The notes below the pieces were generated by a model. That model was not told where the DNA came from, did not search any database, and worked only from the letters and a program-made list of their open reading frames with translations. The position numbers and the translations under genes are program-made. Below are positions 1-63,582 of a stretch of 63,582 nt of DNA, one piece after another. The stretch comes from Verrucomicrobiota bacterium (lineage in GTDB: Bacteria; Verrucomicrobiota; Verrucomicrobiia; Chthoniobacterales; UBA10450): NCBI GenBank assembly GCA_003219415.1, contig QHOS01000036.1:1-63582 (forward strand). Reading direction: 5' to 3'. How positions within the stretch are numbered: position 1 is the first letter of the stretch; each line of letters starts with the position of its first letter.

Positions 1-141
1 GCTTCGAGGACAATCGTCCAACGGGTCGAGGCGAATAGTTCGTCGCGGCCTTCTGGTTCCCGACGCGGAGGAACCGGCGCTGTTTTCACGGGGATTAACG
101 AAAATAAGACTGACGACCCCCTCGTGGCAAGATATAAGTGA
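1..141 (+). CDS. Possible 3' end of a gene cut by the window edge
   Basis: Frame 1 is open from the first base to a TGA at 139-141, giving 46 residues with no start in view. The peptide is rich in Ser, Arg and Gly and then more ordinary near its end (GINENKTDDPLVARYK). It matches no family I recognise. It could be the tail of a gene on the left or a chance open frame, because the segment is short. Confidence 0.25.
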   Translation, partial: ASRTIVQRVEANSSSRPSGSRRGGTGAVFTGINENKTDDPLVARYK

Positions 142-168
142 TGGTAATCCCCACGGGGAAAGCAGCTT

Positions 169-843
169 TCAATTCACGTGGTGCTCGCTTGAGGCGTTGG
201 ATCGCAAGATCCCGTCGTCAATGTCCATCTGTATTCGCAAACCGCGCGGCGGTCCGAGAATTTCGCGAAGAATAATGGCGTCGCGCAAACCGGACACCGA
301 TGCAAGTAACGTGGCGAGGTCTGTTCTTCGTTCCTCGGCTTTGGCAATTGTCGGCGTAACCCCCGCGTCAGTTTCCGCAGGCGCTTTGAAGATCGCCGGC
401 GGGGCAATCGGGAACGATCGTTCCTGAACTTCAAAGGCGGGTGGAACCATTTTCTCCGCACCCCCAATCGGTCGTGGCGGAGGAATTTCTTTCGTGATTA
501 TCTCGCGCTTATGCGACTTTTCTCGTCTTAGTTGCGAAAACGGTGAAATCGGCGGCTGCACCGGTGCAAGTGGGCGGGGCGGAATATTTGTCCGAGGCAC
601 CACGGGCGGCGGCGGTTTTGAGGTCGGAGGTTGGCCAAGGGCTTCCAATAATTTGCGAATCCGGTCTTCGTCTGACTCGGCCGGCGCGCGCCGCATTGGC
701 GTAGGCGTCCTGGGAGTCGACGTCGATATTCGCTTTGACTGATCTTTGCCTGTTTTGCCTGCTGTCTTCGCCAGGAACTGGAACAAGACGGCGACCGCGA
801 CAAGCAAGAAGAAAAGCAGACTATCGAGATGGGCTGCAATCAT
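169..843 (-). CDS. Proline-rich membrane-anchored protein of unknown function
   Basis: This is a 224-residue protein with one N-terminal membrane segment (about residues 8-25, LLFFLLVAVAVLFQFLA). A long Pro/Arg/Lys-rich disordered stretch follows (about 40-135). The end is a compact segment near 175-210 (SVSGLRDAIILREILGPPRG) that looks conserved and may be the functional part. The layout suggests a single-pass inner-membrane protein with a cytoplasmic tail. It lies downstream of floA on the same strand, separated by a repeat-filled gap of about 195 bp, so co-transcription is plausible. No enzymatic motif is visible. Confidence 0.65.
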   Translation of the reverse strand: MIAAHLDSLLFFLLVAVAVLFQFLAKTAGKTGKDQSKRISTSTPRTPTPMRRAPAESDEDRIRKLLEALGQPPTSKPPPPVVPRTNIPPRPLAPVQPPISPFSQLRREKSHKREIITKEIPPPRPIGGAEKMVPPAFEVQERSFPIAPPAIFKAPAETDAGVTPTIAKAEERRTDLATLLASVSGLRDAIILREILGPPRGLRIQMDIDDGILRSNASSEHHVN

Positions 844-856
844 TGGTTAAGTGCTC

Positions 857-891
857 GTTAAAGCGTTGAAACGTTGAAACGTTAAAGCGGT
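857..891. repeat. Iterated GTTAAAGCGTTGAAACG motif
   Basis: Near-tandem units of the type GTTAAA/GTTGAAACG fill this border directly upstream of the proline-rich protein gene. Similar units occur at about 10790, 21006-21068 and 41632. Confidence 0.5.
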
Positions 892-903
892 GTCAGGAGA
901 TAT

Positions 904-998
904 TGTCATTCTGAGCGGAAGCGAAGAACCTCTGATCAATTTCTTCCCACAAACCGTAGGACCGCAATCTGAGATTTTCCGCTTCGCGCAACATGACA
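904..998. repeat. Imperfect palindrome, TCATTCTGAGCG family, copy 1
   Basis: The left arm (TGTCATTCTGAGCG, with GAAGCGAAGAACCTC after it) is mirrored by the right arm at 971-998 (GAGATTTTCCGCTTCGCG then ATGACA). The same family appears at 32713, 34489 and 43145. It occupies the gap between floA and the next gene. Confidence 0.65.
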
Positions 999-1039
999 TG
1001 ACTACGTTGTCCGCTTCTACGCAGTAACCCTTCAACGAA

Positions 1040-2056
1040 TCACGTTCCCTCAGTCCGCGGCTTTTCGCCGCCTGCAATTGATTCGCGCATCGATGTATCC
1101 GCCTGCACGTTTTTCATCCGGACGTAATCCATTACCCCAAGGTTACCCGAGCGAAACGCGTCTGCCATTGCCTGGGGTACGAGCGATTCGGCTTCCACCA
1201 CTTTGGCTCGCATTTCCTGGGTCCTGGCTCGCATCTCTTGCTCGACAGCCACGGCGGCCGCGCGGCGCACTTCGGCTTTCGCTTGGGCAACGCGCTTGTC
1301 GGCCTCAGCTTGTTCGGTCTGTAATTTCGCGCCGATGTTATCGCCGACATCGACATCGGCAATATCGATCGAGAGAATTTCAAATGCGGTGTTGCTATCG
1401 AGACCCTTGGCCAACACTGTTTTTGAGATGCGATCGGGATTCTCAAGCACTTCCTTATAGGAATGCGCTGAACCAATCGCGCTCACGATGCCTTCGCCCA
1501 CGCGCGCGATGATCGTTTCTTCAGTTGCGCCACCTACGAACCGATCGAGATGTGAACGTACGGTAACACGCGCTTTGACCTTCACGCCGATACCGTCTTG
1601 TGCGACTCCGTCAATCGTCGTGCGGCCCATGTTTGGGCTCGGCGCGTCGATCACCTTCGGATTGATGCTCGTGCGCACTGCTTCCAAAACCGTCTTGCCA
1701 GTTCCCTTGGTGGCAAGATCGATGGCGCAGGCCCGGTTGAAATCGAGCGTGATGCCTGCCTTATCAGCAGCAATTAACGCGAGCACAACATGGCTCACAT
1801 CGCCGCCTGCCAGGTAGTGAGCTTCCAGGGGATCACTCCGAACATCCAGACCTGCTTTCACTGCCGTGATGCGATTGTCTACGATTAAACCAACCGGCAC
1901 TTTCCGCAGCCTCATTCCAACCATCTTACCCAGACTCACCGGCGCATTTGCGATCCGTGCCCGAAGCCAGAGACCAAAAAAGTTGAAAAGAACAACCGCC
2001 AGCACGAACGCGAACAGCGCTAGCACTGCGATGCCGACAAGATAAAGCGATTCCAT
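1040..2056 (-). CDS. floA: Flotillin-like protein FloA
   Basis: This 338-residue protein matches the bacterial FloA/YqfA family in length and layout. It has one N-terminal membrane segment (about residues 5-28, [20 protein letters not shown]). A scaffold region follows ([42 protein letters not shown]), then a long Ala/Glu-rich coiled region (about 245-300, [20 protein letters not shown]). Family members form oligomers in functional membrane microdomains and influence membrane fluidity and the assembly of membrane complexes. The start has hydrophobic residues immediately after Met, as usual. No nfeD-like partner is visible nearby. Confidence 0.93.
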
Positions 2057-2371
2057 ATTGCAGCGGAGATTATCGGAACCGAAACAACGCGGAAAGTTCT
2101 AATTAGTGGAACGCGTTGTCTCTTGGCACGCCGTAGCGATGCAAAGGCGGCTCAACGCATTGGCAAATCGCATTCGCTTTGCAGCTGGATATCTGCGCCT
2201 TCGGCGAGCCTAATCTGCCATCATCTTCATAGAAGCCGATCCACCTCTAGAAGGCCTGGTTCGAGAAGCGGTCAGTTTTTGCTCGCTTTACGGCGCCCTT
2301 TTCGATAAAAGCGCAATTCTCATGATTTCGCTTTTGCCAGGGACTCGTTAGATATCTCGACATTTGCTCCA
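2057..2371. other. Gene-poor intergenic stretch
   Basis: These 315 bp separate the divergently placed floA and the hypothetical gene at 2372. The open frames inside are Arg/Ser-rich and look spurious. The segment contains fragments such as GCGCCTTCGGCGAGCC (near 2200) that resemble the GCCTTCG...CTACGGCG palindromic family found elsewhere. The promoters of both neighbours must lie here, but I could not place them convincingly. Confidence 0.5.
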
Positions 2372-2905
2372 ATGCACACGCTTCAAGAGTGGCAGGTGTG
2401 GTATCAGTCGGCTAACGTCACAGGATTCGAGGAACCTCTTCTCGAAGCGTGGGACAACCGGTTAGCCGCGCAGAATGTTTACTTTGATGCGTGCGTCGCT
2501 AAGCACATTGGCCACAGACACGTTGCTGTGGAAAACGTCGCGTTTCTTCGAATTGATCAAGGATTGGCGAAGCCTGCGATAGAAAAGGCGGTGGCCGCGT
2601 TTATCCGGGAAAGCTCCTGGCCCGCTCTGACACACCGTGAACATTTGCATTTGATCGTCCGCATTCAGCTCGCTCGAAAAGTAGTCGCAGCTATTCGGCA
2701 GGGCACGCCTCAGGGCATGGTTCTTAAGAGTCTAATGCCCGACCTTGGAAATCGTGAAAATGCTATCCGATGGTTCCTTGTGGACCTGTGGAATTTGGGA
2801 GGCAAAGCGTTTCTTGCCGCGATGGCTTGTGATTTCTTGGAAAAGCGAACAGAACCCGTAAGCGATAAAAGCCAGGTCGAACAACTGGCCAGCGAACGAA
2901 GTTGA
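2372..2905 (+). CDS. Hypothetical protein, 177 aa
   Basis: This soluble, mostly helical protein has no signal peptide or membrane segment and I do not recognise a family. It is rich in Ala, Leu and Trp, with a His/Val segment at residues 46-60 (HIGHRHVAVENVAFLR) and an amphipathic middle (HREHLHLIVRIQLARKVVAAI). Normal amino-acid composition and the lack of a competing frame argue that it is real. It ends 10 bp before the converging tRNA-Leu gene. Function unknown. Confidence 0.55.
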   Translation: MHTLQEWQVWYQSANVTGFEEPLLEAWDNRLAAQNVYFDACVAKHIGHRHVAVENVAFLRIDQGLAKPAIEKAVAAFIRESSWPALTHREHLHLIVRIQLARKVVAAIRQGTPQGMVLKSLMPDLGNRENAIRWFLVDLWNLGGKAFLAAMACDFLEKRTEPVSDKSQVEQLASERS

Positions 2906-2915
2906 CCTCGCGGTT

Positions 2916-2999
2916 TGGTGCTCGGGGCGGGACTTGAACCCGCATGCCTTTCGGCATACGCCCCTCAAACGTACGTGTCTGCCATTCCACCACCCGAGC
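2916..2999 (-). tRNA. tRNA-Leu (anticodon GAG)
   Basis: On the reverse strand the acceptor arms GCTCGGG and CCCGAGC pair perfectly. The D arm has the Leu-type TGGTGGAATGGCAGACAC, the anticodon loop is TTGAGGG (anticodon GAG), there is a variable arm with an ATGCCGAAAGGCAT hairpin, and the T loop is GGTTCAAGTCC. The discriminator is A and CCA is encoded. The long variable arm and 84-nt length fit a class II Leu tRNA. Confidence 0.96.
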
Positions 3000-3065
3000 T
3001 TGAGAAAGTGGATCGTGAACGTTAAATGGCGGAGCGAGGCTCGCAAGCGCTTTGTCGTGCAGGTT

Positions 3066-3240
3066 TTTACTCTTGCTCATGCTCGTAATCGAAAATGAGA
3101 GAGAGCGGCCCCAGGTGCGCGATATTGACAGGAGAATGAAAACCTTGCGATTCTTGGCTAAGGTTCGAGCACCCGCCTTCGGTCGCCGAAGGCGAGCTAC
3201 GGCGTGGCAAGCGAGCATGAGCACGAGCACGAGCAAGAGT
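3066..3240. repeat. Composite inverted repeat: ACTCTTGCTC arms with a nested GCCTTCG element
   Basis: The left arm ACTCTTGCTCATGCTCG (about 3069-3085) is mirrored by CGAGCATGAGCACGAGC... ending in AAGAGT near 3232. Between the arms, at about 3176-3214, lies another palindrome-like unit (CCTTCGGTCGCCGAAGGCG, then GCTACGGCG). The right arm contains the start codon and first codons of the PHP gene. Related arms occur at 15137 and 53506. Confidence 0.6.
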
Positions 3241-3978
3241 GAGACCGAAGAATGGATCAAAATCGACTTGCACATTCATACGCACGACGACCCCAAAGAC
3301 GCGGTGGATTACTCCGCGCATGAATTGCTCGAACGCGCGCGCACACTCGGTTTTCGAGTTCTTGCGATCACTTTGCACGACGCAGTCTTTGGTCGACAGG
3401 AAGTATTTGCGGATGCGGCGGCCATGGGAATTTTACTTCTCCCTGCCGCAGAGATGCGTCTGCACGGCGCAGACGTCATCGTGCTAAATGTGACCGCCGA
3501 GGAAATGGCGGAACTGAAGGGCTTTGATGACCTGCGTCGGCTCCGGGCGGAGCGCGGCGACTCAATTTTTACAATTGCGCCACACCCTTTTTATAAATTC
3601 GGCGGCTCGATTGGATCGCGATTATTTCGAGAAATAGATTGCTTCGACGCGATCGAGTTTTGCCATTTTCACGTAGGCCTGTTTAATCCGAATCGCCGCG
3701 CGAAAAGGGTTGCGTCGCGCTTTAACAAGCCATTAATCGCCACGTCCGACGCGCATCGGCTGCACGCGTTTGGCCGCCATTACACGAGTATTCCCAAGCC
3801 CTCTGCGCTGACCGCCGAAAATGTTTTCGCCGCCTTGCGCAGTGGCCCGCTGCGCCTAACGAGTCCTGCGTGCAGTCTTACCGATCTTATGAGCGCGATC
3901 TACTTTGTTTTCCTTGCGCATCCATTTCGAGTGCGTAGGAAGCTCGCGGCTTCCAGGGGACAATCTACAGGCTCCTAA
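3217..3978 (+). CDS. PHP-domain phosphoesterase
   Basis: This 253-residue protein starts with the PHP metal-binding motif at about residues 16-20 (DLHIHTHDDP). Other conserved segments follow: AITLHDAVFG, PAAEMRLHGADVIVLN, TIAPHPFYKFG and a terminal PLIATSDAHRLHAFG. They supply the His/Asp/Glu ligands expected for a trinuclear metal site. PHP proteins hydrolyse phosphoesters such as 3'-phosphorylated nucleotides; the substrate here is unknown. The chosen start at 3217 lies in a GAGCACGAGCAAGAG repeat that encodes MSTSTSKSET. The frame is open further upstream, but that part runs through repeat DNA and looks non-native. It converges with the glycosyltransferase-like gene, overlapping its end by four bases. 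Confidence 0.85.
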   Translation: MSTSTSKSETEEWIKIDLHIHTHDDPKDAVDYSAHELLERARTLGFRVLAITLHDAVFGRQEVFADAAAMGILLLPAAEMRLHGADVIVLNVTAEEMAELKGFDDLRRLRAERGDSIFTIAPHPFYKFGGSIGSRLFREIDCFDAIEFCHFHVGLFNPNRRAKRVASRFNKPLIATSDAHRLHAFGRHYTSIPKPSALTAENVFAALRSGPLRLTSPACSLTDLMSAIYFVFLAHPFRVRRKLAASRGQSTGS

Positions 3979-6029
3979 GGCGATTCAGGTGACAGGTCGT
4001 AGATCGCGCCCCAGTCGCCCGAGGCTGTGCGCCGCGCGGTCGTTTCCCATGGTCGAGTGCTCCCTTGATAATTCGCCGTTTCGTCGCGACCCCAGAAAAT
4101 GTAGCGGACGCCCAGAGCCTGAGCAGCTTCGCGCCAGTTGGGCGCTCCACGCATTAAGGACGCTAACTCCCTATTGGGTTTGTCGTAATCGAATCCTTCC
4201 GTCCACAGATGGCCTGGATATCCCAGAACGACTTTACGGCCTTGAAGCAAGAGCGGATGATTGTAGGTCGGGTAGGCAGCGAAACGAGCCTCAACGGGCA
4301 AAGGCCGAACCGCCGTGCCGATCGCATCGAGTCTCGCGCGGTCCATCAGTCCAAAACCTGGGTGCCCGGCAGCCAAACCGCCCAGCAGCGTGATAAAACC
4401 TGAAGCGAAGAGTGCGACGCAGGTAACTGCCCGTTCCGGAAACGCCCAGCGGCCAATCAAATCGCTCCATAAAAACGGGAGAATGAGAAAGTAACCCCAA
4501 ACCATCAGCTTGAGATTATCCCAGTCCCACGGCGCGGTTTGAACGAAGTACCCGATGGCAAAGATCACAACCGCGGGCAGCACGAACGCGACGTCCGCGG
4601 GCGGTTTCGTACCCCAGCGCCAGCCGGCTTTCCAAGCGCGCCAGCCGCATAGACCTACCAATGCCAGCGCAAGCAGGACCCATAAGCCAAAGTTCGTTAG
4701 CCAGAACTGAAAGAACGGTGCGATTACGCCGTTCCACGTCTTTTGCAACAGTGAGCCGAACGCCGTGGCAGACCCAAAATTTGCAGCGCCACCCATCCGA
4801 AAGAAGGGAGCGCCGAAGTCCGCCGAATCTTGCACCCAGCCGGGGTGCCATTTCACCATTGATTTCGCATGGAACTGGTCGGTAACCAGCCAGACGAAAA
4901 AGGTTGCAGGAATTAAAGCAGCACCGAGCAGTTTGGTGGCGTGTCTGCGCATCGGCGCTTCACTGAAAATTTTCGGCCACGTTAGCCGCTCGAAGAAAAG
5001 CGCGATAACGAGCACGATCGTCAGAGCGATAAAGGTATGGACGTGAAAAAGCGGCATCGATGCGTAAAGGGATAGTTCGACCCAGAAGGGCAGGGGGCCC
5101 CTGCTGTTGCTGCGGGCATTGACTGCGGTGGCTTGACCGACATCATCGGCCGCAACCGGAGGCCGAGCTTCGGAGTCATCCTCTTTTGCCCCAGTCTTCG
5201 CAGCCGCTTCAGCTGAGGCGGCGTCTGGTGCGGACAAGTCCCGACCGGTCGGGACTATGGGAGTCTCACGAAAATATTTCTCCCGCCAGTGCCACAGCAG
5301 TACCAGCGCCGCCGGGATTGCGTAAAGCCATCCGCGCTGAGTTACGAACATGGAAAGCGGAATGCTCTTCCAGGCGATTTTGTTTCCGCCCTGGTAATCC
5401 AAAAACTTTAGCGTCTTTAAAAATTGGAAGCCGGCTATTCCGCCATTGAACAGAAAACCCGCTACACCGAAGGTGCCGCCCCATCGGAAAAAGGCATAAA
5501 ATGTTGCGAGCGAACCAAGCAATCCGGTCCAAACCAGTCCGCGCATTAGATCGACGTGGACAAGGCAAAGCAAAGCGTTGAACAAATCGATCCCAGCCGG
5601 ATACCTTAGTTTGCTCAAAGCGTAGATCGGGCTGTCCGGCCAAAGGTGGACGCCATTCGCGAAATTCCTGATCAAGGTGATGTGGAGCGAGAGGTCACCC
5701 AGGTTATTGGGTGATTGAATTTTCCACTCTCCGCCGTCGATGTAGAGCAGCCAGCAAAACGATCGCACGGCAAACAAAGCGAAAAATGCGGCCACCACCC
5801 AGAACCAGAATTTTCTGTAACGCACTGTAGCCTTGGAAGACTGTGCCTTGGGACCGCCTGGTTTATCGGGGTCAGAAGTTCCCAGCCAGGCAGCAACGGC
5901 AAAGGCAGCACCGCATACCAGCGCGAGAGCCGCGCTCAATACATTCAGGCCGTGGCCGACCATTCCCAGAAGGAGGCCGCAAACAACCGACAAATTGACA
6001 AAAGTTAGACCTGCCGAAAGCCACTTCAT
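3975..6029 (-). CDS. Large polytopic membrane protein, GT-C glycosyltransferase-like
   Basis: This 684-residue protein has about 12 hydrophobic segments. A loop after the early membrane segments carries NLGDLSLHITLIRNFANG and may hold the catalytic acidic residue of a GT-C fold. The C-terminal soluble part ends with GVRYIFWGRDETANY, a pattern common in lipid-linked-sugar transferases. A long Ala/Asp/Glu/Ser-rich linker (about residues 252-315) interrupts the membrane core. It contains a perfect in-frame palindrome at 5237-5256 and looks like expanded non-conserved sequence. The gene lies 14 bp downstream of the Agl23-like gene on the same strand, so they are probably an operon in surface glycan or glycoprotein assembly. 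Substrate unknown. Confidence 0.75.
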   Translation of the reverse strand: MKWLSAGLTFVNLSVVCGLLLGMVGHGLNVLSAALALVCGAAFAVAAWLGTSDPDKPGGPKAQSSKATVRYRKFWFWVVAAFFALFAVRSFCWLLYIDGGEWKIQSPNNLGDLSLHITLIRNFANGVHLWPDSPIYALSKLRYPAGIDLFNALLCLVHVDLMRGLVWTGLLGSLATFYAFFRWGGTFGVAGFLFNGGIAGFQFLKTLKFLDYQGGNKIAWKSIPLSMFVTQRGWLYAIPAALVLLWHWREKYFRETPIVPTGRDLSAPDAASAEAAAKTGAKEDDSEARPPVAADDVGQATAVNARSNSRGPLPFWVELSLYASMPLFHVHTFIALTIVLVIALFFERLTWPKIFSEAPMRRHATKLLGAALIPATFFVWLVTDQFHAKSMVKWHPGWVQDSADFGAPFFRMGGAANFGSATAFGSLLQKTWNGVIAPFFQFWLTNFGLWVLLALALVGLCGWRAWKAGWRWGTKPPADVAFVLPAVVIFAIGYFVQTAPWDWDNLKLMVWGYFLILPFLWSDLIGRWAFPERAVTCVALFASGFITLLGGLAAGHPGFGLMDRARLDAIGTAVRPLPVEARFAAYPTYNHPLLLQGRKVVLGYPGHLWTEGFDYDKPNRELASLMRGAPNWREAAQALGVRYIFWGRDETANYQGSTRPWETTARRTASGDWGAIYDLSPESP
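5237..5256. repeat. Perfect 20-bp palindrome inside a coding sequence
   Basis: The half site AGTCCCGACC is followed immediately by its exact reverse complement. It is read in frame (VPTGRD) within the low-complexity linker of the glycosyltransferase-like protein. A 13-bp odd palindrome (CAGGGG-G-CCCCTG) lies at 5091-5103 in the same linker. Confidence 0.85.
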
Positions 6030-6043
6030 CGAATGCGCGTTGT

Positions 6044-7696
6044 CTAGCCCGGTCCTGGCGTCACTGTGGGCTTAGCAGTAGGCGGCTTCCCCGCAAAATC
6101 CGGCGCCTTGCCTGGAAAAAATTCTTTGAAGACCTCCGCCTTGAAGTAAAGCTTCGATGGATCCTGGTAGTTACGAATGGTAACTGTGTCGGTGTAATAC
6201 TTGCCTTTTAACTTTGATTCGACGTCTTTGATTTTGTCTTGCTGCACGAGGAGAAAATCGCCGTCGACATTTCCTGGCATGTTTCCTCCTTCGTAGTAGC
6301 CGACTCGATCGAAGTCTCCAAGCATCCACGGAAGCGGATAAGTGCTGGTGCGAATGAGGTGGCCAGTCAGGTGATAGTAGGCCGGATTCCGTTTTGCCAA
6401 TGTAAGAAGCGGTTCGGTTAGTTTAAAGATGTCGTTGTAAGTCTGGACGTACGCGTAAGGCTCGTCCGGCGAGCTGCAGCGGAAGTAGTTTAGCCAAACG
6501 GATGAGCCGAGCGAAATGCACAAAAGGACGCCTACGGCGCGATACGCGAGCTGCAGGTGTTTTGGACGAACCAGCAGAACCACCGCGCCAAAGATAAACA
6601 GGAATGGCCACCCAAAGCTGATGATGCACCAGGGCGTTTTGTATTTGACGTAACTATAGGCAATCAGGGTCCCCACTCCGTAAATCGCCAGATAACGAAG
6701 ACTGAGATTCTTAAACTTTTGGCAAAACACGCAAAGAATTAATCCGGCCAGCATTGGCAGTTCGTAGCCGAGAAAATCAGCTCGGCCGCGTTCCAACGAT
6801 GGCCCCATCAATTTCAACCAATAATCCCACGGTTTTTCATGACCGTGACCGGCGGCGCCAGTTTCGGTCCAGGCCTTAAACGCTTGGTACAGACCTTTAA
6901 CGCCATTCCAGTTAAGAAAAGTTCCCGAATAGAAAACGATGATCGCGGCCGCGCCCACACCGAGGACCATCGCAAGGTCGATGTACCGCCACGTTTGCTT
7001 CGCTGGCTTGGCGTCAGGGACGCGGCTTAATGCGCAGGAAACCATCAGCACTGGGATGGCAATTACGGCGCAGGCGAGATGAATCGCGTAGGTTTCCTTG
7101 GTCAGAATCATCCCGGCCATTCCCATCCCTGCATACCAGAGGTAATTCAACCTCCCGGATTTCCAAAGGCCGAGCAGTCCCAGGATGAACATCGTCGAGA
7201 AGAATTGCAGCCACACTTCGTGGATGGCGTATCGCCCATAGAAAACAAATCCGGGGGAAACCGCCATGGCCAAGGCTGCTATTCGACTTACGTTTCGCCC
7301 GACCAATGGCTCGAATTTCAAGGTCAGCCAAACGCAACCAATGCTCACCAGAACAACAGGCAGCCGCAGCGCCCAGAGATTCCGGCCGAGCAAACTTTCC
7401 GACAGCAGCAGGACGTAAAAGTGCAGGGGCCCGTGGTAATTCGTCGGATCGTATCTGTAAAAGCCGTTATGTATGACCTGATCCACAAACCAGCCATTGA
7501 TGCCTTCATCGAAATGCGGCGGCTTGATACCCAGCAGAAACAAACGCAGGAACGCAGCCAGCCCCAGGATTAACCAGGGAGTCCAACTAGTCTGTGCCAG
7601 GCGGGCTTTCCACATTTCCAGCTGATCGCGCACTCCCGCGGCGGAAGAATATTCTGCTGGCGCGTCGCCTTCGGCGCTGCTAGTACGCGCTGCCAT
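6044..7696 (-). CDS. Agl23-like membrane glycosyltransferase (TIGR03663 type)
   Basis: The protein is about 550 residues with many membrane spans. Soon after the first span it carries GIKPPHFDEGINGWFVDQ and YDPTNYHGPLHFYVLLLSES. The DEG and YHGPLH motifs are hallmarks of the flippase-activity-associated Agl23 family, a GT-C relative of the ArnT/PMT enzymes. It probably transfers sugar from a lipid carrier on the outer face of the inner membrane. The start is uncertain: the ATG at 7694-7696 has AAGGA five bases upstream, but it overlaps the rmlB start codon on the other strand. An internal Met at 7615 would leave a normal divergent gap. The tail after residue 530 is Pro/Thr-rich. Confidence 0.85.
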   Translation of the reverse strand: MAARTSSAEGDAPAEYSSAAGVRDQLEMWKARLAQTSWTPWLILGLAAFLRLFLLGIKPPHFDEGINGWFVDQVIHNGFYRYDPTNYHGPLHFYVLLLSESLLGRNLWALRLPVVLVSIGCVWLTLKFEPLVGRNVSRIAALAMAVSPGFVFYGRYAIHEVWLQFFSTMFILGLLGLWKSGRLNYLWYAGMGMAGMILTKETYAIHLACAVIAIPVLMVSCALSRVPDAKPAKQTWRYIDLAMVLGVGAAAIIVFYSGTFLNWNGVKGLYQAFKAWTETGAAGHGHEKPWDYWLKLMGPSLERGRADFLGYELPMLAGLILCVFCQKFKNLSLRYLAIYGVGTLIAYSYVKYKTPWCIISFGWPFLFIFGAVVLLVRPKHLQLAYRAVGVLLCISLGSSVWLNYFRCSSPDEPYAYVQTYNDIFKLTEPLLTLAKRNPAYYHLTGHLIRTSTYPLPWMLGDFDRVGYYEGGNMPGNVDGDFLLVQQDKIKDVESKLKGKYYTDTVTIRNYQDPSKLYFKAEVFKEFFPGKAPDFAGKPPTAKPTVTPGPG

Positions 7697-8684
7697 GCGC
7701 ATCCTTGTAACCGGTGGCTGTGGATTCATCGGGAGCAACTTTATTCGGTATATTTTGCAACATTACAAGCCCGCGTACGTGACCAACGTGGATGTCCTCA
7801 CTTACGCGGGCAACCTCGCCAATCTGGATGGCGTGGTCGAAGAACATGGCGAACGCTACGAGTTTTTCAAAGCCGATATCGCGAACGCCGATCAAATGGA
7901 CGCGCTCATGACCGAGCATCAATTCTATGCGGTCATCAATTTCGCAGCTGAATCGCACGTCGACCGCAGCATCAACGATCCGCTCAATTTCATTCACACA
8001 AATGTCATCGGCACAACCGTCCTGCTCGATTGCGCACGCCGGCACGGTGTCCAGCGCTTTGTTCAAGTCTCGACGGATGAAGTCTATGGCTCGCTTGGAC
8101 CTGCGGGCAAATTCGCCGAACAATCGCCGCTCGATCCAAGTTCGCCCTATTCGGCGAGCAAAGCCGGTGCCGATCTGCTCGCGCTTGCCTGTTTCAAGAC
8201 CTACGGCCAGGAAGTGCTGGTGACACGTTGTTCGAACAACTACGGGCCGTATCAGTTCCCCGAAAAACTGATTCCCCTCATGATTATCAAGGCGCTGCGT
8301 GACGAACCACTGCCGGTTTATGGTGACGGCCTGAATGTGCGCGATTGGATCCATGTCACAGATCATTGCGCCGCCATTGTCGCCGCACTTTTCGAGGGCA
8401 AACCTGGCCAGATTTATAATTTCGGCGGCGACGGGGAGATGGTGAACATCGATCTTGTAAAAATGATTCTTGATAAACTGGGCAAGCCGCACAGCCTGAT
8501 TTCATTTGTGACCGACAGACTCGGTCATGACCGCCGGTACGCGATTGACTCGTCGTTTGCGCTGCGCGAGCTGAACTGGAAACCGCGCCACAATTTCAAG
8601 GAAGGCCTCGACGAAACGATCCAGTGGTACATCGAGAACTCGTCGTGGTGGCAACCTTTGCTTGAACGTGCTGGAAGGTACTGA
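7695..8684 (+). CDS. rmlB: dTDP-glucose 4,6-dehydratase
   Basis: This 329-residue short-chain dehydrogenase-type enzyme catalyses the second step of dTDP-L-rhamnose synthesis. The Rossmann motif TGGCGFIGSNF is at residues 6-16. FAAESHVDRSI follows, then the STDEVYG segment with catalytic Asp-Glu, and YSASKAG supplies the Tyr and Lys of the YxxxK pair. Later conserved pieces are SNNYGPYQFPEKLIPLM and GRDW-like NVRDWIHVTDH. Length and motifs are complete. It is followed by rmlD at 8746 and is divergent from the Agl23-like gene, with the two start codons overlapping. rmlA and rmlC are not in the window. Confidence 0.95.
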   Translation: MRILVTGGCGFIGSNFIRYILQHYKPAYVTNVDVLTYAGNLANLDGVVEEHGERYEFFKADIANADQMDALMTEHQFYAVINFAAESHVDRSINDPLNFIHTNVIGTTVLLDCARRHGVQRFVQVSTDEVYGSLGPAGKFAEQSPLDPSSPYSASKAGADLLALACFKTYGQEVLVTRCSNNYGPYQFPEKLIPLMIIKALRDEPLPVYGDGLNVRDWIHVTDHCAAIVAALFEGKPGQIYNFGGDGEMVNIDLVKMILDKLGKPHSLISFVTDRLGHDRRYAIDSSFALRELNWKPRHNFKEGLDETIQWYIENSSWWQPLLERAGRY

Positions 8685-8745
8685 TCGCTTCTCAATTACT
8701 CGATGCCGGAGGCACCGGCGCATGGCTGTTCTTATATAGGCAAGC

Positions 8746-9618
8746 ATGAAAATTGTAATTCTTGGCTCGGGCGGACGACTTGGCGCAGCGCTTCTGCGCG
8801 AATATCGCGACAAATTCGACGTCGCTGGTTTTAATCATACGCAACTCAATCTTTCGGATTTAGGTGCCGTGCGCGACAAACTGCGGAATATCAGATTTGA
8901 TATTCTGATCAACGCAGCGGGTTTCACAAAGGTCGACCTTTGCGAAACGCAACCGGACCGTGCCTTTCTGATCAACGCAGAGGCGCCGCGTGTGGTTGCA
9001 GAGATTTGCTATGAGAAGAATGCCAGACTGATTCACTTCAGCACCGATTATGTGTTCGGTGGCGACAGGCGCGAACCGTACACCGAAGAAGATCAAGCTA
9101 ATCCAATCAGCGTTTACGGTGAGTCGAAACTGGCCGGAGAGAATAATGTCCTGGCCGCGAAGAGTCAGAATCTTGTTGTGCGCGTCTCCTGGGTCTTTGG
9201 ACCGGATCGTCCGAGTTTTATCGACGCAATGATCCAACAGGCGCAGGAAAATGACGAAGTCGATGCCGTGGCAGACAAATTTTCAACGCCTACATACACG
9301 CTGGATATTGCCGCGATGCTCCCCCAGTTTTTTGACGCAAACGTTGAAGGAGGGATCTTGCATTTCGCGAACGCGGGGCAATGCAGTTGGCGGGAATACG
9401 CGCAATGGGCAGTGGATTGCTGCCATGATGGCGGGTTGCCTCTCAAAGCAAAGACGATTGGCGAGCGGGAATTACGAGACATGACCAACTGGATCGCTCG
9501 TCGCCCTATTTATTCTGTGCTTTCCAGCAGGAAATACACGAAGTTGACGGGGATATCACCTCGCACTTGGCGCGAAGCCGTCTCTGATTATATTACGCGC
9601 TTCTATTCTAAAAAATGA
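8746..9618 (+). CDS. rmlD: dTDP-4-dehydrorhamnose reductase
   Basis: This 290-residue SDR reduces dTDP-4-keto-rhamnose in the last step of dTDP-L-rhamnose synthesis. The nucleotide motif GSGGRLGAAL is at residues 7-16. INAAGFTKVDLCE is the family INAAAYTAVDKAE-type segment, and FSTDYVFGG, YGESKLAGE (YxxxK) and RVSWVFGP follow. TPTYTLDIAAML and ILHFANAGQCSWREYA are typical of the C-terminal half. It sits 62 bp after rmlB. Its stop overlaps the ATG of the DUF1573 gene (ATGA), suggesting translational coupling. Confidence 0.93.
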   Translation: MKIVILGSGGRLGAALLREYRDKFDVAGFNHTQLNLSDLGAVRDKLRNIRFDILINAAGFTKVDLCETQPDRAFLINAEAPRVVAEICYEKNARLIHFSTDYVFGGDRREPYTEEDQANPISVYGESKLAGENNVLAAKSQNLVVRVSWVFGPDRPSFIDAMIQQAQENDEVDAVADKFSTPTYTLDIAAMLPQFFDANVEGGILHFANAGQCSWREYAQWAVDCCHDGGLPLKAKTIGERELRDMTNWIARRPIYSVLSSRKYTKLTGISPRTWREAVSDYITRFYSKK

Positions 9619-10358
9619 AAACCCACATTCTTACTCTAACATTATCGTTCATTTTTTGCCTGGCCGCGCGCGCCGAATTGAAATGGGAGCAAACTGCCGT
9701 TGAGCTGCACCCGGCGCGTGGTGACAAACAGGCGATCGGTCATTTCAAATATCAGAACGCCGGCAAGACCCCCATTCATTTTAAGTCGGTCCATGCCTCA
9801 TGCGGTTGCACGGCTGCGCAATCGCAAAAGGATCAGGTTGGGCCCGGGGAAAACGGCGAGATCACGGCCACCTTTAACATTGGCGACCGGACAGGCACTC
9901 AGGTCAAAACCGTGACAGTAGAAACTGACGAGGCCGCGAATCAGAAAACAGTCCTGACCCTCAAGGCTATTATCCCGCAGGAATTAGAGATCAGTCCGAC
10001 TTTTGTGTTTTGGAAACAAGGCGAAAAGCCGGATCCGAAGACGATCACGGTTCACGCCGGGAAGGATTTTAGCGTGAAAAATATCAAGGTCACTTCATCG
10101 AGTCCGGATTTTCAGACCAAAGTCGAGGAAGCCGGCGAAGGACAGTTCAAAGTTGACGTTCAACCGAAGGAAACCAGTCGGCTTATTGCTTCGACCTTGA
10201 CGATCCAATCCGAGAATTCGCCAAAGACATTTTACGCCACTGCGCGTATCACGACTGCTCCGGGTGCACCGGTTGCACCGGTTGCTCCGGCTGGTCAGAA
10301 AGCTCCGGCTGCGCCGGCCCCGACCGCCCCGGCTCGTCCGCCTGCGCCAGGTAGTTAA
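9615..10358 (+). CDS. DUF1573-domain exported protein
   Basis: This 247-residue protein has a signal peptide (MKTHILTLTLSFIFCLAARA). An immunoglobulin-like DUF1573 domain follows, with its typical HFKYQNAGKTPIHFKSVHAS and the CGCT cysteine motif, then GENGEITATFNIGDRTGTQ. A second beta-rich half and an Ala/Pro-rich tail end the protein. DUF1573 proteins are exported and often accompany redox or cell-surface systems, but their function is not settled. It overlaps the rmlD stop by four bases and precedes a rhodanese and a MauE-like protein, so a thiol-related envelope role is plausible. Confidence 0.85.
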   Translation: MKTHILTLTLSFIFCLAARAELKWEQTAVELHPARGDKQAIGHFKYQNAGKTPIHFKSVHASCGCTAAQSQKDQVGPGENGEITATFNIGDRTGTQVKTVTVETDEAANQKTVLTLKAIIPQELEISPTFVFWKQGEKPDPKTITVHAGKDFSVKNIKVTSSSPDFQTKVEEAGEGQFKVDVQPKETSRLIASTLTIQSENSPKTFYATARITTAPGAPVAPVAPAGQKAPAAPAPTAPARPPAPGS

Positions 10359-10363
10359 ACACA

Positions 10364-10792
10364 TTGAAATTTTCACCGCCACGCCAGGCGCTCATTCTTG
10401 CAGCGATCGCGCTTCTTCCCGGCGTAGGGCAAGCGATTTATTTTCGCGACAAGATCTCGTGGCAATCACCAATTCCACCTTCGGAAATGGTGAGCGCCGA
10501 TCAGGCGCGCGCTTGGGGTGACAGCACCATCTGGATCGATGCTCGCCCGGATGACGAGTTTGCTCGTGATCACGTGCCTGGAGCGATTTCGTTGAACGAA
10601 GATCGCTGGAACGATTTGTTACCACAGTTTTTGGCAGTGTGGTCGCCTGGAAAAAAGGTAATTGTTTATTGTAGTGCGCAAAGCTGCGATCTGGCCCGCG
10701 AAGTAGCCGAGCGGCTGCGGAAGGAAGCGCAGCTTCTTGACGTGTTTGTGCTCGACGGCGGCTGGGAAGCCTGGGTGAAGAAGAATCGTTAA
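10364..10792 (+). CDS. Membrane-anchored rhodanese-like sulfurtransferase
   Basis: This 142-residue protein has an N-terminal hydrophobic segment (ALILAAIALLPGVGQAIYF) and one rhodanese domain with IWIDARPDDEFARDHVPGAI. The active-site loop is VIYCSAQSCD: Cys in YCSAQSC is the expected persulfide carrier, and the loop ends with GGWEAW. The start appears to be TTG at 10364, preceded by AGGTAG; the next in-frame Met would remove the anchor and part of the domain. It lies between the DUF1573 and MauE-like genes in one operon and probably moves sulfur or handles thiols at the periplasmic face. Confidence 0.82.
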   Translation: MKFSPPRQALILAAIALLPGVGQAIYFRDKISWQSPIPPSEMVSADQARAWGDSTIWIDARPDDEFARDHVPGAISLNEDRWNDLLPQFLAVWSPGKKVIVYCSAQSCDLAREVAERLRKEAQLLDVFVLDGGWEAWVKKNR

Positions 10793-10816
10793 ATCGTTAA
10801 ATGGTTAAATCGTTCG
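10789..10816. repeat. Iterated GTTAAAT motif spanning a start codon
   Basis: Three near-identical units (TCGTTAAAT / GGTTAAAT) bridge the rhodanese stop and the MauE-like start. The ATG of the MauE-like gene is part of the repeat, so it encodes MVKSF. Confidence 0.55.
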
Positions 10817-11247
10817 TCTGGCGGATTCTCGACCTTGTCATTGCCGCCGTTTTCATTTACGCCGGCGTACTTAAAGTAATCGATCCGGTCCAGTTCGCCC
10901 ACGATATCGATCATTACAAAATTCTACCGTGGACCATCGGAGTGGGGCTGGCGTTTTATCTGCCGTGGTTGGAAATTTTTTGCGGCGTCGCCCTCATTTT
11001 CCGCCTGTTCTATCGCGGCGCATTATCGATTTTGACTGCGCTCGTTGTGGTCTTCCTCGTTGCCGCGATCGGTGCAAAAGTTCGCGGTCTCGACATCACA
11101 TGCGGCTGTTTCGGTCACGCGAGCCAGAACTGGAGCTTCCCGGCGCACCTCGCTCTGGATTTGGGGATCCTCTCCGCTTTGGCTGCCCTTTGCTACTGCA
11201 GCGTGGCCCGAGCGCGTGCGAATGCTTCACCAACGTCCATGTCATGA
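10801..11247 (+). CDS. MauE/DoxX-type membrane protein
   Basis: This 148-residue protein has four membrane segments. The first (LDLVIAAVFIYAGVLKVIDP) is typical of the DoxX/MauE group. The loop motif LDITCGCFG between spans 3 and 4 carries a CxC pair resembling the cysteines of MauE, a protein linked to thiol-disulfide chemistry in methylamine dehydrogenase maturation. With the preceding rhodanese and DUF1573 genes it forms a compact four-gene run after rmlD. It probably passes electrons or disulfides across the inner membrane; the partner is unknown. Confidence 0.82.
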   Translation: MVKSFVWRILDLVIAAVFIYAGVLKVIDPVQFAHDIDHYKILPWTIGVGLAFYLPWLEIFCGVALIFRLFYRGALSILTALVVVFLVAAIGAKVRGLDITCGCFGHASQNWSFPAHLALDLGILSALAALCYCSVARARANASPTSMS

Positions 11248-11266
11248 ATTTTGATATCAAGAGAGC

Positions 11267-11416
11267 ATGATCAGGAAGCTCAAGTCCGGTAAATATCGGC
11301 TGTATTCGCGGAAGAAAGATCCGAAGACAGGAAAGCGCCGGAATTTGGGCACCTTCAAGACAAAGGCGGCAGCCCAAAAACACGAGCGCGCGGTTCAGTA
11401 TTTCAAGCGGCATTAG
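11267..11416 (+). CDS. Small basic protein, 49 aa, AP2/integrase-arm-like
   Basis: The reading frame MIRKLKSGKYRLYSRKKDPK continues with TGKRRNLGTFKTKAAAQKHE and ends YFKRH. The order of a beta-hairpin (KYRLYSRKK), a KTGKRRNLGTF turn and an Ala-rich helix (KAAAQKHERAV) resembles small DNA-binding arms of the kind found at the N-terminus of tyrosine recombinases. Nothing else of a recombinase is present. It starts 20 bp after the MauE-like stop, with GAGAG upstream of the ATG. I believe similar free-standing short proteins occur in related genomes, but this needs a search. Confidence 0.7.
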   Translation: MIRKLKSGKYRLYSRKKDPKTGKRRNLGTFKTKAAAQKHERAVQYFKRH

Positions 11417-11536
11417 TCCCGTACGCTTCTCGAATTGCTACGGTACGAAGATGGTCGCGTTGTTTTCACCGCGATCAATTATTGTCGGCTTGATTTGGAT
11501 GACGCTCTGTGTTCCACACTATGGGCATAGCGCCCG

Positions 11537-12613
11537 ATGAGATTATTCCGGCTCACCCTTGAATGCTCGCTTTGTCTGGCTGTCTTTGCGACGGCAGGGT
11601 GCAGGCGAAAATCGAACGGTCAACTGGTGGGTGAATCGCCGGCGCAGTCGCCTTCACCGTCTGGAGTCTCCACCCCGATCTCATCTCCTGGTTCATCTCC
11701 GTCGCCAAGTCCGACGCCGCAGTCACAGACTAAGCAGATACCAACGCTCGATTTGTCGCGGTTGGAGAACAGCGTCCGCCCCGCAATCTTTTGGATCACA
11801 GTGTTTGATTCATCTGGCAAATTGCTGCGGACTGAGACTGCTTTTTTTATTTCGGCAGACGGCAGATTCATTACGACCGCGCATGCGATTGAGGATGGAG
11901 TCAATGCTGTGGCGAAAATGGCTGATGGGGAAATTCATAATGTCGATGGCATCCTCGCCTCTTCGGCAACGCTCGATCTTGCTATTCTTCAAGCCGATGT
12001 GAAACGGGTGCCATTTTTGACGTTAAACAAGACCGCGAACCCGGAGCCTGGCACGCATGTTGGAGTTGTGGGAAGCGCGCTGGCGGGCTCCGCCGAAGCC
12101 GCTCGAGAAACAACTATCTCAACGCAGCAACCCGACGAGGCGGAAATCGCGGCAACGGTATCGCCCGATTCGATCGGGTCGCCAATTGTGGACGCGAACG
12201 GCGAAGTTGTTGGGATCGTCATATCCGGTGGTGACAAAGCGACCGCTCGACCTTCGAAGAGTGTGGGCTCATTGCTGGATCGAATTGCATCAGACGCGAA
12301 ACCTCGATGGGCGGAAACTGCTCAAACGGTTCCTACACCTACACCCGCGCCCCGGCCGACGCCGAAGCCGCGATTAGTTTATGCGCCCGCACCAGCCTTT
12401 CCGCGGGACGCTCATGTCCGGCCGGGCGTAGCATGGTCGGGCCGATTCAGCCTGAGCTTCGATTCAAGAGGAAATGTGACCAAGGTCCAAATCGTTCAAT
12501 CGACCGGAAACGAAGCGTTGGATAGGGCGGCGATCAGCACCCTCCGCCAATGGAAATCTGCTCCCGGCGGGGATTGGGCGGCAACGGTTCCAGTTACATT
12601 TCAAACAAGGTGA
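11537..12613 (+). CDS. Trypsin-like (degenerate) protease domain fused to a TonB C-terminal domain, lipoprotein
   Basis: This is a 358-residue exported protein with a lipobox-like TAGC (Cys22) and a Ser/Pro-rich linker (about 32-66). An HtrA/trypsin-like domain follows, with His116 in TTAHA and Asp147 in LDLAIL. Where family members have GNSGGP, this protein has PDSIGSP (210-216), so the catalytic Ser position appears to be Ile213. The domain may be a binding module, not a protease. After a second Pro-rich linker (265-285) the end is a TonB-type domain (RFSLSFDSRGNVTKVQIV, ALDRAAISTLRQWKSAP). A role in envelope sensing or scaffolding is inferred. Confidence 0.75.
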   Translation: MRLFRLTLECSLCLAVFATAGCRRKSNGQLVGESPAQSPSPSGVSTPISSPGSSPSPSPTPQSQTKQIPTLDLSRLENSVRPAIFWITVFDSSGKLLRTETAFFISADGRFITTAHAIEDGVNAVAKMADGEIHNVDGILASSATLDLAILQADVKRVPFLTLNKTANPEPGTHVGVVGSALAGSAEAARETTISTQQPDEAEIAATVSPDSIGSPIVDANGEVVGIVISGGDKATARPSKSVGSLLDRIASDAKPRWAETAQTVPTPTPAPRPTPKPRLVYAPAPAFPRDAHVRPGVAWSGRFSLSFDSRGNVTKVQIVQSTGNEALDRAAISTLRQWKSAPGGDWAATVPVTFQTR

Positions 12614-12807
12614 GATTCGAAAACGCGGCTCTCGATTTTCAAGTCAATCCCGCTGGGCAGCTGTTGTCTCGCTTACTGGCAGAGTTCGTTCGCCTGAGCT
12701 CCCCCGGTCGCGAGATGATTAGCCGGATACCTGCACCTTCGATGAGTTGCCAACACGTGCGCGCGCGGAAAAGCGCGATCGCGAAAGGACGCTAAGGCGT
12801 CGAGTTC

Positions 12808-13296
12808 ATGATTGAGATACGCGAAGCAACTGCCGGGGATCGGGACGCGATCTGGGATATTTTTCGCGAGGTGGTGACTGCCAGGGACACGTATGCTTTC
12901 GATCCGGGAATGTCGCGCCACGATGCCTTGGGATATTGGTTCCAGGCGGATACACGGACTTACGTTGCAGAAAGCAGGGGACGCATTCTCGGCACTTATA
13001 TTCTGCGGCCTAACCAGTCGGGAGGCGGGTCGCACGTCGCGAATGCGGCTTTCATGGTCGCTCCGGATGCGCGTGGCCAGGGAATTGGTCGCGCGATGGC
13101 CGAGCATTGCCTAAGCGAAGCACGCCTCCTCGGTTTTCGCGCAATGCAGTTTAATTTCGTTGTTTCAACCAACGACTCCGCAGTGCGCCTTTGGCAAAAA
13201 CTCGGTTTCAAAATCGTCGGCACTTTGCCGGGCGCATTTCATCATCCCGAAAAAGGATATGTCGATGTGTACGTTATGTTTCGCTCGCGTCTGTAG
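12808..13296 (+). CDS. GNAT-family N-acetyltransferase
   Basis: This 162-residue protein has the GNAT order of elements: an N-terminal IREATAGDRDAIWDIF, a central strand ANAAFMVAPDARGQGIGRAM with the acetyl-CoA loop (RGQGIG), and NDSAVRLWQKLGFKIVGTLP near the end. The last part (HPEKGYVDVYVMFRSRL) resembles phosphinothricin or L-amino-acid acyltransferases. The substrate cannot be told from sequence. About 195 bp without a credible gene precede it. Confidence 0.9.
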   Translation: MIEIREATAGDRDAIWDIFREVVTARDTYAFDPGMSRHDALGYWFQADTRTYVAESRGRILGTYILRPNQSGGGSHVANAAFMVAPDARGQGIGRAMAEHCLSEARLLGFRAMQFNFVVSTNDSAVRLWQKLGFKIVGTLPGAFHHPEKGYVDVYVMFRSRL

Positions 13297-13390
13297 CCCG
13301 AACATTGGTAACTGCGAACGAAGAATGGATTTCGTTTTTGGTTTGCGTTTTGCGTTCGTTAGGCCGAATTGGCTAATTGACTCGAGTTAA

Positions 13391-13717
13391 ATGCAAACGG
13401 TGATTCAGGTAATCGCGACCGGCCGCGGATCGTTACGGAACAAAATCATGAGCGATCCGCAACTGGAGAAAAAATTCGGTTTCATCAAAGTCTGGCACAA
13501 ACAACCGAGCCGTCCGCACGGCTGGGCGAAGATACACAGCGCTCGAGATCTTCACGGCGCAATTAATCTGGAGTGGCACGCGCGCAGCAGCACGCTCATC
13601 TGCCGGGTTGTGACAAAGCTTGGCAACAAACCCAATTCAATCATCGGCGATTTCATCGATTACCTGCTTGCGCGTCACCAGAGTCGCATTCTCGCCATTC
13701 ATATCATGCGACGTTGA
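13391..13717 (+). CDS. Conserved-looking hypothetical protein, 108 aa
   Basis: A small soluble protein with alternating strands and a compact core (FGFIKVWHKQPSRPHGWAKI, DLHGAINLEWHARSSTLICR, IIGDFIDYLLARH). No signal peptide, membrane segment or catalytic motif is visible and I do not recognise the family. The composition is that of a folded protein and no competing frame exists. It starts just after a small repeat-like stretch and precedes the hemerythrin gene by about 50 bp. Confidence 0.65.
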   Translation: MQTVIQVIATGRGSLRNKIMSDPQLEKKFGFIKVWHKQPSRPHGWAKIHSARDLHGAINLEWHARSSTLICRVVTKLGNKPNSIIGDFIDYLLARHQSRILAIHIMRR

Positions 13718-13767
13718 ATCTGAAAATGCGCTCAGTGCGCGAGCTGAACCCGATTATCTGTCGAAAC

Positions 13768-14493
13768 ATGCACGATCGAAATCAGGAAGGGAAACCGTTT
13801 GAGCGCAGAGTTTTTCTCAGAAGCGGCGTCATTTTTACCGGAGCCGTGTTAGCGAGCTCTGCGCTGCTGCGTGGCGCTGGAACGAAAAACAAAGATGAAG
13901 AAAAAGAAACCGAAGTCGGGCCGCCTGAAGATTTGATGCGGGAACACGGCGTTTTGAAGCGCGTGCTTTTAGTTTACGGCGAAGTGTTGCGTCGTATCGA
14001 TTCAAAGCAAGATTTTCCGCCCGAAACGCTGGCTGACGCTGCGCGAATCATTCGCAACTTTGTTGAGGATTATCATGAGAAACTTGAGGAAGATTTTCTC
14101 TTCCCGCGTTTCGAAAAAGCCAATCTGCTCGTCGATCTGGTAAAAGTGCTGCGCGCGCAGCATCAGGCGGGGCGGCAGGTCACTGATGTCACGATGCGCT
14201 TCGCAAACCTGCAATCGCTAAAGAATGAATCCGAACGGGGCCAGCTCATCGCGTCAATGCAGCAGTTCATCCGTATGTACAATCCCCACGAGGCGCGCGA
14301 AGACACGGTCCTCTTCCCCGCTTTTCGAAAGATCGTTTCCCCGCATGAGTTCGATGCCTTAGGCGAAGATTTCGAGAAGAAAGAAGACGAGCTTTTCGGC
14401 GAAGGCGGATTTGAGAAAGTGGTCGATCAGGTTGCAGGAATCGAACAGCGATTGGGCATTTACGACCTCGCCCAGTTTACGCCGAAGATGTAA
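13768..14493 (+). CDS. Hemerythrin-like domain protein with Tat signal
   Basis: This protein of about 241 residues begins with a twin-arginine signal (FERRVFLRSGVIFTGAVLAS), so it is exported folded. The four-helix HHE domain supplies metal-binding candidates in order: REHGVLKR, DYHEKLEEDFLFPRFE, AQHQAGRQ and NPHEAREDTVLFPAF. This fits a di-iron hemerythrin-type site that may bind oxygen or nitric oxide or act in iron handling. The start at 13768 places the RR pair at residues 13-14; an in-frame ATG at 13726 also exists. It is followed six bases later by a DoxX gene, probably as an operon. Confidence 0.85.
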   Translation: MHDRNQEGKPFERRVFLRSGVIFTGAVLASSALLRGAGTKNKDEEKETEVGPPEDLMREHGVLKRVLLVYGEVLRRIDSKQDFPPETLADAARIIRNFVEDYHEKLEEDFLFPRFEKANLLVDLVKVLRAQHQAGRQVTDVTMRFANLQSLKNESERGQLIASMQQFIRMYNPHEAREDTVLFPAFRKIVSPHEFDALGEDFEKKEDELFGEGGFEKVVDQVAGIEQRLGIYDLAQFTPKM

Positions 14494-14498
14494 GGGCC

Positions 14499-14993
14499 AT
14501 GCGCGAACTTTTCGTTACCGATGCGCCTGCGGCGACTGTTCTTGTGCGAATTATGGCCGGTAGCGTGTTCCTGTCCGAAGGAATTCAGAAATTTCTTTAT
14601 CCAGAAGATCTTGCCGCCGGACGTTTCACCAAAATAGGCATTCCCGCGCCCGAGATCATCGGTCCGTTTGTCGGCGGATGCGAAGTCGTTTTTGGTGCGC
14701 TGCTGATCGTTGGATTGTTAACCCGCCTCGCAGCGATTGTGCTGCTGATCGACATTAGTGTTGCAATTGTTTCGACCAAAATTCCTGTTCTTCTGGGTCA
14801 CGGTTTCTGGGGATTTTCGCTGGTGAAACTGCCGCGATATGGTTTCTGGAGCATGATGCACGAGGCGCGTACGGATTTCTCGATGTGGCTTGGTCTGCTC
14901 TTTCTGCTAATCGTCGGCGCTGGGCGGTGGTCGTTCGACGCCGCCTTAATGCGGGGAAGGGCCAGGTCTCAATGGCCGACCGCATCGCGTTAA
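14499..14993 (+). CDS. DoxX-family membrane protein
   Basis: This 164-residue protein has four membrane spans and the DoxX pattern: [20 protein letters not shown] in span 1, then [21 protein letters not shown] and [17 protein letters not shown]. DoxX proteins sit in the inner membrane and are linked to thiol and oxidative-stress handling. It is next to the exported hemerythrin-like gene, which fits a redox-stress unit. The tail is basic. The tRNA-Asp gene on the other strand converges on its end. Confidence 0.85.
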
Positions 14994-15009
14994 ACGAATC
15001 AAAACAATC

Positions 15010-15083
15010 CGGAGTCTACGGGGCTCGAACCCGCAACCTCCGCCGTGACAGGGCGGCGCTCTAACCAATTGAGCTAAGACTCC
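15010..15083 (-). tRNA. tRNA-Asp (anticodon GTC)
   Basis: Reverse-strand acceptor arms GGAGTCT and AGACTCC pair fully. The anticodon stem CCGCC/GGCGG holds loop CTGTCAC (anticodon GTC). The T arm is GCGGGTTCGAGCCCCG-like. The discriminator is G, as expected for Asp. CCA is not encoded. Confidence 0.96.
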
Positions 15084-15136
15084 CTTGGGAAGGAGAAACT
15101 GTAGAGGCAGCTCTCTTCAGTCGCAACTGTTCGTCG

Positions 15137-15219
15137 TTTTTCTCTCTCTTACTCTTCCTCATACTCTTTTGTTTCGAGTAAGAGTAAGAACAAGAGCACG
15201 AGCAAGAGGAAAAAGAGAC
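15137..15219. repeat. Imperfect palindrome, CTCTTACTC / GAGTAAGAG family
   Basis: The pyrimidine-rich left half (TCTCTCTTACTCTTCCTC) is mirrored by a purine-rich right half (GAGTAAGAGTAAGAACAAGA, then AGGAAAAAGAGA). It lies between tRNA-Asp and the arc promoter. Related arms occur at 3066-3240 and 53506-53580. Confidence 0.6.
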
Positions 15220-15302
15220 TTTTGAGCAACATCAAATCGACCTCATGGTTGAACATTTTGTATATGGCAGCGTCGAACCCCGAAAGATTTCGCGAGTGAA
15301 CA

Positions 15303-15330
15303 TTGCAGAGACGCTTGATAACGCTATAAT
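15303..15330 (+). promoter_or_regulatory. Predicted sigma70-type promoter of arc-dop
   Basis: TTGCAG at 15303-15308 and a perfect TATAAT at 15325-15330 are separated by 16 bp and lie about 35 bp upstream of the arc ATG. No other start signal is needed for the two-gene unit. Confidence 0.6.
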
Positions 15331-15364
15331 GAGACACGGTTCGGCGGATTGACCCAAACCATAA

Positions 15365-17050
15365 ATGAGTGACGAGCGCAGCGAGGGACTTCAGGGCGGG
15401 GTTGGGGACTCGGGTCCGGACAATCTCCTCGATTCATTTGATCAAGTGATCGCCTCGTTGCCTCCGGGCGATCCGGTGCGACGCGATCTATTGGAACTGC
15501 GGCCGCAGATTTTCGACCAACAGGAGACGATGGTCGAAGCGCGCCGAATGATCGAGAAGCTGGAAGAAGTCGTCAAGAAAGTGACCTCGCCTGCGAACCG
15601 GATCGGCACATTTCTCGGAGCCACTTCAAAGGATACGGCGCATATCGTAGTGGGCGGTGCCGATTATTACTGCAACGTCGATCCGCGCATTCCACTTGCG
15701 AAACTGAAAAAGGGAACGCGCGTCCTGGTGAACGAAGCGTTCGTCATCGTTGGCGATCTCGGATTCGAAACGGCGGGCCCGGTGACAAAAATCACCGAGG
15801 TTCTCGGCAAAGACAGGCTCCGGGTCGGTTCGGAGCACGGGTTGCAATCGATGGTTTTGCAGCGTTCCGCCGATCTTGCCGGCTCGACCTTGAAATCCGG
15901 CGACGACGTCCGCGTTGATTCAAACTACCGGATGGCGTTGGAAATGCTCTCGAGTCCCAAATCGCACGAACATTATCTCGACAACGTACCCGAGTTGCCG
16001 TGGGAAAAGGTCGGCGGTCAGGAGACCGCGCTGCAGGCGATCAAGGACGCGATCGAGCTCCCGCTTTTACACGCTGATCTTTTCCAGAAATTTCACCACG
16101 CTACTCCGAAAGGTTTTCTGCTTTACGGTCCACCGGGGTGCGGGAAGACGCTGATTGGAAAGGCGACTGCTTATAATTTGACTAAACAGCTTCGCGAAAA
16201 AACGGGCGCTGAGATGCAGGAATATTTCATGCACGTCAAGGGCCCCGAGATACTGAACATGTGGGTCGGCGAATCGGAGCGAATGGTGCGCGAGATTTTT
16301 GCCACTGCTCGCGAGAAACGCAGCGAGGGTTTTATGCCGTTTCTATTTATCGATGAAGCCGAATCGATTCTGGGCACGCGCCGCGCATCGCGTCATTCGA
16401 ACATTCTTTCGACGCTGGTTCCGATGTTTTGCTCGGAGATGGATGGGATCGATTCACTCAACGACGTTGTCATTATTCTTGCTTCCAATCGCGCCGATCT
16501 GATCGATCCGGCAATTTTGCGCCCGGGCCGAATCGATCGAAAGATAAAAGTTAACAGGCCAGATAAAGATGGCGCGCGAGAAGTCTACCGCATCTATCTC
16601 ACCGACGATCTTCCTTACGACGGTGTTCTTGCCAAGGAAGCCGATGGTCTGGGCGCGTCGATCGAGCGTCTGATTGAGCGTTTCGTCGACTGGCAGTTTA
16701 CGCGCCGCGACGAGAACAAATTCCTGGAAGTAACGCTGCGCAGTGGGCGCAAGGAGACGCTTTACCGCAGCGATCTGATCAGTGGCGCGATCATCGCCTC
16801 GATTGTGGAGCGGGCAAAAGCGATGGCGATTAAGCGGGCCATTGCCACCCAGCAAGAGCAAGGAATTCGCGAAACGGATTTGCAGCTCGCATTTAACGCC
16901 GAGTACATGGAGAACGATATTTTTCCGACCACCGACATCACTGAAGATTGGCTCAAGTTGATTGATTACGATCCGGAGAACGTCGTCAAAATTTCGCCTG
17001 TTAGACCGGTTTCCGAAGCGCGAGCGCGTGCAACCGTCGGCGTGATCTGA
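15365..17050 (+). CDS. arc: Proteasome-type AAA ATPase (ARC/Mpa)
   Basis: This 561-residue protein has the Mpa/ARC layout. A short N-terminal coiled coil (about 50-73) is followed by an OB-like interdomain (about 80-185) and one AAA domain. Walker A is GPPGCGKT (255-262), Walker B FLFIDEAE (326-333), a pore-loop segment MWVG (299-302), and the sensor/arginine region is ASNRADLIDPAILRPGRIDR. In bacteria with Pup or UBact this hexamer recruits tagged proteins and feeds them into the 20S proteasome. The C-terminus (ATVGVI) lacks the GQYL motif by which Mpa docks on the 20S core. It has its own promoter and is followed 93 bp later by dop. Confidence 0.93.
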   Translation: MSDERSEGLQGGVGDSGPDNLLDSFDQVIASLPPGDPVRRDLLELRPQIFDQQETMVEARRMIEKLEEVVKKVTSPANRIGTFLGATSKDTAHIVVGGADYYCNVDPRIPLAKLKKGTRVLVNEAFVIVGDLGFETAGPVTKITEVLGKDRLRVGSEHGLQSMVLQRSADLAGSTLKSGDDVRVDSNYRMALEMLSSPKSHEHYLDNVPELPWEKVGGQETALQAIKDAIELPLLHADLFQKFHHATPKGFLLYGPPGCGKTLIGKATAYNLTKQLREKTGAEMQEYFMHVKGPEILNMWVGESERMVREIFATAREKRSEGFMPFLFIDEAESILGTRRASRHSNILSTLVPMFCSEMDGIDSLNDVVIILASNRADLIDPAILRPGRIDRKIKVNRPDKDGAREVYRIYLTDDLPYDGVLAKEADGLGASIERLIERFVDWQFTRRDENKFLEVTLRSGRKETLYRSDLISGAIIASIVERAKAMAIKRAIATQQEQGIRETDLQLAFNAEYMENDIFPTTDITEDWLKLIDYDPENVVKISPVRPVSEARARATVGVI

Positions 17051-17143
17051 GCTGCGAAGAGACAATGACCACTGCGTCACTCCGCTTTAGCTCGATTTCA
17101 ATCTGTGCCTTGGCCGGCTGACATCGGAAAAGAGCAGGACCCG

Positions 17144-18664
17144 ATGAAACGCGTCTTTGGGCTGGAGACGGAGTATGGCATCACGCTCAGCGGTGCGGAG
17201 AGTGTCGATGTCGTGGCCGAGTCGATCGAACTGGTCCGGCGTTATACCGAGAACGGTGCGCTGATGAAATGGGATTACGAACTGGAGGATCCGCACCTCG
17301 ATGCACGAGGGTTTCGCGCGCGAGAATTACTTCAGGACACCGACGAATCGGCCTATTACGAGATCGATAAAAGCCGGCCCCTCAGTTTTGAGGAAATAAA
17401 AAGCGATCTGGTGCTATCAAATGGCGCGCGCTTTTACAACGATCACGCACACCCGGAATATTCTACGCCGGAGTGCACTACGCTTCGGCAGATCGTTGCA
17501 CAGGACAAAGCAGGGGAACGCATTCTGGCAGAGTGCGCGCGACGTCGAAATCAGAAGTTGCCCGCCGGATTTGAAGTTCGTCTTTACAAAAACAATACCG
17601 ACTTTGCCGGGCACAGTTACGGTTGCCACGACAATTACCTGATGAGACGCGATATCGCGTGGGACCGGATTGTCGCTGGAATGCTGCCGTTTCTCATAAC
17701 TCGCCAGATTTTCGCGGGGGCGGGCAAGATGGGCATCGAAGCTGAGAGTGCCCAGGGCGAGCCCGGCGTCTATCAGATCTCGCAGCGCGCCGATTTCTTC
17801 AGCGTAGTTGTGAGCATCGATACGATGAATCGGCGCCCTCTGATCAACACGCGCGACGAGCCGCATGTGGATGCAAGCCGTTATCGCCGGTTCCATGTTA
17901 TTCTTGGCGATTCAAATATGAGCGAATGGGCGACCGCCATGAAGGTTGGGACCACGTCGCTCATCCTGGACTTGATTGAGCACGGGGAAGCGCCGCAGCT
18001 CGAAATCGCGCAACCCGTTGATGCGAACAAATCGATCAGCCGCGATCAGACTTATAATTGGATCATCGAGCTCAAAGACGGGCGCAAGATCTCTGCAATC
18101 GATGTGCAACGGATTTACTTACGCGCCGCCAGCAAACTCAACAACGACTCGAGCGAAGATCGACAATGGATATTACGCGAGTGGGAAAATGTACTCAACG
18201 ATCTCCAGCGCGATGTCATGTCGACGCGAGACCGAATCGATTGGACAGCAAAGAAATTCTTACTGGATGCATTACAGGACGAGGAAAAACTTTCTTGGAG
18301 CGACCCGTGGCTGCAATCCATCGACCTTGAATATCACGATCTCGATCTCGATCAGGGATTATACTATGAGCTACTTCGCAAAGGCTTGATGCGCCGCGTC
18401 ACAAACGAGGAGGAAATCAAGGCGTCCATCTTCAATCCTCCGGAAACAACGCGAGCGTTCTTTCGCGGACGCGCCGTAGCACGGTTCAACGACGAGATTT
18501 CCTCAATTCAGTGGGACGAGATCGTTTTCACAAATGGAGCGCATTCATTCCGGGTGTCGCTGCCAGAAGCAGCAATGAACGCCCGCTTGGATGCGCTCAA
18601 TCACGCCGCGCGCAACGGCAAGGATTTCTCCGAGTTCCTCAGTGCGATCGAGCAGATTGGCTAA
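17144..18664 (+). CDS. dop: Pup/UBact deamidase-depupylase Dop
   Basis: This 506-residue carboxylate-amine ligase-fold enzyme has GLETEYG (6-12) with the metal-binding glutamates, WDYELEDPHLDARGF (43-57), DHAHPEYSTPEC (100-111) with the conserved Asp, YKNNTD (148-153) and YLMRR (165-169), then FLITRQIFAGAGK and NTRDEPHAD-like NTRDEPHVD. The spacing between the first two blocks and the DARGF and QISQRADFF motifs favour Dop over the ligase PafA. Dop deamidates the modifier or removes it from substrates. The start has AGGAC upstream. It pairs with arc, but no modifier, PafA or proteasome gene adjoins it. Confidence 0.92.
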   Translation: MKRVFGLETEYGITLSGAESVDVVAESIELVRRYTENGALMKWDYELEDPHLDARGFRARELLQDTDESAYYEIDKSRPLSFEEIKSDLVLSNGARFYNDHAHPEYSTPECTTLRQIVAQDKAGERILAECARRRNQKLPAGFEVRLYKNNTDFAGHSYGCHDNYLMRRDIAWDRIVAGMLPFLITRQIFAGAGKMGIEAESAQGEPGVYQISQRADFFSVVVSIDTMNRRPLINTRDEPHVDASRYRRFHVILGDSNMSEWATAMKVGTTSLILDLIEHGEAPQLEIAQPVDANKSISRDQTYNWIIELKDGRKISAIDVQRIYLRAASKLNNDSSEDRQWILREWENVLNDLQRDVMSTRDRIDWTAKKFLLDALQDEEKLSWSDPWLQSIDLEYHDLDLDQGLYYELLRKGLMRRVTNEEEIKASIFNPPETTRAFFRGRAVARFNDEISSIQWDEIVFTNGAHSFRVSLPEAAMNARLDALNHAARNGKDFSEFLSAIEQIG

Positions 18665-18717
18665 GCCGGACACCCGGCCGGGCCGGGTCGCGTTGGCTAT
18701 GGCGACTGGCTACATTC

Positions 18718-19032
18718 TTACTTCATCTTCTTATCGATCGGCATCTTCACCGCGTGAATCAGATATCCAATAGAAAACAGGGCGACACCTACGATGGCGC
18801 ACAACAAATCGAGATAATGGCCAACGCTACCTTTGGATCCCCAACGCGTCCAGGGAAACACGCGAAGCGCTTCGAACACATGAGTAAGAACGACGACGAC
18901 CAAACATGCTGCACCAAGGAACTGCAAAAACGAGGACGTGCTCTTTCTTCTTAGCCGGATGACCACTGAGCCAGCAAACAGCCCGCACACTGGAATCAGC
19001 GCGATGAATGCTTTGAGCCCTGCGTCATTCAT
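18718..19032 (-). CDS. Small membrane protein, 104 aa, unknown
   Basis: Three hydrophobic segments are visible (about 8-25, 35-53 and 77-95; AFIALIPVCGLFAGSVVI, FLQFLGAACLVVVVLTHV, LLCAIVGVALFSIGYLIH), with a Lys-rich end (KMPIDKKMK). No family is recognised. It converges with dop, leaving 53 bp that contain a GC-rich palindrome-like ACCCGGCCGGGCCGGGT. It lies downstream of guaA on the same strand, about 110 bp away. Confidence 0.6.
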   Translation of the reverse strand: MNDAGLKAFIALIPVCGLFAGSVVIRLRRKSTSSFLQFLGAACLVVVVLTHVFEALRVFPWTRWGSKGSVGHYLDLLCAIVGVALFSIGYLIHAVKMPIDKKMK

Positions 19033-19141
19033 AGAGTCTTTGGTAGCGTTTTCATCGAGATTGTCGCGACGCGAGTCGAGTGGTTTCCGCGGCGGCTGAG
19101 CTACGTCGAACCAGAATCGGAAGTCGCCACTCTAAAATGTG

Positions 19142-20731
19142 TCACTCCCACTCGATCGTGCTCGGTGGTTTACTTGAGATGTCGTAACAAACCCTGTTGA
19201 CGCCTTTGACTTCGTTGCTGATTCGATTGGAAATTCGCGCCAGCAATTCGTAGGGAAGCCGTACCCAGTCAGCAGTCATGCCGTCCTGGCTTTCGACGAT
19301 ACGAAGGACAATCGTATTTTCGTAGGTGCGCTGGTCGCCCATCACGCCAACCGATTGCACCGGAAGCAAGACAGCAAATGACTGCCAGACTTTGTAATAC
19401 CAATCAGCCGCCTCCATTTCACTCTGCACGATCGTGTCCGCCTCGCGCAAAATTGATAAACGTTCGGGCGTAACTTCTCCGAGAATCCGAACGGCAAGAC
19501 CAGGACCCGGGAAAGGCTGACGATATACGATTTCCTTTGGCAACCCGAGCTGCAATCCTGCCTGACGCACTTCGTCTTTGAACAACTGGCGCACCGGCTC
19601 GACGAGCTCGAAATGCATTTTCTCAGGCAATCCGCCAACGTTATGATGACTTTTGATCACTTGCGCGGGATTGCCCTGGATCGATACGCTCTCAATCACA
19701 TCGGGATAAAGAGTTCCTTGCGCCAGGAATTTGTAGCCGCCGTGTTTGCGTTCGCCATTGCTCTGATCATCCTCGAGCAGCTCCTCGGTGGCGTGTTGAA
19801 ATACTTTGATGAATTCATTTCCGATCAGCTTGCGCTTCGTTTCGGGATCAGTCACTCCTTTGAGCAGCGAGAGAAAGCGATCGCTGGCGTCCACATATTT
19901 TAGACGCACGTGAAAATTCTCGCCGAAAACGCGCTGCACGACTTCTTCTTCTCGCGCGCGGAGCAGCCCATTATTGACAAAAATGCAGGTGAGTTGGTTG
20001 CCGATTGCCTTGTGCAGAAGCGCAGCGGTGACTGAAGAATCGACGCCGCCGCTCAAACCGAGCACAACCTTTTGATTGCCGACTTGTTTCCTGACGCGAT
20101 CGCAAGCTTCTTCTATGAAGGAGCCCATTGTCCAGTCCATCGCGCAATGGCAGATGTGAAACAGAAAATTCTGAAGAATCTCCCGGCCACGCGGCGTGTG
20201 TGCGACTTCGGGATGAAATTGCAATCCGTACAGCTTCCGCTGTGGATCTTCCACCGCGGCGAAATCGCAACCTTCCGTAGTCCCTGCGATGCGAAAGCCT
20301 TTCGGTAACGCCGTCACCTCGTCGCCGTGACTGTTCCAGACATCAAGGTGCTCGCCTAAACCGCCTAAAAGTTCTGAACCGTTCTTGATGTGCAGGACAC
20401 CCGCGCCATACTCGCGTCGTCCGGAGAATACGACGCGGCCGCCAAGATGATTCGCCATTAACATCAGCCCGTAACAAATTCCGAGTACGGGAACGCCGAG
20501 CGAAAAAATCTTTGGGTCGATTTGCGGTGCTCCCTTGTCGTAAACACTGGCGGGCCCACCGGAAAGGATCAGCCCCTTCGGCTTCGACGCGGCTACGTCA
20601 GCGGCGGCTGTGTCGAAACGAATAATCTCCGAATACACCTGGCACTCACGGATTCGGCGCGCTATGACTTGCGTGTACTGCGAGCCGAAATCTAGGATGA
20701 GAATTTTTGAGTGCGTGGATTTGTCGGACAT
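19142..20731 (-). CDS. guaA: GMP synthase (glutamine-hydrolysing)
   Basis: This protein of about 529 residues makes GMP from XMP, ATP and glutamine. The N-terminal class I amidotransferase begins [17 protein letters not shown]. Its nucleophile is in [12 protein letters not shown], with [11 protein letters not shown] carrying the His/Glu. The PP-loop ATP motif is [17 protein letters not shown]. The C-terminal dimerisation domain ends [14 protein letters not shown], the usual terminus. The ATG at 20731 is preferred; a GTG three codons upstream is possible. A small lipoprotein gene lies 12 bp upstream on the same strand. Confidence 0.97.
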
Positions 20732-20743
20732 CTTCAGCACACG

Positions 20744-20941
20744 CTACGGATGAGTCTGTGGGACGCCATGCTCAGCGGCTGGGTCGCCCGGAGATCGCTC
20801 CAATGGGCCGACCGTTCCCTGACCCCTCACTCCTCGTTCAAATTGTCCCTGAACTTCTTGCGTGGAGCGTTGTTCGAGCGGGTCGGCGCAGCCAGCCACA
20901 GCCAGGCATGCGATCGCGATCAGGATCGACATGCGTTTCAT
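20744..20941 (-). CDS. Small lipoprotein, 65 aa
   Basis: The N-terminus MKRMSILIAIACLAVAGC is a lipoprotein signal with lipobox LAVAGC-type (Cys18). The mature part is short and polar (QGQFERGVRGQGTVGPLERS). It ends 12 bp before the guaA start and may share its transcript. No function can be assigned. Confidence 0.65.
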   Translation of the reverse strand: MKRMSILIAIACLAVAGCADPLEQRSTQEVQGQFERGVRGQGTVGPLERSPGDPAAEHGVPQTHP

Positions 20942-21005
20942 CTACGTATTTTATGAAGACCGCGGGGCATTGCAATTGCCGATTGCGGAACAACACCAAG
21001 TGATT

Positions 21006-21068
21006 GGTTAAAAGGTTAAATAGTTGAAACGGTCATGCCCTTCCGTTGTAACCTTTTAGCGTTTTAAC
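21006..21068. repeat. Imperfect palindrome, GGTTAAAAGG family
   Basis: The left arm GGTTAAAAGGTTAAATAG then TTGAAACGG (21006-21032) is mirrored by CCGTTGTAACCTTTTAGCG then TTTTAAC (21043-21068). It ends ten bases before the aat ATG. Confidence 0.7.
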
Positions 21069-21078
21069 TTCGTCCGCC

Positions 21079-21645
21079 ATGATCGATCCCGAACTCTTGC
21101 TGCAGGGTTATCGGCTCGGCGTTTTTCCCATGGCGATGGAGGACGACTCTATCCAATGGTTTTCGCCCGATCCGCGCGCAATTTTGCCCTTGGAAGATTT
21201 TCATGTGCCACACGCGCTGCGGCGTCTCGTGAGCAAAAAAGTTTTTGCAACGACGATAAATAACGCATTTTCGAAAGTCATCGAGGCGTGCGCGAAACGC
21301 GAAGATACGTGGATCAATCTCGAAATTATTGAAAGCTACATGCGATTGCATCAGCTCGGTTGCGCGCATTCCGTCGAAGCCTGGAAGCAAGGCAAGCTCG
21401 CTGGTGGACTCTACGGCGTTGCCGTCGGTGGCGTTTTTTTTGGCGAATCGATGTTCCACCACGTGACGGATGCCTCGAAAATCGCGTTGGTGGCTCTGGT
21501 AGAGCATTTGCGCGCTCGAAAGTTTGCCTTGCTTGACACGCAATGGCTCACCCCACACCTGCAACAATTTGGCGGTATCGAAATTTCGCGAGACTATTAC
21601 CTGCGCCTCCTGCGTAAAGCAGTGGAATTGCCACGGGAATTCTAG
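21079..21645 (+). CDS. aat: Leucyl/phenylalanyl-tRNA-protein transferase
   Basis: This 188-residue enzyme adds Leu or Phe from tRNA to N-terminal Arg/Lys of proteins, making N-end-rule substrates for ClpAP. Family segments are YRLGVFPMAMEDDSIQWFSP, RAILPLEDFHVPHALRR, TWINLEIIESYMRLHQLGCA, HSVEAWKQGKLAGGLYGVAV and ALLDTQWLTPHLQQFGG. It is shorter than the roughly 230-residue enterobacterial enzyme, mainly at the ends. It starts just after a palindromic repeat. A tRNA-Phe gene lies 142 bp downstream. Confidence 0.95.
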   Translation: MIDPELLLQGYRLGVFPMAMEDDSIQWFSPDPRAILPLEDFHVPHALRRLVSKKVFATTINNAFSKVIEACAKREDTWINLEIIESYMRLHQLGCAHSVEAWKQGKLAGGLYGVAVGGVFFGESMFHHVTDASKIALVALVEHLRARKFALLDTQWLTPHLQQFGGIEISRDYYLRLLRKAVELPREF

Positions 21646-21786
21646 GCAGGCGCGAACTGCGACGGCGTCTCGCCACTGATTGCTGCGTCTCGGCTCATCG
21701 GATCGACGAAGGCGTGTTGAGCGTTCGGCGTTTTCTGCTTTAGTGAGCGGGCGTCGTGGTTCGCACGACGCATCGCAAACTGCAAA

Positions 21787-21859
21787 GGCTGGGTAGCTCA
21801 GTTGGTAGAGCAGTGGACTGAAAATCCACGTGTCGCCGGTTCGATTCCGGCCCCAGCCA
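21787..21859 (+). tRNA. tRNA-Phe (anticodon GAA)
   Basis: Acceptor arms GGCTGGG and CCCAGCC pair perfectly. The D arm contains AGCTCAGTTGGTAGAGCA, the anticodon stem GTGGA/TCCAC holds loop CTGAAAA, and the T arm is GCCGGTTCGATTCCGGC. The discriminator is A and CCA is not encoded. Confidence 0.97.
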
Positions 21860-21873
21860 CGTATTGGCCAAGT

Positions 21874-22635
21874 ATGCCGAGCCATTCAACGAAATACGAT
21901 TGGAAAGACGCGGGTGAGGAATGGTCCGAGCCGTGGGGCAGTTCCGCCGCGCAATGGTCCGGCACGGTCCTGCCGCGTATTCGAGATTGCCTCCCAACTG
22001 GCACAATCCTGGAGATCGCGCCCGGCTTTGGGCGATGGACGCATTACCTTAAAGATTATTGTCAGGAACTCTCGGCTGTTGACGCCTCCAGTGAGTGTGT
22101 CGAAGCGTGTTCCCGGCGTTTCGCGGCTGAGTCGCATGTGCACTGTTACCTCAACGATGGCCGCTCACTGTCGATGATTCCTGATGCCTCGGTCGACTTC
22201 GCGTTCAGTTTCGATTCATTCGTGCATTTGCCGCGCGAAATTGTCGCGGGCTACCTCAACGAGCTGCGAAGGACGCTGAAGATCGGCGGCAAAGGATTTA
22301 TTCATCATTCTAATCTCGGCGCGTATGCTGACTCGCTATCGGAACGCGTTCCGGAACCGTTGCGCAAAGTTCTTCGCAAAATAAAGATCCTCGATTGGGA
22401 ACATCACCGTAATCCGACGATGAGCGCTGATGTTTTTCGGTCCTTATGCGCCCGCACTGGGCTAAACTGCATCAGCCAGGAATTGATTAACTGGCGCGGG
22501 AGGCGTTTAATTGATTGCTTGTCGCTGTTTGAGCGAGACGGTTCAACTGAGAATACCTCGACGAAGATAGTTCGAAATCCGCGGTTCATGCGCGAAGCGG
22601 CGCGAATTCGCCGGCAATCGCGAACACAAACCTAA
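21874..22635 (+). CDS. Class I SAM-dependent methyltransferase
   Basis: The protein is about 253 residues. The SAM-binding motif I region is ILEIAPGFGRWTHYLKDYC, followed by LSAVDASSECVEACSRRF (motif II acidic residue). VDFAFSFDSFVHLPREIVAG and RRTLKIGGKGFIHHSNLG are motif III-like. The substrate is unknown. The start at 21874 is chosen because the open frame further upstream runs through the tRNA-Phe gene. Only 14 bp separate tRNA and start, so the gene may be read from the tRNA promoter. Confidence 0.85.
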   Translation: MPSHSTKYDWKDAGEEWSEPWGSSAAQWSGTVLPRIRDCLPTGTILEIAPGFGRWTHYLKDYCQELSAVDASSECVEACSRRFAAESHVHCYLNDGRSLSMIPDASVDFAFSFDSFVHLPREIVAGYLNELRRTLKIGGKGFIHHSNLGAYADSLSERVPEPLRKVLRKIKILDWEHHRNPTMSADVFRSLCARTGLNCISQELINWRGRRLIDCLSLFERDGSTENTSTKIVRNPRFMREAARIRRQSRTQT

Positions 22636-22727
22636 CGAATTGTACGCCATGAGCTGCATGGAGAAAGTGCAATAGGCGACCAATTAACCTTATTGCCTAA
22701 TGAATCGCCTTCATTCAACATCTCGGC

Positions 22728-24146
22728 ATGCCTGAAGGCCAAACAGCGCCGCCGCCGTTAGCAAAATCGCAGCCTTCATTTGGAAAGCGCTACGGCACCA
22801 TGATCAAGTTGCTCGGGGTCGGCGCGCTCGTTCTGATTCTCTTGATTCCGCTTGCGATGATTACTGGCGTGTTGCGGGAGCGATTGCAGCGGCGCAATGA
22901 AGCGGTCGCCGACATTACATCGTCGTGGGGTGGCGAACAAAATGTGATCGGGCCGGTGCTTGGGATCCCTTATCAATACAAGTTTAAGGTGGTCAAAGAA
23001 GTGCCGGCACCTGATGGGAAGATGGAGCGACGCGAAGTGGAAGAAAACGGTACAGCGATTGCATATTTTCTTTCCGAAACGCTACACATTACCGGTGACG
23101 TCCAGACGCAGATGTTACATCGCGGCATCTACGATGCGGCAGTTTTTCGCGCGCAGGTTACGCTCTCGGGCAAGTTTGCGCCGCCGGATTTTGGGCCGCT
23201 TAAGATCGATGTAAAGGATCTGCAATGGAAAGATGCGTTTGTCGCTATCGCAGTGAACGATTTGCGAGGAACACGGGAAGCACTCATGCTCGACTGGGGG
23301 GGCACCAAGCACCCGTTGCTGCCGGGCTCGCAGGTTCCCGGATACACAACCGGTGCGACTGCATCGCTAGGTACCGATCAACCGATTGCAAGCGAAACCG
23401 AATTCTCCATTCCACTCGATTTCAATGGGAGCGAAGGAATATATTTCGCTCCTTTTGGGGTGCAGAACGAGGCGACCTTAAAATCGAACTGGCCTGATCC
23501 GGCCTTTCGCGGCGCGTTTTTGCCTGCGGACCGGTCGGTGCGCCCTGACGGATTCGATGCGAAATGGAAGGTGTCCTATTACGGTCGCGATTATCCGCAA
23601 TCGTGGACGAGTCGCAACGGCAATGAGCGTTTCAGTGTTCTTTCCGTTACGAATTCCCGTTTCGGTGTTCAGCTTTTGTCGATTCTGGACGCATATCGCT
23701 ACGTTGAACGCTCGATCAAATACGGTGTGCTGTTTCTTGTGCTGGTTTTTACAACTTTCTTTCTCTTTGAGGTCACGGCGCGACAGAAAATTCATCCATT
23801 TCAATATCTGATGGTCGGCGCTGCGCTTTGCTTGTTTTATCTGCTGCTATTGTCCATTTCAGAATTTATCGGATTCAGCTGGGCGTACCTGATCGCGGGG
23901 GTCGCATCGACCGGGTTGATTACATGGTATTGCAGATTTTTCCTTGGCGGCGGGGCTCGCACGCTAATGATTGGCGCAGGTCTCGCCGGCGTTTACACAT
24001 TTCTCTACATCACTTTGCGCCAGCAAGATTACGCACTGCTCATGGGCTCGATCGCACTCTTCATCGTGCTGGCGATCGTAATGTACGTGACGCGCAAAGT
24101 AGATTGGTACGCGCGCGATGCGGGCTCAGTCTCGCTGGAGGGATAG
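22728..24146 (+). CDS. creD: CreD-like inner-membrane protein
   Basis: This 472-residue protein has one N-terminal span (KLLGVGALVLILLIPLAMI), a long periplasmic beta-rich region and about six C-terminal spans. Family landmarks are VLRERLQRRNEAVADITSSW with GGEQNVIGPVLGIPY, FSIPLDFNGSEGIYFAPFG and KYGVLFLVLVFTTFFLFEV then IHPFQYLMVGAALCLFYLLL. CreD belongs to the CreBC regulon of enterobacteria and affects envelope integrity and colicin tolerance. No creBC genes adjoin it. Complete by length. Confidence 0.93.
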   Translation: MPEGQTAPPPLAKSQPSFGKRYGTMIKLLGVGALVLILLIPLAMITGVLRERLQRRNEAVADITSSWGGEQNVIGPVLGIPYQYKFKVVKEVPAPDGKMERREVEENGTAIAYFLSETLHITGDVQTQMLHRGIYDAAVFRAQVTLSGKFAPPDFGPLKIDVKDLQWKDAFVAIAVNDLRGTREALMLDWGGTKHPLLPGSQVPGYTTGATASLGTDQPIASETEFSIPLDFNGSEGIYFAPFGVQNEATLKSNWPDPAFRGAFLPADRSVRPDGFDAKWKVSYYGRDYPQSWTSRNGNERFSVLSVTNSRFGVQLLSILDAYRYVERSIKYGVLFLVLVFTTFFLFEVTARQKIHPFQYLMVGAALCLFYLLLLSISEFIGFSWAYLIAGVASTGLITWYCRFFLGGGARTLMIGAGLAGVYTFLYITLRQQDYALLMGSIALFIVLAIVMYVTRKVDWYARDAGSVSLEG

Positions 24147-24222
24147 CACTGAGGCGGATTGACAGGAGCGGCGCGGTTTTGTATCACGCGGCTTTCATTC
24201 GCCCGAACAGATATCCCGAAGT

Positions 24223-24744
24223 ATGGCTGAATTTTCCGTCAATCCGACGCGTTTTGATCCTTACAAAAACTTTAAATTCCGCATTAAGTGGGATGGCCGT
24301 CACGTTGCAGGCGTGAGCAAAATAAGCGGACTGCGACGCACAACGGAAGTTATTCAACATCGCGAAGGAGGCGATCCCAGCACCAGCCGTAAGTCTCCTG
24401 GGCACACCGAGTTCGCGGCGATCACGCTGGAGCGCGGTGTCACGCACGATCCGGAATTCGAGAACTGGGCCAATAAAGTGTGGAGCCTCGGTGCGGGGCG
24501 TGGTGCGGAAGTTTCGCTGAAAGACTTCCGCAAAGACATTGTTCTTGAGCTTTATAATGAGGCTGGACAACTCGTGCTCGCTTACAAGGTCTATCGTTGT
24601 TGGGTTTCGGAATACGAAATCCTGCCCAACCTGGATGCCAACGCGAATGCGATCGCTATCGAGCATATCAAGTTGGAAAACGAAGGCTGGGAGCGAGATC
24701 GAACAGTAAAGGAGCCGGTCGAGTCGTCTTCGAAGAAATCATAA
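24223..24744 (+). CDS. Orphan contractile-tail tube protein (gp19/TIGR02241 type)
   Basis: This 173-residue protein matches the phage T4 gp19-like tail tube family used by contractile phages and extracellular contractile injection systems. Typical segments are DPYKNFKFRIKWDGRHVAGV near the start, SKISGLRRTTEVIQHREGGD, ERGVTHDPEFENWANKVW, KDIVLELYNEAGQLVLAYKV and a terminal IEHIKLENEGWERD. Such proteins normally lie beside sheath, baseplate and spike genes. Here the neighbours are creD and an NTF2-like protein and no other phage or injection gene is present in the window. Confidence 0.87.
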   Translation: MAEFSVNPTRFDPYKNFKFRIKWDGRHVAGVSKISGLRRTTEVIQHREGGDPSTSRKSPGHTEFAAITLERGVTHDPEFENWANKVWSLGAGRGAEVSLKDFRKDIVLELYNEAGQLVLAYKVYRCWVSEYEILPNLDANANAIAIEHIKLENEGWERDRTVKEPVESSSKKS

Positions 24745-24796
24745 CCGGCTCTGCTGGCCGGCTCGCGTGAGTTGCCGGAAGGGACAATCCTCTGTG

Positions 24797-25282
24797 ATGA
24801 TTTCGTTTCGCGAAGGTTTTTGTGGCGGGTTGGTCATCGCTCTTTGTGCAGGGGTCTATCTCATTTGGCTGTGGCAGCCAGAGCGGCAGGTGAGGCGTCA
24901 CACCGAGAACTTTTTCCGCGCGATTGAGCGTAAGAACTGGGACGCCGCGGCCGATTTCGTTGCAGCGGATTATCAGGATCAATGGGGCGACAACCGCGTG
25001 CGTGTCCTGGAACGCCTTCGCAAAGGCTTTCGATATGTGCGCGGTCCACGAATCATCGCGTCCAATCCGAGTGTGCAGGTTGAAAACCCGCGCGCGGTGT
25101 GGAGGGGCAAAATTGCGCTCTACAGCTCCGACGACGACGTGATGGAGGGGCTCGACCAACGCGTCAATTCGTTACCGTCTCCCTTTGAACTAGAGTGGCA
25201 TCATCTCTCGGGCACGCCATGGGATTGGAAGCTCGCGCGAGTAAGTAATCCGGCGTTTGAAATTCCGGCAGATGTGTATTGA
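24797..25282 (+). CDS. Membrane-anchored NTF2-like protein, hypothetical
   Basis: About 161 residues: an N-terminal membrane segment (FCGGLVIALCAGVYLIWLW), then a soluble domain that opens with HTENFFRAIERKNWDAAADF. This helix pattern is common in NTF2-like folds. Strands with VQVENPRAVWRGKIALYS and FELEWHHLSGTPWDWKLARV follow. No catalytic residues are evident. The ATG at 24797, preceded by GGAAGGGA, is preferred; an upstream GTG at 24767 is possible. It converges with the oxidoreductase gene. Confidence 0.65.
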   Translation: MISFREGFCGGLVIALCAGVYLIWLWQPERQVRRHTENFFRAIERKNWDAAADFVAADYQDQWGDNRVRVLERLRKGFRYVRGPRIIASNPSVQVENPRAVWRGKIALYSSDDDVMEGLDQRVNSLPSPFELEWHHLSGTPWDWKLARVSNPAFEIPADVY

Positions 25283-25326
25283 CGGCGCAACTCTGGGCGT
25301 TCGGGCTCATAGAGCGCCGCTACACG

Positions 25327-26508
25327 TCATTTACCCTGCGCCTGGCGCAATTGACTCTTGGCAGTTTCGACGTCGCGCGGCGGTTGCTGGCAAAGCAGAA
25401 TCCCGCGGAGTTTATCTCCCTGATAGTAGCGCGCAGTGAATTTTTTCTTTGCGTACGTGCCCTGAACATCAACACGTGTGGGCAACACGCTGAAATCGCC
25501 AATAAAATCCATCCGCAAATCGAAGATTTCCGTCCAAAAGTAGGGGACCTGCTCGTAGCGGATGCGCTTTTTGCCGGTCATATTGGCGCCTGCAACCAAA
25601 CCCTGGCTCCGTGCGTTGTCCCAATGCGTCTGGCGTCGGACGCCGCCCATTAGCCGATCGGGATAAAATGCCAGATCGCCTACCGCATAGATCCCTTTTT
25701 CTTCCGTCTCGAGATATTCGGTCACCGGCGACCCGTGTGGTCCGGCCAGCGGCGTGTTGCGGACCAGGTCGAGATTTGGTTCGGCGCCACAGGCAACCAC
25801 TGCGAGGCCAACCGGAAATCGATTGCCGCTTTTTGTCTGGATATTGCGCAGGACAGTTTTGCCCTCAAAGCCATTGAGGCTTTCGCCCATCGACAAGGTC
25901 ACTCCGTGTTTTGCAAAGTAGTCGGTGAGCCACCTGCCGGTGTCCGGATCGATATATCGGTTCAACAAATAGGAATCCCGATGCATGAGACCGACCTTCA
26001 GTTTCATCATCCGAAGACTGGCGGCCGCCTCGCATGCGAGCAATCCGCCGCCTACGACCATGATGCCTTTCTCCAGGGTTGCCATCTCTTTTAGCGCAAG
26101 CGCATCGCGAATCGTTCGCAGATAAATCACATTGCCGAGGCTGGTTCCGGCTACTATTGGACGCACCGGACGGCTGCCCATCGCCAGGCACGCCTTGTTG
26201 AACTCAATACTTTCGCCGTTGGCCAGCACTGCCAGGCGCCGATCGATGTTAAACTGTGTTACCACTGCCCCAAATCGTGTCTCGATCTTGTGCTTCTCGT
26301 ACCAGGCCTCGTTGGGCTCGAGTAATTTCCTGGGCTGTGGATCCTTCTCGCGCAAAAAGTCCTTCGATAGAATCCAGCGTTTGTAAGGTGGAAACGCTTC
26401 GGCGCCGACCAGCGTCACGCTCCCGCGCTTGTCGTGGCGGCGAACTCCTTCGCAGGCGCTGGCCCCGCCGATGCCGCCGCCGATGATGAGATAGTCGCGC
26501 TGAATCAT
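25327..26508 (-). CDS. FAD-dependent pyridine nucleotide-disulphide-type oxidoreductase
   Basis: The protein is about 393 residues. The FAD-binding motif DYLIIGGGIGGASACEGV opens the protein. FPPYKRWILSKDFL is typical of ferredoxin-NAD(P)+ reductase and AIF-like enzymes. The second dinucleotide motif is MVVGGGLLACEAAASLRMM and the ATG-like GIYAVGDLAFYP closes the FAD domain. A C-terminal domain includes VPYFWTEIFDLRMDFIGDF. It probably transfers electrons between NAD(P)H and a small redox carrier; the partner is unknown. Start chosen at MIQRDYLIIGGG. Confidence 0.88.
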   Translation of the reverse strand: MIQRDYLIIGGGIGGASACEGVRRHDKRGSVTLVGAEAFPPYKRWILSKDFLREKDPQPRKLLEPNEAWYEKHKIETRFGAVVTQFNIDRRLAVLANGESIEFNKACLAMGSRPVRPIVAGTSLGNVIYLRTIRDALALKEMATLEKGIMVVGGGLLACEAAASLRMMKLKVGLMHRDSYLLNRYIDPDTGRWLTDYFAKHGVTLSMGESLNGFEGKTVLRNIQTKSGNRFPVGLAVVACGAEPNLDLVRNTPLAGPHGSPVTEYLETEEKGIYAVGDLAFYPDRLMGGVRRQTHWDNARSQGLVAGANMTGKKRIRYEQVPYFWTEIFDLRMDFIGDFSVLPTRVDVQGTYAKKKFTARYYQGDKLRGILLCQQPPRDVETAKSQLRQAQGK

Positions 26509-26636
26509 ATGCGAACAGGCACCATAATTTCGGCGCTGGTGTGCCGACAAGTTAAATCGTTAGGGACCGCACGTTTTTGGGATGCCCGATATTGTTATTG
26601 CGCTGTCGAACCTTCTTTCGCCAGACTGTTCGCGCC

Positions 26637-27227
26637 ATGAATGAATCTGTCACTCAAATCAAAGACACAACCGGAAATCCTGCTCCCCTAGGGCTTCTGG
26701 GTTTTGGTATGACAACTGTGCTGTTGAACCTGCACAACGCCGGTTTTTACGAGTTAAACAGCATGATTTTGGCAATGGGAATTTGCTATGGCGGCGCTGC
26801 GCAGATTATCGCCGGAACGATGGAGTGGAGGAAGGGCAACACATTCGCCACTACTGCGTTTCTTTCTTACGGATTGTTCTGGTTCTCGCTCGTAACGTTG
26901 ATCATTCTTACGAAGCTAGGATGGGCTTCGCCTTCTAATGACACGGCCATGGCCGCTTATCTCGCCATGTGGGGCTTGTTCACCGCTGTTATGTTTATCG
27001 GCACGTTGCGATTGCACGTCGCAGGGCAGATCGTGTTTGGTTCGCTGACAATTCTTTTCTTTTTGCTCGCGATCGGCGACTACACGAATGCGAGCGTGGG
27101 CTTCAAACATTTCACCGGTTACGAAGGGATCTTCTGCGGTTTCTCCGCGATCTACGCCGGACTCGCCCAGGTGCTGAACGAAATTTTCGGTAAAACTGTA
27201 CTTCCGCTCGGGTCCGTGATGAAATAA
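26637..27227 (+). CDS. satP: GPR1/FUN34/YaaH family (SatP-like) acetate carrier
   Basis: This protein of about 196 residues has six membrane segments. The family signature is present as [20 protein letters not shown], an NPAPLGL-type motif. [20 protein letters not shown] and [20 protein letters not shown] follow, then [11 protein letters not shown]. SatP/YaaH proteins move acetate and succinate across the inner membrane. The start at 26637 follows from the family N-terminus. Its last 76 bp overlap the converging, truncated recN end. Confidence 0.92.
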
Positions 27228-28756
27228 TTGCCTTTGACTGCGATCAGGTAGGGGCGGTTCAGCGAACCGCCCCGGGCGATTGAGGTCCAAATCACCTGAT
27301 GATCGCGCCCCAGCGTTTGCATCTTCGCGCCAACTGCGTGCGCAATTTCGCCGCCTACATTCGTGTCGATTTCATCGAACACGAGGAGGGGAATCGCATC
27401 ATGCGCGGCCAGCGCAGATTTAATCGCCAGCATCAGGCGCGAGATTTCGCCACTCGACGCGATGGCGCGCAGCGATTTGAGCGGTTCGCCTGGATTGGGC
27501 GAGAAAAGTAATTCTACCGAATCGAATCCATTCGGGCGTGGTTCATCGAGCGGGATAAGTTTCGCTTCGAATTCAGATTGGCGAAATCCGAGATCCCGCA
27601 GGTTGCGCCGGATGTTCTCGGAAAGTTTTGGCGCGGCTTTTGCGCGCAACTTTCGGAGCGCTTCACCGGCGCGATTCATGTGCTTGCGAATGTTTTCGAT
27701 TTCTTTTGCAAGACGCTCCAGCTCGACGTCTCGACCTTCGATTTTTCGCATTCGTTCCGCCGCGCGCTCGCCGAACGCGATCACGTCAGCAATCGAGCCA
27801 CCATATTTGCGCTTCAGAGTTTCAAAGAGCGAAACGCGTTGCTCCAGTGAGGCGAGTTGTTGTGGATCGAGATCAAGTCTTTCGGCGTACGCGGAAAGAG
27901 CGCGGGCGATTTCGGAAAGTTCAACCACACTTGCAGTATGTGCCGAAGACAAATGCGCGATTGAACTATCGATCTTTTCCAATTCGCGGAGCAGCCGCTG
28001 CGTTTCGGAGAGTTGAGAAAGAACAGAATCATCTGCTTCGGAAAGTTTGTTGGCGATCGCGCTGGCCAGTTCAATCAGCCGCTTGCTACTGCTCGCGAGC
28101 TTGTAGCGCTTTTCGATTTCTTCCTCTTCGTCTGCGACCAAATTCGCAGAGTTGATTTCGGCAACCTGATGACGAACAAGATCAAGCTCCTGTTCACGCG
28201 CGGTTTCCGCCGTGTCCAACGCAGCATGTTCCGCCAGCAGTGCCTGTAATTGCCGATAATGCTTCCGATATTCCTCAAGCTCCTCTTCAGCCCGCGCGAA
28301 CGAATCAAGCAAGCTCAATTGCGTCTCGGGCGAGAGCAACGATTGGTGATCGTGGGGCCCATGAAGATCGACAAGCTCGTCGCCGAGCTTTTTCAAGATC
28401 GACAACGTCGTTGGCGAACCGTTGATGAACTGACGCGTGCCGCCGGCTGCCGAGAAACTCCGCTTGATGATTAGGTCATCCTCACACGGCTCGATTCCCG
28501 CCTCGACAAGTTCTGGATTTAGTTTTTGCAGGTCGCGACCTGTAAAGACCGCTTCCACTGTGCAAAGATCGGCGCCGGTGCGAATCAACGATTTATCCGC
28601 ACGCTCTCCCAGCAAAAGCTGTAGTGCGCCGATGATGATCGATTTGCCCGCGCCGGTTTCTCCAGTCACGGCGACAAAGCCCGGCGTCATTTGCCACTCG
28701 AGCTCCTCCACGAGCGCGAGGTTTTTGATTCGCAGTAAGCTGAGGACAGCAGGCAT
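27152..28756 (-). pseudogene. recN: recN, 3' end lost or replaced
   Basis: The 534-residue frame is a clear RecN (SMC-like DNA repair ATPase) for most of its length. Walker A is VTGETGAGKSIIIGALQLLL, the long central coiled coil is present, signature SSGEISRLMLAIKSAL and Walker B LLVFDEIDTNVGGEIAHAVG are intact. After GRDHQVI the expected switch-His segment (ITHLPQVAA-type) and about 60 further residues are absent. The frame instead runs through a 23-bp palindrome (27251-27273) and into antisense of satP. The ATPase is probably inactive, though a truncated product could be made. A sequencing or assembly fault cannot be excluded. Confidence 0.75.
27251..27273. repeat. Palindrome GGGGCGGTTC-AGC-GAACCGCCCC at the recN break
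   Basis: Ten-base arms pair perfectly around a 3-nt loop. It lies exactly where recN similarity stops and within 25 bp of the satP stop codon. Confidence 0.85.
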
Positions 28757-28759
28757 GGG

Positions 28760-28844
28760 AAAGTTGAGTGTTATTAGTTGAGAGCTGAGAGTTACGACTC
28801 TGAAGATTTCAAACTCTCAACAACCAACTTTCAACTCCCAACTT
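28760..28844. repeat. Imperfect palindrome, AGTTGAGAG / CTCTCAAC family
   Basis: The left arm (AAGTTGAGTGTTATTAGTTG, then AGAGCTGAGAGTT) is mirrored by AAACTCTCAACAACCAACTT then TCAACTCCCAACTT. It fills the space between the divergent recN and PhnP-like genes and runs into the codons of the latter. Confidence 0.7.
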
Positions 28845-28880
28845 GCGGTCACATTCCTTGGGACCGGAACGTCACAAGGC

Positions 28881-29609
28881 GTGCCGATGATTGGCTGCGA
28901 TTGCGATGTCTGCCGGTCGCCCGACCCCCGCGACCAGCGGCTGCGCTCGTCGATCTATATCGAAACGCCGGAATGTGCCTGGGTAGTGGATACGGGAACC
29001 GATTTTCGAACACAGGCGCTCCGAGAAGGCATTCGCCGAGTAGATGCAGTCGTTTTCACGCATTCGCACACCGATCATATCATGGGCTTTGACGATCTCC
29101 GACGCTTTTCGCACGCGCGAGGCTCCATGCCGGTCTATGCATCGCCTGAAACAATGCGTGATTTGAAGCGGGTATTTCAATTTGCGTTCAACACCAGGAA
29201 TCCGGCTCCATATTATCTAAAGCCGGAGCCGCATATAATTCACGGCCCCTTTAAACTGGGTGAGACCCTCGTCACACCACTGTCGGTGCCTCATGGCGAC
29301 TCCATGGTGAACGGCTATCTTTTCTCACGCGCGAATCGAAAACTCGTCGCCTACTTAAGCGACTGCAGCGCAGTGCCAGATGCGATTGTCGATCTTATCT
29401 CTGGTGTAAGAGTTTTAATCATCGATGCGCTGCGGGATAGACCGCATCCGACACACCTGAGCGTTGGGCAGGCCCTGGATGCGGCAACGCGCGTAAAGCC
29501 TGAATCGACTTACTTTACGCACATCTGCCACGATCTTCCGCAGTCTGCAGAATCCCGGCTTCCCGCTGGCGCGCACATCGCGTACGACGGATTGAAGCTC
29601 AAATTCTAA
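28881..29609 (+). CDS. PhnP-like MBL-fold metal hydrolase, start unclear
   Basis: This metallo-beta-lactamase-fold protein has GCDCDVCRSPDPRDQRLRSS near the N-terminus. VDTGTDFRTQ follows, then the metal motif FTHSHTDHIMGFDDLR, VPHGDSMVNGYLF, YLSDCSAVPD and YFTHICHDLP. This pattern fits the PhnP/phosphoribosyl cyclic phosphodiesterase group. The frame continues upstream of the GTG at 28881 with LAVTFLGTGTSQGVP, the family's usual first strand, but no ATG, GTG or TTG lies there before a stop at 28779. A palindromic repeat occupies the place of the expected start. The true start is probably near 28842 and non-canonical, or it has been lost. Confidence 0.8.
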   Translation: MPMIGCDCDVCRSPDPRDQRLRSSIYIETPECAWVVDTGTDFRTQALREGIRRVDAVVFTHSHTDHIMGFDDLRRFSHARGSMPVYASPETMRDLKRVFQFAFNTRNPAPYYLKPEPHIIHGPFKLGETLVTPLSVPHGDSMVNGYLFSRANRKLVAYLSDCSAVPDAIVDLISGVRVLIIDALRDRPHPTHLSVGQALDAATRVKPESTYFTHICHDLPQSAESRLPAGAHIAYDGLKLKF

Positions 29610-29637
29610 TATCGAGTCCGCGGCGGCGGTAGAAATC

Positions 29638-30417
29638 TCACCGAATAATTCCCCGCTCGCTTTGTTCGATGAATTGAATGATTTCGGTGATTTCTTCGGT
29701 CTGCGGCAATTCCTTCTGCATCGCTTCGATTGCCTGGCGGGTGTTGTATTTAGAGCGGTAAATCACGCGAAACGCCTCTTTGATCAGTTTCACACTTTCG
29801 GGCGGAAAATTCTTGCGTTCCAATCCGATGAGATTAATCCCGCGAATTTCCGCGGGGTTACCATCGGCGATCATAAACGGCGGAACGTCCTGCACAATTT
29901 TGGAACAGCCACCGGTAATCGCGAATCGGCCGATCCGGCAGTATTGATGCACGGCCGTAAGCCCGCCCATCACCGCGTGATCTCCTACTTGAACGTGGCC
30001 ACCCAACGTGCCGTTATTCGAAAAGATGACGCCGTCGCCCACGGTGCAATCGTGACCGATATGGCTGTAGGCGAGGAAGTTTCCGCGATTACCGATTCGC
30101 GTTTTGCCTTCGCTCGTTGTGCTGCGATGCGCCGTCACGAATTCACGAAACGTATTTTCGTCGCCGATTTCCAGATAAGTCGGTTCGCCGCGATACTTTA
30201 AATCCTGCGTTTGCTGGCCGATGGAGCAGTACGCGTAGAACCTGTTCTTTGCTCCAGCCTTCATCGGCCCGCAGAGCGTGACGTGATGTTGGAGCCAGCA
30301 GTTTGGGCCGACCACAACGTCGTGGTCAATAACACAGTAGGGCCCTACGATCGTTCCTGCACCGATTTCGGCGCCTGGATCGATAATGGCGGTCGGATGA
30401 ATCCGCCCGTCGCTCAT
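29638..30417 (-). CDS. lpxA: UDP-N-acetylglucosamine acyltransferase LpxA
   Basis: This 259-residue left-handed beta-helix protein catalyses the first step of lipid A synthesis, moving a 3-hydroxyacyl chain from ACP to UDP-GlcNAc. Hexapeptide repeats run from PTAIIDPGAEIGAGTIVGPY through GDGVIFSNNGTLGGHVQVGD. The catalytic His lies in FLAYSHIGHDC. GQQTQDLKYRGEPTYLEIGD and QDVPPFMIADGNPAEIRGIN are LpxA signatures. Its ATG overlaps the lpxC-fabZ stop by four bases (ATGA). Confidence 0.97.
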   Translation of the reverse strand: MSDGRIHPTAIIDPGAEIGAGTIVGPYCVIDHDVVVGPNCWLQHHVTLCGPMKAGAKNRFYAYCSIGQQTQDLKYRGEPTYLEIGDENTFREFVTAHRSTTSEGKTRIGNRGNFLAYSHIGHDCTVGDGVIFSNNGTLGGHVQVGDHAVMGGLTAVHQYCRIGRFAITGGCSKIVQDVPPFMIADGNPAEIRGINLIGLERKNFPPESVKLIKEAFRVIYRSKYNTRQAIEAMQKELPQTEEITEIIQFIEQSERGIIR

Positions 30418-31733
30418 TTGTCGAGAAACGTGAACATCAGTTCAGCTTCCGAAACGATTGCGTCGTTCACTACGCAGTAGCACTTCGTTTTCGCCATGCG
30501 ATTGCCACGCGCTCTTGTCAGCTCGGCGTGAATGAAAATCGTGTCGCCCGGAAAAACCGGTTTGCGAAATTTCACCTGGTCCGCACTCATGAAATAGCCG
30601 ACACGACTCGAAGTCTTCGTCAATTTGAACAATAGAATACTGGCCACTTGCGCCATCGCTTCTACTTGCATTACTCCAGGCATGACTGGGTGACCGGGAA
30701 AATGCCCCTGAAAAAACGGCTCGTTAATCGTGATGGATTTTATGGCCGTAATTTTATTTTCGCCCTCGAAGCCGATGACCCGGTCAACCATCAAAAAAGG
30801 GTAGCGATGCGGAAGGATGTTCATCACTTCGCCAGTGTCCAGCCCGGAATCGCCTATTGGGATCGCGCGCGGTGTGCTCATCGCGCTTCTCCGCGTCTGC
30901 TCGCGAGCGAGCGCACGAGCCAATTCCGCATTCGCAGCATGTCCGGGTTTCACCGCCACGACGTGACCGCGGATACGCCGGCCGACTAGCGCCAGATCGC
31001 CGATAATATCGATGATTTTGTGCCGTACGAATTCGTCTGGGAAACGCAATGGTTCCTTGCTTAAGACCGCCTCGCCGCGTACGACAATCGCATTTTCGAG
31101 GCTGCCGCCCTTGATCAAGTTCTTCTCCATGAGTGGCTCAACATCCTCGTAGTAAACAAACGTTCGTGCCGGTGCGATCTCGCACTCGAAGCCCGTGGGG
31201 GTGATTTCCATCGATAGAAACTGCGCGAAGCGATTGTTCGGTCCAGCTTGTGTGCAAGAGATGCGAAATTTGTCATCCGGCAGTAAAACGAGCAGCGCGC
31301 CCGTTTTCGCTTCCACGTGCATCGGCTCACGCACGTCGAAGAATTTTCTCCGTTCCTCCTGGGCCATTACACCGGCTTTCTTGATGAGATCAACGTAAGG
31401 CTGTGCGCTGCCGTCTCCGATTGGCGGCTCGTTTGCATCCATCTCGATGATGGCGTTGTCCACGCCCATTGCCGAGAGCGCGGCCAGAATATGCTCCACT
31501 GTGTGCACTCGCACCGACCCTTCACCGATGGTCGTGGCGCGCTCGACCGTTTTGAGATTCTCGATCTTCGCATCGATGGTCGGCTCATCCTGCAGATCTT
31601 TACGCTTGAATTTGATGCCATGATCTATCGGCGCCGGATGCAGTTTCAGAGTGACTTTGTCACCCGTATGCAGCGCCGTACCGCTAAAGCTGGCGGTCTT
31701 ACCAACTGTATGTTGAAACTCAGGAGCAGGCAT
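30414..31733 (-). CDS. lpxC-fabZ: Bifunctional LpxC deacetylase / FabZ dehydratase
   Basis: This protein of about 439 residues joins two enzymes. LpxC (1-278) is the zinc-dependent committed step of lipid A synthesis; its ligands fit HTVEHILAAL (His77/His81 region), HKIIDIIGD (His238, Asp242) and the general acid His265 in KPGHAANAEL. FabZ (about 300-439) has MNILPHRYPFLMVDRVIGFE, then FQGHFPGHPVMPGVMQVEAM with catalytic His344 and Glu358. Fused LpxC-FabZ is known in Bacteroidota and Verrucomicrobiota. The start at MPAPEFQHTVGKTASFSG fits the LpxC N-terminus; upstream open sequence is not LpxC-like. It is coupled to lpxA. Confidence 0.96.
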   Translation of the reverse strand: MPAPEFQHTVGKTASFSGTALHTGDKVTLKLHPAPIDHGIKFKRKDLQDEPTIDAKIENLKTVERATTIGEGSVRVHTVEHILAALSAMGVDNAIIEMDANEPPIGDGSAQPYVDLIKKAGVMAQEERRKFFDVREPMHVEAKTGALLVLLPDDKFRISCTQAGPNNRFAQFLSMEITPTGFECEIAPARTFVYYEDVEPLMEKNLIKGGSLENAIVVRGEAVLSKEPLRFPDEFVRHKIIDIIGDLALVGRRIRGHVVAVKPGHAANAELARALAREQTRRSAMSTPRAIPIGDSGLDTGEVMNILPHRYPFLMVDRVIGFEGENKITAIKSITINEPFFQGHFPGHPVMPGVMQVEAMAQVASILLFKLTKTSSRVGYFMSADQVKFRKPVFPGDTIFIHAELTRARGNRMAKTKCYCVVNDAIVSEAELMFTFLDK

Positions 31734-31857
31734 CGGCGTTTTAACTAGCAGAGATTTTGCCTCGTGACCAGCGGTTGTCGACGAGTGCAGATCAATCCAT
31801 GGAATCTCATTAACACTCTGCTTCAGCGGGGTGGCAGGGCCCCGGCATGAGCCTCTC

Positions 31858-31910
31858 AACCGCTTGAGCGGTTTCCCTCACGTTCCTCGAGAAACCGCTA
31901 CAGCGGTTTA
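31858..31910. repeat. Paired hairpins AACCGCTTGAGCGGTTT / GAAACCGCTACAGCGGTTTA
   Basis: Two short hairpins with closely similar arms (ACCGCT / AGCGGT) lie upstream of lpxC-fabZ and before the next converging gene end. The pair also forms a larger inverted repeat. Confidence 0.7.
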
Positions 31911-31965
31911 CTTAATGCAGTATCCGGATCACATCTCGCTGAAGCGAGGTGTTAATGGGAGTTGC

Positions 31966-32718
31966 TCACTTCAATTCGAATTCCCCGCAATCGAACGCCA
32001 TCATCTGGTCCACGTTCGAGATGCGGAATTGGTGAAAAACAGTGCCATCGGTTTGCCAAACATCGACCGATTTATCGCCCTTCCTTATGATCGATACACG
32101 ACTCAGATTCCGCGACTCACTTATCGTGAACAACCGAAGGCCGTCGTTTGTTTTCAAGTAGCTTCTGTCATTGTCAAACCCCGTGGCGAGTTCGACGAGT
32201 GTTCGCTTGTCGTTTGCCAGCGGATTTGGCATCAGGGTCATTTTAACGCTCGCATTCGATTTGTTTTCGGGAGGGGAAGCTGCGGCCTGATTGAGATCTT
32301 CCACCTTGAGAGAACCGACGAGATAACCACGAGCGTGATATCTTCCAGCGGGCAAATCTTCGCCATTGTCATTTTTCCCGTCCCATTGCGTCACGAGCGA
32401 GTCCGCACCTATTTTGAATTCGTTGAGGTCCGCTTCGTGGTGCAAAACGCGCAGTAGCTTTCCTTGTGCATCGTAAATTCCGAGGCTGATCCGGCCTTCC
32501 AACGGTGGTGGTACAAAACTGATGCGGATGCTTCGCGCGGGGGAAGGTGAAGGCGTCTGCTCTGACGCAGGCGTCGGCGTGAGGGATTCTATCGGAACGG
32601 GCGACAAAGAAGGAGATTCCTCCGGCATCGCCGAAGAAGTCGGCGTTTGCGATTCTTGTGCCAGAGCGGCATAAGCCAAGAACACTGTCAGAATCGCTGT
32701 TTTGACCTTTGTTGTCAT
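31966..32718 (-). CDS. Exported protein with FlgD/Ig-like fold, unknown function
   Basis: This protein of about 250 residues has a signal peptide (KTAILTVFLAYAALAQES) and a Ser/Pro/Thr-rich linker. The next domain carries ISLGIYDAQGKLLRVLHHEA and VTQWDGKNDNGEDLPAGRYH. The WDGKNDNGxxLPxGxY pattern is that of FlgD-like Ig repeats used in surface and secreted proteins. The C-terminal half (RLFTISESRNLSRVSIIRKG, VDVWQTDGTVFHQFRI) is beta-rich and unassigned. The chosen ATG (32716-32718) lies in the outer arm of a palindromic repeat. Confidence 0.75.
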   Translation of the reverse strand: MTTKVKTAILTVFLAYAALAQESQTPTSSAMPEESPSLSPVPIESLTPTPASEQTPSPSPARSIRISFVPPPLEGRISLGIYDAQGKLLRVLHHEADLNEFKIGADSLVTQWDGKNDNGEDLPAGRYHARGYLVGSLKVEDLNQAAASPPENKSNASVKMTLMPNPLANDKRTLVELATGFDNDRSYLKTNDGLRLFTISESRNLSRVSIIRKGDKSVDVWQTDGTVFHQFRISNVDQMMAFDCGEFELK

Positions 32719-32826
32719 GTCGAGCGGAGCCGAGACATCTCGAATTAATTGATAACGAGAAATAGAGATTCCTCCCAGCCTTCGCATAAAGCTACGGCGG
32801 GGCAAGCGACTTCGCTCGGAATGACA
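32713..32826. repeat. Palindrome of the TCATTCTGAGCG family with a second element nested in it
   Basis: The outer arms are TGTCATGTCGAGCGGAGCC and GACTTCGCTCGGAATGACA. Between GAGATTCCTC and the right arm lies CAGCCTTCGCATAAAGCTAC then GGCGGGGCAAGC, a unit also seen nested at about 3176 and 60753. Confidence 0.7.
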
Positions 32827-32831
32827 AGTGA

Positions 32832-34472
32832 CTAGATGTAGTAACGCCAGTTCACGTTTGGAAAAAGATTATCGCGCCATTCGCACCCCCGTAGAAATTC
32901 CTCATCCACCGTATTCGTGACGAGTTGATCGTATAATCGGGTGAAGCGAGCGAGATGACCGATGGTGCGCTTGGTCGCGTAATCAGGTGCTGCCCCGGTT
33001 TTAATCAAGAACGCCCAATCGCTGGACTGAGCGAGTAAGAGTTCACGCGCGAGTTGCTTGAGGACGCGGTCAGCGAGTGGGCTACACTCGTTTGCAGCCC
33101 TACGCGCGACTTCACTCATTTGCTGTGCCGCAACATGCAGCTGTGGATAAATCCACGCGTTGCTAGGATTCAGCCAAACTTCAAAATAGCCGTTCTCGCC
33201 CCATGTTGAAGTTGCTGGCTCAATGATTTGCTGCGTCGGATTGGCGGCCAGATATTCGCTCGGCGTGGAGAGACAGAAATCGCGCTCGATTGCTGCCTGG
33301 CGAATGAATTGTTCGAGGAAACGGGGACCTTCAAACCACCAATGCCCGAAGAGCTCGGCATCGAAGGGAACGACCACAATCGGATCAAACCCCGCCGCGG
33401 CGACTTCACGGATCTGGCGCCGGCGTTCCGAAACAAAATGACGGGCTTGTGTCTCGGCCACTTTTTCTGCAGCGACGGGATCGTATAGCTCCTTCTGGTC
33501 ACTGGCTCCGGTGATGCGGTGATACTTCACGCCGGAGAATTTCCGGGTGCCGTGAGTAACTGGTCCCAAATGTTCCAGTGGAAGGTCGAATCCGGCGTCG
33601 CGATAAAACTCCCGGTACGCGGGGTCACCAGGATAACCTCCCTGTGCGCTCCAAACCTGTCGGCTTGAATCACGATCGCGCGCAAATGCCGCCAGCCCGG
33701 CCGGCGTGTAACAAGGTGCATAAATCGAGCGACGCGGACGCGGCTTTCCAAATAACAGGCCGTGTGTGTCGAGAACGAACCAACGAATATTTGCCTCCCG
33801 CAGGATGGATTCCAGACCTGCACCGTAAGCGCATTCAGGCAGCCAAAACCCGCGAGGCTCGACGCCGAAAAGCTCCACATAAACATCGCGTCCTATCAAA
33901 ATCTGGGCCGGCGCTGCTTTAGCCGCGGACGTTGACCGCGGCCGCGTGGACCAGGCAAACGCTGGAGCGCCGATGTCACCGCTCCCGGCTATAACCGGCT
34001 CCTGGAGCAAGGGTAGCAAGCCATGCGTGGCCGCCGAGGCAACGATTTCAAGTCCGCCGCTTTCCCGCAGTTCACGAAAAGTGGCAAGCAAATCGCATTT
34101 GCATTCATCGACAAAGAAGCGCCGGGCTTCGCCAAAGATTTTGAAATAAAAGTCCGCGAGCTCGCGGAGTGCCGGGTGATTGCGATTTCGTTTCCGTTCA
34201 CGCGTCGCGAGATCGATTAGCGAATCGAGATGCCGCACGTAACGCTCGCGAAGGAGCTTATCCTGCAGCATCGCGCAGAGCGTCGGCGTGAGCGACATGG
34301 CAAGCTTAAACGGCACATGATCATCGACCAGGCGCTGCATCATGCGCACCAGCGGGACATAACATTCCGTTATTGCTTCGAAGAACCAGTCTTCTTCCAG
34401 AAAATGCTCGTGCTCGGGATGGCGAACGAACGGCAGATGCGCGTGAAGAATGAGCGCGAGAGAACCGGCCAT
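32832..34472 (-). CDS. Glycoside hydrolase family 57 protein, probable 1,4-alpha-glucan branching enzyme
   Basis: This 546-residue protein begins ALILHAHLPFVRHPEHEHFL, the GH57/DUF1957 opening. The catalytic Glu is Glu213 in FWLPECAYG and the acid Asp is in VVPFDAELFGHWWFEGP. WSAQGGYPGDPAYREFYRDA is diagnostic of the branching-enzyme branch. A C-terminal helical domain follows. It probably acts on glycogen in the cytoplasm. Between GLLPLLQEP and AQILIGRDVY about 27 residues (160-187) replace the short link usual in the family. They are encoded by palindromic DNA (33912-33995) lying 25 residues before the catalytic Glu. Confidence 0.9.
   Translation of the reverse strand: MAGSLALILHAHLPFVRHPEHEHFLEEDWFFEAITECYVPLVRMMQRLVDDHVPFKLAMSLTPTLCAMLQDKLLRERYVRHLDSLIDLATRERKRNRNHPALRELADFYFKIFGEARRFFVDECKCDLLATFRELRESGGLEIVASAATHGLLPLLQEPVIAGSGDIGAPAFAWSTRPRSTSAAKAAPAQILIGRDVYVELFGVEPRGFWLPECAYGAGLESILREANIRWFVLDTHGLLFGKPRPRRSIYAPCYTPAGLAAFARDRDSSRQVWSAQGGYPGDPAYREFYRDAGFDLPLEHLGPVTHGTRKFSGVKYHRITGASDQKELYDPVAAEKVAETQARHFVSERRRQIREVAAAGFDPIVVVPFDAELFGHWWFEGPRFLEQFIRQAAIERDFCLSTPSEYLAANPTQQIIEPATSTWGENGYFEVWLNPSNAWIYPQLHVAAQQMSEVARRAANECSPLADRVLKQLARELLLAQSSDWAFLIKTGAAPDYATKRTIGHLARFTRLYDQLVTNTVDEEFLRGCEWRDNLFPNVNWRYYI
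33912..33995. repeat. In-frame palindromic insert in the GH57 gene
   Basis: It contains two palindromes, GGAGCG...CGCTCC (33964-33985) and GCCGCGG...CCGCGGC (33922-33942). It reads without a stop as residues 160-187 (GSGDIGAPAFAWSTRPRSTS within it). Confidence 0.65.
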
Positions 34473-34488
34473 TGAAAGACAATTAGCG

Positions 34489-34641
34489 TGTCATTCCGAG
34501 CGAAGCGAGGAACCTCTCAAAAACGCTCTCGGCACACAAGAAAAGACGCGCGTGGCATCAGCGTGCGCGCTGGCTTTGAAACTGCAAGATTCCGCAACGT
34601 GCGATTGCGAGGTCCCTCATCGTCTGCGCGACTCGGGATGA
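34489..34641. repeat. Palindrome, TCATTCCGAGCG family, copy 3
   Basis: The left arm GTCATTCCGAGCGAAGCGAG then GAACCTC is mirrored at the far end by GAGGTCCCTCATCGTC then GCGCGACTCGGGATGAC. About 80 bp of unrelated sequence separate the arms. It fills the gap between the aminotransferase end and the GH57 start. Confidence 0.65.
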
Positions 34642-34645
34642 CGGA

Positions 34646-35809
34646 TCACAGAGTGCGGCAAAAGTCTTGGAAGCGATCCAACCCTTTTTTGATGACGTCG
34701 ATACTGGTCGCGTAACTGAGCCGGACAGTACGATCGTCGCCGAAGGCGGCTCCGGGAACGACCGCAACGTTGGCTTTACTTAACAGTCGATCCGCGAAAT
34801 TTTGCGAAGTTAGACCGAGCTGACTAATATTCACCAGGACGTAAAATGCGCCCTCCGGTTTGACAGCAGTAACGTTCGAAATTTTTGAGATGCGGTCGAA
34901 CATGTAATTGCGGCGCATATCGAACTCTTCTCGCATATCGATTATCGGTTGTTGATCGCCCTTTAAAGCGGCGACTGCGCCGTACTGCGAGAAAGAAGAA
35001 GGATTAGATGCGGTATGGCTTTGAATGGAATCGACCGCTTTAGCCACAGCCTCCGGAGCTGCCAGGTAACCAAGCCGCCAGCCTGTCATCGCGTACGTTT
35101 TGCTAAAGCCGTTGATTGTGATCGTCAGATCGTGGGCCGCCTCGGAGAGCGAGGCGATGCTCACATGTTTTGTATCGTCGTAAACGAGCTTCTCGTAGAT
35201 TTCGTCTGACAAAATGTAAATGTCTTCCTCAGCTGCAACATCGACAATCGCCTGCAATTCTTCTCGCGTATAAACAGAGCCGGTCGGATTACAGGGACTG
35301 TTCATGATCAACATCTTCGTGCGCGGGGTCATTGCATTTTCGAAGTCTTCGGCCCGCATTTTCCAGGAGTTGCGCTCACTGGTCGGCACGATCACGGGAT
35401 CAGCGCCGGCCAATCTGACCATTTCCGGATAGCTGACCCAATAGGGCGCGGGAATTATGACTTCATCGCCAGGCTGGCATGTAGCGAGGATCGCGTTGTA
35501 GCACGCGTGCTTTGCGCCGTTACTCACGATAACCTGCGCAGCGCGATAATTCAGGCCGTTATCGGCAGCCAATTTTTCTGCGATTGCCTGACGCAATTCC
35601 GGGATGCCGGCGCTGGGCGTGTATTTTGTAAAGCCGGCTTCCAATGCATCGATCGCAGCCTTTTTAATATGTTCGGGCGTGTCGAAATCCGGTTCGCCTG
35701 CGCCAAAGCCGCAGACATCTATGCCCTCGGCCTTCATGGCTTTGGCCTTGCTATCGATCGATAGAGTAAGCGAAGGGCTGAGTTGAGCGGCGCGTTCGGA
35801 AATTTCCAT
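34646..35809 (-). CDS. aspC: Class I aspartate/aromatic aminotransferase
   Basis: This protein of about 387 residues is a PLP enzyme of the thermophile-type aspartate aminotransferase group. Landmarks are GFGAGEPDFDTPEHIKKAAI, FTKYTPSAGIPELRQAIAEK, NSPCNPTGSVYTREEL, YILSDEIYEKLVYDD and the PLP lysine in INGFSKTYAMTGWRLGYLAA. It interconverts aspartate or other amino acids and 2-oxoglutarate. The start at MEISERAAQLSPSLTLSIDS fits the family. The ndk gene lies 43 bp upstream on the same strand. Confidence 0.94.
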   Translation of the reverse strand: MEISERAAQLSPSLTLSIDSKAKAMKAEGIDVCGFGAGEPDFDTPEHIKKAAIDALEAGFTKYTPSAGIPELRQAIAEKLAADNGLNYRAAQVIVSNGAKHACYNAILATCQPGDEVIIPAPYWVSYPEMVRLAGADPVIVPTSERNSWKMRAEDFENAMTPRTKMLIMNSPCNPTGSVYTREELQAIVDVAAEEDIYILSDEIYEKLVYDDTKHVSIASLSEAAHDLTITINGFSKTYAMTGWRLGYLAAPEAVAKAVDSIQSHTASNPSSFSQYGAVAALKGDQQPIIDMREEFDMRRNYMFDRISKISNVTAVKPEGAFYVLVNISQLGLTSQNFADRLLSKANVAVVPGAAFGDDRTVRLSYATSIDVIKKGLDRFQDFCRTL

Positions 35810-35852
35810 GGTAATAGGACTGGTTGTGGGATGGTTCAAAATGGAGCGCAAA

Positions 35853-36929
35853 CTATGAGCGCCGGTAGAAGTTTTCAATGAGAGGTTTGAAATTATTCTC
35901 GTCGATTCGAATGATTCCCATTTCGCGTTTGGCGTTCTCACGAGAATCCGAGGCGTGCGCGGCGTTGATCATGATGGTCTGGCCAAATTCTCTCCGGATC
36001 GACCCTGGCGGCGCCTTGGCTGGATCGGTTGGGCCCAGCACGTCGCGAATCTTACGGACCGCATCCACGCCTTGATAAACAATCGCGATCGATTTTTCCG
36101 TTCCGGGAGCACCGCGTTCTTCAGGCGGACATTCGCTTGGCTTTCGCCCGGCCATGAATTCGACAATGCTTTCCCAGTTTTCGCGGCCGCTCTGTGGGCC
36201 AAGTTTTTTCTCAAGAACCGGCAGCACAGGGCCGTAAAATTCCTGCGCTTGCCCAACGCTCATCTGATGAACTTTGAATCCAATGATGGAGAGCCCCGAG
36301 CGGGAAAATACTTCAATGACACCGCCCGGCCGGAGATTTGGAAACCTGAAATTGTCGGGTTTGATCAGGACGAGGGTCTTTTCGACTTGTGCGTTGGCGG
36401 GGAAGGGGACGACTCGATCCAAAATTCCGCCGTCAGAATCGGAAAATTCCGCCCAGAGCTTCAAATCGTGCTCAACTGCTTTTGGATCGAAAGTGGCCAA
36501 TACTCCGGGCTCAAAGTAAGTTACCTTCCCTGAATCATCCGTGATGTAATCTCCGTAGGTGTCGCGAATCGTTTCGCCGCTGGTGCGCTCGTGCACGATA
36601 TGACCAACCGTGCCGCGAATCTTTTCGACCGCTTCCGGGCCGCGAAAAACAAGGAACAAAACGCGCGGGCGATGTCCGTTTTTCTCGCTTGTGAAATTCT
36701 TCAGAACGTACTCGCGAATCAGCTCTTGTGTCGCGCGATGACGCGGATGGGTTTCCGTCACGATCGCCTCGGCGTAGCGTTTGGTTAACTCCAGACCCGG
36801 TGCAAACATGCGTCCGCCTACCAGATCGAGTCCTGTGCGGGAAATCAGCCGGCCAACGATGCCGCCGGTGCGCGATTTGCGCATCGAGTACGGCGTGACG
36901 GCGACATAGGCGAGTTGTTCGTTCTGCAT
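35853..36929 (-). CDS. ndk: Tandem nucleoside diphosphate kinase, N-terminal copy degenerate
   Basis: This 358-residue protein is twice the usual NDK length of about 140-150. The C-terminal copy begins EKTLVLIKPDNFRFPNLRPG and has the active-site signature INAAHASDS with His325, so it can carry phosphate between NTPs and NDPs. The N-terminal copy starts LAYVAVTPYSMRKSRTGGIV. It keeps the fold landmarks (FLVFRGPEAVEKIRGTVGHI) but has ITDDSGKVTYFEPGV where the NxxHxSD motif belongs, so it seems non-catalytic. It may regulate or dimerise with the active half. It is upstream of aspC on the same strand. Confidence 0.9.
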   Translation of the reverse strand: MQNEQLAYVAVTPYSMRKSRTGGIVGRLISRTGLDLVGGRMFAPGLELTKRYAEAIVTETHPRHRATQELIREYVLKNFTSEKNGHRPRVLFLVFRGPEAVEKIRGTVGHIVHERTSGETIRDTYGDYITDDSGKVTYFEPGVLATFDPKAVEHDLKLWAEFSDSDGGILDRVVPFPANAQVEKTLVLIKPDNFRFPNLRPGGVIEVFSRSGLSIIGFKVHQMSVGQAQEFYGPVLPVLEKKLGPQSGRENWESIVEFMAGRKPSECPPEERGAPGTEKSIAIVYQGVDAVRKIRDVLGPTDPAKAPPGSIRREFGQTIMINAAHASDSRENAKREMGIIRIDENNFKPLIENFYRRS

Positions 36930-37053
36930 GCTGTCTGTTTCAGCCGCGGCTCGTGTTTAAACCGCGTGGAATGCAGAGAAACCGAAGCCGCCAAGGCTGA
37001 AAGAACCTATCTGTCAGAGTTTACTCGCGCAAATCCAAAGTCGCGTAGACTTC

Positions 37054-38019
37054 CTAATCTGACCTTGGGCTACTTCGCAAGCGGGACGCATGCCGTGTTT
37101 TCGCCAGCATGGCGATCCATTTCCCGCGACGGTTTACTTTCACGATCTCAATCTTGTTCCGTCTCAGAGCATGAAGGAGTTTGTTTTCTTGCATGCGAAG
37201 CACGCCGGAAAGAATTAGCCAATGAGCGCGTCTTAGTTTCGGGAGAATTTCGATCAACAACCGGCTGTAAAGATTCGCAGCAACGACGTCCCTTCCCGCC
37301 CGGGACTTCCATTTGCGCAGATCGCCCAACTTAAAATCGACATTATCGATTTTGTTAAGACGTGCGTTTGCTTTCGCTACGAAAATCGCTTTCGGATCGA
37401 TATCAATGCCAACCACGCGTCCTGCGCCGAAGCGTTCCGCCGCGAGAGCGAGAATTCCGCTCCCGGTTCCAAGGTCAGCAAGCGACCAGCTATTCTTCCA
37501 TTCGCGAGTCAAGCGCTCCAGGAGACGAAGGGACATTGCCGTCGTGGTATGTTGTCCTGTTCCAAACGCCGCGGAAGCGGGAATGACGAGGAGCCGCGGT
37601 TTCTTGACCCGCGCTGTGGTATGCACTGTCCTCAGCGCATGTGGTCGAGCTCGGTGAGTGTAGATCCGCTGAGGACAGCGGACACTACAGCATTGTGCCC
37701 GCACCTTGCTCCTGGCGATCACTAGCCGCGCGCCAATCCTGATAGGCTTCCTCTTTTCCGCGTCTGCGAATCGCTTGAGCCAATTGGGCGGCAATTTCTC
37801 GGTGCGTCCGCCAAATTCTTCGACCAGTTTTCGGGAATCATTGCGTGATGTGCACGCAATTTGGAGTTGCCGCCGCTTCCGCCCGGGTCTTGAGATGATC
37901 GCAAGTCTGCCACCTGAAAGCGCTTGCAAAATGTTTTCGTGCGCACTCAGCCAGCGCGGCTCAGCAATTTTTCGCCACAGATACATCACTTCCGGGAGCG
38001 CCTCTAGCGCGCGATTCAT
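37054..38019 (-). CDS. prmA: Ribosomal protein L11 methyltransferase with an in-frame palindrome insert
   Basis: This 321-residue SAM methyltransferase has the PrmA core: VIPASAAFGTGQHTTTAMSL, SLADLGTGSGILALAAERFG, VVGIDIDPKAIFVAKANARL and DVVAANLYSRLLIEILPKL with the NLY motif. It trimethylates L11. The N-terminal domain is divergent. Between LVIARSK and KKPRLLVIPASAAFGTGQH sits a Cys/Arg/His-rich stretch (111-135) encoded by a 75-bp palindrome. The frame is kept, so a product can be made with a loop just before the SAM site. PrmA activity therefore depends on that loop being tolerated. Confidence 0.85.
   Translation of the reverse strand: MNRALEALPEVMYLWRKIAEPRWLSAHENILQALSGGRLAIISRPGRKRRQLQIACTSRNDSRKLVEEFGGRTEKLPPNWLKRFADAEKRKPIRIGARLVIARSKVRAQCCSVRCPQRIYTHRARPHALRTVHTTARVKKPRLLVIPASAAFGTGQHTTTAMSLRLLERLTREWKNSWSLADLGTGSGILALAAERFGAGRVVGIDIDPKAIFVAKANARLNKIDNVDFKLGDLRKWKSRAGRDVVAANLYSRLLIEILPKLRRAHWLILSGVLRMQENKLLHALRRNKIEIVKVNRRGKWIAMLAKTRHASRLRSSPRSD
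37615..37689. repeat. 75-bp palindromic element inside prmA, in frame
   Basis: The left arm TGTGGTATGCACTGTCCTCA and GCG is mirrored by CGCTGAGGACAGCGGACACT and ACA. Twelve central arm bases (CGCTGAGGACAG) match exactly. The length is exactly 25 codons, and the reading frame of prmA crosses it without a stop. Confidence 0.88.
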
Positions 38020-38075
38020 TACGGATCTTTGAGCCGTTTTCGGCCTTCACGTTACGCTACGCTTCAAGCGAAGAC

Positions 38076-38150
<75 letters not shown>

Positions 38151-38276
38151 AGTTTTGAGGGGAAACAAATAATGTCCAGCCGTCTGCAACGCGCAACCTT
38201 TTAATTGTCGCCAGGGGGTTGAAATAGTTGAATCCAAACAGGGCGCTAAACGCATCCTACGGTCAAATCATTCACT

Positions 38277-38891
38277 ATGAACAGATTCATCCTCATCTAC
38301 ACTTGTTCCCTCGCGGTGGCGATAAGCTCATTTGCGCAGGCGCCGACAGCCTCGCCACTCACAAACACGCCTGCGGCAACGACTGCCATTTCGCCAACTT
38401 CAACGCCTCAAAGCAAGGTCGAGCAGTCGGTCAGGAAGAAACAGAAGAAGCATTTCAATTTCACAATCGACGATCACGACACCGACTTCGAAAAGTCGAA
38501 GGATATTCCCGCAATGGTGATTCCACTGGTTGGAATCGTTTTCCTGACCATCTTCGGTGCGCCGGTGCTGATCGTCGGCCTGATTTTGTATTTTGGCTTC
38601 TCCAAATCGCGCGCTCTCCACAAGACAGTGCGAATGATGGTGGAGAAGGGCCAGCCAGTCCCGGAAGCGTTGCTTGCTCCCCCACCACCAGCCCAGCGGA
38701 AACGTTCCGATCTGCGTCGCGGTGTTGTGCTGACGATGGTCGGCTTGGGACTAATGGTGTTTTTCGGCGCCGTGAACGATTGGGAGGGCGGTGCGTGGAC
38801 CTTGGGCCTCATTCCTTTCCTGATCGGCGCTGGCTATTTGCTTGTATGGAAGCTGGACACAAAGAAGGACAACCCGCCGCCATTACCGTAA
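38277..38891 (+). CDS. DUF6249-type membrane protein
   Basis: This 204-residue protein has a signal peptide (FILIYTCSLAVAISSFAQ) and a Thr/Ala/Pro-rich linker. The first span pair is IPLVGIVFLTIFGAPVLIVG and LILYFGF. The segment SKSRALHKTVRMMVEKGQPV with PEALL follows, then two more spans. The RxLHxTVRxMVExGQPVPEALL stretch is the DUF6249 hallmark. It ends nine bases before an ECF sigma gene and is probably part of that regulatory unit at the inner membrane. Confidence 0.8.
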   Translation: MNRFILIYTCSLAVAISSFAQAPTASPLTNTPAATTAISPTSTPQSKVEQSVRKKQKKHFNFTIDDHDTDFEKSKDIPAMVIPLVGIVFLTIFGAPVLIVGLILYFGFSKSRALHKTVRMMVEKGQPVPEALLAPPPPAQRKRSDLRRGVVLTMVGLGLMVFFGAVNDWEGGAWTLGLIPFLIGAGYLLVWKLDTKKDNPPPLP

Positions 38892-38900
38892 TCTGCGGCC

Positions 38901-39437
38901 GTGGAGCTGACCGATGCAGACCTCGTCGCGCGAGTTCTTGTCGATGAGGACCAGCACGCTTTCGGCGAACTGGTTCGGCGGCATCAATCCAGTGTGCGTG
39001 GTTTACTACGCCAGCTTACCCGCACCGACGTCGCTCTCGCCGACGATCTGGCCCAGCAAGCTTTCCTGCGCGCCTACAAGAACATCCGGAATTTTCGCGG
39101 CGAAGCGCGCTTTTCCACATGGCTTTATCGGATCGCCTATAATTGTTTTCGAGAAGATGCGCGCCGCCGGAAGGAACTCGTGGGAATCGATGAAGAACAA
39201 CTCCAAACCCAACACGATCCTCAGGCTGCCGATCCTGGTTTAAGACATGACCTTATGCGGGCACTAAATCTACTTCCCTTGAATGAACGCTCCGCGATTT
39301 TACTTTGTTGCCAGAACGGTCTTTCCCACGATGAAGCTGCTCGTGTTCTCGACATCCCTCTTGGTACAGTGAAAACGAATGTCCTTAGAGGCCGCGAGAA
39401 ATTGAAACGAATGCTTGCCGACTGGGGTCCAAATTAG
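38901..39437 (+). CDS. ECF-type RNA polymerase sigma factor
   Basis: This 178-residue sigma70-family protein begins at GTG. Region 2 is AFGELVRRHQSSVRGLLRQL with DLAQQAFLRAYKNIRNFRGE and FSTWLYRIAYNCFREDARRR (promoter melting). Region 4 is LPLNERSAILLCCQNGLSHD then EAARVLDIPLGTVKTNVLRG, a helix-turn-helix reading the -35. The downstream membrane protein may be its anti-sigma. Target promoters unknown. Confidence 0.93.
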   Translation: MELTDADLVARVLVDEDQHAFGELVRRHQSSVRGLLRQLTRTDVALADDLAQQAFLRAYKNIRNFRGEARFSTWLYRIAYNCFREDARRRKELVGIDEEQLQTQHDPQAADPGLRHDLMRALNLLPLNERSAILLCCQNGLSHDEAARVLDIPLGTVKTNVLRGREKLKRMLADWGPN

Positions 39438-39456
39438 GTAAAGAGGATATGAGCAA

Positions 39457-39789
39457 ATGAACCAGGAACATTGGCTTGATCGAGAATTGCGCGATGCGGC
39501 GCCCTATATCGACGACGAGGGATTTACTGTCCGAGTGTTGCAACAGTTACCGCCGCCCCGGCGCCGTCAGGATCTTTTGCGTGCTGTCATTCTTCTGGGA
39601 ACGGCTTTCCTGGCGAGCGTGCTTACCTATGTCGTTTCGGATGGCGGTCGCTTTATCAGTGTGACTCTTGAGCGTCTCGCGGCCTTGCCCGCGTTATGGG
39701 TCTTTGTGCTGGCTCTCGCCAGCGGGTTGGTTATGGCAGCTGCTGGCGCTACGGCCGCAATATCCAGAAGCCGGGCCTCGCTAACTTAA
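39457..39789 (+). CDS. Putative membrane partner (anti-sigma-like) of the ECF sigma factor
   Basis: This 110-residue protein has a short polar N-terminal domain (WLDRELRDAAPYIDDEGFTV) and two membrane segments (LLRAVILLGTAFLASVLTYV; ALWVFVLALASGLVMAAAGA). The arrangement, a cytosolic head followed by spans and directly downstream of an ECF sigma, is that of small membrane anti-sigma proteins and DUF5056-like proteins. No zinc-binding HxxxCxxC motif is present. Role inferred from context. Confidence 0.7.
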   Translation: MNQEHWLDRELRDAAPYIDDEGFTVRVLQQLPPPRRRQDLLRAVILLGTAFLASVLTYVVSDGGRFISVTLERLAALPALWVFVLALASGLVMAAAGATAAISRSRASLT

Positions 39790-39818
39790 CTCGTCCAAGA
39801 AACAGCCCGCAAATTCGG

Positions 39819-40751
39819 CTAATCCACGCAAAGTTTACGGGCTTGGTGTACGTCGAGTTCAATCTGCCGGACTAACGCATCCACATTTTCGAACTTCTGT
39901 TCGGGCCTGAGATACCGGATAAAACGCACTTCGACGTCCTGGCCGTAGATATCGCGATCAAAATCGAACAGATGAATTTCGAGCACGCGCTCGGATTTAC
40001 TAGTGCTCACAGTGGGGCGGTAGCCGAGATTTACCACGCCAGGATAGACGCTTCCTTCCAGCATGGCCTCCGCGAAATAAACCCCGTTTGGAGGAAACTG
40101 CTCGCTATGAGCGCTCAGATTCGCTGTCGGGAATCCGATCCTTTTCCCTAAGTCATCACCCCGCACGACCGTCCCCAGGATCGTGTACTCACGGCCCAGC
40201 ATTTCAGCGGCTTTCGCCAGGTCGCCTGTTTCGACTGCATGACGAATCGCTGTACTGCTTACGAGCTCACCGTTCCCGAGTGTTACAGGGGGAATTCCAA
40301 CGACCTCAAAGTCGAATTGCGCGCCCAGCTTCCGGAGGAGAGCAAGATTGCCGCGCCGGCCTTTTCCAAATGACCATTCATGACCCACGCAGATTTCACG
40401 CAGCGGTTTTGAATGCGTCACTAGTTGCTGCACAAAGTCTTCCGGCGCAGTTGCGGCAAATGCCTTGTCGAATTTGAGGACGAGCAGATGCCGTACTCCG
40501 AGGTTGCGAATCAGTTTGATCTTGTGTTGCGTGGCCGTGAGCAAATGGGGTGCGTCGTTGGGGCGAAGCACTTTCATCGGATGCGGATCAAAAGTAACGA
40601 CCACCGGAGTGCCCTTTGCCGATCGGGCGTGCTCGGCTGAGGTGGAAATGACGGCTTGATGACCGAGGTGCACACCATCGAAGACCCCGATCGCGAGGAA
40701 AAGCGAACCAGGCAAACGAGCTAGCTCGGATATAGAATGGAGTGTTTCCAT
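39819..40751 (-). CDS. ribF: Riboflavin kinase / FAD synthetase
   Basis: This bifunctional enzyme of about 310 residues makes FMN then FAD. The N-terminal adenylyltransferase has AIGVFDGVHLGHQAVI and CVGHEWSFGKGRRGNLALLR. The C-terminal kinase has GDDLGKRIGFPTANLSAHSE and PNGVYFAEAMLEGSVYPGVV. The end is EIHLFDFDRDIYGQDVEVRF. It is the last gene of the nusA operon on the reverse strand. The ATG at 40751 abuts a palindromic repeat. Confidence 0.95.
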   Translation of the reverse strand: METLHSISELARLPGSLFLAIGVFDGVHLGHQAVISTSAEHARSAKGTPVVVTFDPHPMKVLRPNDAPHLLTATQHKIKLIRNLGVRHLLVLKFDKAFAATAPEDFVQQLVTHSKPLREICVGHEWSFGKGRRGNLALLRKLGAQFDFEVVGIPPVTLGNGELVSSTAIRHAVETGDLAKAAEMLGREYTILGTVVRGDDLGKRIGFPTANLSAHSEQFPPNGVYFAEAMLEGSVYPGVVNLGYRPTVSTSKSERVLEIHLFDFDRDIYGQDVEVRFIRYLRPEQKFENVDALVRQIELDVHQARKLCVD

Positions 40752-40752
40752 C

Positions 40753-40884
40753 AATCGAATGACCAATGCCGAATGACGAATGCCGAAGGAAATCCGAATG
40801 ACGAATACCGAACACGTTGGCGAGCAAGTATTCGTGTTTCCTGCTTCGTCATTCTTTCGTCATTCGTCATTCGAGCTTCGTCAT
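40753..40884. repeat. Imperfect palindrome of CGAATGACGAA units
   Basis: Several near-copies of GAATGACGAATGCCGAA in the left half are mirrored by TTCGTCATTC units in the right half (TCGTCATTCTTTCGTCATTC). It fills the truB-ribF gap. A second copy lies at 56036-56130. Confidence 0.75.
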
Positions 40885-40888
40885 ATTC

Positions 40889-41611
40889 TCAAGCTCCCCG
40901 CATGCGCGACACGTCTGGAAGGCTTAGGAGCCTGCTCAAAATTTCCTCGCGTGGCGCATCCTTGATTTGAGTGACACTAATGGCATTAGCAACGTCGAAG
41001 CGTCCGGATTTCGTGCGCCGCAGCGACTTTAGATGCGCCCCGCAGCCGAGACTCTCGCCGATCTCGTGGACATAAGTGCGAACATAGAAACCCTTACTGC
41101 ACAAAACACTAAAATCGATCTCGGGAAGAACTATTCGATCAATTGTGTAGCGATAGACATGCACCAGGCGAGGTTCCCGTTCGACCACTTTCCCTTGACG
41201 TGCCAGTTTGTACAGCGGAATTCCACCATGTTTTTTCGCCGAGACCATCGGCGGTATTTGGTAAAAATCGCCCCTGAACTTTTCAAACGCAGCGCGAATT
41301 TGATTTTCGTCTAGCGCAGGAACCGGTCGCTGCTGGATGACTTCTCCCTGCCGATCTTGTGTATCGGTTGTCACACCGAGCACGAATGTTCCGGCGTATT
41401 CCTTGTCTTCGCTCATGAGTAAATCCTGGACCTTTGTGCCCCGTCCCACAGTGATTAAAAGCAAGCCGGTCGCTATGGGATCAAGCGTGCCGCAGTGACC
41501 GACTTTTCTGACCTGGAGATTTCGACGAACCAGCGCGACGACGTCGTGTGAAGTCATCCCTTCAGCCTTGTCCACGAGCAGGACGCCGTCAGGAGTTACG
41601 GGATAAGACAT
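40889..41611 (-). CDS. truB: tRNA pseudouridine-55 synthase
   Basis: This 240-residue enzyme makes pseudouridine-55 in the T loop of tRNAs. The opening is GVLLVDKAEGMTSHDVVALV, the catalytic Asp is in VGHCGTLDPIATGLLLITVG, and EYAGTFVLGVTTDTQDRQGE is typical. Further conserved parts are QIPPMVSAKKHGGIPLYKLA and GFYVRTYVHEIGESLGCGAH. It lies between nrnA and ribF on the reverse strand. The C-terminal PUA extension is minimal. Confidence 0.96.
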   Translation of the reverse strand: MSYPVTPDGVLLVDKAEGMTSHDVVALVRRNLQVRKVGHCGTLDPIATGLLLITVGRGTKVQDLLMSEDKEYAGTFVLGVTTDTQDRQGEVIQQRPVPALDENQIRAAFEKFRGDFYQIPPMVSAKKHGGIPLYKLARQGKVVEREPRLVHVYRYTIDRIVLPEIDFSVLCSKGFYVRTYVHEIGESLGCGAHLKSLRRTKSGRFDVANAISVTQIKDAPREEILSRLLSLPDVSRMRGA

Positions 41612-41631
41612 GACGACAAGAAGATTGCACA

Positions 41632-41660
41632 GTTACAACGTTGAAGCGTTGAAACGTTAA
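41632..41660. repeat. Iterated GTTGAAACG motif overlapping the nrnA stop
   Basis: Units ACAACGTTGAAGCGTTGAAA and CGTTAA run into the nrnA stop codon (TAA on the reverse strand within CGTTAA). Confidence 0.5.
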
Positions 41661-42661
41661 GTCATTGGAGCGGCTGCCGCCTTTAGCGAGTCAATCTTAG
41701 CGCGAACTTCTGCCAAAACTCGCTCTTGTACTTCCGGAAGCGTTCCGCGCACGCGCGCACCGGCGGCAAGCGCATGGCCTCCTCCGCCGAACTTCTGGCA
41801 GATAGCGCAAACATCAACAGCATCACTTTTGGAACGCATGCTCACGCGCACTTTGCCATCGGACAGTTCTTCGAAAAAGACGGCAACGATAACGCCGCGA
41901 ACGGCGCGCAGGTGATCGATCAGCCCCTCGTTATCCTCGGGAAGGACGCCAAGCTCGGCAGCTGTTTTCAACGTAAGACCAAAACTTGCGACGCGACCTT
42001 CTTGCTGGAAACGCATGGTGCGCAGGAGTTCGCGCAAAAGTTCCAGACGACGCCGGGGATAATTCTCATAGAGCTGCTGACTCAAGCGTCCAACGTCGAG
42101 ACCTGTCCGAATGAGTTCCGCCGCGATCTCGAAAGTGTGGGCGCTGGTCTGTGGATACTGAAACGAGCCCGTGTCAGTGGATATCGCGGCGTAAAGATTT
42201 TCTGCGATATCTCGATTGAACGGCAGACCCTGGCTCTTGATCAGATGAAAAACGATTTCCGCCGTGGCAGGCGCAGACGAATCGATATGAGCCACGTCGC
42301 CATAACCGGGATTGCTCGGGTGGTGGTCAATGTTAATCCAAATTTTCGACGACCGGATTGCCACCAGAGCAGTGCCAAGGCGGTTTTGAATTGCGGTATC
42401 AAGTGCGATGGCAACATCGAAATCCTCCGGAGTAGAAGGCGGCTTGGTGAGCAACTCAGCGCGGGGAAGGAAGGAATACTTCTCCAACATTCCGTCTTCA
42501 TTCCACACACGCACTTCTTTCCCGAGTGCTTGAAGGGAAAGCGCCAGTGCGAGCTGGCTGCCCAACGCGTCGCCGTCCGGACGAACGTGACCCAAGATGG
42601 CGAAACGCTGATGGTCGCGTAATATCTGGCCAATGTCCTGGAATTTGGAAGTGCTCATCAT
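41657..42661 (-). CDS. nrnA: DHH-family oligoribonuclease / pAp phosphatase NrnA
   Basis: This 334-residue phosphoesterase degrades short oligonucleotides and 3'-phosphoadenosine 5'-phosphate. DHH-domain landmarks are ILGHVRPDGDALGSQLALAL, the DHH motif in INIDHHPSNPGYGDV and AISTDTGSFQYPQTSAHTFE. The DHHA1 end is CQKFGGGGHALAAGARVRG. Position between rbfA and truB is the classical arrangement. Start is one of two adjacent Met codons. Confidence 0.95.
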   Translation of the reverse strand: MMSTSKFQDIGQILRDHQRFAILGHVRPDGDALGSQLALALSLQALGKEVRVWNEDGMLEKYSFLPRAELLTKPPSTPEDFDVAIALDTAIQNRLGTALVAIRSSKIWINIDHHPSNPGYGDVAHIDSSAPATAEIVFHLIKSQGLPFNRDIAENLYAAISTDTGSFQYPQTSAHTFEIAAELIRTGLDVGRLSQQLYENYPRRRLELLRELLRTMRFQQEGRVASFGLTLKTAAELGVLPEDNEGLIDHLRAVRGVIVAVFFEELSDGKVRVSMRSKSDAVDVCAICQKFGGGGHALAAGARVRGTLPEVQERVLAEVRAKIDSLKAAAAPMT

Positions 42662-42776
42662 GTAGTCGCCGCGGTCTTTGTCCCGCTACAGCCTCTCGGC
42701 GTAGGTGGATAAGTGATCGCGAAAAAGGACGGCGGCTCGCTATGATAGAAGGGCCACAGGGCCGTAGCTACAATCT

Positions 42777-43127
42777 TCACTTCTTGTCGCCTTGAGCCGC
42801 TTCGATCTCTTGCATGATTTCTATGACCCTGGTCCCGCGCTCGATGGAGGTATCGAGATGAAAAATAAGGTGCGGCGTATACTTCATAGTAACATGACGA
42901 GCAAGTTCTGCCTGTAACGCGGGACGATGAGACGTTAGCTTGCTCATCACGCTCTCGCGGGCCTGTGTTCCAAGAACGCTCACAAACACGTGCGCGTTTT
43001 TTAAGTCGGGTGTTACGTCCACATGATTGATGCTGACCAGGGCGCCTTCGAAGCTCATTTCTCGCGCGATGATCCCGCTTAGCTCCCGCTTCACAACTTC
43101 GTTAACACGCAACATTCGATGTTTCAT
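42777..43127 (-). CDS. rbfA: Ribosome-binding factor A
   Basis: This 116-residue KH-like protein helps 30S maturation and cold adaptation. Family features: RMLRVNEVVKRELSGIIARE at the start, VSINHVDVTPDLKNAHVFVS in the middle (with VTPDL), and KYTPHLIFHLDTSIERGTRV near the end. It lies between infB and nrnA, as in most bacteria. About 110 bp holding a palindrome separate it from infB. Confidence 0.95.
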   Translation of the reverse strand: MKHRMLRVNEVVKRELSGIIAREMSFEGALVSINHVDVTPDLKNAHVFVSVLGTQARESVMSKLTSHRPALQAELARHVTMKYTPHLIFHLDTSIERGTRVIEIMQEIEAAQGDKK

Positions 43128-43144
43128 AGTAGCCTTTCGCTGTT

Positions 43145-43233
43145 AATTCTGAGCGGAGCGAAGCGGAGTCGAAGGATTCCGTGAAATCATCTTTGGTTGC
43201 GCCACGGGACTCCTCGACTTCGCTCGGAATGAC
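43145..43233. repeat. Palindrome, TCATTCTGAGCG family, copy 4
   Basis: The left arm ATTCTGAGCGGAGCGAAGCG then GAGTCGAAGGATTCC is mirrored by GGGACTCCTCGACTTCGCTC then GGAATGAC. It lies between infB and rbfA inside the operon and will be transcribed as a hairpin. Confidence 0.75.
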
Positions 43234-43238
43234 TGCCG

Positions 43239-45467
43239 TCACAATTTTTGCGCGAAAGCTTCAAGTTGATAGCACTCGATCACGTCGCCAACTTGATATT
43301 CGCTGAAATCGCCGAGCTTGATTCCGCATTCCAGTCCGGAACGCACCTCCTTCACATCGTCCTGGAAACGGCGCAGCGTCGAAAGCCCGCCGTCATAAAC
43401 AGGTTGCCGTTTACGGAGTACGCGGGCCCGAGCCACGCGAGCTATGCGGCCGTCAGTCACGAGGCATCCGGCAACAATGCCTCTGGTAAGGTGGAATACC
43501 TGCTTCACTTCGGCGTGTCCGATGACTGTTTCCCGGTGTTCGGGCTCGAGCAAACCAGCCATCGCTTCTTTCATCTGATCGAGCAGCTCATAAATGATGC
43601 TGTAAAGTTTGACCTGGACTCCTTCGCTTTTTGCAGCGGAAACGGCCATGTTCTCCACCTTCACATTGAAACCGACCACTACAGCATTCGAAGCGCTCGC
43701 CAGTAGAATGTCCGATTCCGAAATCGGCCCCACAGCGGAATGAATGATTTCAAGATCGACTTTCTTGCTCTCGATCTGTTTCAACGCTCCAACCAATGCT
43801 TCCAGCGAGCCTTGTGCGTCGCACTTTAGCACGATCCGCAGGACTTTTTTCCCTCCGGCAGCTTCGAGCAGGCTCTCAAGGGTGGCCCGTTTCGGAATGG
43901 TCAATTTATCGGAGCGTTTGGCCACCACGCGCTCCTCGCTCAACGTCTTTGCCGAACGCTCGGAATCCATTACGAGCAGTTCATCGCCGGCATTGGGTAG
44001 CCCGGTAAACCCAAGCACCTTCGCCGGCATAGAGGGAACAGCCTCCTTGACTGGCTTGCCGCGGTCGTCCAGAAGCGATTTCACTTTGCCGCTGTAATCA
44101 CCACAAATGAACGGGTCGCCAATCTTCAGTGTCCCCATCTGCACAATAACGGTAGCAGTGGGACCGCGCCCGGCTTCGACTTGCGCTTCGATCACTGTCC
44201 CGCGCGGGGTAGCAGTAGGCGACGCCTTAAGTTCCATTACTTCGGCCTGCAACGCGATCATTTCAAGCAGGTGATCGATTCCTGTGCCTTTCGTCGCGGA
44301 GACGGGACAAACAATCGTTTCACCTCCCCAATCTTCCGGGCTAAGGCCACGCTCCTGCAGTTGTTTCTTTACTCTATCGATATTTGCCGAAGGAAGATCG
44401 ATCTTATTGATCGCAACCATTATCTTTACGCGCGGCGCGGCTTTGGCGTGATTAATGGCTTCAATGGTTTGCGGCATGAGGCCATCGTCGGCTGCGACAA
44501 CGAGCACAACGATATCGGTGACATTCGCCCCCCGCGCGCGCATCGCCGTAAAGGCAGCGTGCCCCGGCGTGTCGATAAAGGTAAGTGTCGCGCCATTGTG
44601 ATCAACGCTATAGGCGCCGATATGCTGAGTAATGCCGCCGGCTTCGCCCGCCGCGACACGGGTTTTGCGAATGGCGTCCATCAACGTTGTCTTGCCATGA
44701 TCAACATGTCCCATGAACGTGATAATCGGTGCCCGCAGCTTGAGTTCTTCTTTCTTTTTAATGACCGGCGGCGGGGGTGCGACGACCACCTGTTCAACCT
44801 TGTGGACACCGCCGCCTTTTTCGCGGCGCTCCTTTTCCAGAACAAAGCCATGGCTTTCCGCGATCTTCGAAGCGATGTCCGGCTCGACTGTCTGGTTAAC
44901 GTTGGCGAAAATGTTGTAATTCATCAGCTCCGCAATGAGTTGATGCGGCTTCAAGCCTAACTCAGTCGCCAGTTGCTTAACGATAATTGGGGGCTTGATA
45001 AGAATGATCTTCTGCGCCGCGGTTTCCTCCTCAACGGGCGGCGGCTCCGTTGCGTCAGGCGCAGTTTTTGCATCGGCGATGCTTGGCGCATCAACTGTAA
45101 CCGATTCCACAGGCGCGCTCATTGTAGGCGACGCTGGCTTTGCGGGCGTTTCCAGAGAAGCCCTTATGCGTGAAATAGGAGGTAAAACGTCGCGCTTCGG
45201 TTTTGGCTCGCCTTGTTCGGCCTTCTTGCTCGGTTTTTTTCGATCAATGAGTGAAACACTCTCTGCTTCGTGGCCAGGGGGTCGAGCGGCCTCCGGTGCG
45301 GACTTTGAGGGCAGAGGGGTGCGCGGCTTTGCTCCGGGCGCAACCTCCTGCTTTACCTTTTGCTTTGGAAGTTTTGTCTTGGCCGCGGCTGCTGGCTTGC
45401 GAGCAGCAGCAGTCCCACGCGCGGCCTGTTTGCGCGTTGCAGTTTTGCTGCTCGTCTTCGTTGCCAT
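43239..45467 (-). CDS. infB: Translation initiation factor IF-2
   Basis: This 742-residue GTPase delivers initiator tRNA to the ribosome. A basic Ala/Lys/Pro-rich N-terminal extension (about 1-155) precedes IF2N ([20 protein letters not shown]). G motifs are [44 protein letters not shown] and [11 protein letters not shown]. Domains II-IV follow, ending with AFAQKL. It is the second gene after nusA, 56 bp downstream of it. Confidence 0.97.
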
Positions 45468-45522
45468 TGTTGTTCTTTAAAAATTTCGCTCATGGCCCGA
45501 GCTTCCCTAAACCAGAGCCATG

Positions 45523-46773
45523 TTATTGTACGAGTTCCTGCCGATGGACGGCCTCGTAAATCTCGCGCGCCTTTGTTTCATCGACCGCGAGAATATCTAC
45601 TAAATCCTGCACGTCTGCATCGCGCAATCCCTCCAGGTTCGTAAAGCCGGATTTTACCAGCGCGAGCGCCTGTTCTTCACTAATGGGCAGCGCGCCAGCA
45701 AGGGTCTGAGCTGCTTGCGCCACCTTTTGTTCTACCACGGTCGTCGCGGATGTGTCCTTGCCGATATTGATCTCCCAGCCGGTCAATCGGGAAGTCAATC
45801 GCGCATTCTGTCCCTTCTTTCCGATCGCGAGCGAAAGCTGATCTTCATCGACGGAAATCTGCACACTTTTCTTCTCCGTATCGAAAGCGAGTTTCTTTAC
45901 TTTTGCCGGCTTGAGCGCTTCCAGAACGTATTCCTTTGGATCGGAGCTCCAGCGAATGATATCGACCTTTTCGTTGTTCAGCTCGCGGACGATATTTTTG
46001 ACGCGCGAGCCGCGCATGCCAACACACGCGCCCACGGGATCCACTTTTTCGTTCGCGCTCCAGACTGCGATTTTGGTGCGATAGCCCGCTTCTCGCGCGA
46101 TACCGCGAATCTCCACGGTGCCATCCGCGATTTCGCTTACTTCCAACTCGAAAAGCCTGCGCACAAAATTAGGGTGGCTGCGTGAGACAATGATCTCCGG
46201 CCCGCGGATACCATTTTCCACTGCGACGACGTACGCGCGGAGCCGGTCGCCCACGTTGTAATCTTCTACCACCACTCGCTCGCGCTGCGGCATGATGGCC
46301 TCGAATTTTCCAAGATCGAGAATGACATCCGAACGGTCGAAGCGCCGCACCGTTCCGCTGACGATTTCGCCGGCGCGGTCTTTGAACTCCTCATAGATCA
46401 TTTCTTTCTCAGCCTGGCGAATCCGTTGCATCATGGCTTGTTTTGCTGTCTGCGCCGCGATCCGTCCGAAATTTTTCGGCGTTACTTCCACTTCGATTGT
46501 GTCGCCGGCGTTTGCATCCGGTTTAATCTTGCGCGCTTTCGACAGTTCGATCTCATCCTGCGGATTGGCGACTTCGTCCACGACCACGAGGTTTGCCAGC
46601 GCCCGGATTTCTCCAGTCTTTGGATTGATGTCGATCCGCAGCTCGCGTGAAGCGCTCACGCTCTTCTTCGAGGCTGAGAGCAAGGCATTCGACACCGCTT
46701 CGAGGAGGATTTCGCGTTTAATCCCGCGTTCCCGCTCCAGGTAATCGAGCATGGCAATAAATTCTGCGTTCAT
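45523..46773 (-). CDS. nusA: Transcription termination/antitermination factor NusA
   Basis: This protein of about 417 residues binds RNA polymerase and modulates pausing and termination. N-terminal domain ALDYLERERGIKREILLEAV-like, S1 domain VSGTVRRFDRSDVILDLGKF, KH1/KH2 with VDPVGACVGMRGSRVKNIVR and LSLAIGKKGQNARLTSRLTG. A short C-terminal helix-hairpin region (SEEQALALVKSGFTNLEGLR) ends it. Start MNAEFIAMLDYLERERG; further upstream sequence is leader containing a terminator-like hairpin. rimP, often upstream, is absent; the upstream neighbour is divergent. Confidence 0.95.
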   Translation of the reverse strand: MNAEFIAMLDYLERERGIKREILLEAVSNALLSASKKSVSASRELRIDINPKTGEIRALANLVVVDEVANPQDEIELSKARKIKPDANAGDTIEVEVTPKNFGRIAAQTAKQAMMQRIRQAEKEMIYEEFKDRAGEIVSGTVRRFDRSDVILDLGKFEAIMPQRERVVVEDYNVGDRLRAYVVAVENGIRGPEIIVSRSHPNFVRRLFELEVSEIADGTVEIRGIAREAGYRTKIAVWSANEKVDPVGACVGMRGSRVKNIVRELNNEKVDIIRWSSDPKEYVLEALKPAKVKKLAFDTEKKSVQISVDEDQLSLAIGKKGQNARLTSRLTGWEINIGKDTSATTVVEQKVAQAAQTLAGALPISEEQALALVKSGFTNLEGLRDADVQDLVDILAVDETKAREIYEAVHRQELVQ

Positions 46774-46794
46774 AAAACATGTAGCCCGCAGACT

Positions 46795-46823
46795 AAAAAG
46801 AGTGGGACGCCAGTTCCCACTCT
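46795..46823 (-). terminator. Terminator-like hairpin in the nusA leader
   Basis: On the reverse strand AGAGTGGGA and TCCCACTCT pair perfectly (9 bp) around a 7-nt loop (ACTGGCG) and run into TTTTT. It lies 22 bp before the nusA ATG. The upstream neighbour is divergent, so the only transcript it can stop is nusA's own. Confidence 0.65.
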
Positions 46824-46894
46824 GATCAACGCGCGGACTCGACACTTAGGTTACCGTCTTAAGGCCTTCTCGTCAAGATACCCGTTGGTTAGAT

Positions 46895-46932
46895 TTGACG
46901 TTCAACGCCCAATATCGAACGTGCAGCACCCA
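46895..46932. repeat. GTTCAACGCCCAA repeat fragment
   Basis: Units GACGTTCAACGCCCAATATC and GAACGTGCAGCACCCA directly precede the glycosyltransferase ATG. They resemble the longer palindrome at 60725-60840. Confidence 0.45.
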
Positions 46933-48360
46933 ATGAATTCGCGCATAGCAGCCGTTCTTGTCGTCCTTCTCGTGTGGGCGGTGATTTATTTACCAGCGCT
47001 TGGTTCTATTGCAATCAAAGGAGAAGAAGGACGACGAATTTTGCCGGCGATAGGGATGCTCCAGACGGGTAACTACATCGTCCCGGAAGTTGGAGGGAAT
47101 CCATATTTCCGAAAGCCGCCCCTCGTGAACTGGCTGGTAGCCGCATCCTTCCGAATTTTTGGAGTTCGCAACGAATGGACAGCACGTCTGCCATCGGCTG
47201 TCGTTGTGCTGGCAGTGGCCGTCGCATTTGTCACCGTGGCGCGTGCCGGTCTGGGCCCAGGAGGATCGATCATCGCGGCTCTCATTTGGATGACAAACAT
47301 CGGGATGATGGAAAAAGGCCGGTTAATTGAAATCGAAGCGCTGTATGTCTCTCTTTGTGGACTTGCGATTATTTTTTGGCTGAGCTTTTTCGTTCAACGG
47401 AAATCTCCGTGGCTCATTTGGGTTCCGGCATCCATTTTTCTAGGGCTTGGGCTTTTGGCGAAAGGTCCAACCCATCTCATATTTTTCTACGCCATCGTGT
47501 TTGCCGTGGTTTGGCATCTGAAAGAGTGGCGGCTTCTTATTCACCCTGCGCATTTCGCCGGGCTAGCGATCATGCTGGGGATCTTCGCGGTGTGGGCTAT
47601 TCCGTTCTTGCATACCACGCCGACACACGTGGCGGCAGTGAAGTGGTCAAATCAGTTCACAGGCAGGCTCCAAGGCATCGATTTCAAGTTAATCAGTTGG
47701 ATTCAAAATATCCCGCGCGGTCTTATCTATTTTCTGCCTTGGGTTCTTTTGTTCCCTTTCGTTAGGTTTTCAAGGTTTCACGATGACGCTAAGCAACGGC
47801 TGGCGCGCGGTCTCGCTTGGGGAATAGCTGTACCGTTCCTCGCCCTAAACCTCGTTCCCGGTGCCTTGCCGCGATACAGCATGCCGGTAATAGCACCAGC
47901 TTCGTGGTTGCTGGCGATGAGCTGTACCGGACAGGCATTGCAGTGGCCCTGGGAAAAAGGGACGTCGGACGAGCGAACATGGGCAAAAATAGTCGCGCTT
48001 TTTGTCGGAGTTGGACTCGTAGTTGGAGGGATTGGTTATCCGCTCACAGCGGTAGTCCTGAGAAACAGGCAACAAGTGAAGAAGGCCGCGGCGGAAATTA
48101 ATGCTCTCGTTCCGCTGAATGAGACGCTTTATGCGGTGGATCCAGAATATCAGCCGGTATTTTTTTACGTGAAGGCGCCGCTGGAATACGTGAGTTACGT
48201 TCAGGAACTGCCGGCTGAGACGCGTTATTTTCTTGTTCAAGCTGACAAAGAAGCCGAAGCGACAACCACGCCACGATGGGTACCGCGACGTGCGCATCTG
48301 CGTGCTCGTGTCCGGGATTATCGCAAACGCGAGCTGCTCCTCTTCGAAGTTGGCCCCTAG
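46933..48360 (+). CDS. ArnT/PMT-type (GT39) membrane glycosyltransferase
   Basis: This protein of about 475 residues has some 11 membrane spans. After the first span it has SIAIKGEEGRRILPAIGMLQ, an acidic EE pair in the place of the catalytic D/E of GT-C enzymes. TGNYIVPEVGGNPYFRKPPL with VNWLVAASF follows, the ArnT PYxxKPPLxxWL pattern. A C-terminal soluble domain ends the protein. Family members transfer sugars from polyprenyl phosphate to lipid A or other acceptors in the periplasm. Acceptor unknown. The start follows a repeat. Confidence 0.88.
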   Translation: MNSRIAAVLVVLLVWAVIYLPALGSIAIKGEEGRRILPAIGMLQTGNYIVPEVGGNPYFRKPPLVNWLVAASFRIFGVRNEWTARLPSAVVVLAVAVAFVTVARAGLGPGGSIIAALIWMTNIGMMEKGRLIEIEALYVSLCGLAIIFWLSFFVQRKSPWLIWVPASIFLGLGLLAKGPTHLIFFYAIVFAVVWHLKEWRLLIHPAHFAGLAIMLGIFAVWAIPFLHTTPTHVAAVKWSNQFTGRLQGIDFKLISWIQNIPRGLIYFLPWVLLFPFVRFSRFHDDAKQRLARGLAWGIAVPFLALNLVPGALPRYSMPVIAPASWLLAMSCTGQALQWPWEKGTSDERTWAKIVALFVGVGLVVGGIGYPLTAVVLRNRQQVKKAAAEINALVPLNETLYAVDPEYQPVFFYVKAPLEYVSYVQELPAETRYFLVQADKEAEATTTPRWVPRRAHLRARVRDYRKRELLLFEVGP

Positions 48361-48409
48361 GAGACTATTCCACAGTCTCCAAATGAACATTGACAGGCTG
48401 ATAGATTGG

Positions 48410-48433
48410 AATTGGTTAGCATGCTAACCAATT
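48410..48433. promoter_or_regulatory. Perfect 24-bp palindromic operator upstream of marR
   Basis: The half site AATTGGTTAGCA is followed directly by its exact reverse complement. TTGACA at 48390-48395 lies just upstream, so the operator covers the expected -10 region. It sits 13 bp before the MarR ATG and fits an autorepressor site controlling the regulator and pump operon. Confidence 0.85.
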
Positions 48434-48446
48434 TAATCTGCGTCAC

Positions 48447-48932
48447 ATGTCCGATGACGAAACATTTGGGCCGCTGCTCCACGGGACTGCTCGTGCCTGG
48501 CGACTGAAGTTGGACGAACGACTCAAGCCAATGGGTCTGAGCCAGGCCAGGTGGCGCACCCTGCTGCATCTGTCGCTGGCAGGAGACGCGCTTACTCAGA
48601 CAGAGATTGCCGCTCGGCTGGGCGTGGAAGAGCCTACCGTTGTGACGTTGTTGCACCGGCTGGAAGAAGAAGGCTGGATCGTCCGCAAGGGTTCACCACA
48701 CGATCGCCGCTGCAAAATGGTGCTGCTCGGCCGACGAGCGCAGGACGTGATTTCTCAAATCAGCGCTGAAGCCGAAAAACTTCGCCACGAACTACTGAAA
48801 AATATTTCGGTAGGGGACCTGCGTATTTGCATGCGTGTGCTCACGCAGATTTACGAAAAAGCGGAAAAGAAAAACGGAAGTGGCACGCCGGCGAAAGTCC
48901 GGTCCGCGATAACGTCTACTGTAAGAAAATGA
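48447..48932 (+). CDS. MarR-family repressor of the RND pump operon
   Basis: This 161-residue winged-helix regulator has LSQARWRTLLHLSLAGDALT, the recognition helix region QTEIAARLGVEEPTVVTLLH with RLEEEGWIVRKGSPHDRRCK (wing) and a C-terminal dimer helix. It is followed at once by the RND adaptor (ATGA overlap) and preceded by a 24-bp palindrome, so it almost certainly represses its own pump operon and responds to a ligand. Ligand unknown. Confidence 0.93.
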   Translation: MSDDETFGPLLHGTARAWRLKLDERLKPMGLSQARWRTLLHLSLAGDALTQTEIAARLGVEEPTVVTLLHRLEEEGWIVRKGSPHDRRCKMVLLGRRAQDVISQISAEAEKLRHELLKNISVGDLRICMRVLTQIYEKAEKKNGSGTPAKVRSAITSTVRK

Positions 48933-50131
48933 ACATCGTGCAAGAGGAAGAGCGTCGCGTCGCGCATAGAGCGCCCAAGCCAGCAAAATTTCGACGGGCG
49001 GGGGTGCAATCCATTCCGCGCTGGGCCTACGTGCTTTTTGCTGTATTAGCTGTTTTGGTTCTGTTTCGCACCTTTCAACGCGGTGTCGACACGTTGAAGC
49101 CGGCGCAGGCGCCGGCACGTCCTGTGGCCGTGGCCAAGGTCGTTGCAAAAGATGTACCGCTTTACCTCGATGAAATCGGCACATGTGCGGCTTACGAGAC
49201 TGTGCTGGTGCAGGCGCAGGTCAGTGGTGTAATCATCACGCGTAATTTTCAGGATGGCTCCGACGTGAAGAAAGGCGACTTGCTTTTCACAATCGATCCG
49301 CGCCCGTTTCAAGCCGCTCTCGACCAGGCGAAAGCGCAAGCCGAGTTGGATCAGGTGATTCTGAAGCGACAAGAGGACCTGCGTGCTAGAAAGGTCATAT
49401 CGCAGCAGGACTACGACACGGCCGTGGCGAACGCGCAGAAGTCTCAGGCCGCGACCGAGGCTGCCCAGGTGAACCTCGACTGGTGCTACATAAAGTCGCC
49501 CATCAACGGACGAGTCGGTCTGCGCAATGTTGACGTTGGCAACCTGGTTGGTCCCTCGACTACCCCGCTGGTCACCATTTTAGGTCTGGACCCGATTTAC
49601 ACCGACTTCACTGTGGCCGAGAACGATCTTCCGCTGGTGCGAAAATATCTAGGTGGGCCGAACATCAAGGTGCAAACCTACCTGCAAGATGGTTCGATCA
49701 TGCCACGCACTGGCGATCTTTACTTCATCGACAATGCAGTGCAGCCAGGCTCTGGAACCGTGAAAGCCCGCGGGGTCACGCCGAATCCCGATCGCGCCCT
49801 GTGGCCCTCAGAATTTGTGCGGGTTCGTTTCATCCTGGACACGCTCAAGAACGCCACACTCGTCCCGGCACAGGCCGTCCAGGTTAGCCAGAGTGGGCCG
49901 TTTGTTTTCGTGGTGAAACCTGATAACACCGTCGATCTTCGCCCTGTCAAGCCCGGCCAACGGCAAGAAGGCGATCTCACTGTGGTTGAGAGCGGCGTGA
50001 AACCCGATGAGACCGTCGTGGTGACCGGCCAGCTTGCGCTTGCGCCTGGAGCGAAAGTAGCGCCACAACCATACGTACCTCAAAGCCCCGGGAACGCTCC
50101 GCAGTCTGCCTCTTCAAAAAGCGGAATGTGA
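48929..50131 (+). CDS. RND efflux periplasmic adaptor (MFP)
   Basis: This protein of about 400 residues has one N-terminal membrane segment (RWAYVLFAVLAVLVLFRTFQ). The barrel-sandwich and hairpin follow with VLVQAQVSGVIITRNFQDGS and VKKGDLLFTIDPRPFQAALD, then QAEAALAQ-like AKAQAELDQVILKRQEDLRA and LDWCYIKSPINGRVGLRNVD. The beta-barrel and membrane-proximal domains end with VVTGQLALAPGAKVAPQPYV. It links the inner-membrane pump to an outer-membrane channel; no tolC-like gene is in the window. Start overlaps marR's stop, the next gene follows after one base. Confidence 0.95.
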   Translation: MNIVQEEERRVAHRAPKPAKFRRAGVQSIPRWAYVLFAVLAVLVLFRTFQRGVDTLKPAQAPARPVAVAKVVAKDVPLYLDEIGTCAAYETVLVQAQVSGVIITRNFQDGSDVKKGDLLFTIDPRPFQAALDQAKAQAELDQVILKRQEDLRARKVISQQDYDTAVANAQKSQAATEAAQVNLDWCYIKSPINGRVGLRNVDVGNLVGPSTTPLVTILGLDPIYTDFTVAENDLPLVRKYLGGPNIKVQTYLQDGSIMPRTGDLYFIDNAVQPGSGTVKARGVTPNPDRALWPSEFVRVRFILDTLKNATLVPAQAVQVSQSGPFVFVVKPDNTVDLRPVKPGQRQEGDLTVVESGVKPDETVVVTGQLALAPGAKVAPQPYVPQSPGNAPQSASSKSGM

Positions 50132-50132
50132 C

Positions 50133-53100
50133 ATGAACGACGCTGACGAACATGACGGCGAACGCGAAGTAAAAGATAAGGATCGCCTTAGATCGAGGTC
50201 CTTTGCCGGGAAACCGCCGGAGCCCACGGCAAAGTTAGTTCCAATCGAAGGCTCGGGGCTCTCCGGACCGTTCATTCGCCGGCCCGTAATGACCGTATTG
50301 CTGACGTTGTCGGTGATCGTCGCCGGTCTTGCGACTTATGGGAAGCTCGCGGTCAACGATTTGCCGGCAGTCGATTATCCAGTCATCCAGGTGAGTTGTT
50401 CGTATCCCGGCGCCGACCCCACCACGATGGCCAATAACATTGCCACGCCCCTGGAGAAACAATTTCTGCAAATTCCCGGACTCGACATCATCACCAGCAA
50501 TAGCACGCAGAGCAACACATCGTTCACGTTGCAGTTCGTTTTGAGCAAAAGTATCGTCGACGCCGCGACCGACGTGCAGGCTGCGATCCAGCGGGCCACG
50601 GGCAAGTTACCACTCGATCTGCCGAGTCCGCCCACGTTCACCAAAACGAACCCGAACGATCAGGCAGTTTACTTGTTAGCTCTGATGTCGGATACGCTCA
50701 CGGACTGGGACCTGTACAAGTACGCCTCCACTGCGGTCGCTCAGCGCATCAACATCCTGCCCGGTGTCTCACAAGTGAATATTTATGGAGTGCAAGGCGC
50801 GATTCGGGTCAAGGCTGACCCTTCAGCGCTTGCTGCGCGAGGACTGACGATGGACGATCTCGCCAGCGGGATTAAATCCGGCACGGTCTATTCCGGCGCG
50901 GGGCAATTCGATGGCACGCACCGTACCTTTGTGCTGCAACCGAATGGACAGCTCGACAAGGCCGAGGGCTATCGGGAGTTGATCGTGGCGCGCAACCCAA
51001 ACGGCGCACCGGTTTATCTTCGTGACGTCGCCGATGTTCGTCAAAGCGTGCAGGACGAACGCATCTCGCGCTTTTTCTGGGTACGCGGCTTTAATCCACC
51101 CGGATCAGTTGTGGTGCTGGCGGTTTCGCGGCAGGCGGGCGCGAACGCCGTGGAGGTAGCCAACTCTGTAAAAGCGCTTTTCCCTGAACTGCGCGCGAGC
51201 TTGCCGGGCTCGATCAAATTCACGCCGGTGTTCGACCGGTCGCAAACCATCGTCAATTCCGCTGACGAAGTGAAATGGACGCTCATCATTGCGTTCGTGC
51301 TGGTGGTGCTAGTCATCTACGTTTTTCTCGGCCGCGCCACGGACACCCTAATTCCGGCTGTGGCATTGCCAATGTCGTTGCTGCTCACGGTGGCCGTGAT
51401 GTACGCGCTCAATTTCTCCATCAACAATCTCACTCTCATGGCGCTGACGTTGGCCATCGGTTTCCTTGTCGATGATGCGATTGTGTTTTTGGAAAACGTC
51501 GTGCGCCGGGCCGAGCACGGCGAGTCGATCCTGAAAGCAACGTTCAATAGCGCGGGCGAAATTTCTTTCACTATCCTGTCGATGACCCTTTCGTTAGCCG
51601 CTGTCTTCATTCCGTTGGTTTTCATCCCTGGACTTCTTGGCCGCATCTTCCGCGAGTTCTCCGTCACGATCATCGTGGCCATTCTTGCCTCGGGTCTTGT
51701 GTCTCTGACGCTCACGCCCTTGATGTGCGCGCGCATTTTGGGAGAGCGCAAAGCCGGGCACAAGCGCGCCTGGATGGAACGGCACACGACCAATTTCATC
51801 CAACGCGTGATCGCTGCGTACGGTCGCGCGCTCGACTGGTTTCTGGACCGGGCGTGGCTGACCGTGCCGATCCTGATCGTCTGCATCCTCGGTCTCTGGT
51901 TCTTTTTCACGCATCTGCCATTCACATTATTGCCCCCGGGCGATAGCGGTTTCATTCGCGGCGTGTTCATCGCGCAGGAAGGTTCGTCGCCGGCGCAGAT
52001 GCGGGCGTATCAAGGCGAGGTCAATAAGAAGCTCCAAGAGGATCCAGCCGTCGGGCAATTCTTCACGCTCGCTGGTTTCTCCTCGCGCAGCGCTTTGTCG
52101 CAGGGCCTGATGTTTCTCTTTCTGAAGCCACGCAGCGAGCGCCCGCCCATTGATCAAATCATTTTGCGACTGCAAAAATCGATGGGCTCCATTCCTGGCA
52201 TCACGGCCGTGTTAACGCCCAGCCCGGTCTTGCAAATCAGCGTCGGCGCCACGAGCCAGACCCAGGGCCAGTACGCCTACACTATTAGCGGTATCGTTCC
52301 CGAGGACGTTTATGCCGTGGCCGACGAACTGATGGCAAAACTGCAGCAGTTTAAAGGGTTCGCCAGTGTCCGCTCCGATTACTACCACGACACACCAAAT
52401 CTTAGGATCGACATCAATCGGGATCGCGCTGCAACCTACGGGGTTTCCACTTCCGCAATCCAAAGCCTGTTGCGCAACGCTTACTCGCAAAACTACGTCT
52501 ATCTCATCAAGGAACCGGACGATCAATACCAAGTCATTCTCGAAGTCAAAGACAAGGAGCGGGCGCACCCTGACGACTTGGACGATCTCTACGTCCGCAG
52601 CAACACCAGCGGCAATTTCAGCGCGAGCGGCTCGGGTGGGGGAACGATCGCCACGACCACGGGTAACATGTCAAACCTGGTCCCGATGCGTGTTGTAACA
52701 TCGACTAAGGAAGTTATCGGTCCGCAGGCTGTGAACCATTTGAATCAGTTCACCAGTGTTACGTTCAACTTCAACCTGTTGCCAAACGTCGCAATTGGCG
52801 ATGCCACCAAGGCGATCGAGGAAGCCTTCGCGCAAATCCATCCGCAACATCCGACTGTCCAGGGCATCTTCCAGGGCGAAACACTGGTGTTCCGGCAACT
52901 CTTCCACTCGCTGCCTCTGCTGCTGCTCGCCGCGGTCTTTGTTATGTATGTGATTCTGGGAATTCTTTACGAAAGCTATGTGCACCCTTTCACGGTCTTG
53001 TTCCCGGCGATTGTCCCCGCGTTAGTCGGAGGCCTGGCCACCTTGTATCTCTTTCACTCAGTGCTCTCGCTTTACAGTGTGATCGGACTTTTCCTGTTGT

Positions 53101-53498
53101 TAGGCATCGTGAAAAAGAACGGGATCATGGTTGTTGATTTTGCCTTGCAACGAATCGACGAAGGCTGGGACCTCCGGTCGGCTATTCACGAAGCCAGTAT
53201 GGAACGGTTTCGTCCTATTATGATGACAACACTCGCTGCGCTTATGGGTGCAGTGCCGATTGCGCTCGGGTTCGGGCAGGACGCTGCATCGCGCCGTCCA
53301 CTAGGGCTGGTAATCGTAGGCGGTCTGATTTTCTCCCAATTGATCACGCTCTTCGTCACACCAGTGATCTATCTCTGGCTCGAATGGTTCCAGGAGCACG
53401 TGCTCGACAAGGTACCCTTCCTGCGCCGCGTGCACACACATCACGAGGGCGAGCCGGCGAGAGGAGACATGCGACCCGAACCTGCGGCCGTGCACTGA
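50133..53498 (+). CDS. RND multidrug efflux transporter (HAE1 type)
   Basis: This 1121-residue AcrB-like pump has 12 spans and two large periplasmic loops. The opening is FIRRPVMTVLLTLSVIVAGL with PAVDYPVIQVSCSYPGADP. The proton-relay Asp pair is in span 4 (GFLVDDAIVFLENVVRRAEH). The span 10 Lys region is LLLGIVKKNGIMVVDFALQR. A His/Glu-rich cytosolic tail ends it. Compared with the usual 1020-1050 residues, the N-terminus has about 40 extra polar residues. It works with the preceding adaptor under MarR control. Confidence 0.96.
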   Translation: MNDADEHDGEREVKDKDRLRSRSFAGKPPEPTAKLVPIEGSGLSGPFIRRPVMTVLLTLSVIVAGLATYGKLAVNDLPAVDYPVIQVSCSYPGADPTTMANNIATPLEKQFLQIPGLDIITSNSTQSNTSFTLQFVLSKSIVDAATDVQAAIQRATGKLPLDLPSPPTFTKTNPNDQAVYLLALMSDTLTDWDLYKYASTAVAQRINILPGVSQVNIYGVQGAIRVKADPSALAARGLTMDDLASGIKSGTVYSGAGQFDGTHRTFVLQPNGQLDKAEGYRELIVARNPNGAPVYLRDVADVRQSVQDERISRFFWVRGFNPPGSVVVLAVSRQAGANAVEVANSVKALFPELRASLPGSIKFTPVFDRSQTIVNSADEVKWTLIIAFVLVVLVIYVFLGRATDTLIPAVALPMSLLLTVAVMYALNFSINNLTLMALTLAIGFLVDDAIVFLENVVRRAEHGESILKATFNSAGEISFTILSMTLSLAAVFIPLVFIPGLLGRIFREFSVTIIVAILASGLVSLTLTPLMCARILGERKAGHKRAWMERHTTNFIQRVIAAYGRALDWFLDRAWLTVPILIVCILGLWFFFTHLPFTLLPPGDSGFIRGVFIAQEGSSPAQMRAYQGEVNKKLQEDPAVGQFFTLAGFSSRSALSQGLMFLFLKPRSERPPIDQIILRLQKSMGSIPGITAVLTPSPVLQISVGATSQTQGQYAYTISGIVPEDVYAVADELMAKLQQFKGFASVRSDYYHDTPNLRIDINRDRAATYGVSTSAIQSLLRNAYSQNYVYLIKEPDDQYQVILEVKDKERAHPDDLDDLYVRSNTSGNFSASGSGGGTIATTTGNMSNLVPMRVVTSTKEVIGPQAVNHLNQFTSVTFNFNLLPNVAIGDATKAIEEAFAQIHPQHPTVQGIFQGETLVFRQLFHSLPLLLLAAVFVMYVILGILYESYVHPFTVLFPAIVPALVGGLATLYLFHSVLSLYSVIGLFLLLGIVKKNGIMVVDFALQRIDEGWDLRSAIHEASMERFRPIMMTTLAALMGAVPIALGFGQDAASRRPLGLVIVGGLIFSQLITLFVTPVIYLWLEWFQEHVLDKVPFLRRVHTHHEGEPARGDMRPEPAAVH

Positions 53499-53505
53499 TT
53501 TTTGT

Positions 53506-53580
53506 TATTCGTACTCTTACTCGGCCTCCAAGTTAGTCTGAAAGAACGCGAGCAAGAGCAGGAGCAGGGTAAGAAAGATA
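53506..53580. repeat. Imperfect palindrome, ACTCTTACTC / GAGCAAGAG family
   Basis: TATTCGTACTCTTACTCGG on the left is mirrored by CGCGAGCAAGAGCAGGAGCA then GGGTAAGAA on the right. It separates the RND pump from the dehydrogenase gene. Confidence 0.55.
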
Positions 53581-53589
53581 TTGGTTAAC

Positions 53590-54639
53590 ATGCGCGCGAT
53601 GGTTTTGGATAAGCCGCGGCAGCCACTGCAACTCCGCGACATAGAGAGACCAAGACCGGCCAAGGGCCAGCTGCTTGTGCGAATCGCAACGTGCGGGGTG
53701 TGCAGGACTGATCTTCACGTGGTCGATGGCGAACTGCCGGATCCAAAACTCCCGCTCATACCAGGTCATCAAATTGTCGGGTACGTTGAAGAGATAGGCC
53801 CGGACATTCCTTCGTCATTCGCGATTGGAGATCGCGTCGGTATTCCGTGGCTAGGCTGGACCGATGGCGAATGCATTTATTGTCGATCGAACCGTGAAAA
53901 TCTTTGCGATCGAGCGCGCTTTACCGGCTACACCATCGATGGCGGTTATGCGGAATTTATTGTCGCCGATGGACGATTCTGTTTTCATTTGCCTGACCGT
54001 TATGATGATGTTGAAGTTGCGCCGCTACTTTGTGCGGGGCTGATCGGTTACCGTTCCTATCGCAAAGTGGGAGATGCACACAGGCTCGGCCTGTATGGCT
54101 TTGGGAATGCCGCGTACCTGATCGTGCAGATTGCCCTTTATGAAGGACGCGACCTTTTCGTGTTTACGCGACCCGGCGACATGGAAACACAGCAAAGCGC
54201 GAAAGCGCTAGGCGCAAAGTGGGCCGGCGGTTCCGACGAGATGCCGCCGGAGAAACTTGATGCAGCGATTATCTTTGCCTCAGTCGGCCCGCTCGTACCT
54301 GCGGCGCTGCGCGCGCTGGCCAAAGGGGGCATTGTCGTTTGTGGCGGGATTCACATGAGCGATATCCCTTCTTTTCCCTATGCCGATCTTTGGGAAGAAC
54401 GAGTCATTACTTCGGTAGCGAACCTTACCCGTCGCGATGGCGAAGAATTTTTCGACATCGCGACGCGCGTTCCTGTTAAAACAAAGACGGAAACGTTCCC
54501 GTTGGAAGACGCTAATATCGCGCTTGATCGGTTTCGCGCCGGCCAGCTAAGCGGAACCGCTGTTCTCCTAATCTCCAAGGCCGACCATCCCGACCGGAGC
54601 GAGATACCCCACACTCGAAGCCAGCAGCACCCAACCTAA
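53590..54639 (+). CDS. Zinc-dependent alcohol dehydrogenase family protein
   Basis: This protein of about 349 residues is of the MDR superfamily. Catalytic Zn ligands fit Cys38 (TCGVCRTDLH) and His60 in PLIPGHQIVGYV, where the usual GHE is GHQ. The structural zinc lobe is WTDGECIYCRSNRENLCD, in which the first Cys of the four-Cys site is Asp92. The nucleotide fold is LGLYGFGNAAYLIVQIALYE. FPLEDANIALDRFRAGQLSG ends the catalytic domain. It may oxidise or reduce alcohols/aldehydes with NAD(P). The ATG at 53590 follows a repeat. Confidence 0.92.
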   Translation: MRAMVLDKPRQPLQLRDIERPRPAKGQLLVRIATCGVCRTDLHVVDGELPDPKLPLIPGHQIVGYVEEIGPDIPSSFAIGDRVGIPWLGWTDGECIYCRSNRENLCDRARFTGYTIDGGYAEFIVADGRFCFHLPDRYDDVEVAPLLCAGLIGYRSYRKVGDAHRLGLYGFGNAAYLIVQIALYEGRDLFVFTRPGDMETQQSAKALGAKWAGGSDEMPPEKLDAAIIFASVGPLVPAALRALAKGGIVVCGGIHMSDIPSFPYADLWEERVITSVANLTRRDGEEFFDIATRVPVKTKTETFPLEDANIALDRFRAGQLSGTAVLLISKADHPDRSEIPHTRSQQHPT

Positions 54640-54862
54640 TCAGGGCGATCGATGCGCTCGTGAAAGATCTTTTGACTCACCTGTCCACTAAACAGGCGAA
54701 ACGCCGCGAAAATCTGAGCACAACATCTTTTCCTTTCGTGTAGTTGGTGTGTTTCGTGGGCATTCTGCTTCCGGGCGGTGCCATCCGTGTTAGAGGTGGC
54801 CAGTCCCCAGCTTTACGGGCTGTGGCTGCAATTGCTGCCTGTGCGTGGGGCAGCTTCTTTTT

Positions 54863-56029
54863 TCACCGCGCCCGGGCTTGCGCGCGAGCGGCGATCGGGT
54901 TCACGAGATTGCCGGGAAGCCGTTTCTCGTCGTTTCGGACGGAACCAGCAGCGTTGCCTAGCGCTTCTTCCTCTGGAGGCAGAAATGGCCTGAACCGGCT
55001 TTTGTCGATCGCTTTCATGAAAGCTTCGTGCGGGGAGACAATGCCTTTTTCAAGCAGCGCCCAAATGGCGTCGTCCATGAACTGCATCCCCTCCGCTCTG
55101 CCTGACACGATGACATCCTGGAGTTTCTGCGTTGAGCCTTCGCGAATAATTGCGGCAACCGCGGAATTCGCGATTAGGATTTCGTTTACTGCTATTCGGC
55201 CAGGTCGATCCGCTCTTTTTAAGAGCAATTGAGCCACCACACCGCGCAGTGAATTGGCGAGCATGGCACGCGCTTGCGGTTGACGGTCCGCGGGAAAAAC
55301 GTCCACCATTCGGTCCACCGTTTTGCGCGCATTGTTAGTGTGTAGCGTACCGAACACGAGAAGACCTGTCTCCGCTGCGGTGAGAGCAAGTGAAACTGTT
55401 TCCAAGTCGCGCATTTCTCCTACAAGCACAATGTCGGTGTCTTCGCGCAGCGCGGCTTTTAGTCCAGCTGCGAAAGAGCTCGAATCCGTTGGCACTTCGC
55501 GCTGTGTGATAGTGCTTCGCTTATTGTCATGCACAAATTCGATTGGCTCCTCGATTGTCACGACATGTTTCGCATAGTTCTGATTGATGTAGTCGATCAA
55601 CCCGGCTTGGGTGGTGGTCTTGCCGGAGCCGGTAGGACCGGTCACAAGCACCAGACCTCCGCGTATATTCGCAAAGTCTTTTACCACCACCGGAATGCCC
55701 AGGTCTTCGAGCGTAGCAATCTTGGTGGGAATCAGCCGAAACGTCGCGCCGTAACCGTTTGATTGCTTGAAGTAATTACTGCGGAACCGCGAGGCTTCAT
55801 CCATTTCATAGGCAAAATCCAGGTCTCCGCGTTGTTCAAAGGTTTCCCAGTTACGCGCTCCGCAAATTTCGCTCATCATCTGAATGGCTTCCTCACGTGA
55901 AAGCGCCTCGGCGCGAATGGGCATGATGTCTCCATGCACGCGCATTTTCGGTGGCTGCCCCTCCGCGAAATGCAGATCGGAGCCGCCGTGTTTGACGATT
56001 ACACTGAGAAATTGATCTAAGTAAGCCAT
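54863..56029 (-). CDS. pilT: Type IV pilus retraction ATPase PilT
   Basis: This 388-residue secretion ATPase powers pilus retraction. N-terminal domain GGSDLHFAEGQPPKMRVHGD, Walker A VLVTGPTGSGKTTTQAGLID, the Asp box VVTIEEPIEFVHDNKRSTIT with QREV, Walker [21 protein letters not shown] and the His box GLLVFGTLHTNNARKTVDRM. The C-terminal tail after EEEALGN is basic and variable. A second, broken pilT-like gene follows about 100 bp upstream in transcription order, suggesting an old duplicate (pilT/pilU). No pilus structural genes are in the window. Confidence 0.95.
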   Translation of the reverse strand: MAYLDQFLSVIVKHGGSDLHFAEGQPPKMRVHGDIMPIRAEALSREEAIQMMSEICGARNWETFEQRGDLDFAYEMDEASRFRSNYFKQSNGYGATFRLIPTKIATLEDLGIPVVVKDFANIRGGLVLVTGPTGSGKTTTQAGLIDYINQNYAKHVVTIEEPIEFVHDNKRSTITQREVPTDSSSFAAGLKAALREDTDIVLVGEMRDLETVSLALTAAETGLLVFGTLHTNNARKTVDRMVDVFPADRQPQARAMLANSLRGVVAQLLLKRADRPGRIAVNEILIANSAVAAIIREGSTQKLQDVIVSGRAEGMQFMDDAIWALLEKGIVSPHEAFMKAIDKSRFRPFLPPEEEALGNAAGSVRNDEKRLPGNLVNPIAARAQARAR

Positions 56030-56035
56030 GACTTA

Positions 56036-56130
56036 AATGACGAAACCCGAATGACGAAACTTGCACAGACCAATCTGTTTCGAGTTTCGAGTTTCGAGTT
56101 TCGAATTTGTTTCATCATTCGTCATTCATT
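56036..56130. repeat. Imperfect palindrome of CGAATGACGAA units, copy 2
   Basis: AATGACGAAACCCGAATGAC and GAAACTT on the left are mirrored by GTTTCATCATTCGTCATTC on the right. A tandem GAGTTTC repeat (three units) lies between. It ends on the stop codon of the broken pilT copy. Confidence 0.75.
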
Positions 56131-57069
56131 ATTTTCCCACCTGTTGGCGCACCATTTGTTTCTGCTCGGCGCGCGCGTAGGCCTCCTGAGCGCTGATCAA
56201 GCCGCGCTGATAAAGTTCGATCAGAGTATCATCCATCAAGCGCATGCCTTGCTTTTTGCCAGTCTGAATAATGCCCGGTAACATGTACGTCTTCGCCTCG
56301 CGAATAACGTTGGCGACCGCGGGTGTGTTCGTAAGAATCTCCAAAGCCAGCACGCGTCCGGTGCCGTCCGCCCGGGGTATTAGCTGATGACTGATAACGC
56401 CCCGCAGGGATTCGCTTACCATCACTCGAATTTGTTCCTGTTGATGAGGCGGAAACACGTCGAGCAATCGATCAAGCGTGCGAGCCGCGCTGCTGGTATG
56501 CAGTGTTGCCAAAACAAGGTGGCCGGTCTCAGCCGCAGTGATTGCGAGCGAGATCGTTTCCAAATCGCGCATTTCTCCGACCATGATTACGTCCGGATCT
56601 TCGCGGAGTGAAGCACGCAATGCTGGTTCTGGTAACGGGTGAGTAGCTTGAGGCGCTCAGGTAACCCCAGTTCGTCCATGGTTCGGATGCGACTGTTGAT
56701 CACGCGGAAGACAATTTCGATCCCAAGCCGCTGACGAACCACGCTGGTGCGATAGCGAGCGAACTCGTTTTCATACGCAAAATCCGAGTCGCCGCGCGTA
56801 TTGAGTTCGTTTTTATAGACGTCGGGAACAAATGCCTCAGCCAGAGCGGCGGTCTGCTCGGCAGTCAGCAGCGGTGCATCGGGCCAGATCGGTTCCAACC
56901 GTCCATGCAACCGCCATATCGGCTGCGCGTTCACGGCTAAATGGACATCAGACGCGCCGGCTTTTTGACCGACCTCGAGATAATCATCCACGTGCCGCAT
57001 CGTCTGCGATTTTACGGGAAGTTCCGGAGACTTAGCGATCATGGGTGCCCCGGGGCAATCATTACCCAA
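56129..57069 (-). pseudogene. Broken pilT/pilU paralogue, Walker A segment deleted
   Basis: The 5' part (57069 to about 56600) encodes a PilT N-terminal domain ([40 protein letters not shown], then KLLTRY). The 3' part resumes in another frame with [19 protein letters not shown] (Walker B) and runs to the His box and C-domain ([20 protein letters not shown]). Roughly 70 codons that should hold Walker A and the Asp box are missing at about 56620, and the reading frame changes there. Neither piece can be an active ATPase. Missing DNA could also be an assembly collapse. Confidence 0.85.
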
Positions 57070-57130
57070 CCTGGCCGAGCGCGTAAATCCTAAAACGAGC
57101 CCGCCCCATGGGACACATTAGATTACGGCC

Positions 57131-57517
57131 TCATGTTTTGCGGCGGGATTTTCCTGGGAAACCGGTCAGCCGATTTTTGACAAACTCTACAATCACTGGC
57201 CGAGCCAGACCGGCGGCAACTTTCAGCGCAGCTAACGCGAAGCCTGTTTCTACGAGTTTCTTCTGTGATTTGCGGCTGCTCTTTGCGTCCACGTAAATTT
57301 TCTTCCTCCGCATCGGTGCCAAAGCGATCAGTGCACCGACCGCGGCTGCGGCTGTGATCCAGGAGACCGTTTGTTCCCGAAATGATCTTCTAAATTTCGC
57401 CGGGAAATCCAGCTCATGACGCAAGCCACGCAACTCGCGACCCACGCGTTCGCGGGAACTGACGATTTCCGCTGTCAACTCGTCGATTGATTTGTTGCGT
57501 CCAGGTGTTTCAGCCAT
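57131..57517 (-). CDS. DUF3618-like membrane-associated protein
   Basis: This 128-residue protein begins with a helical charged segment (SIDELTAEIVSSRERVGREL, then RGLRHELDF), typical of DUF3618 and YqjK-like proteins. A hydrophobic stretch (SWITAAAAVGALIALAPM) and a basic tail with a second weak hydrophobic helix follow. It overlaps the end of the YqjE-like gene by 43 bp and closes a three-gene operon of envelope stress-type proteins. Confidence 0.75.
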   Translation of the reverse strand: MAETPGRNKSIDELTAEIVSSRERVGRELRGLRHELDFPAKFRRSFREQTVSWITAAAAVGALIALAPMRRKKIYVDAKSSRKSQKKLVETGFALAALKVAAGLARPVIVEFVKNRLTGFPGKSRRKT

Positions 57518-57906
57518 TCACGATCCTTCTTTAATTCAGCCAAAGTGGCGCGGAAAAACGGCTTGGTGATTCGGCTCCGCGCAATCAGCAGCAGCACCAG
57601 CGCGATTATAAAATGTAACGCAGCGGCGGCGAGCGCTATCCATGGCCATGAAATTCCAGCGAGATGAGCTAACCCGACAACGGCGCCTGTTATGAGGAAA
57701 ACATAACCCAGCGCACACAGGAGTACTGCGAAAATCAAGCAACCAACCAGTATTAGTAATTGCACTGCGGCCGCTTTTGATTCCTCGGCGACCAGGGCAA
57801 AGCGGCTTTCAAAAAACGCTGCAAGCGCGTTTATGAGTGCCAAGAGGTTCTCAAGCAACCCGGCATGTCCCGCAGGATTGCTGGACCGAGGGCTCTCACT
57901 GATCAT
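57475..57906 (-). CDS. YqjE / holin-X-like membrane protein
   Basis: This protein of about 143 residues has an amphipathic N-terminus (LLENLLALINALAAFFESRF, then ALVAEESKAAA) and two membrane spans (QLLILVGCLIFAVLLCALGY; WPWIALAAAALHFIIALVLL). A charged C-terminus follows (FRATLAELKKDREWLKHLD). The pattern is that of YqjE / Actino_Holin-X proteins, which lie with YqjD-type proteins. It starts 18 bp after the YqjD-like gene. The start at 57906 is preferred over a much longer, non-conserved extension. Confidence 0.8.
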   Translation of the reverse strand: MISESPRSSNPAGHAGLLENLLALINALAAFFESRFALVAEESKAAAVQLLILVGCLIFAVLLCALGYVFLITGAVVGLAHLAGISWPWIALAAAALHFIIALVLLLIARSRITKPFFRATLAELKKDREWLKHLDATNQSTS

Positions 57907-57923
57907 CTCCGAAGCTTTCGGAG

Positions 57924-58247
57924 TTAACGCCGGAAGATCAGACCCAGAACAAACCCGATTCCGAGCGCGGTAAAGATCGCCTTCGTTGGATTTTCGCGCA
58001 CGTATTGCTCCGCGTCTTCCTGGAACGTGCGGGCGCGGTCCCTGGCATCCCCCCATGCTTGTTCTGCTTTGCCGCGTGCTTCGCCCCATTTCTGCTCTGC
58101 CTTGCCGCGATATTCTTCAGCTATGGAGCCTGCTGCCGATTTTAAATCTTCAGCTGCTCTGCGCGCATGTTGTTTACTGCTCTCCAGCTTATCTCGAGCA
58201 TCCGCTCCTACCGGCGCCTTTTGTTCTGCTTTGTTTTCTTCTGCCAT
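57924..58247 (-). CDS. YqjD/ElaB-like (DUF883) ribosome- and membrane-associated protein
   Basis: This 107-residue protein has a long charged helix (SSKQHARRAAEDLKSAAGSI, with KAEQKWGEARGKAEQAWGDA) and ends with a VRENPTKAIFTALGIGFVLG anchor then LIFRR. The terminal VRENPxxAxxxAxGxGxxxGxL pattern is diagnostic for DUF883. E. coli YqjD and ElaB attach to ribosomes and membranes in stationary phase. It is first of a three-gene operon with YqjE-like and DUF3618-like genes. Confidence 0.88.
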   Translation of the reverse strand: MAEENKAEQKAPVGADARDKLESSKQHARRAAEDLKSAAGSIAEEYRGKAEQKWGEARGKAEQAWGDARDRARTFQEDAEQYVRENPTKAIFTALGIGFVLGLIFRR

Positions 58248-58404
58248 TGGTAATCTCCAGTTGATTCTAGCTGCAACTATCCGCGTGCTTCACAAATTGG
58301 GCAAACAAATCTCCTAACGAACTTAAAGGGCACATCAAACACCGAAAACCAATCGCACTTGAACGCCTTGGAGGTTTTAGCGCATTCCAGCCAAAAGAAA
58401 GAGA

Positions 58405-58623
58405 TTATTGTTCGCGAAAAACAATGCGCGCCTTTGTCAGATCGTACGGTGACAGTTCGACGGAAACTTTGTCTCCTGGAACGATTCGAATAAAATGCTT
58501 CCGCATCTTACCCGAGATATGTGCAAGCACATTGCGTTGCCCTGGTAGATCGACGCGAAACATCGTTCCCGGCAATACCTGGGTTACCGTGCCTTCCGTT
58601 ACGATCTGACCTTCCTTCGACAC
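58405..58623 (-). CDS. infA: Translation initiation factor IF-1
   Basis: This 72-residue OB-fold protein binds the 30S A site during initiation. It matches IF-1 throughout: [59 protein letters not shown]. It stands alone, flanked by about 130-155 bp of non-coding DNA. Confidence 0.97.
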
Positions 58624-58753
58624 GCGCCGAATATATTCAAGTGCACGTGCGGCTCAAGGTGGATCGACCCGCTGCGGTCGGTCGATGTTTCGGTAAATAC
58701 AATTTCGCCGACTAACCTACCTACGCATTGCAGAGAACGCGTTCACCCTCTCG

Positions 58754-60724
58754 CTACTGGCGCAGCTGATCGCGCGAGATCGTCGGCAAATATTCCCGAA
58801 GTTCCTGACGTTTCCACCACGCGCCGGTTTGCCGATGCTCCTCACTGTTTGTAAAACGATAGCGATAAAACATCGCGCGGATGTAGTTCGGCGGTTTATC
58901 CGGGAACGGGTTATGCGCAAGCAACGCGGTCACATCTCGCGATCCCTCCAGCAGCCTGACGATCAGTCCAATCAACCATGGATTTTGCTCGGGAGTCTCC
59001 AGAGCGGCAAACCACATCTGCCAGTCGAGTCTTGGTTGGTGTGGTGCGCACCAACCCGGGGCGCGTTTCACGTCAGCCGGTTTCCACTTGAATTCATAAG
59101 GGGCCCAATTAATGCCATCGGCGCTGCCTTCGATCACTATCTCGCCACGGTCCTTGGTCATCACGCGAAAGAGTCCGTAGCCATTTACGATTCGAAATGC
59201 TTCCAGTTGTTCGTAGAAGTTCGCCAGCCGCCCTGGCGGTCGGCTTTGCGGCTTGAACGCGCTGAAAATGAGCCAGGCGTTGATTGGAAACGTGACAACA
59301 ATTACTGCAATCGCCGCGTACGTTGCCCATCGAGTCGATATAGATTTCGCATTCGAAGGACGGAGCTCCTGCGACGCAGGGTTCGCGGGAGCTCGCCCCT
59401 CCATGCCTCGCCCGATTGCCGCGTCATCGATCAGCAGGAAGCACAACGCGATCGTCAGCAGATTGAAGAAGCAATAGTTGCCGGTGAGCGCGATTACTAT
59501 TTGAAGGAAGATCATCAATCCCGCAGCGACCAGCCGCGGGCGTCGCGGCGCCCAGATAAAAAATGGCGCGATGATCTCAACTACGAGACAAAATGCGACT
59601 GAGAAGTGTTTGAACCATTCCGGAGTTTTGTCTGCCCACCAGCTGAAGATTGTCGGCAACGGTTGCGACCAGTAATGATAATCAAGCGCTGTGAGTGCGC
59701 TCCAATGAAACGAATGATTCACCCAACCCCACGAATCGTCGCCGCTCGTTAGCTTCACGACGCCGGACATAAGCATCAATTTGAAGAGAAGGAACTTGAG
59801 CAGAAACAAACCCGCACGTGAGACCGGAGACGCCGTAGCTGAGGTCGTTGCTGTAGTCGGGATCGCCGGTCCCGGCCGCCACAAAAGGTCCCGCGGCCAC
59901 AGTCGCCATGGCGCAAGAAAGATCGACAAGAAGCCGGCCTCCAGCAGGAGAACATCCCATTGAAAGTTGAAAAACACTTGTCCACCAATGGTGAGTGATA
60001 GGTAAAAGATAAACAGCAAGGCAAGGGAAACCGCAGGAACGACGCCGAAAATCAAAAGCAACGAAAGAACAACGCCCCCACCGCAAAGGAAATGTAGAAA
60101 CGTGTTGCTCGAGTCGAACCAGCAAAGTGTCGGCAAAAGGAAATAGGCGTCTGACCCGACTTGCTGCCGAACTGCCGGCAGAAACTGACTTACCGGCGAC
60201 ATTCCGTTGCTGCCAACAAGCCCATCGACTTGGACCCAAAGCGAAACGAATGCGATGAGATAGATAAGGCCAAGCATGCGGAGAAACCAGCGCCGCGCCC
60301 AAAAATAAGTCGGCGGCCGCACATCGTTACCCCATAGCAATCGAGTCACTGTTGATCCGGGACTTCGATTGTGGGCGATGAATTTGTAAGCAGTCTCGGA
60401 AATTGCTGCGAAGCCAGGCACGTGATCGTAGCTCCACGCCAGCCATTTCCTCGAAGATCGATATCGCAACGAGCGATACACGGCTTCCGCGGCAAAGAAG
60501 GCTTCGCCATCCGGTTCGATGAATGCAACGGCACGCTTGAATTGTTCGACTGGAATTTCAGGGAAACGCGCGGCTGCCTCCTGATAAGTAGCATAATCTA
60601 CGTTGCCTGCGGTGATTTCGCGCCAACGTTCGATCCACCGTTTGCAAAAATGACAGTCACCATCCCAAATCATGAGAGGCTTTGGCGGGGGATTCGAGAC
60701 ACGAAGGCGCGATTCGTTAGCCAT
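58754..60724 (-). CDS. DCC (DUF393) domain fused to a lipase maturation factor-like membrane protein
   Basis: This protein of about 656 residues opens with the thiol-redox DCC motif (MIWDGDCHFCKRWIERW, residues about 18-34), found in DUF393 proteins. A polytopic lipase-maturation-factor-like domain follows with about 10 spans (FFNFQWDVLLLEAGFLSIFL, KFLLFKLMLMSGVVKLTSGD, SWGWVNHSFHWSALTALDYH with YWSQPLPTIFSWW). A soluble tail contains WQMWFAALETPEQNPWLIGL. LMFs aid lipase folding in eukaryotes; the bacterial role is unknown. A loop (about 441-457) is encoded by a palindrome. The ATG at 60724 abuts a repeat. Confidence 0.85.
   Translation of the reverse strand: MANESRLRVSNPPPKPLMIWDGDCHFCKRWIERWREITAGNVDYATYQEAAARFPEIPVEQFKRAVAFIEPDGEAFFAAEAVYRSLRYRSSRKWLAWSYDHVPGFAAISETAYKFIAHNRSPGSTVTRLLWGNDVRPPTYFWARRWFLRMLGLIYLIAFVSLWVQVDGLVGSNGMSPVSQFLPAVRQQVGSDAYFLLPTLCWFDSSNTFLHFLCGGGVVLSLLLIFGVVPAVSLALLFIFYLSLTIGGQVFFNFQWDVLLLEAGFLSIFLAPWRLWPRDLLWRPGPAIPTTATTSATASPVSRAGLFLLKFLLFKLMLMSGVVKLTSGDDSWGWVNHSFHWSALTALDYHYWSQPLPTIFSWWADKTPEWFKHFSVAFCLVVEIIAPFFIWAPRRPRLVAAGLMIFLQIVIALTGNYCFFNLLTIALCFLLIDDAAIGRGMEGRAPANPASQELRPSNAKSISTRWATYAAIAVIVVTFPINAWLIFSAFKPQSRPPGRLANFYEQLEAFRIVNGYGLFRVMTKDRGEIVIEGSADGINWAPYEFKWKPADVKRAPGWCAPHQPRLDWQMWFAALETPEQNPWLIGLIVRLLEGSRDVTALLAHNPFPDKPPNYIRAMFYRYRFTNSEEHRQTGAWWKRQELREYLPTISRDQLRQ
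59355..59404. repeat. In-frame palindrome in the DCC-LMF gene
   Basis: GAGCTCCTGCG (59363-59373) is mirrored by CGCGGGAGCTC (59384-59394), matching at 10 of 11 bases. It is read in frame as a Gly/Ala/Pro-rich loop (GRAPANPASQELRP) between two membrane segments. Confidence 0.75.
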
Positions 60725-60840
60725 TAGCGCCCAACGTCCAACGCCCAACCCGCCTTCGCAAGGCTACGGCGCGGCGGGCGCTTCAACGTCCAATTCAGAA
60801 TCTGAATTCGGCGTCCAATTTCCGACGTCGGGCGTTCGTG
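60725..60840. repeat. Palindromic composite of GCCCAACGTCCAA units with a nested element
   Basis: GCGCCCAACGTCCAACGCCC opens the element. CCGCCTTCGCAAGGCTACGG then CGCGGCGGGCGC is nested. The repeat continues with CAACGTCCAATTCAGAATCT, GAATTCGGCGTCC (containing the perfect palindrome CAGAATCTGAATTC-like core) and GACGTCGGGCG. It spans the gap from the xthA end to the DCC-LMF start. Confidence 0.65.
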
Positions 60841-60844
60841 TTTC

Positions 60845-61609
60845 TTAATTCGTAAACTCCGCCCACACCGGCGCATGATCGGATGGTTCCTTGCCCTTGC
60901 GCATTTCAAGGTCAATCCCTGATGCGCTGCAGCGCTTCGCTAGCTTTTCGGTGGCCAAAATCGCGTCGATGCGCAGGCCGCGATTTCTTTCAAACGCGCG
61001 CATCTGATAATCCCACCAACTGAAAAGTTCACCTTCCTTATGATGCATCCGCAGCGTGTCCCGTAAGCCGATTTCACACAATTCCTGAAACGCAGCGCGT
61101 TCTTGATTGGAACACATGATGGCGCCACGCCACAGGTCGGCATCGTAAACGTCGATATCTTCCGGTGCGACATTGAAATCGCCGCACACCACAACATCGT
61201 TGGATTTTTCTTTTGCGATGCAATCTCGGAGGCGACGATACCAGTGCAGTTTGTATTCGTAGGCGGGGGACCCGACCGCCTGTCCGTTGGGCGCGTAAAT
61301 CGAAAACACCCTCACGCGATCAATAGTTCCCGCAATGACGCGCGCCTGCGGATCGATCACTTCATCACACAACGATGGACGCACATCCTCCAGTTTACTT
61401 TTCGACAGAATCGCGACGCCGTTGTACGATTTTTCCCCATGATAAGCCGCGTAATAACCGGCGGCCTGTAAAGCGAGCGCCGGAAATTGATCGTCCGTGC
61501 ATTTTGTCTCCTGCAAACAAACAATGTCCGGCCTTCTCGCCTCCAGCCAGGCGAATAAGCGGTCCTGGCGCTTGCGCAGCGAATTAATGTTCCACGATGC
61601 AATGCGCAT
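60845..61609 (-). CDS. xthA: Exodeoxyribonuclease III
   Basis: This 254-residue EEP-fold AP endonuclease/3'-exonuclease acts in base excision repair. Motifs: RIASWNINSLRKRQDRLFAW, DIVCLQETKCTDDQFPA (metal Glu), VFSIYAPNGQAVGSPAYEYK, VVCGDFNVAPEDIDVYD (DFN), LFSWWDYQMRAFERNRGLRI, and KEPSDHAPVWAEF with the catalytic His. Complete by length. Confidence 0.95.
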   Translation of the reverse strand: MRIASWNINSLRKRQDRLFAWLEARRPDIVCLQETKCTDDQFPALALQAAGYYAAYHGEKSYNGVAILSKSKLEDVRPSLCDEVIDPQARVIAGTIDRVRVFSIYAPNGQAVGSPAYEYKLHWYRRLRDCIAKEKSNDVVVCGDFNVAPEDIDVYDADLWRGAIMCSNQERAAFQELCEIGLRDTLRMHHKEGELFSWWDYQMRAFERNRGLRIDAILATEKLAKRCSASGIDLEMRKGKEPSDHAPVWAEFTN

Positions 61610-61616
61610 TTCTGAA

Positions 61617-61680
61617 GGTGATCAGTGAACAGCTTGGGTCGTGGCGGCGGCTCAGCTTCGGATCACTGATCACTGTTCAC
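61617..61680. repeat. Palindrome of GATCAGTGAACAG units
   Basis: GTGATCAGTGAACAGC on the left is mirrored by GGATCACTGATCACTGTTCA on the right. The outer end supplies the stop codon of the beta-CASP gene (TGA in TGAACAGTG on the reverse strand). Confidence 0.75.
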
Positions 61681-63068
61681 AATTCTAATTCCATGCCCGG
61701 CGCCGGCACAATGATCTCCGATCGGGGAAGCGCTGCCGACAAGGTTGCGCGCATCCAATCCACGGCTGGTGGATCGCCGTGCACGAGAACAATCTTGCCG
61801 GGCGAAAGTTTTTTGGCGTAATCGATGAGCCCCTCGCGCGTCGCGTGCGCGCTGAACTGAAACTGTTCGATATTGCAGCGGACCCGTTGGGCCGGTTTGT
61901 CGGGATCAAGAGCAACCTCGCCATTCGTTCTCGCGTCGCGCAGAAGACCAGCGGGCGTTTCGGGACTGGCGTAGCCAACAAAAAAGATCGAATGCTGCGG
62001 ATTCTCGATTAATCGACGCGCAAGAACATTGGAGAGTGTTTTTGGTATCATCATTCCACTGGAGAGCACGTAAACCCGTCCCGGGCGCAGCGGCGCGTCA
62101 CGCACTGTTTCGTCGTTCAAAATGAACGGAGCGGCTTCTCGCATTAATTGCAGACGCGGCAATTGCCGGCGAGTCATGTGCGCACGCCGATCGTAGATAT
62201 CGGTCATCTTCGAGCTGAGACCGCCGATATAAATAGGAAACTCTCCCGAAAGCGTTCGGGATTCACGACGGAATTTGTAAAGCATTGCCAGGATCTCTTG
62301 CGTTTTTCCGAGCGCGAAGACCGGTATGAGCACGCACGAGCGGCGCTCAAAAGCTGTGGCGATCGCATCTGCCAGGCGTCGCTCTTCACCAGGGCGTGTC
62401 CAGCCAGCGGGTTTTGCGTGGTCGCCTCGCGTGCATTCCATGATCAGGACGTCAATCTTTTCGTCCGGAAAAACTGCCGCTTCCATGATCGTTTGGTCGT
62501 CGAAATTAACGTCCCCAGTGTAAAAGACCGTTTGCCCCTCCGCGCGCAGCAAAATTCCGCTCGAGCCCAGCACGTGTCCTGCGTCGAAAAACTCGAATGT
62601 CAGCGCGTCTTTTTCGCGCTTAGGTGCACGCTCGCCCGTGATGGAGAATCGTTGACGGAGTGGACACCAACGCCAGCGTTCCGATGCGCGATCGGTTTCC
62701 CGATGCGTGAAAAGCGGATATAACCCCGCGACGGCGGGACCAATCTCCTCGCGTTGGCGGGTCATCACATTAACCGAGTTGTGCAAAAGCACGTTGCCGA
62801 TCTCAGCTGTGGCTTCCGTCATGAAAACGCGCGCGGTTGGAAGGCGTCGCATGAGTACCGGCAATGTGCCTATGTGATCCTGGTGGGCATGCGAGACCAG
62901 GATCGCCTCGATCTCCCGACCTGCGATCGCTTTGAAATTCGGCAGCGCATCTTCACCGGTCTCCTTGGGATGCATACCGCAATCGAGCACCAATCGATGG
63001 TGGCCCATCTCGAGGTAATACGAATTCGCACCAATCTCCGTGCGGCGTGTCAGGTTAATGAATTTCAA
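61677..63068 (-). CDS. Beta-CASP metallo-beta-lactamase RNA nuclease-like protein
   Basis: This 463-residue protein resembles CPSF73-type RNA-processing nucleases. The MBL metal motif is LVSHAHQDHIGTLPVLMRR, preceded by LVLDCGMHPKETGEDALPNF. Further ligands lie in FFDAGHVLGSSGILLRAEGQ and FYTGDVNFDDQTIMEAAVFP. The beta-CASP domain has VLIPVFALGKTQEILAMLYK, YVLSSGMMIPKTLSNVLARR and QFQFSAHATREGLIDYAKKL. It probably cleaves RNA; the target is unknown. Stop codon lies in a repeat. Confidence 0.9.
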   Translation of the reverse strand: MKFINLTRRTEIGANSYYLEMGHHRLVLDCGMHPKETGEDALPNFKAIAGREIEAILVSHAHQDHIGTLPVLMRRLPTARVFMTEATAEIGNVLLHNSVNVMTRQREEIGPAVAGLYPLFTHRETDRASERWRWCPLRQRFSITGERAPKREKDALTFEFFDAGHVLGSSGILLRAEGQTVFYTGDVNFDDQTIMEAAVFPDEKIDVLIMECTRGDHAKPAGWTRPGEERRLADAIATAFERRSCVLIPVFALGKTQEILAMLYKFRRESRTLSGEFPIYIGGLSSKMTDIYDRRAHMTRRQLPRLQLMREAAPFILNDETVRDAPLRPGRVYVLSSGMMIPKTLSNVLARRLIENPQHSIFFVGYASPETPAGLLRDARTNGEVALDPDKPAQRVRCNIEQFQFSAHATREGLIDYAKKLSPGKIVLVHGDPPAVDWMRATLSAALPRSEIIVPAPGMELEL

Positions 63069-63160
63069 ATGCAGTTCTTGTTAGTGCACCTTTCAATTCT
63101 TCTATCAGTCGCGCAATTCTCTGAACAGTCGCTTTCGCGATTAGTCTAAATAACGATCGT

Positions 63161-63517
63161 ATGAAAGGAGAAACGCCTCCGAAACGCGGTGCAAACAGCC
63201 ACCTTGAGCAGGACATTTGCATCCACATCTTCACCGTCTCTTCGGCGATGGTCGGGGTTTGCCTGACGGTTATTGGATTGATCCGCGTTGTGATTACGCT
63301 CGGAACCGCAGACACTCTGGCGGATGATTTGCTTGCTGCCGATGCACTGCTGTTTCTGATCTCTTCTTTGCTTTCTTACTGGGCGCTTCGCTCTCGGGGT
63401 CTGCGCAGAATGCATCGCCTTGAAAGAATTGCAGATGGGATCTTTATCGTCGCCATGATCGGGATGGTTGTGATCTGTGCATTGATCACATACACGATTT
63501 CTATGCCGCCCCGGTAA
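63161..63517 (+). CDS. Small membrane protein, 118 aa, unknown
   Basis: Three or four membrane segments are visible (IHIFTVSSAMVGVCLTVIGL, LAADALLFLISSLLSYWALR, IADGIFIVAMIGMVVICALI) after a polar N-terminus with LEQDICIH. Basic residues (RSRGLRRMHRLER) lie between the second and third span. No family is recognised with confidence. GAACAGTC-rich upstream DNA of 92 bp separates it from the divergent nuclease gene. Confidence 0.7.
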   Translation: MKGETPPKRGANSHLEQDICIHIFTVSSAMVGVCLTVIGLIRVVITLGTADTLADDLLAADALLFLISSLLSYWALRSRGLRRMHRLERIADGIFIVAMIGMVVICALITYTISMPPR

Positions 63518-63582
63518 TTGGCCACCTACAGCACGTCTTTAGGCTACCAGTTACAACACCGATGTCGCTTACCGCGGCGGTG

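Follow-up and report, generated by a model that had tools for sequence, protein, structure and literature searches.

A GTAG-tagged REP heterodimer in frame within prmA of a Verrucomicrobiota genome, and related in-gene copies in the same genus

The stretch of DNA analyzed here (the window) comprises 63,582 nt of contig QHOS01000036.1 from the Verrucomicrobiota assembly GCA_003219415.1 (genome G000 below) and carries an ORF matching the ribosomal protein L11 methyltransferase PrmA (Pfam PF06325, 2.7e-39; PDB PrmA entries 3grz and 1ufk). Within this ORF, an inverted repeat (37613-37640 and 37664-37691) was found whose 28-nt arms are 82% complementary and lie 23 nt apart, with an RNA fold z-score of -2.79 for the palindrome (Table 1). 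A stem comparable to it, defined as 28 nt with at least 23 pairs and a spacer of at most 60 nt, was present in none of 30 randomised windows and in the real window was limited to the prmA palindrome and one minisatellite-like stretch. An earlier reading of the letters alone (the sequence-only reading) had proposed a palindrome carried in frame inside prmA, and this was borne out by the strength of the stem and by a 321-aa frame that stays open throughout. Repeats of the GAATGACGAAT type, whose inverted 57-nt arms are 72% complementary, also occur in the window at 40759-40884.

Table 1. Coordinates of prmA and of the parts of the palindrome, numbered along the window.
Feature	Position	Strand	Description
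prmA, ribosomal protein L11 methyltransferase	37054..38019	-	321 aa; ORF uninterrupted across the palindrome
SAM-binding motif DLGTGSG	37456..37476	-	Intact in alignment; follows the insert in the direction of translation
REP dimer (REPIN)	37613..37691	-	~79 nt; encodes roughly residues 110-136 (CCSVRCPQRIYTHRARPHALRTVHTTA)
Alpha arm, GCTGTAGTGTCCGCTGTCCTCAGCGGA	37665..37691	-	GTAG tag, stem TCCGCTG/CAGCGGA, loop TCCT; equals the family consensus
Spacer between the two REPs	37641..37664	-	24 nt; resembles no other copy's spacer
Beta arm, plus strand GCTGTGGTATGCACTGTCCTCAGCGCAT	37613..37640	-	About three changes relative to the consensus

The palindrome belongs to a dispersed family. Its core, CGCTGAGGACAG, has 14 exact sites in G000 compared with 0 for the reversed control, BLAST likewise matched 14 places in this genome, and seven REP dimers along with singlets were recognised there. 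The repeat recurs both between and inside genes, and the prospect of its occurring nowhere else, which would have spoken against the sequence-only reading, did not materialise. In the aligned copies the family plan reads GCTGTAG-NG-TCCGCTG-TCCT-CAGCGGA, a spacer of ~11-36 nt and then the inverse of GCTGTAG-NG-TGCGCTG-TCCT-CAGCGCA, each arm consisting of a GTAG tag, an unpaired dinucleotide, a 7-bp stem and a 4-nt loop, with the two arms inverted at a short distance. GTAG stands at the outer end of each unit in the consensus of 88 dimers, and 95.6% of the intra-arm stem cells were paired across 82 dimers. At stem position 2, one arm has C-G and the other G-C in almost every dimer (inter-arm identity there of 5% and 2%). 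This compensatory swap, together with the intra-arm pairing, indicates two separate REP hairpins that form a heterodimer, and the palindrome is thus a GTAG-tagged REP heterodimer (REPIN). A simple palindromic MITE with one long stem was also considered and rejected, since in 95-98% of dimers the two arms do not complement each other at stem position 2. In the prmA copy (27 + 24 + 28 nt), the alpha arm bears the tag GTAG and the beta arm GTGG; the arms are of the ordinary GTG/CTC kind, the core measures 75 nt, and the frame reads CSVRCPQRI.

A covariance model built from sequences that include the prmA copy itself matched that copy at 37612-37691 (E 3.7e-23). The scan covered 28 genomes of the same genus and 16 others of the order, the family's two other genera lying outside its scope, and gave matches in 26 of the 28 (up to 94 matches, both strands counted) compared with a single weak match among the 16. 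The family is mostly intergenic, and only five of 81 dimers sampled in relatives were clearly inside genes. Spacers are largely unrelated between copies, and core lengths vary from 61 to 86 nt (typically ~75).

G000 and G029 are sisters with 100% support in the tree, and comparison of the two showed a prmA linker of 160 nt in G000 and of 91 nt in G029, a difference of 69 nt or 23 codons. The sequence-only reading had described a palindrome exactly 25 codons long; given this net gain and the range of core lengths in the family, that length is a coincidence and no family property. A prmA linker without a REP of this family was found in G029, G006, G031, G028, G003, G019, G023 and G033. In close relatives PrmA thus lacks the insert with its flanks intact and has no homologous loop written in ordinary codons, the finding that would have undermined the idea of an inserted palindrome. 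Since the short linker GK-DFQ--KAFG is common to G029 and G003, it is likely to be the older state. Taken together, these data make it very probable that the prmA palindrome is a copy of a genus-wide GTAG REPIN that was recently inserted in frame in the linker and survived by tolerance. The copy would have entered the poorly conserved interdomain linker recently in evolutionary terms and, if translated as predicted, would give a PrmA lengthened by ~23 residues rich in Cys, Arg and His, with a methyltransferase domain that appears intact. Its survival would be explained by a linker that tolerates extra residues and a frame that stayed open, and we infer that the insert is neutral or near-neutral.

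The in-frame reading could alternatively be a product of chance in a gene that is dying out. Among 35 genomes of the genus, prmA was detected in only 12, and in G027 and G015 the gene is broken; with so patchy a distribution the gene may be dispensable, and L11 methylation looks dispensable in this genus. In G000, however, the frame is open, the motifs are intact and there is no excess of changes, with one polarised amino-acid change in the catalytic domain on the G000 branch against five on the G029 branch, making decay an unlikely account of the insert. Over the whole protein, the polarised changes numbered seven for G000 and 11 for G029, and dN/dS between the two genomes was 0.27 for the catalytic domain and 0.37 for the N-terminal domain. 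The gene carrying the insert hence shows no sign of relaxed selection and apparently still functions. An AlphaFold prediction of this PrmA, made with two related sequences, reached a pLDDT of 47 and was set aside.

A decayed REP dimer is also present in the prmA linker of G001, in the same orientation and with a spacer of equal length, as might be expected if a single old PrmA loop had been inserted in a common ancestor of G000 and G001 and lost elsewhere. In the tree, however, G001 groups with G023 and G033, both of which have no REP in the linker, and G000 groups with the insert-free G029, so that one old insertion needs at least five losses; in addition, the G000 alpha arm equals the consensus despite near-saturated synonymous sites between G000 and G001 (dS 1.2-1.4). 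An ancestral insertion is accordingly quite improbable, and the decayed dimer of G001 is more parsimoniously read as a second insertion.

Apart from prmA, five or more further genes in the genus were found to carry REPINs or single REPs of the family in frame. In G000, pqqE (TIGR02109, E 8e-153) contains an in-frame REPIN immediately behind its CPYCSNP cluster motif, and a gene for an acyl-CoA ligase likewise contains an in-frame REP. In the relatives, in-gene copies occur in pqqE and in genes for an ImuB-like Y-family polymerase, an S9-type peptidase, that same acyl-CoA ligase and an alpha/beta hydrolase, the S9-type peptidase and the alpha/beta hydrolase being named by sequence motifs rather than by profile search. 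Different species have the insert in the same loop of a given protein, and six species retain the short loop in pqqE. In the pqqE of G000 (contig C76, L276), a remnant, GCTGTAGCATGCGC, precedes the full REPIN and the insert seems nested, which suggests a second arrival at the same place. In four species, the ImuB-like loop contains VGAIDLNRP, the translation of GTAGGGGCGATTGACCTCAATCGCCC, a REP that flanks the RAYT-like gene L392 of G000. Across the ImuB-like loci (L316-L345), this one loop reads AVxSAVPSG, VGAIDLNRP, HGLPAHPIGRMPMPR, TGRQDACP or SPSPPHGEKGSPLPL in different species. The peptides of the other species appear repeat-like, as if the loop were an insertion hot spot.

Many of the in-gene copies are also distinguished by their arms. 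An alpha arm with both GAG and CCC was present in five of the 88 sampled dimers, each of them read in frame within a gene (pqqE, ImuB-like twice, S9 peptidase and hydrolase), as opposed to none of 81 sampled non-coding copies (p ~5e-7, or ~7e-6 by our own count when the ImuB-like pair is treated as one), and genus-wide eight of nine GAG+CCCC sites are inside genes. These copies read AVESAVPSG...ALRTAHATA and have shorter cores of 61-67 nt compared with the typical ~75; they may represent a coding subfamily or the outcome of repeated selection. The preponderance of these shorter copies in genes would be consistent with a REPIN subfamily of the genus specialised for genes, of which the prmA insert would be one product. 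The prmA copy, however, has none of the marks of a coding type, given its ordinary arms, its full-length core and its different frame, and the V to E and L to P changes may equally reflect selection that acted convergently on the inserted peptide, or inheritance from one older master sequence. A coding-adapted origin of the prmA insert is therefore quite improbable, and its ordinary arms and other frame fit a recent arrival. For the family as a whole, we tentatively raise the possibility of a split into intergenic and gene-dwelling types, in which the V to E and L to P changes in the arms would yield a tolerated surface loop and the gene-dwelling type, with other REP families, would repeatedly occupy the same few loops of unrelated proteins.

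Divergence between G000 and G029 is uneven around the prmA REPIN. Identity (L052) is ~89% on the N-terminal side of prmA, ~93% on the catalytic side and ~97% in the next gene, and the linker at 37606-37765 could not be aligned to that of G029, so that the nucleotide junctions are not clean. As divergence is higher on the N-terminal side, recombination at the prmA locus is possible and may have taken the form of an allele replacement of the N-terminal half of the gene. The same imbalance, in a genome that is a MAG, might point to two contigs or strains wrongly joined at a repeated arm, but the flanks are the two halves of one in-frame prmA ORF, both closest to G029, and the spacer is unique, leaving an assembly artefact highly improbable.

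The REPIN is probably mobile but non-autonomous and would depend on a RAYT-type tyrosine transposase for its movement, as the company kept by other REPs of the genus would suggest. The genus has many Y1-family transposase genes (RAYT-like) with GTAG REPs of their own on either side, and G000 has two, L392 (contig C50) and L391 (contig C57), each between its own GTAG REP hairpins. The nearest plan was that of a RAYT-like gene in G021 (L394), flanked by REP dimers of the same design, GTAG-RG-7bp-TCYY. A RAYT flanked by exactly the prmA-type REP was seen in none of ~55 Y1-transposase loci from these genomes, which are incomplete MAGs.

In Pseudomonas, REPINs are associated with RAYTs and consist of two inverted REPs that behave as one dispersed unit. 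The elements described here share this organization of two inverted REPs in one dispersed unit and differ from it in a spacer that is almost unconserved and in a cognate RAYT that was not found. GTAG REPs, their RAYTs and intragenic REPs were described by Di Nocera et al. 2013 (PMC3733652), who suggested that intragenic REPs occupy linkers or loops and gave Opitutus terrae, a member of the Verrucomicrobiota, as the genome with the largest number of GTAG repeats inside genes. Elements of this class are thus already known, also in Verrucomicrobiota, and the statement of the sequence-only reading that there was no description in this phylum was wrong. In common with the GTAG REPs described there, the present family has the GTAG tag, a stem of 6-9 bp, a short loop, heterodimers and a mostly intergenic location with some copies in frame in genes, and the unpaired dinucleotide after GTAG, a trait of the GTAG-1/2 families (PMC3733652), is likewise present; the host genes are different, and the likeness concerns the general plan of the elements. 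The likeness to coding palindromes of Rickettsia drawn by the earlier reading held for behavior, namely an in-frame palindrome in an apparently functional gene that is absent in relatives, and gave way as regards identity, the family being a GTAG REPIN by arm anatomy. The Rickettsia elements, as presented in the same paper (PMC3733652), are likened to it by behavior rather than sequence, come from another phylum and, for RPE-1, are longer. The passages of that paper used here contain no account of one loop being occupied repeatedly in several species of a genus.

What is new is this REP family, its occurrence in PrmA and PqqE, the availability of a near relative that lacks the insert, and the same-loop recurrence. 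The comparison with a very close insert-free relative, together with the gene tree, shows that a REP dimer entered a conserved protein while selection on that protein was not relaxed. It also adds a genus where REP families repeatedly enter the same loops, in PqqE beside the radical-SAM cysteines, in the ImuB-like loop and in the PrmA linker. The old question of mobile palindromes as a source of new protein segments thereby becomes testable, comparatively as well as through expression of protein pairs that differ in the insert.

The related-locus search returned mostly RlmD-type methyltransferases, with L122 and L123 being the useful entries. L123 is the MAG "Verrucomicrobia bacterium isolate AV60", which is 100% identical to G019 over 2,123 bp and so falls within the genus of the window genome, presumably a soil genus, judging from the AV series of MAGs.
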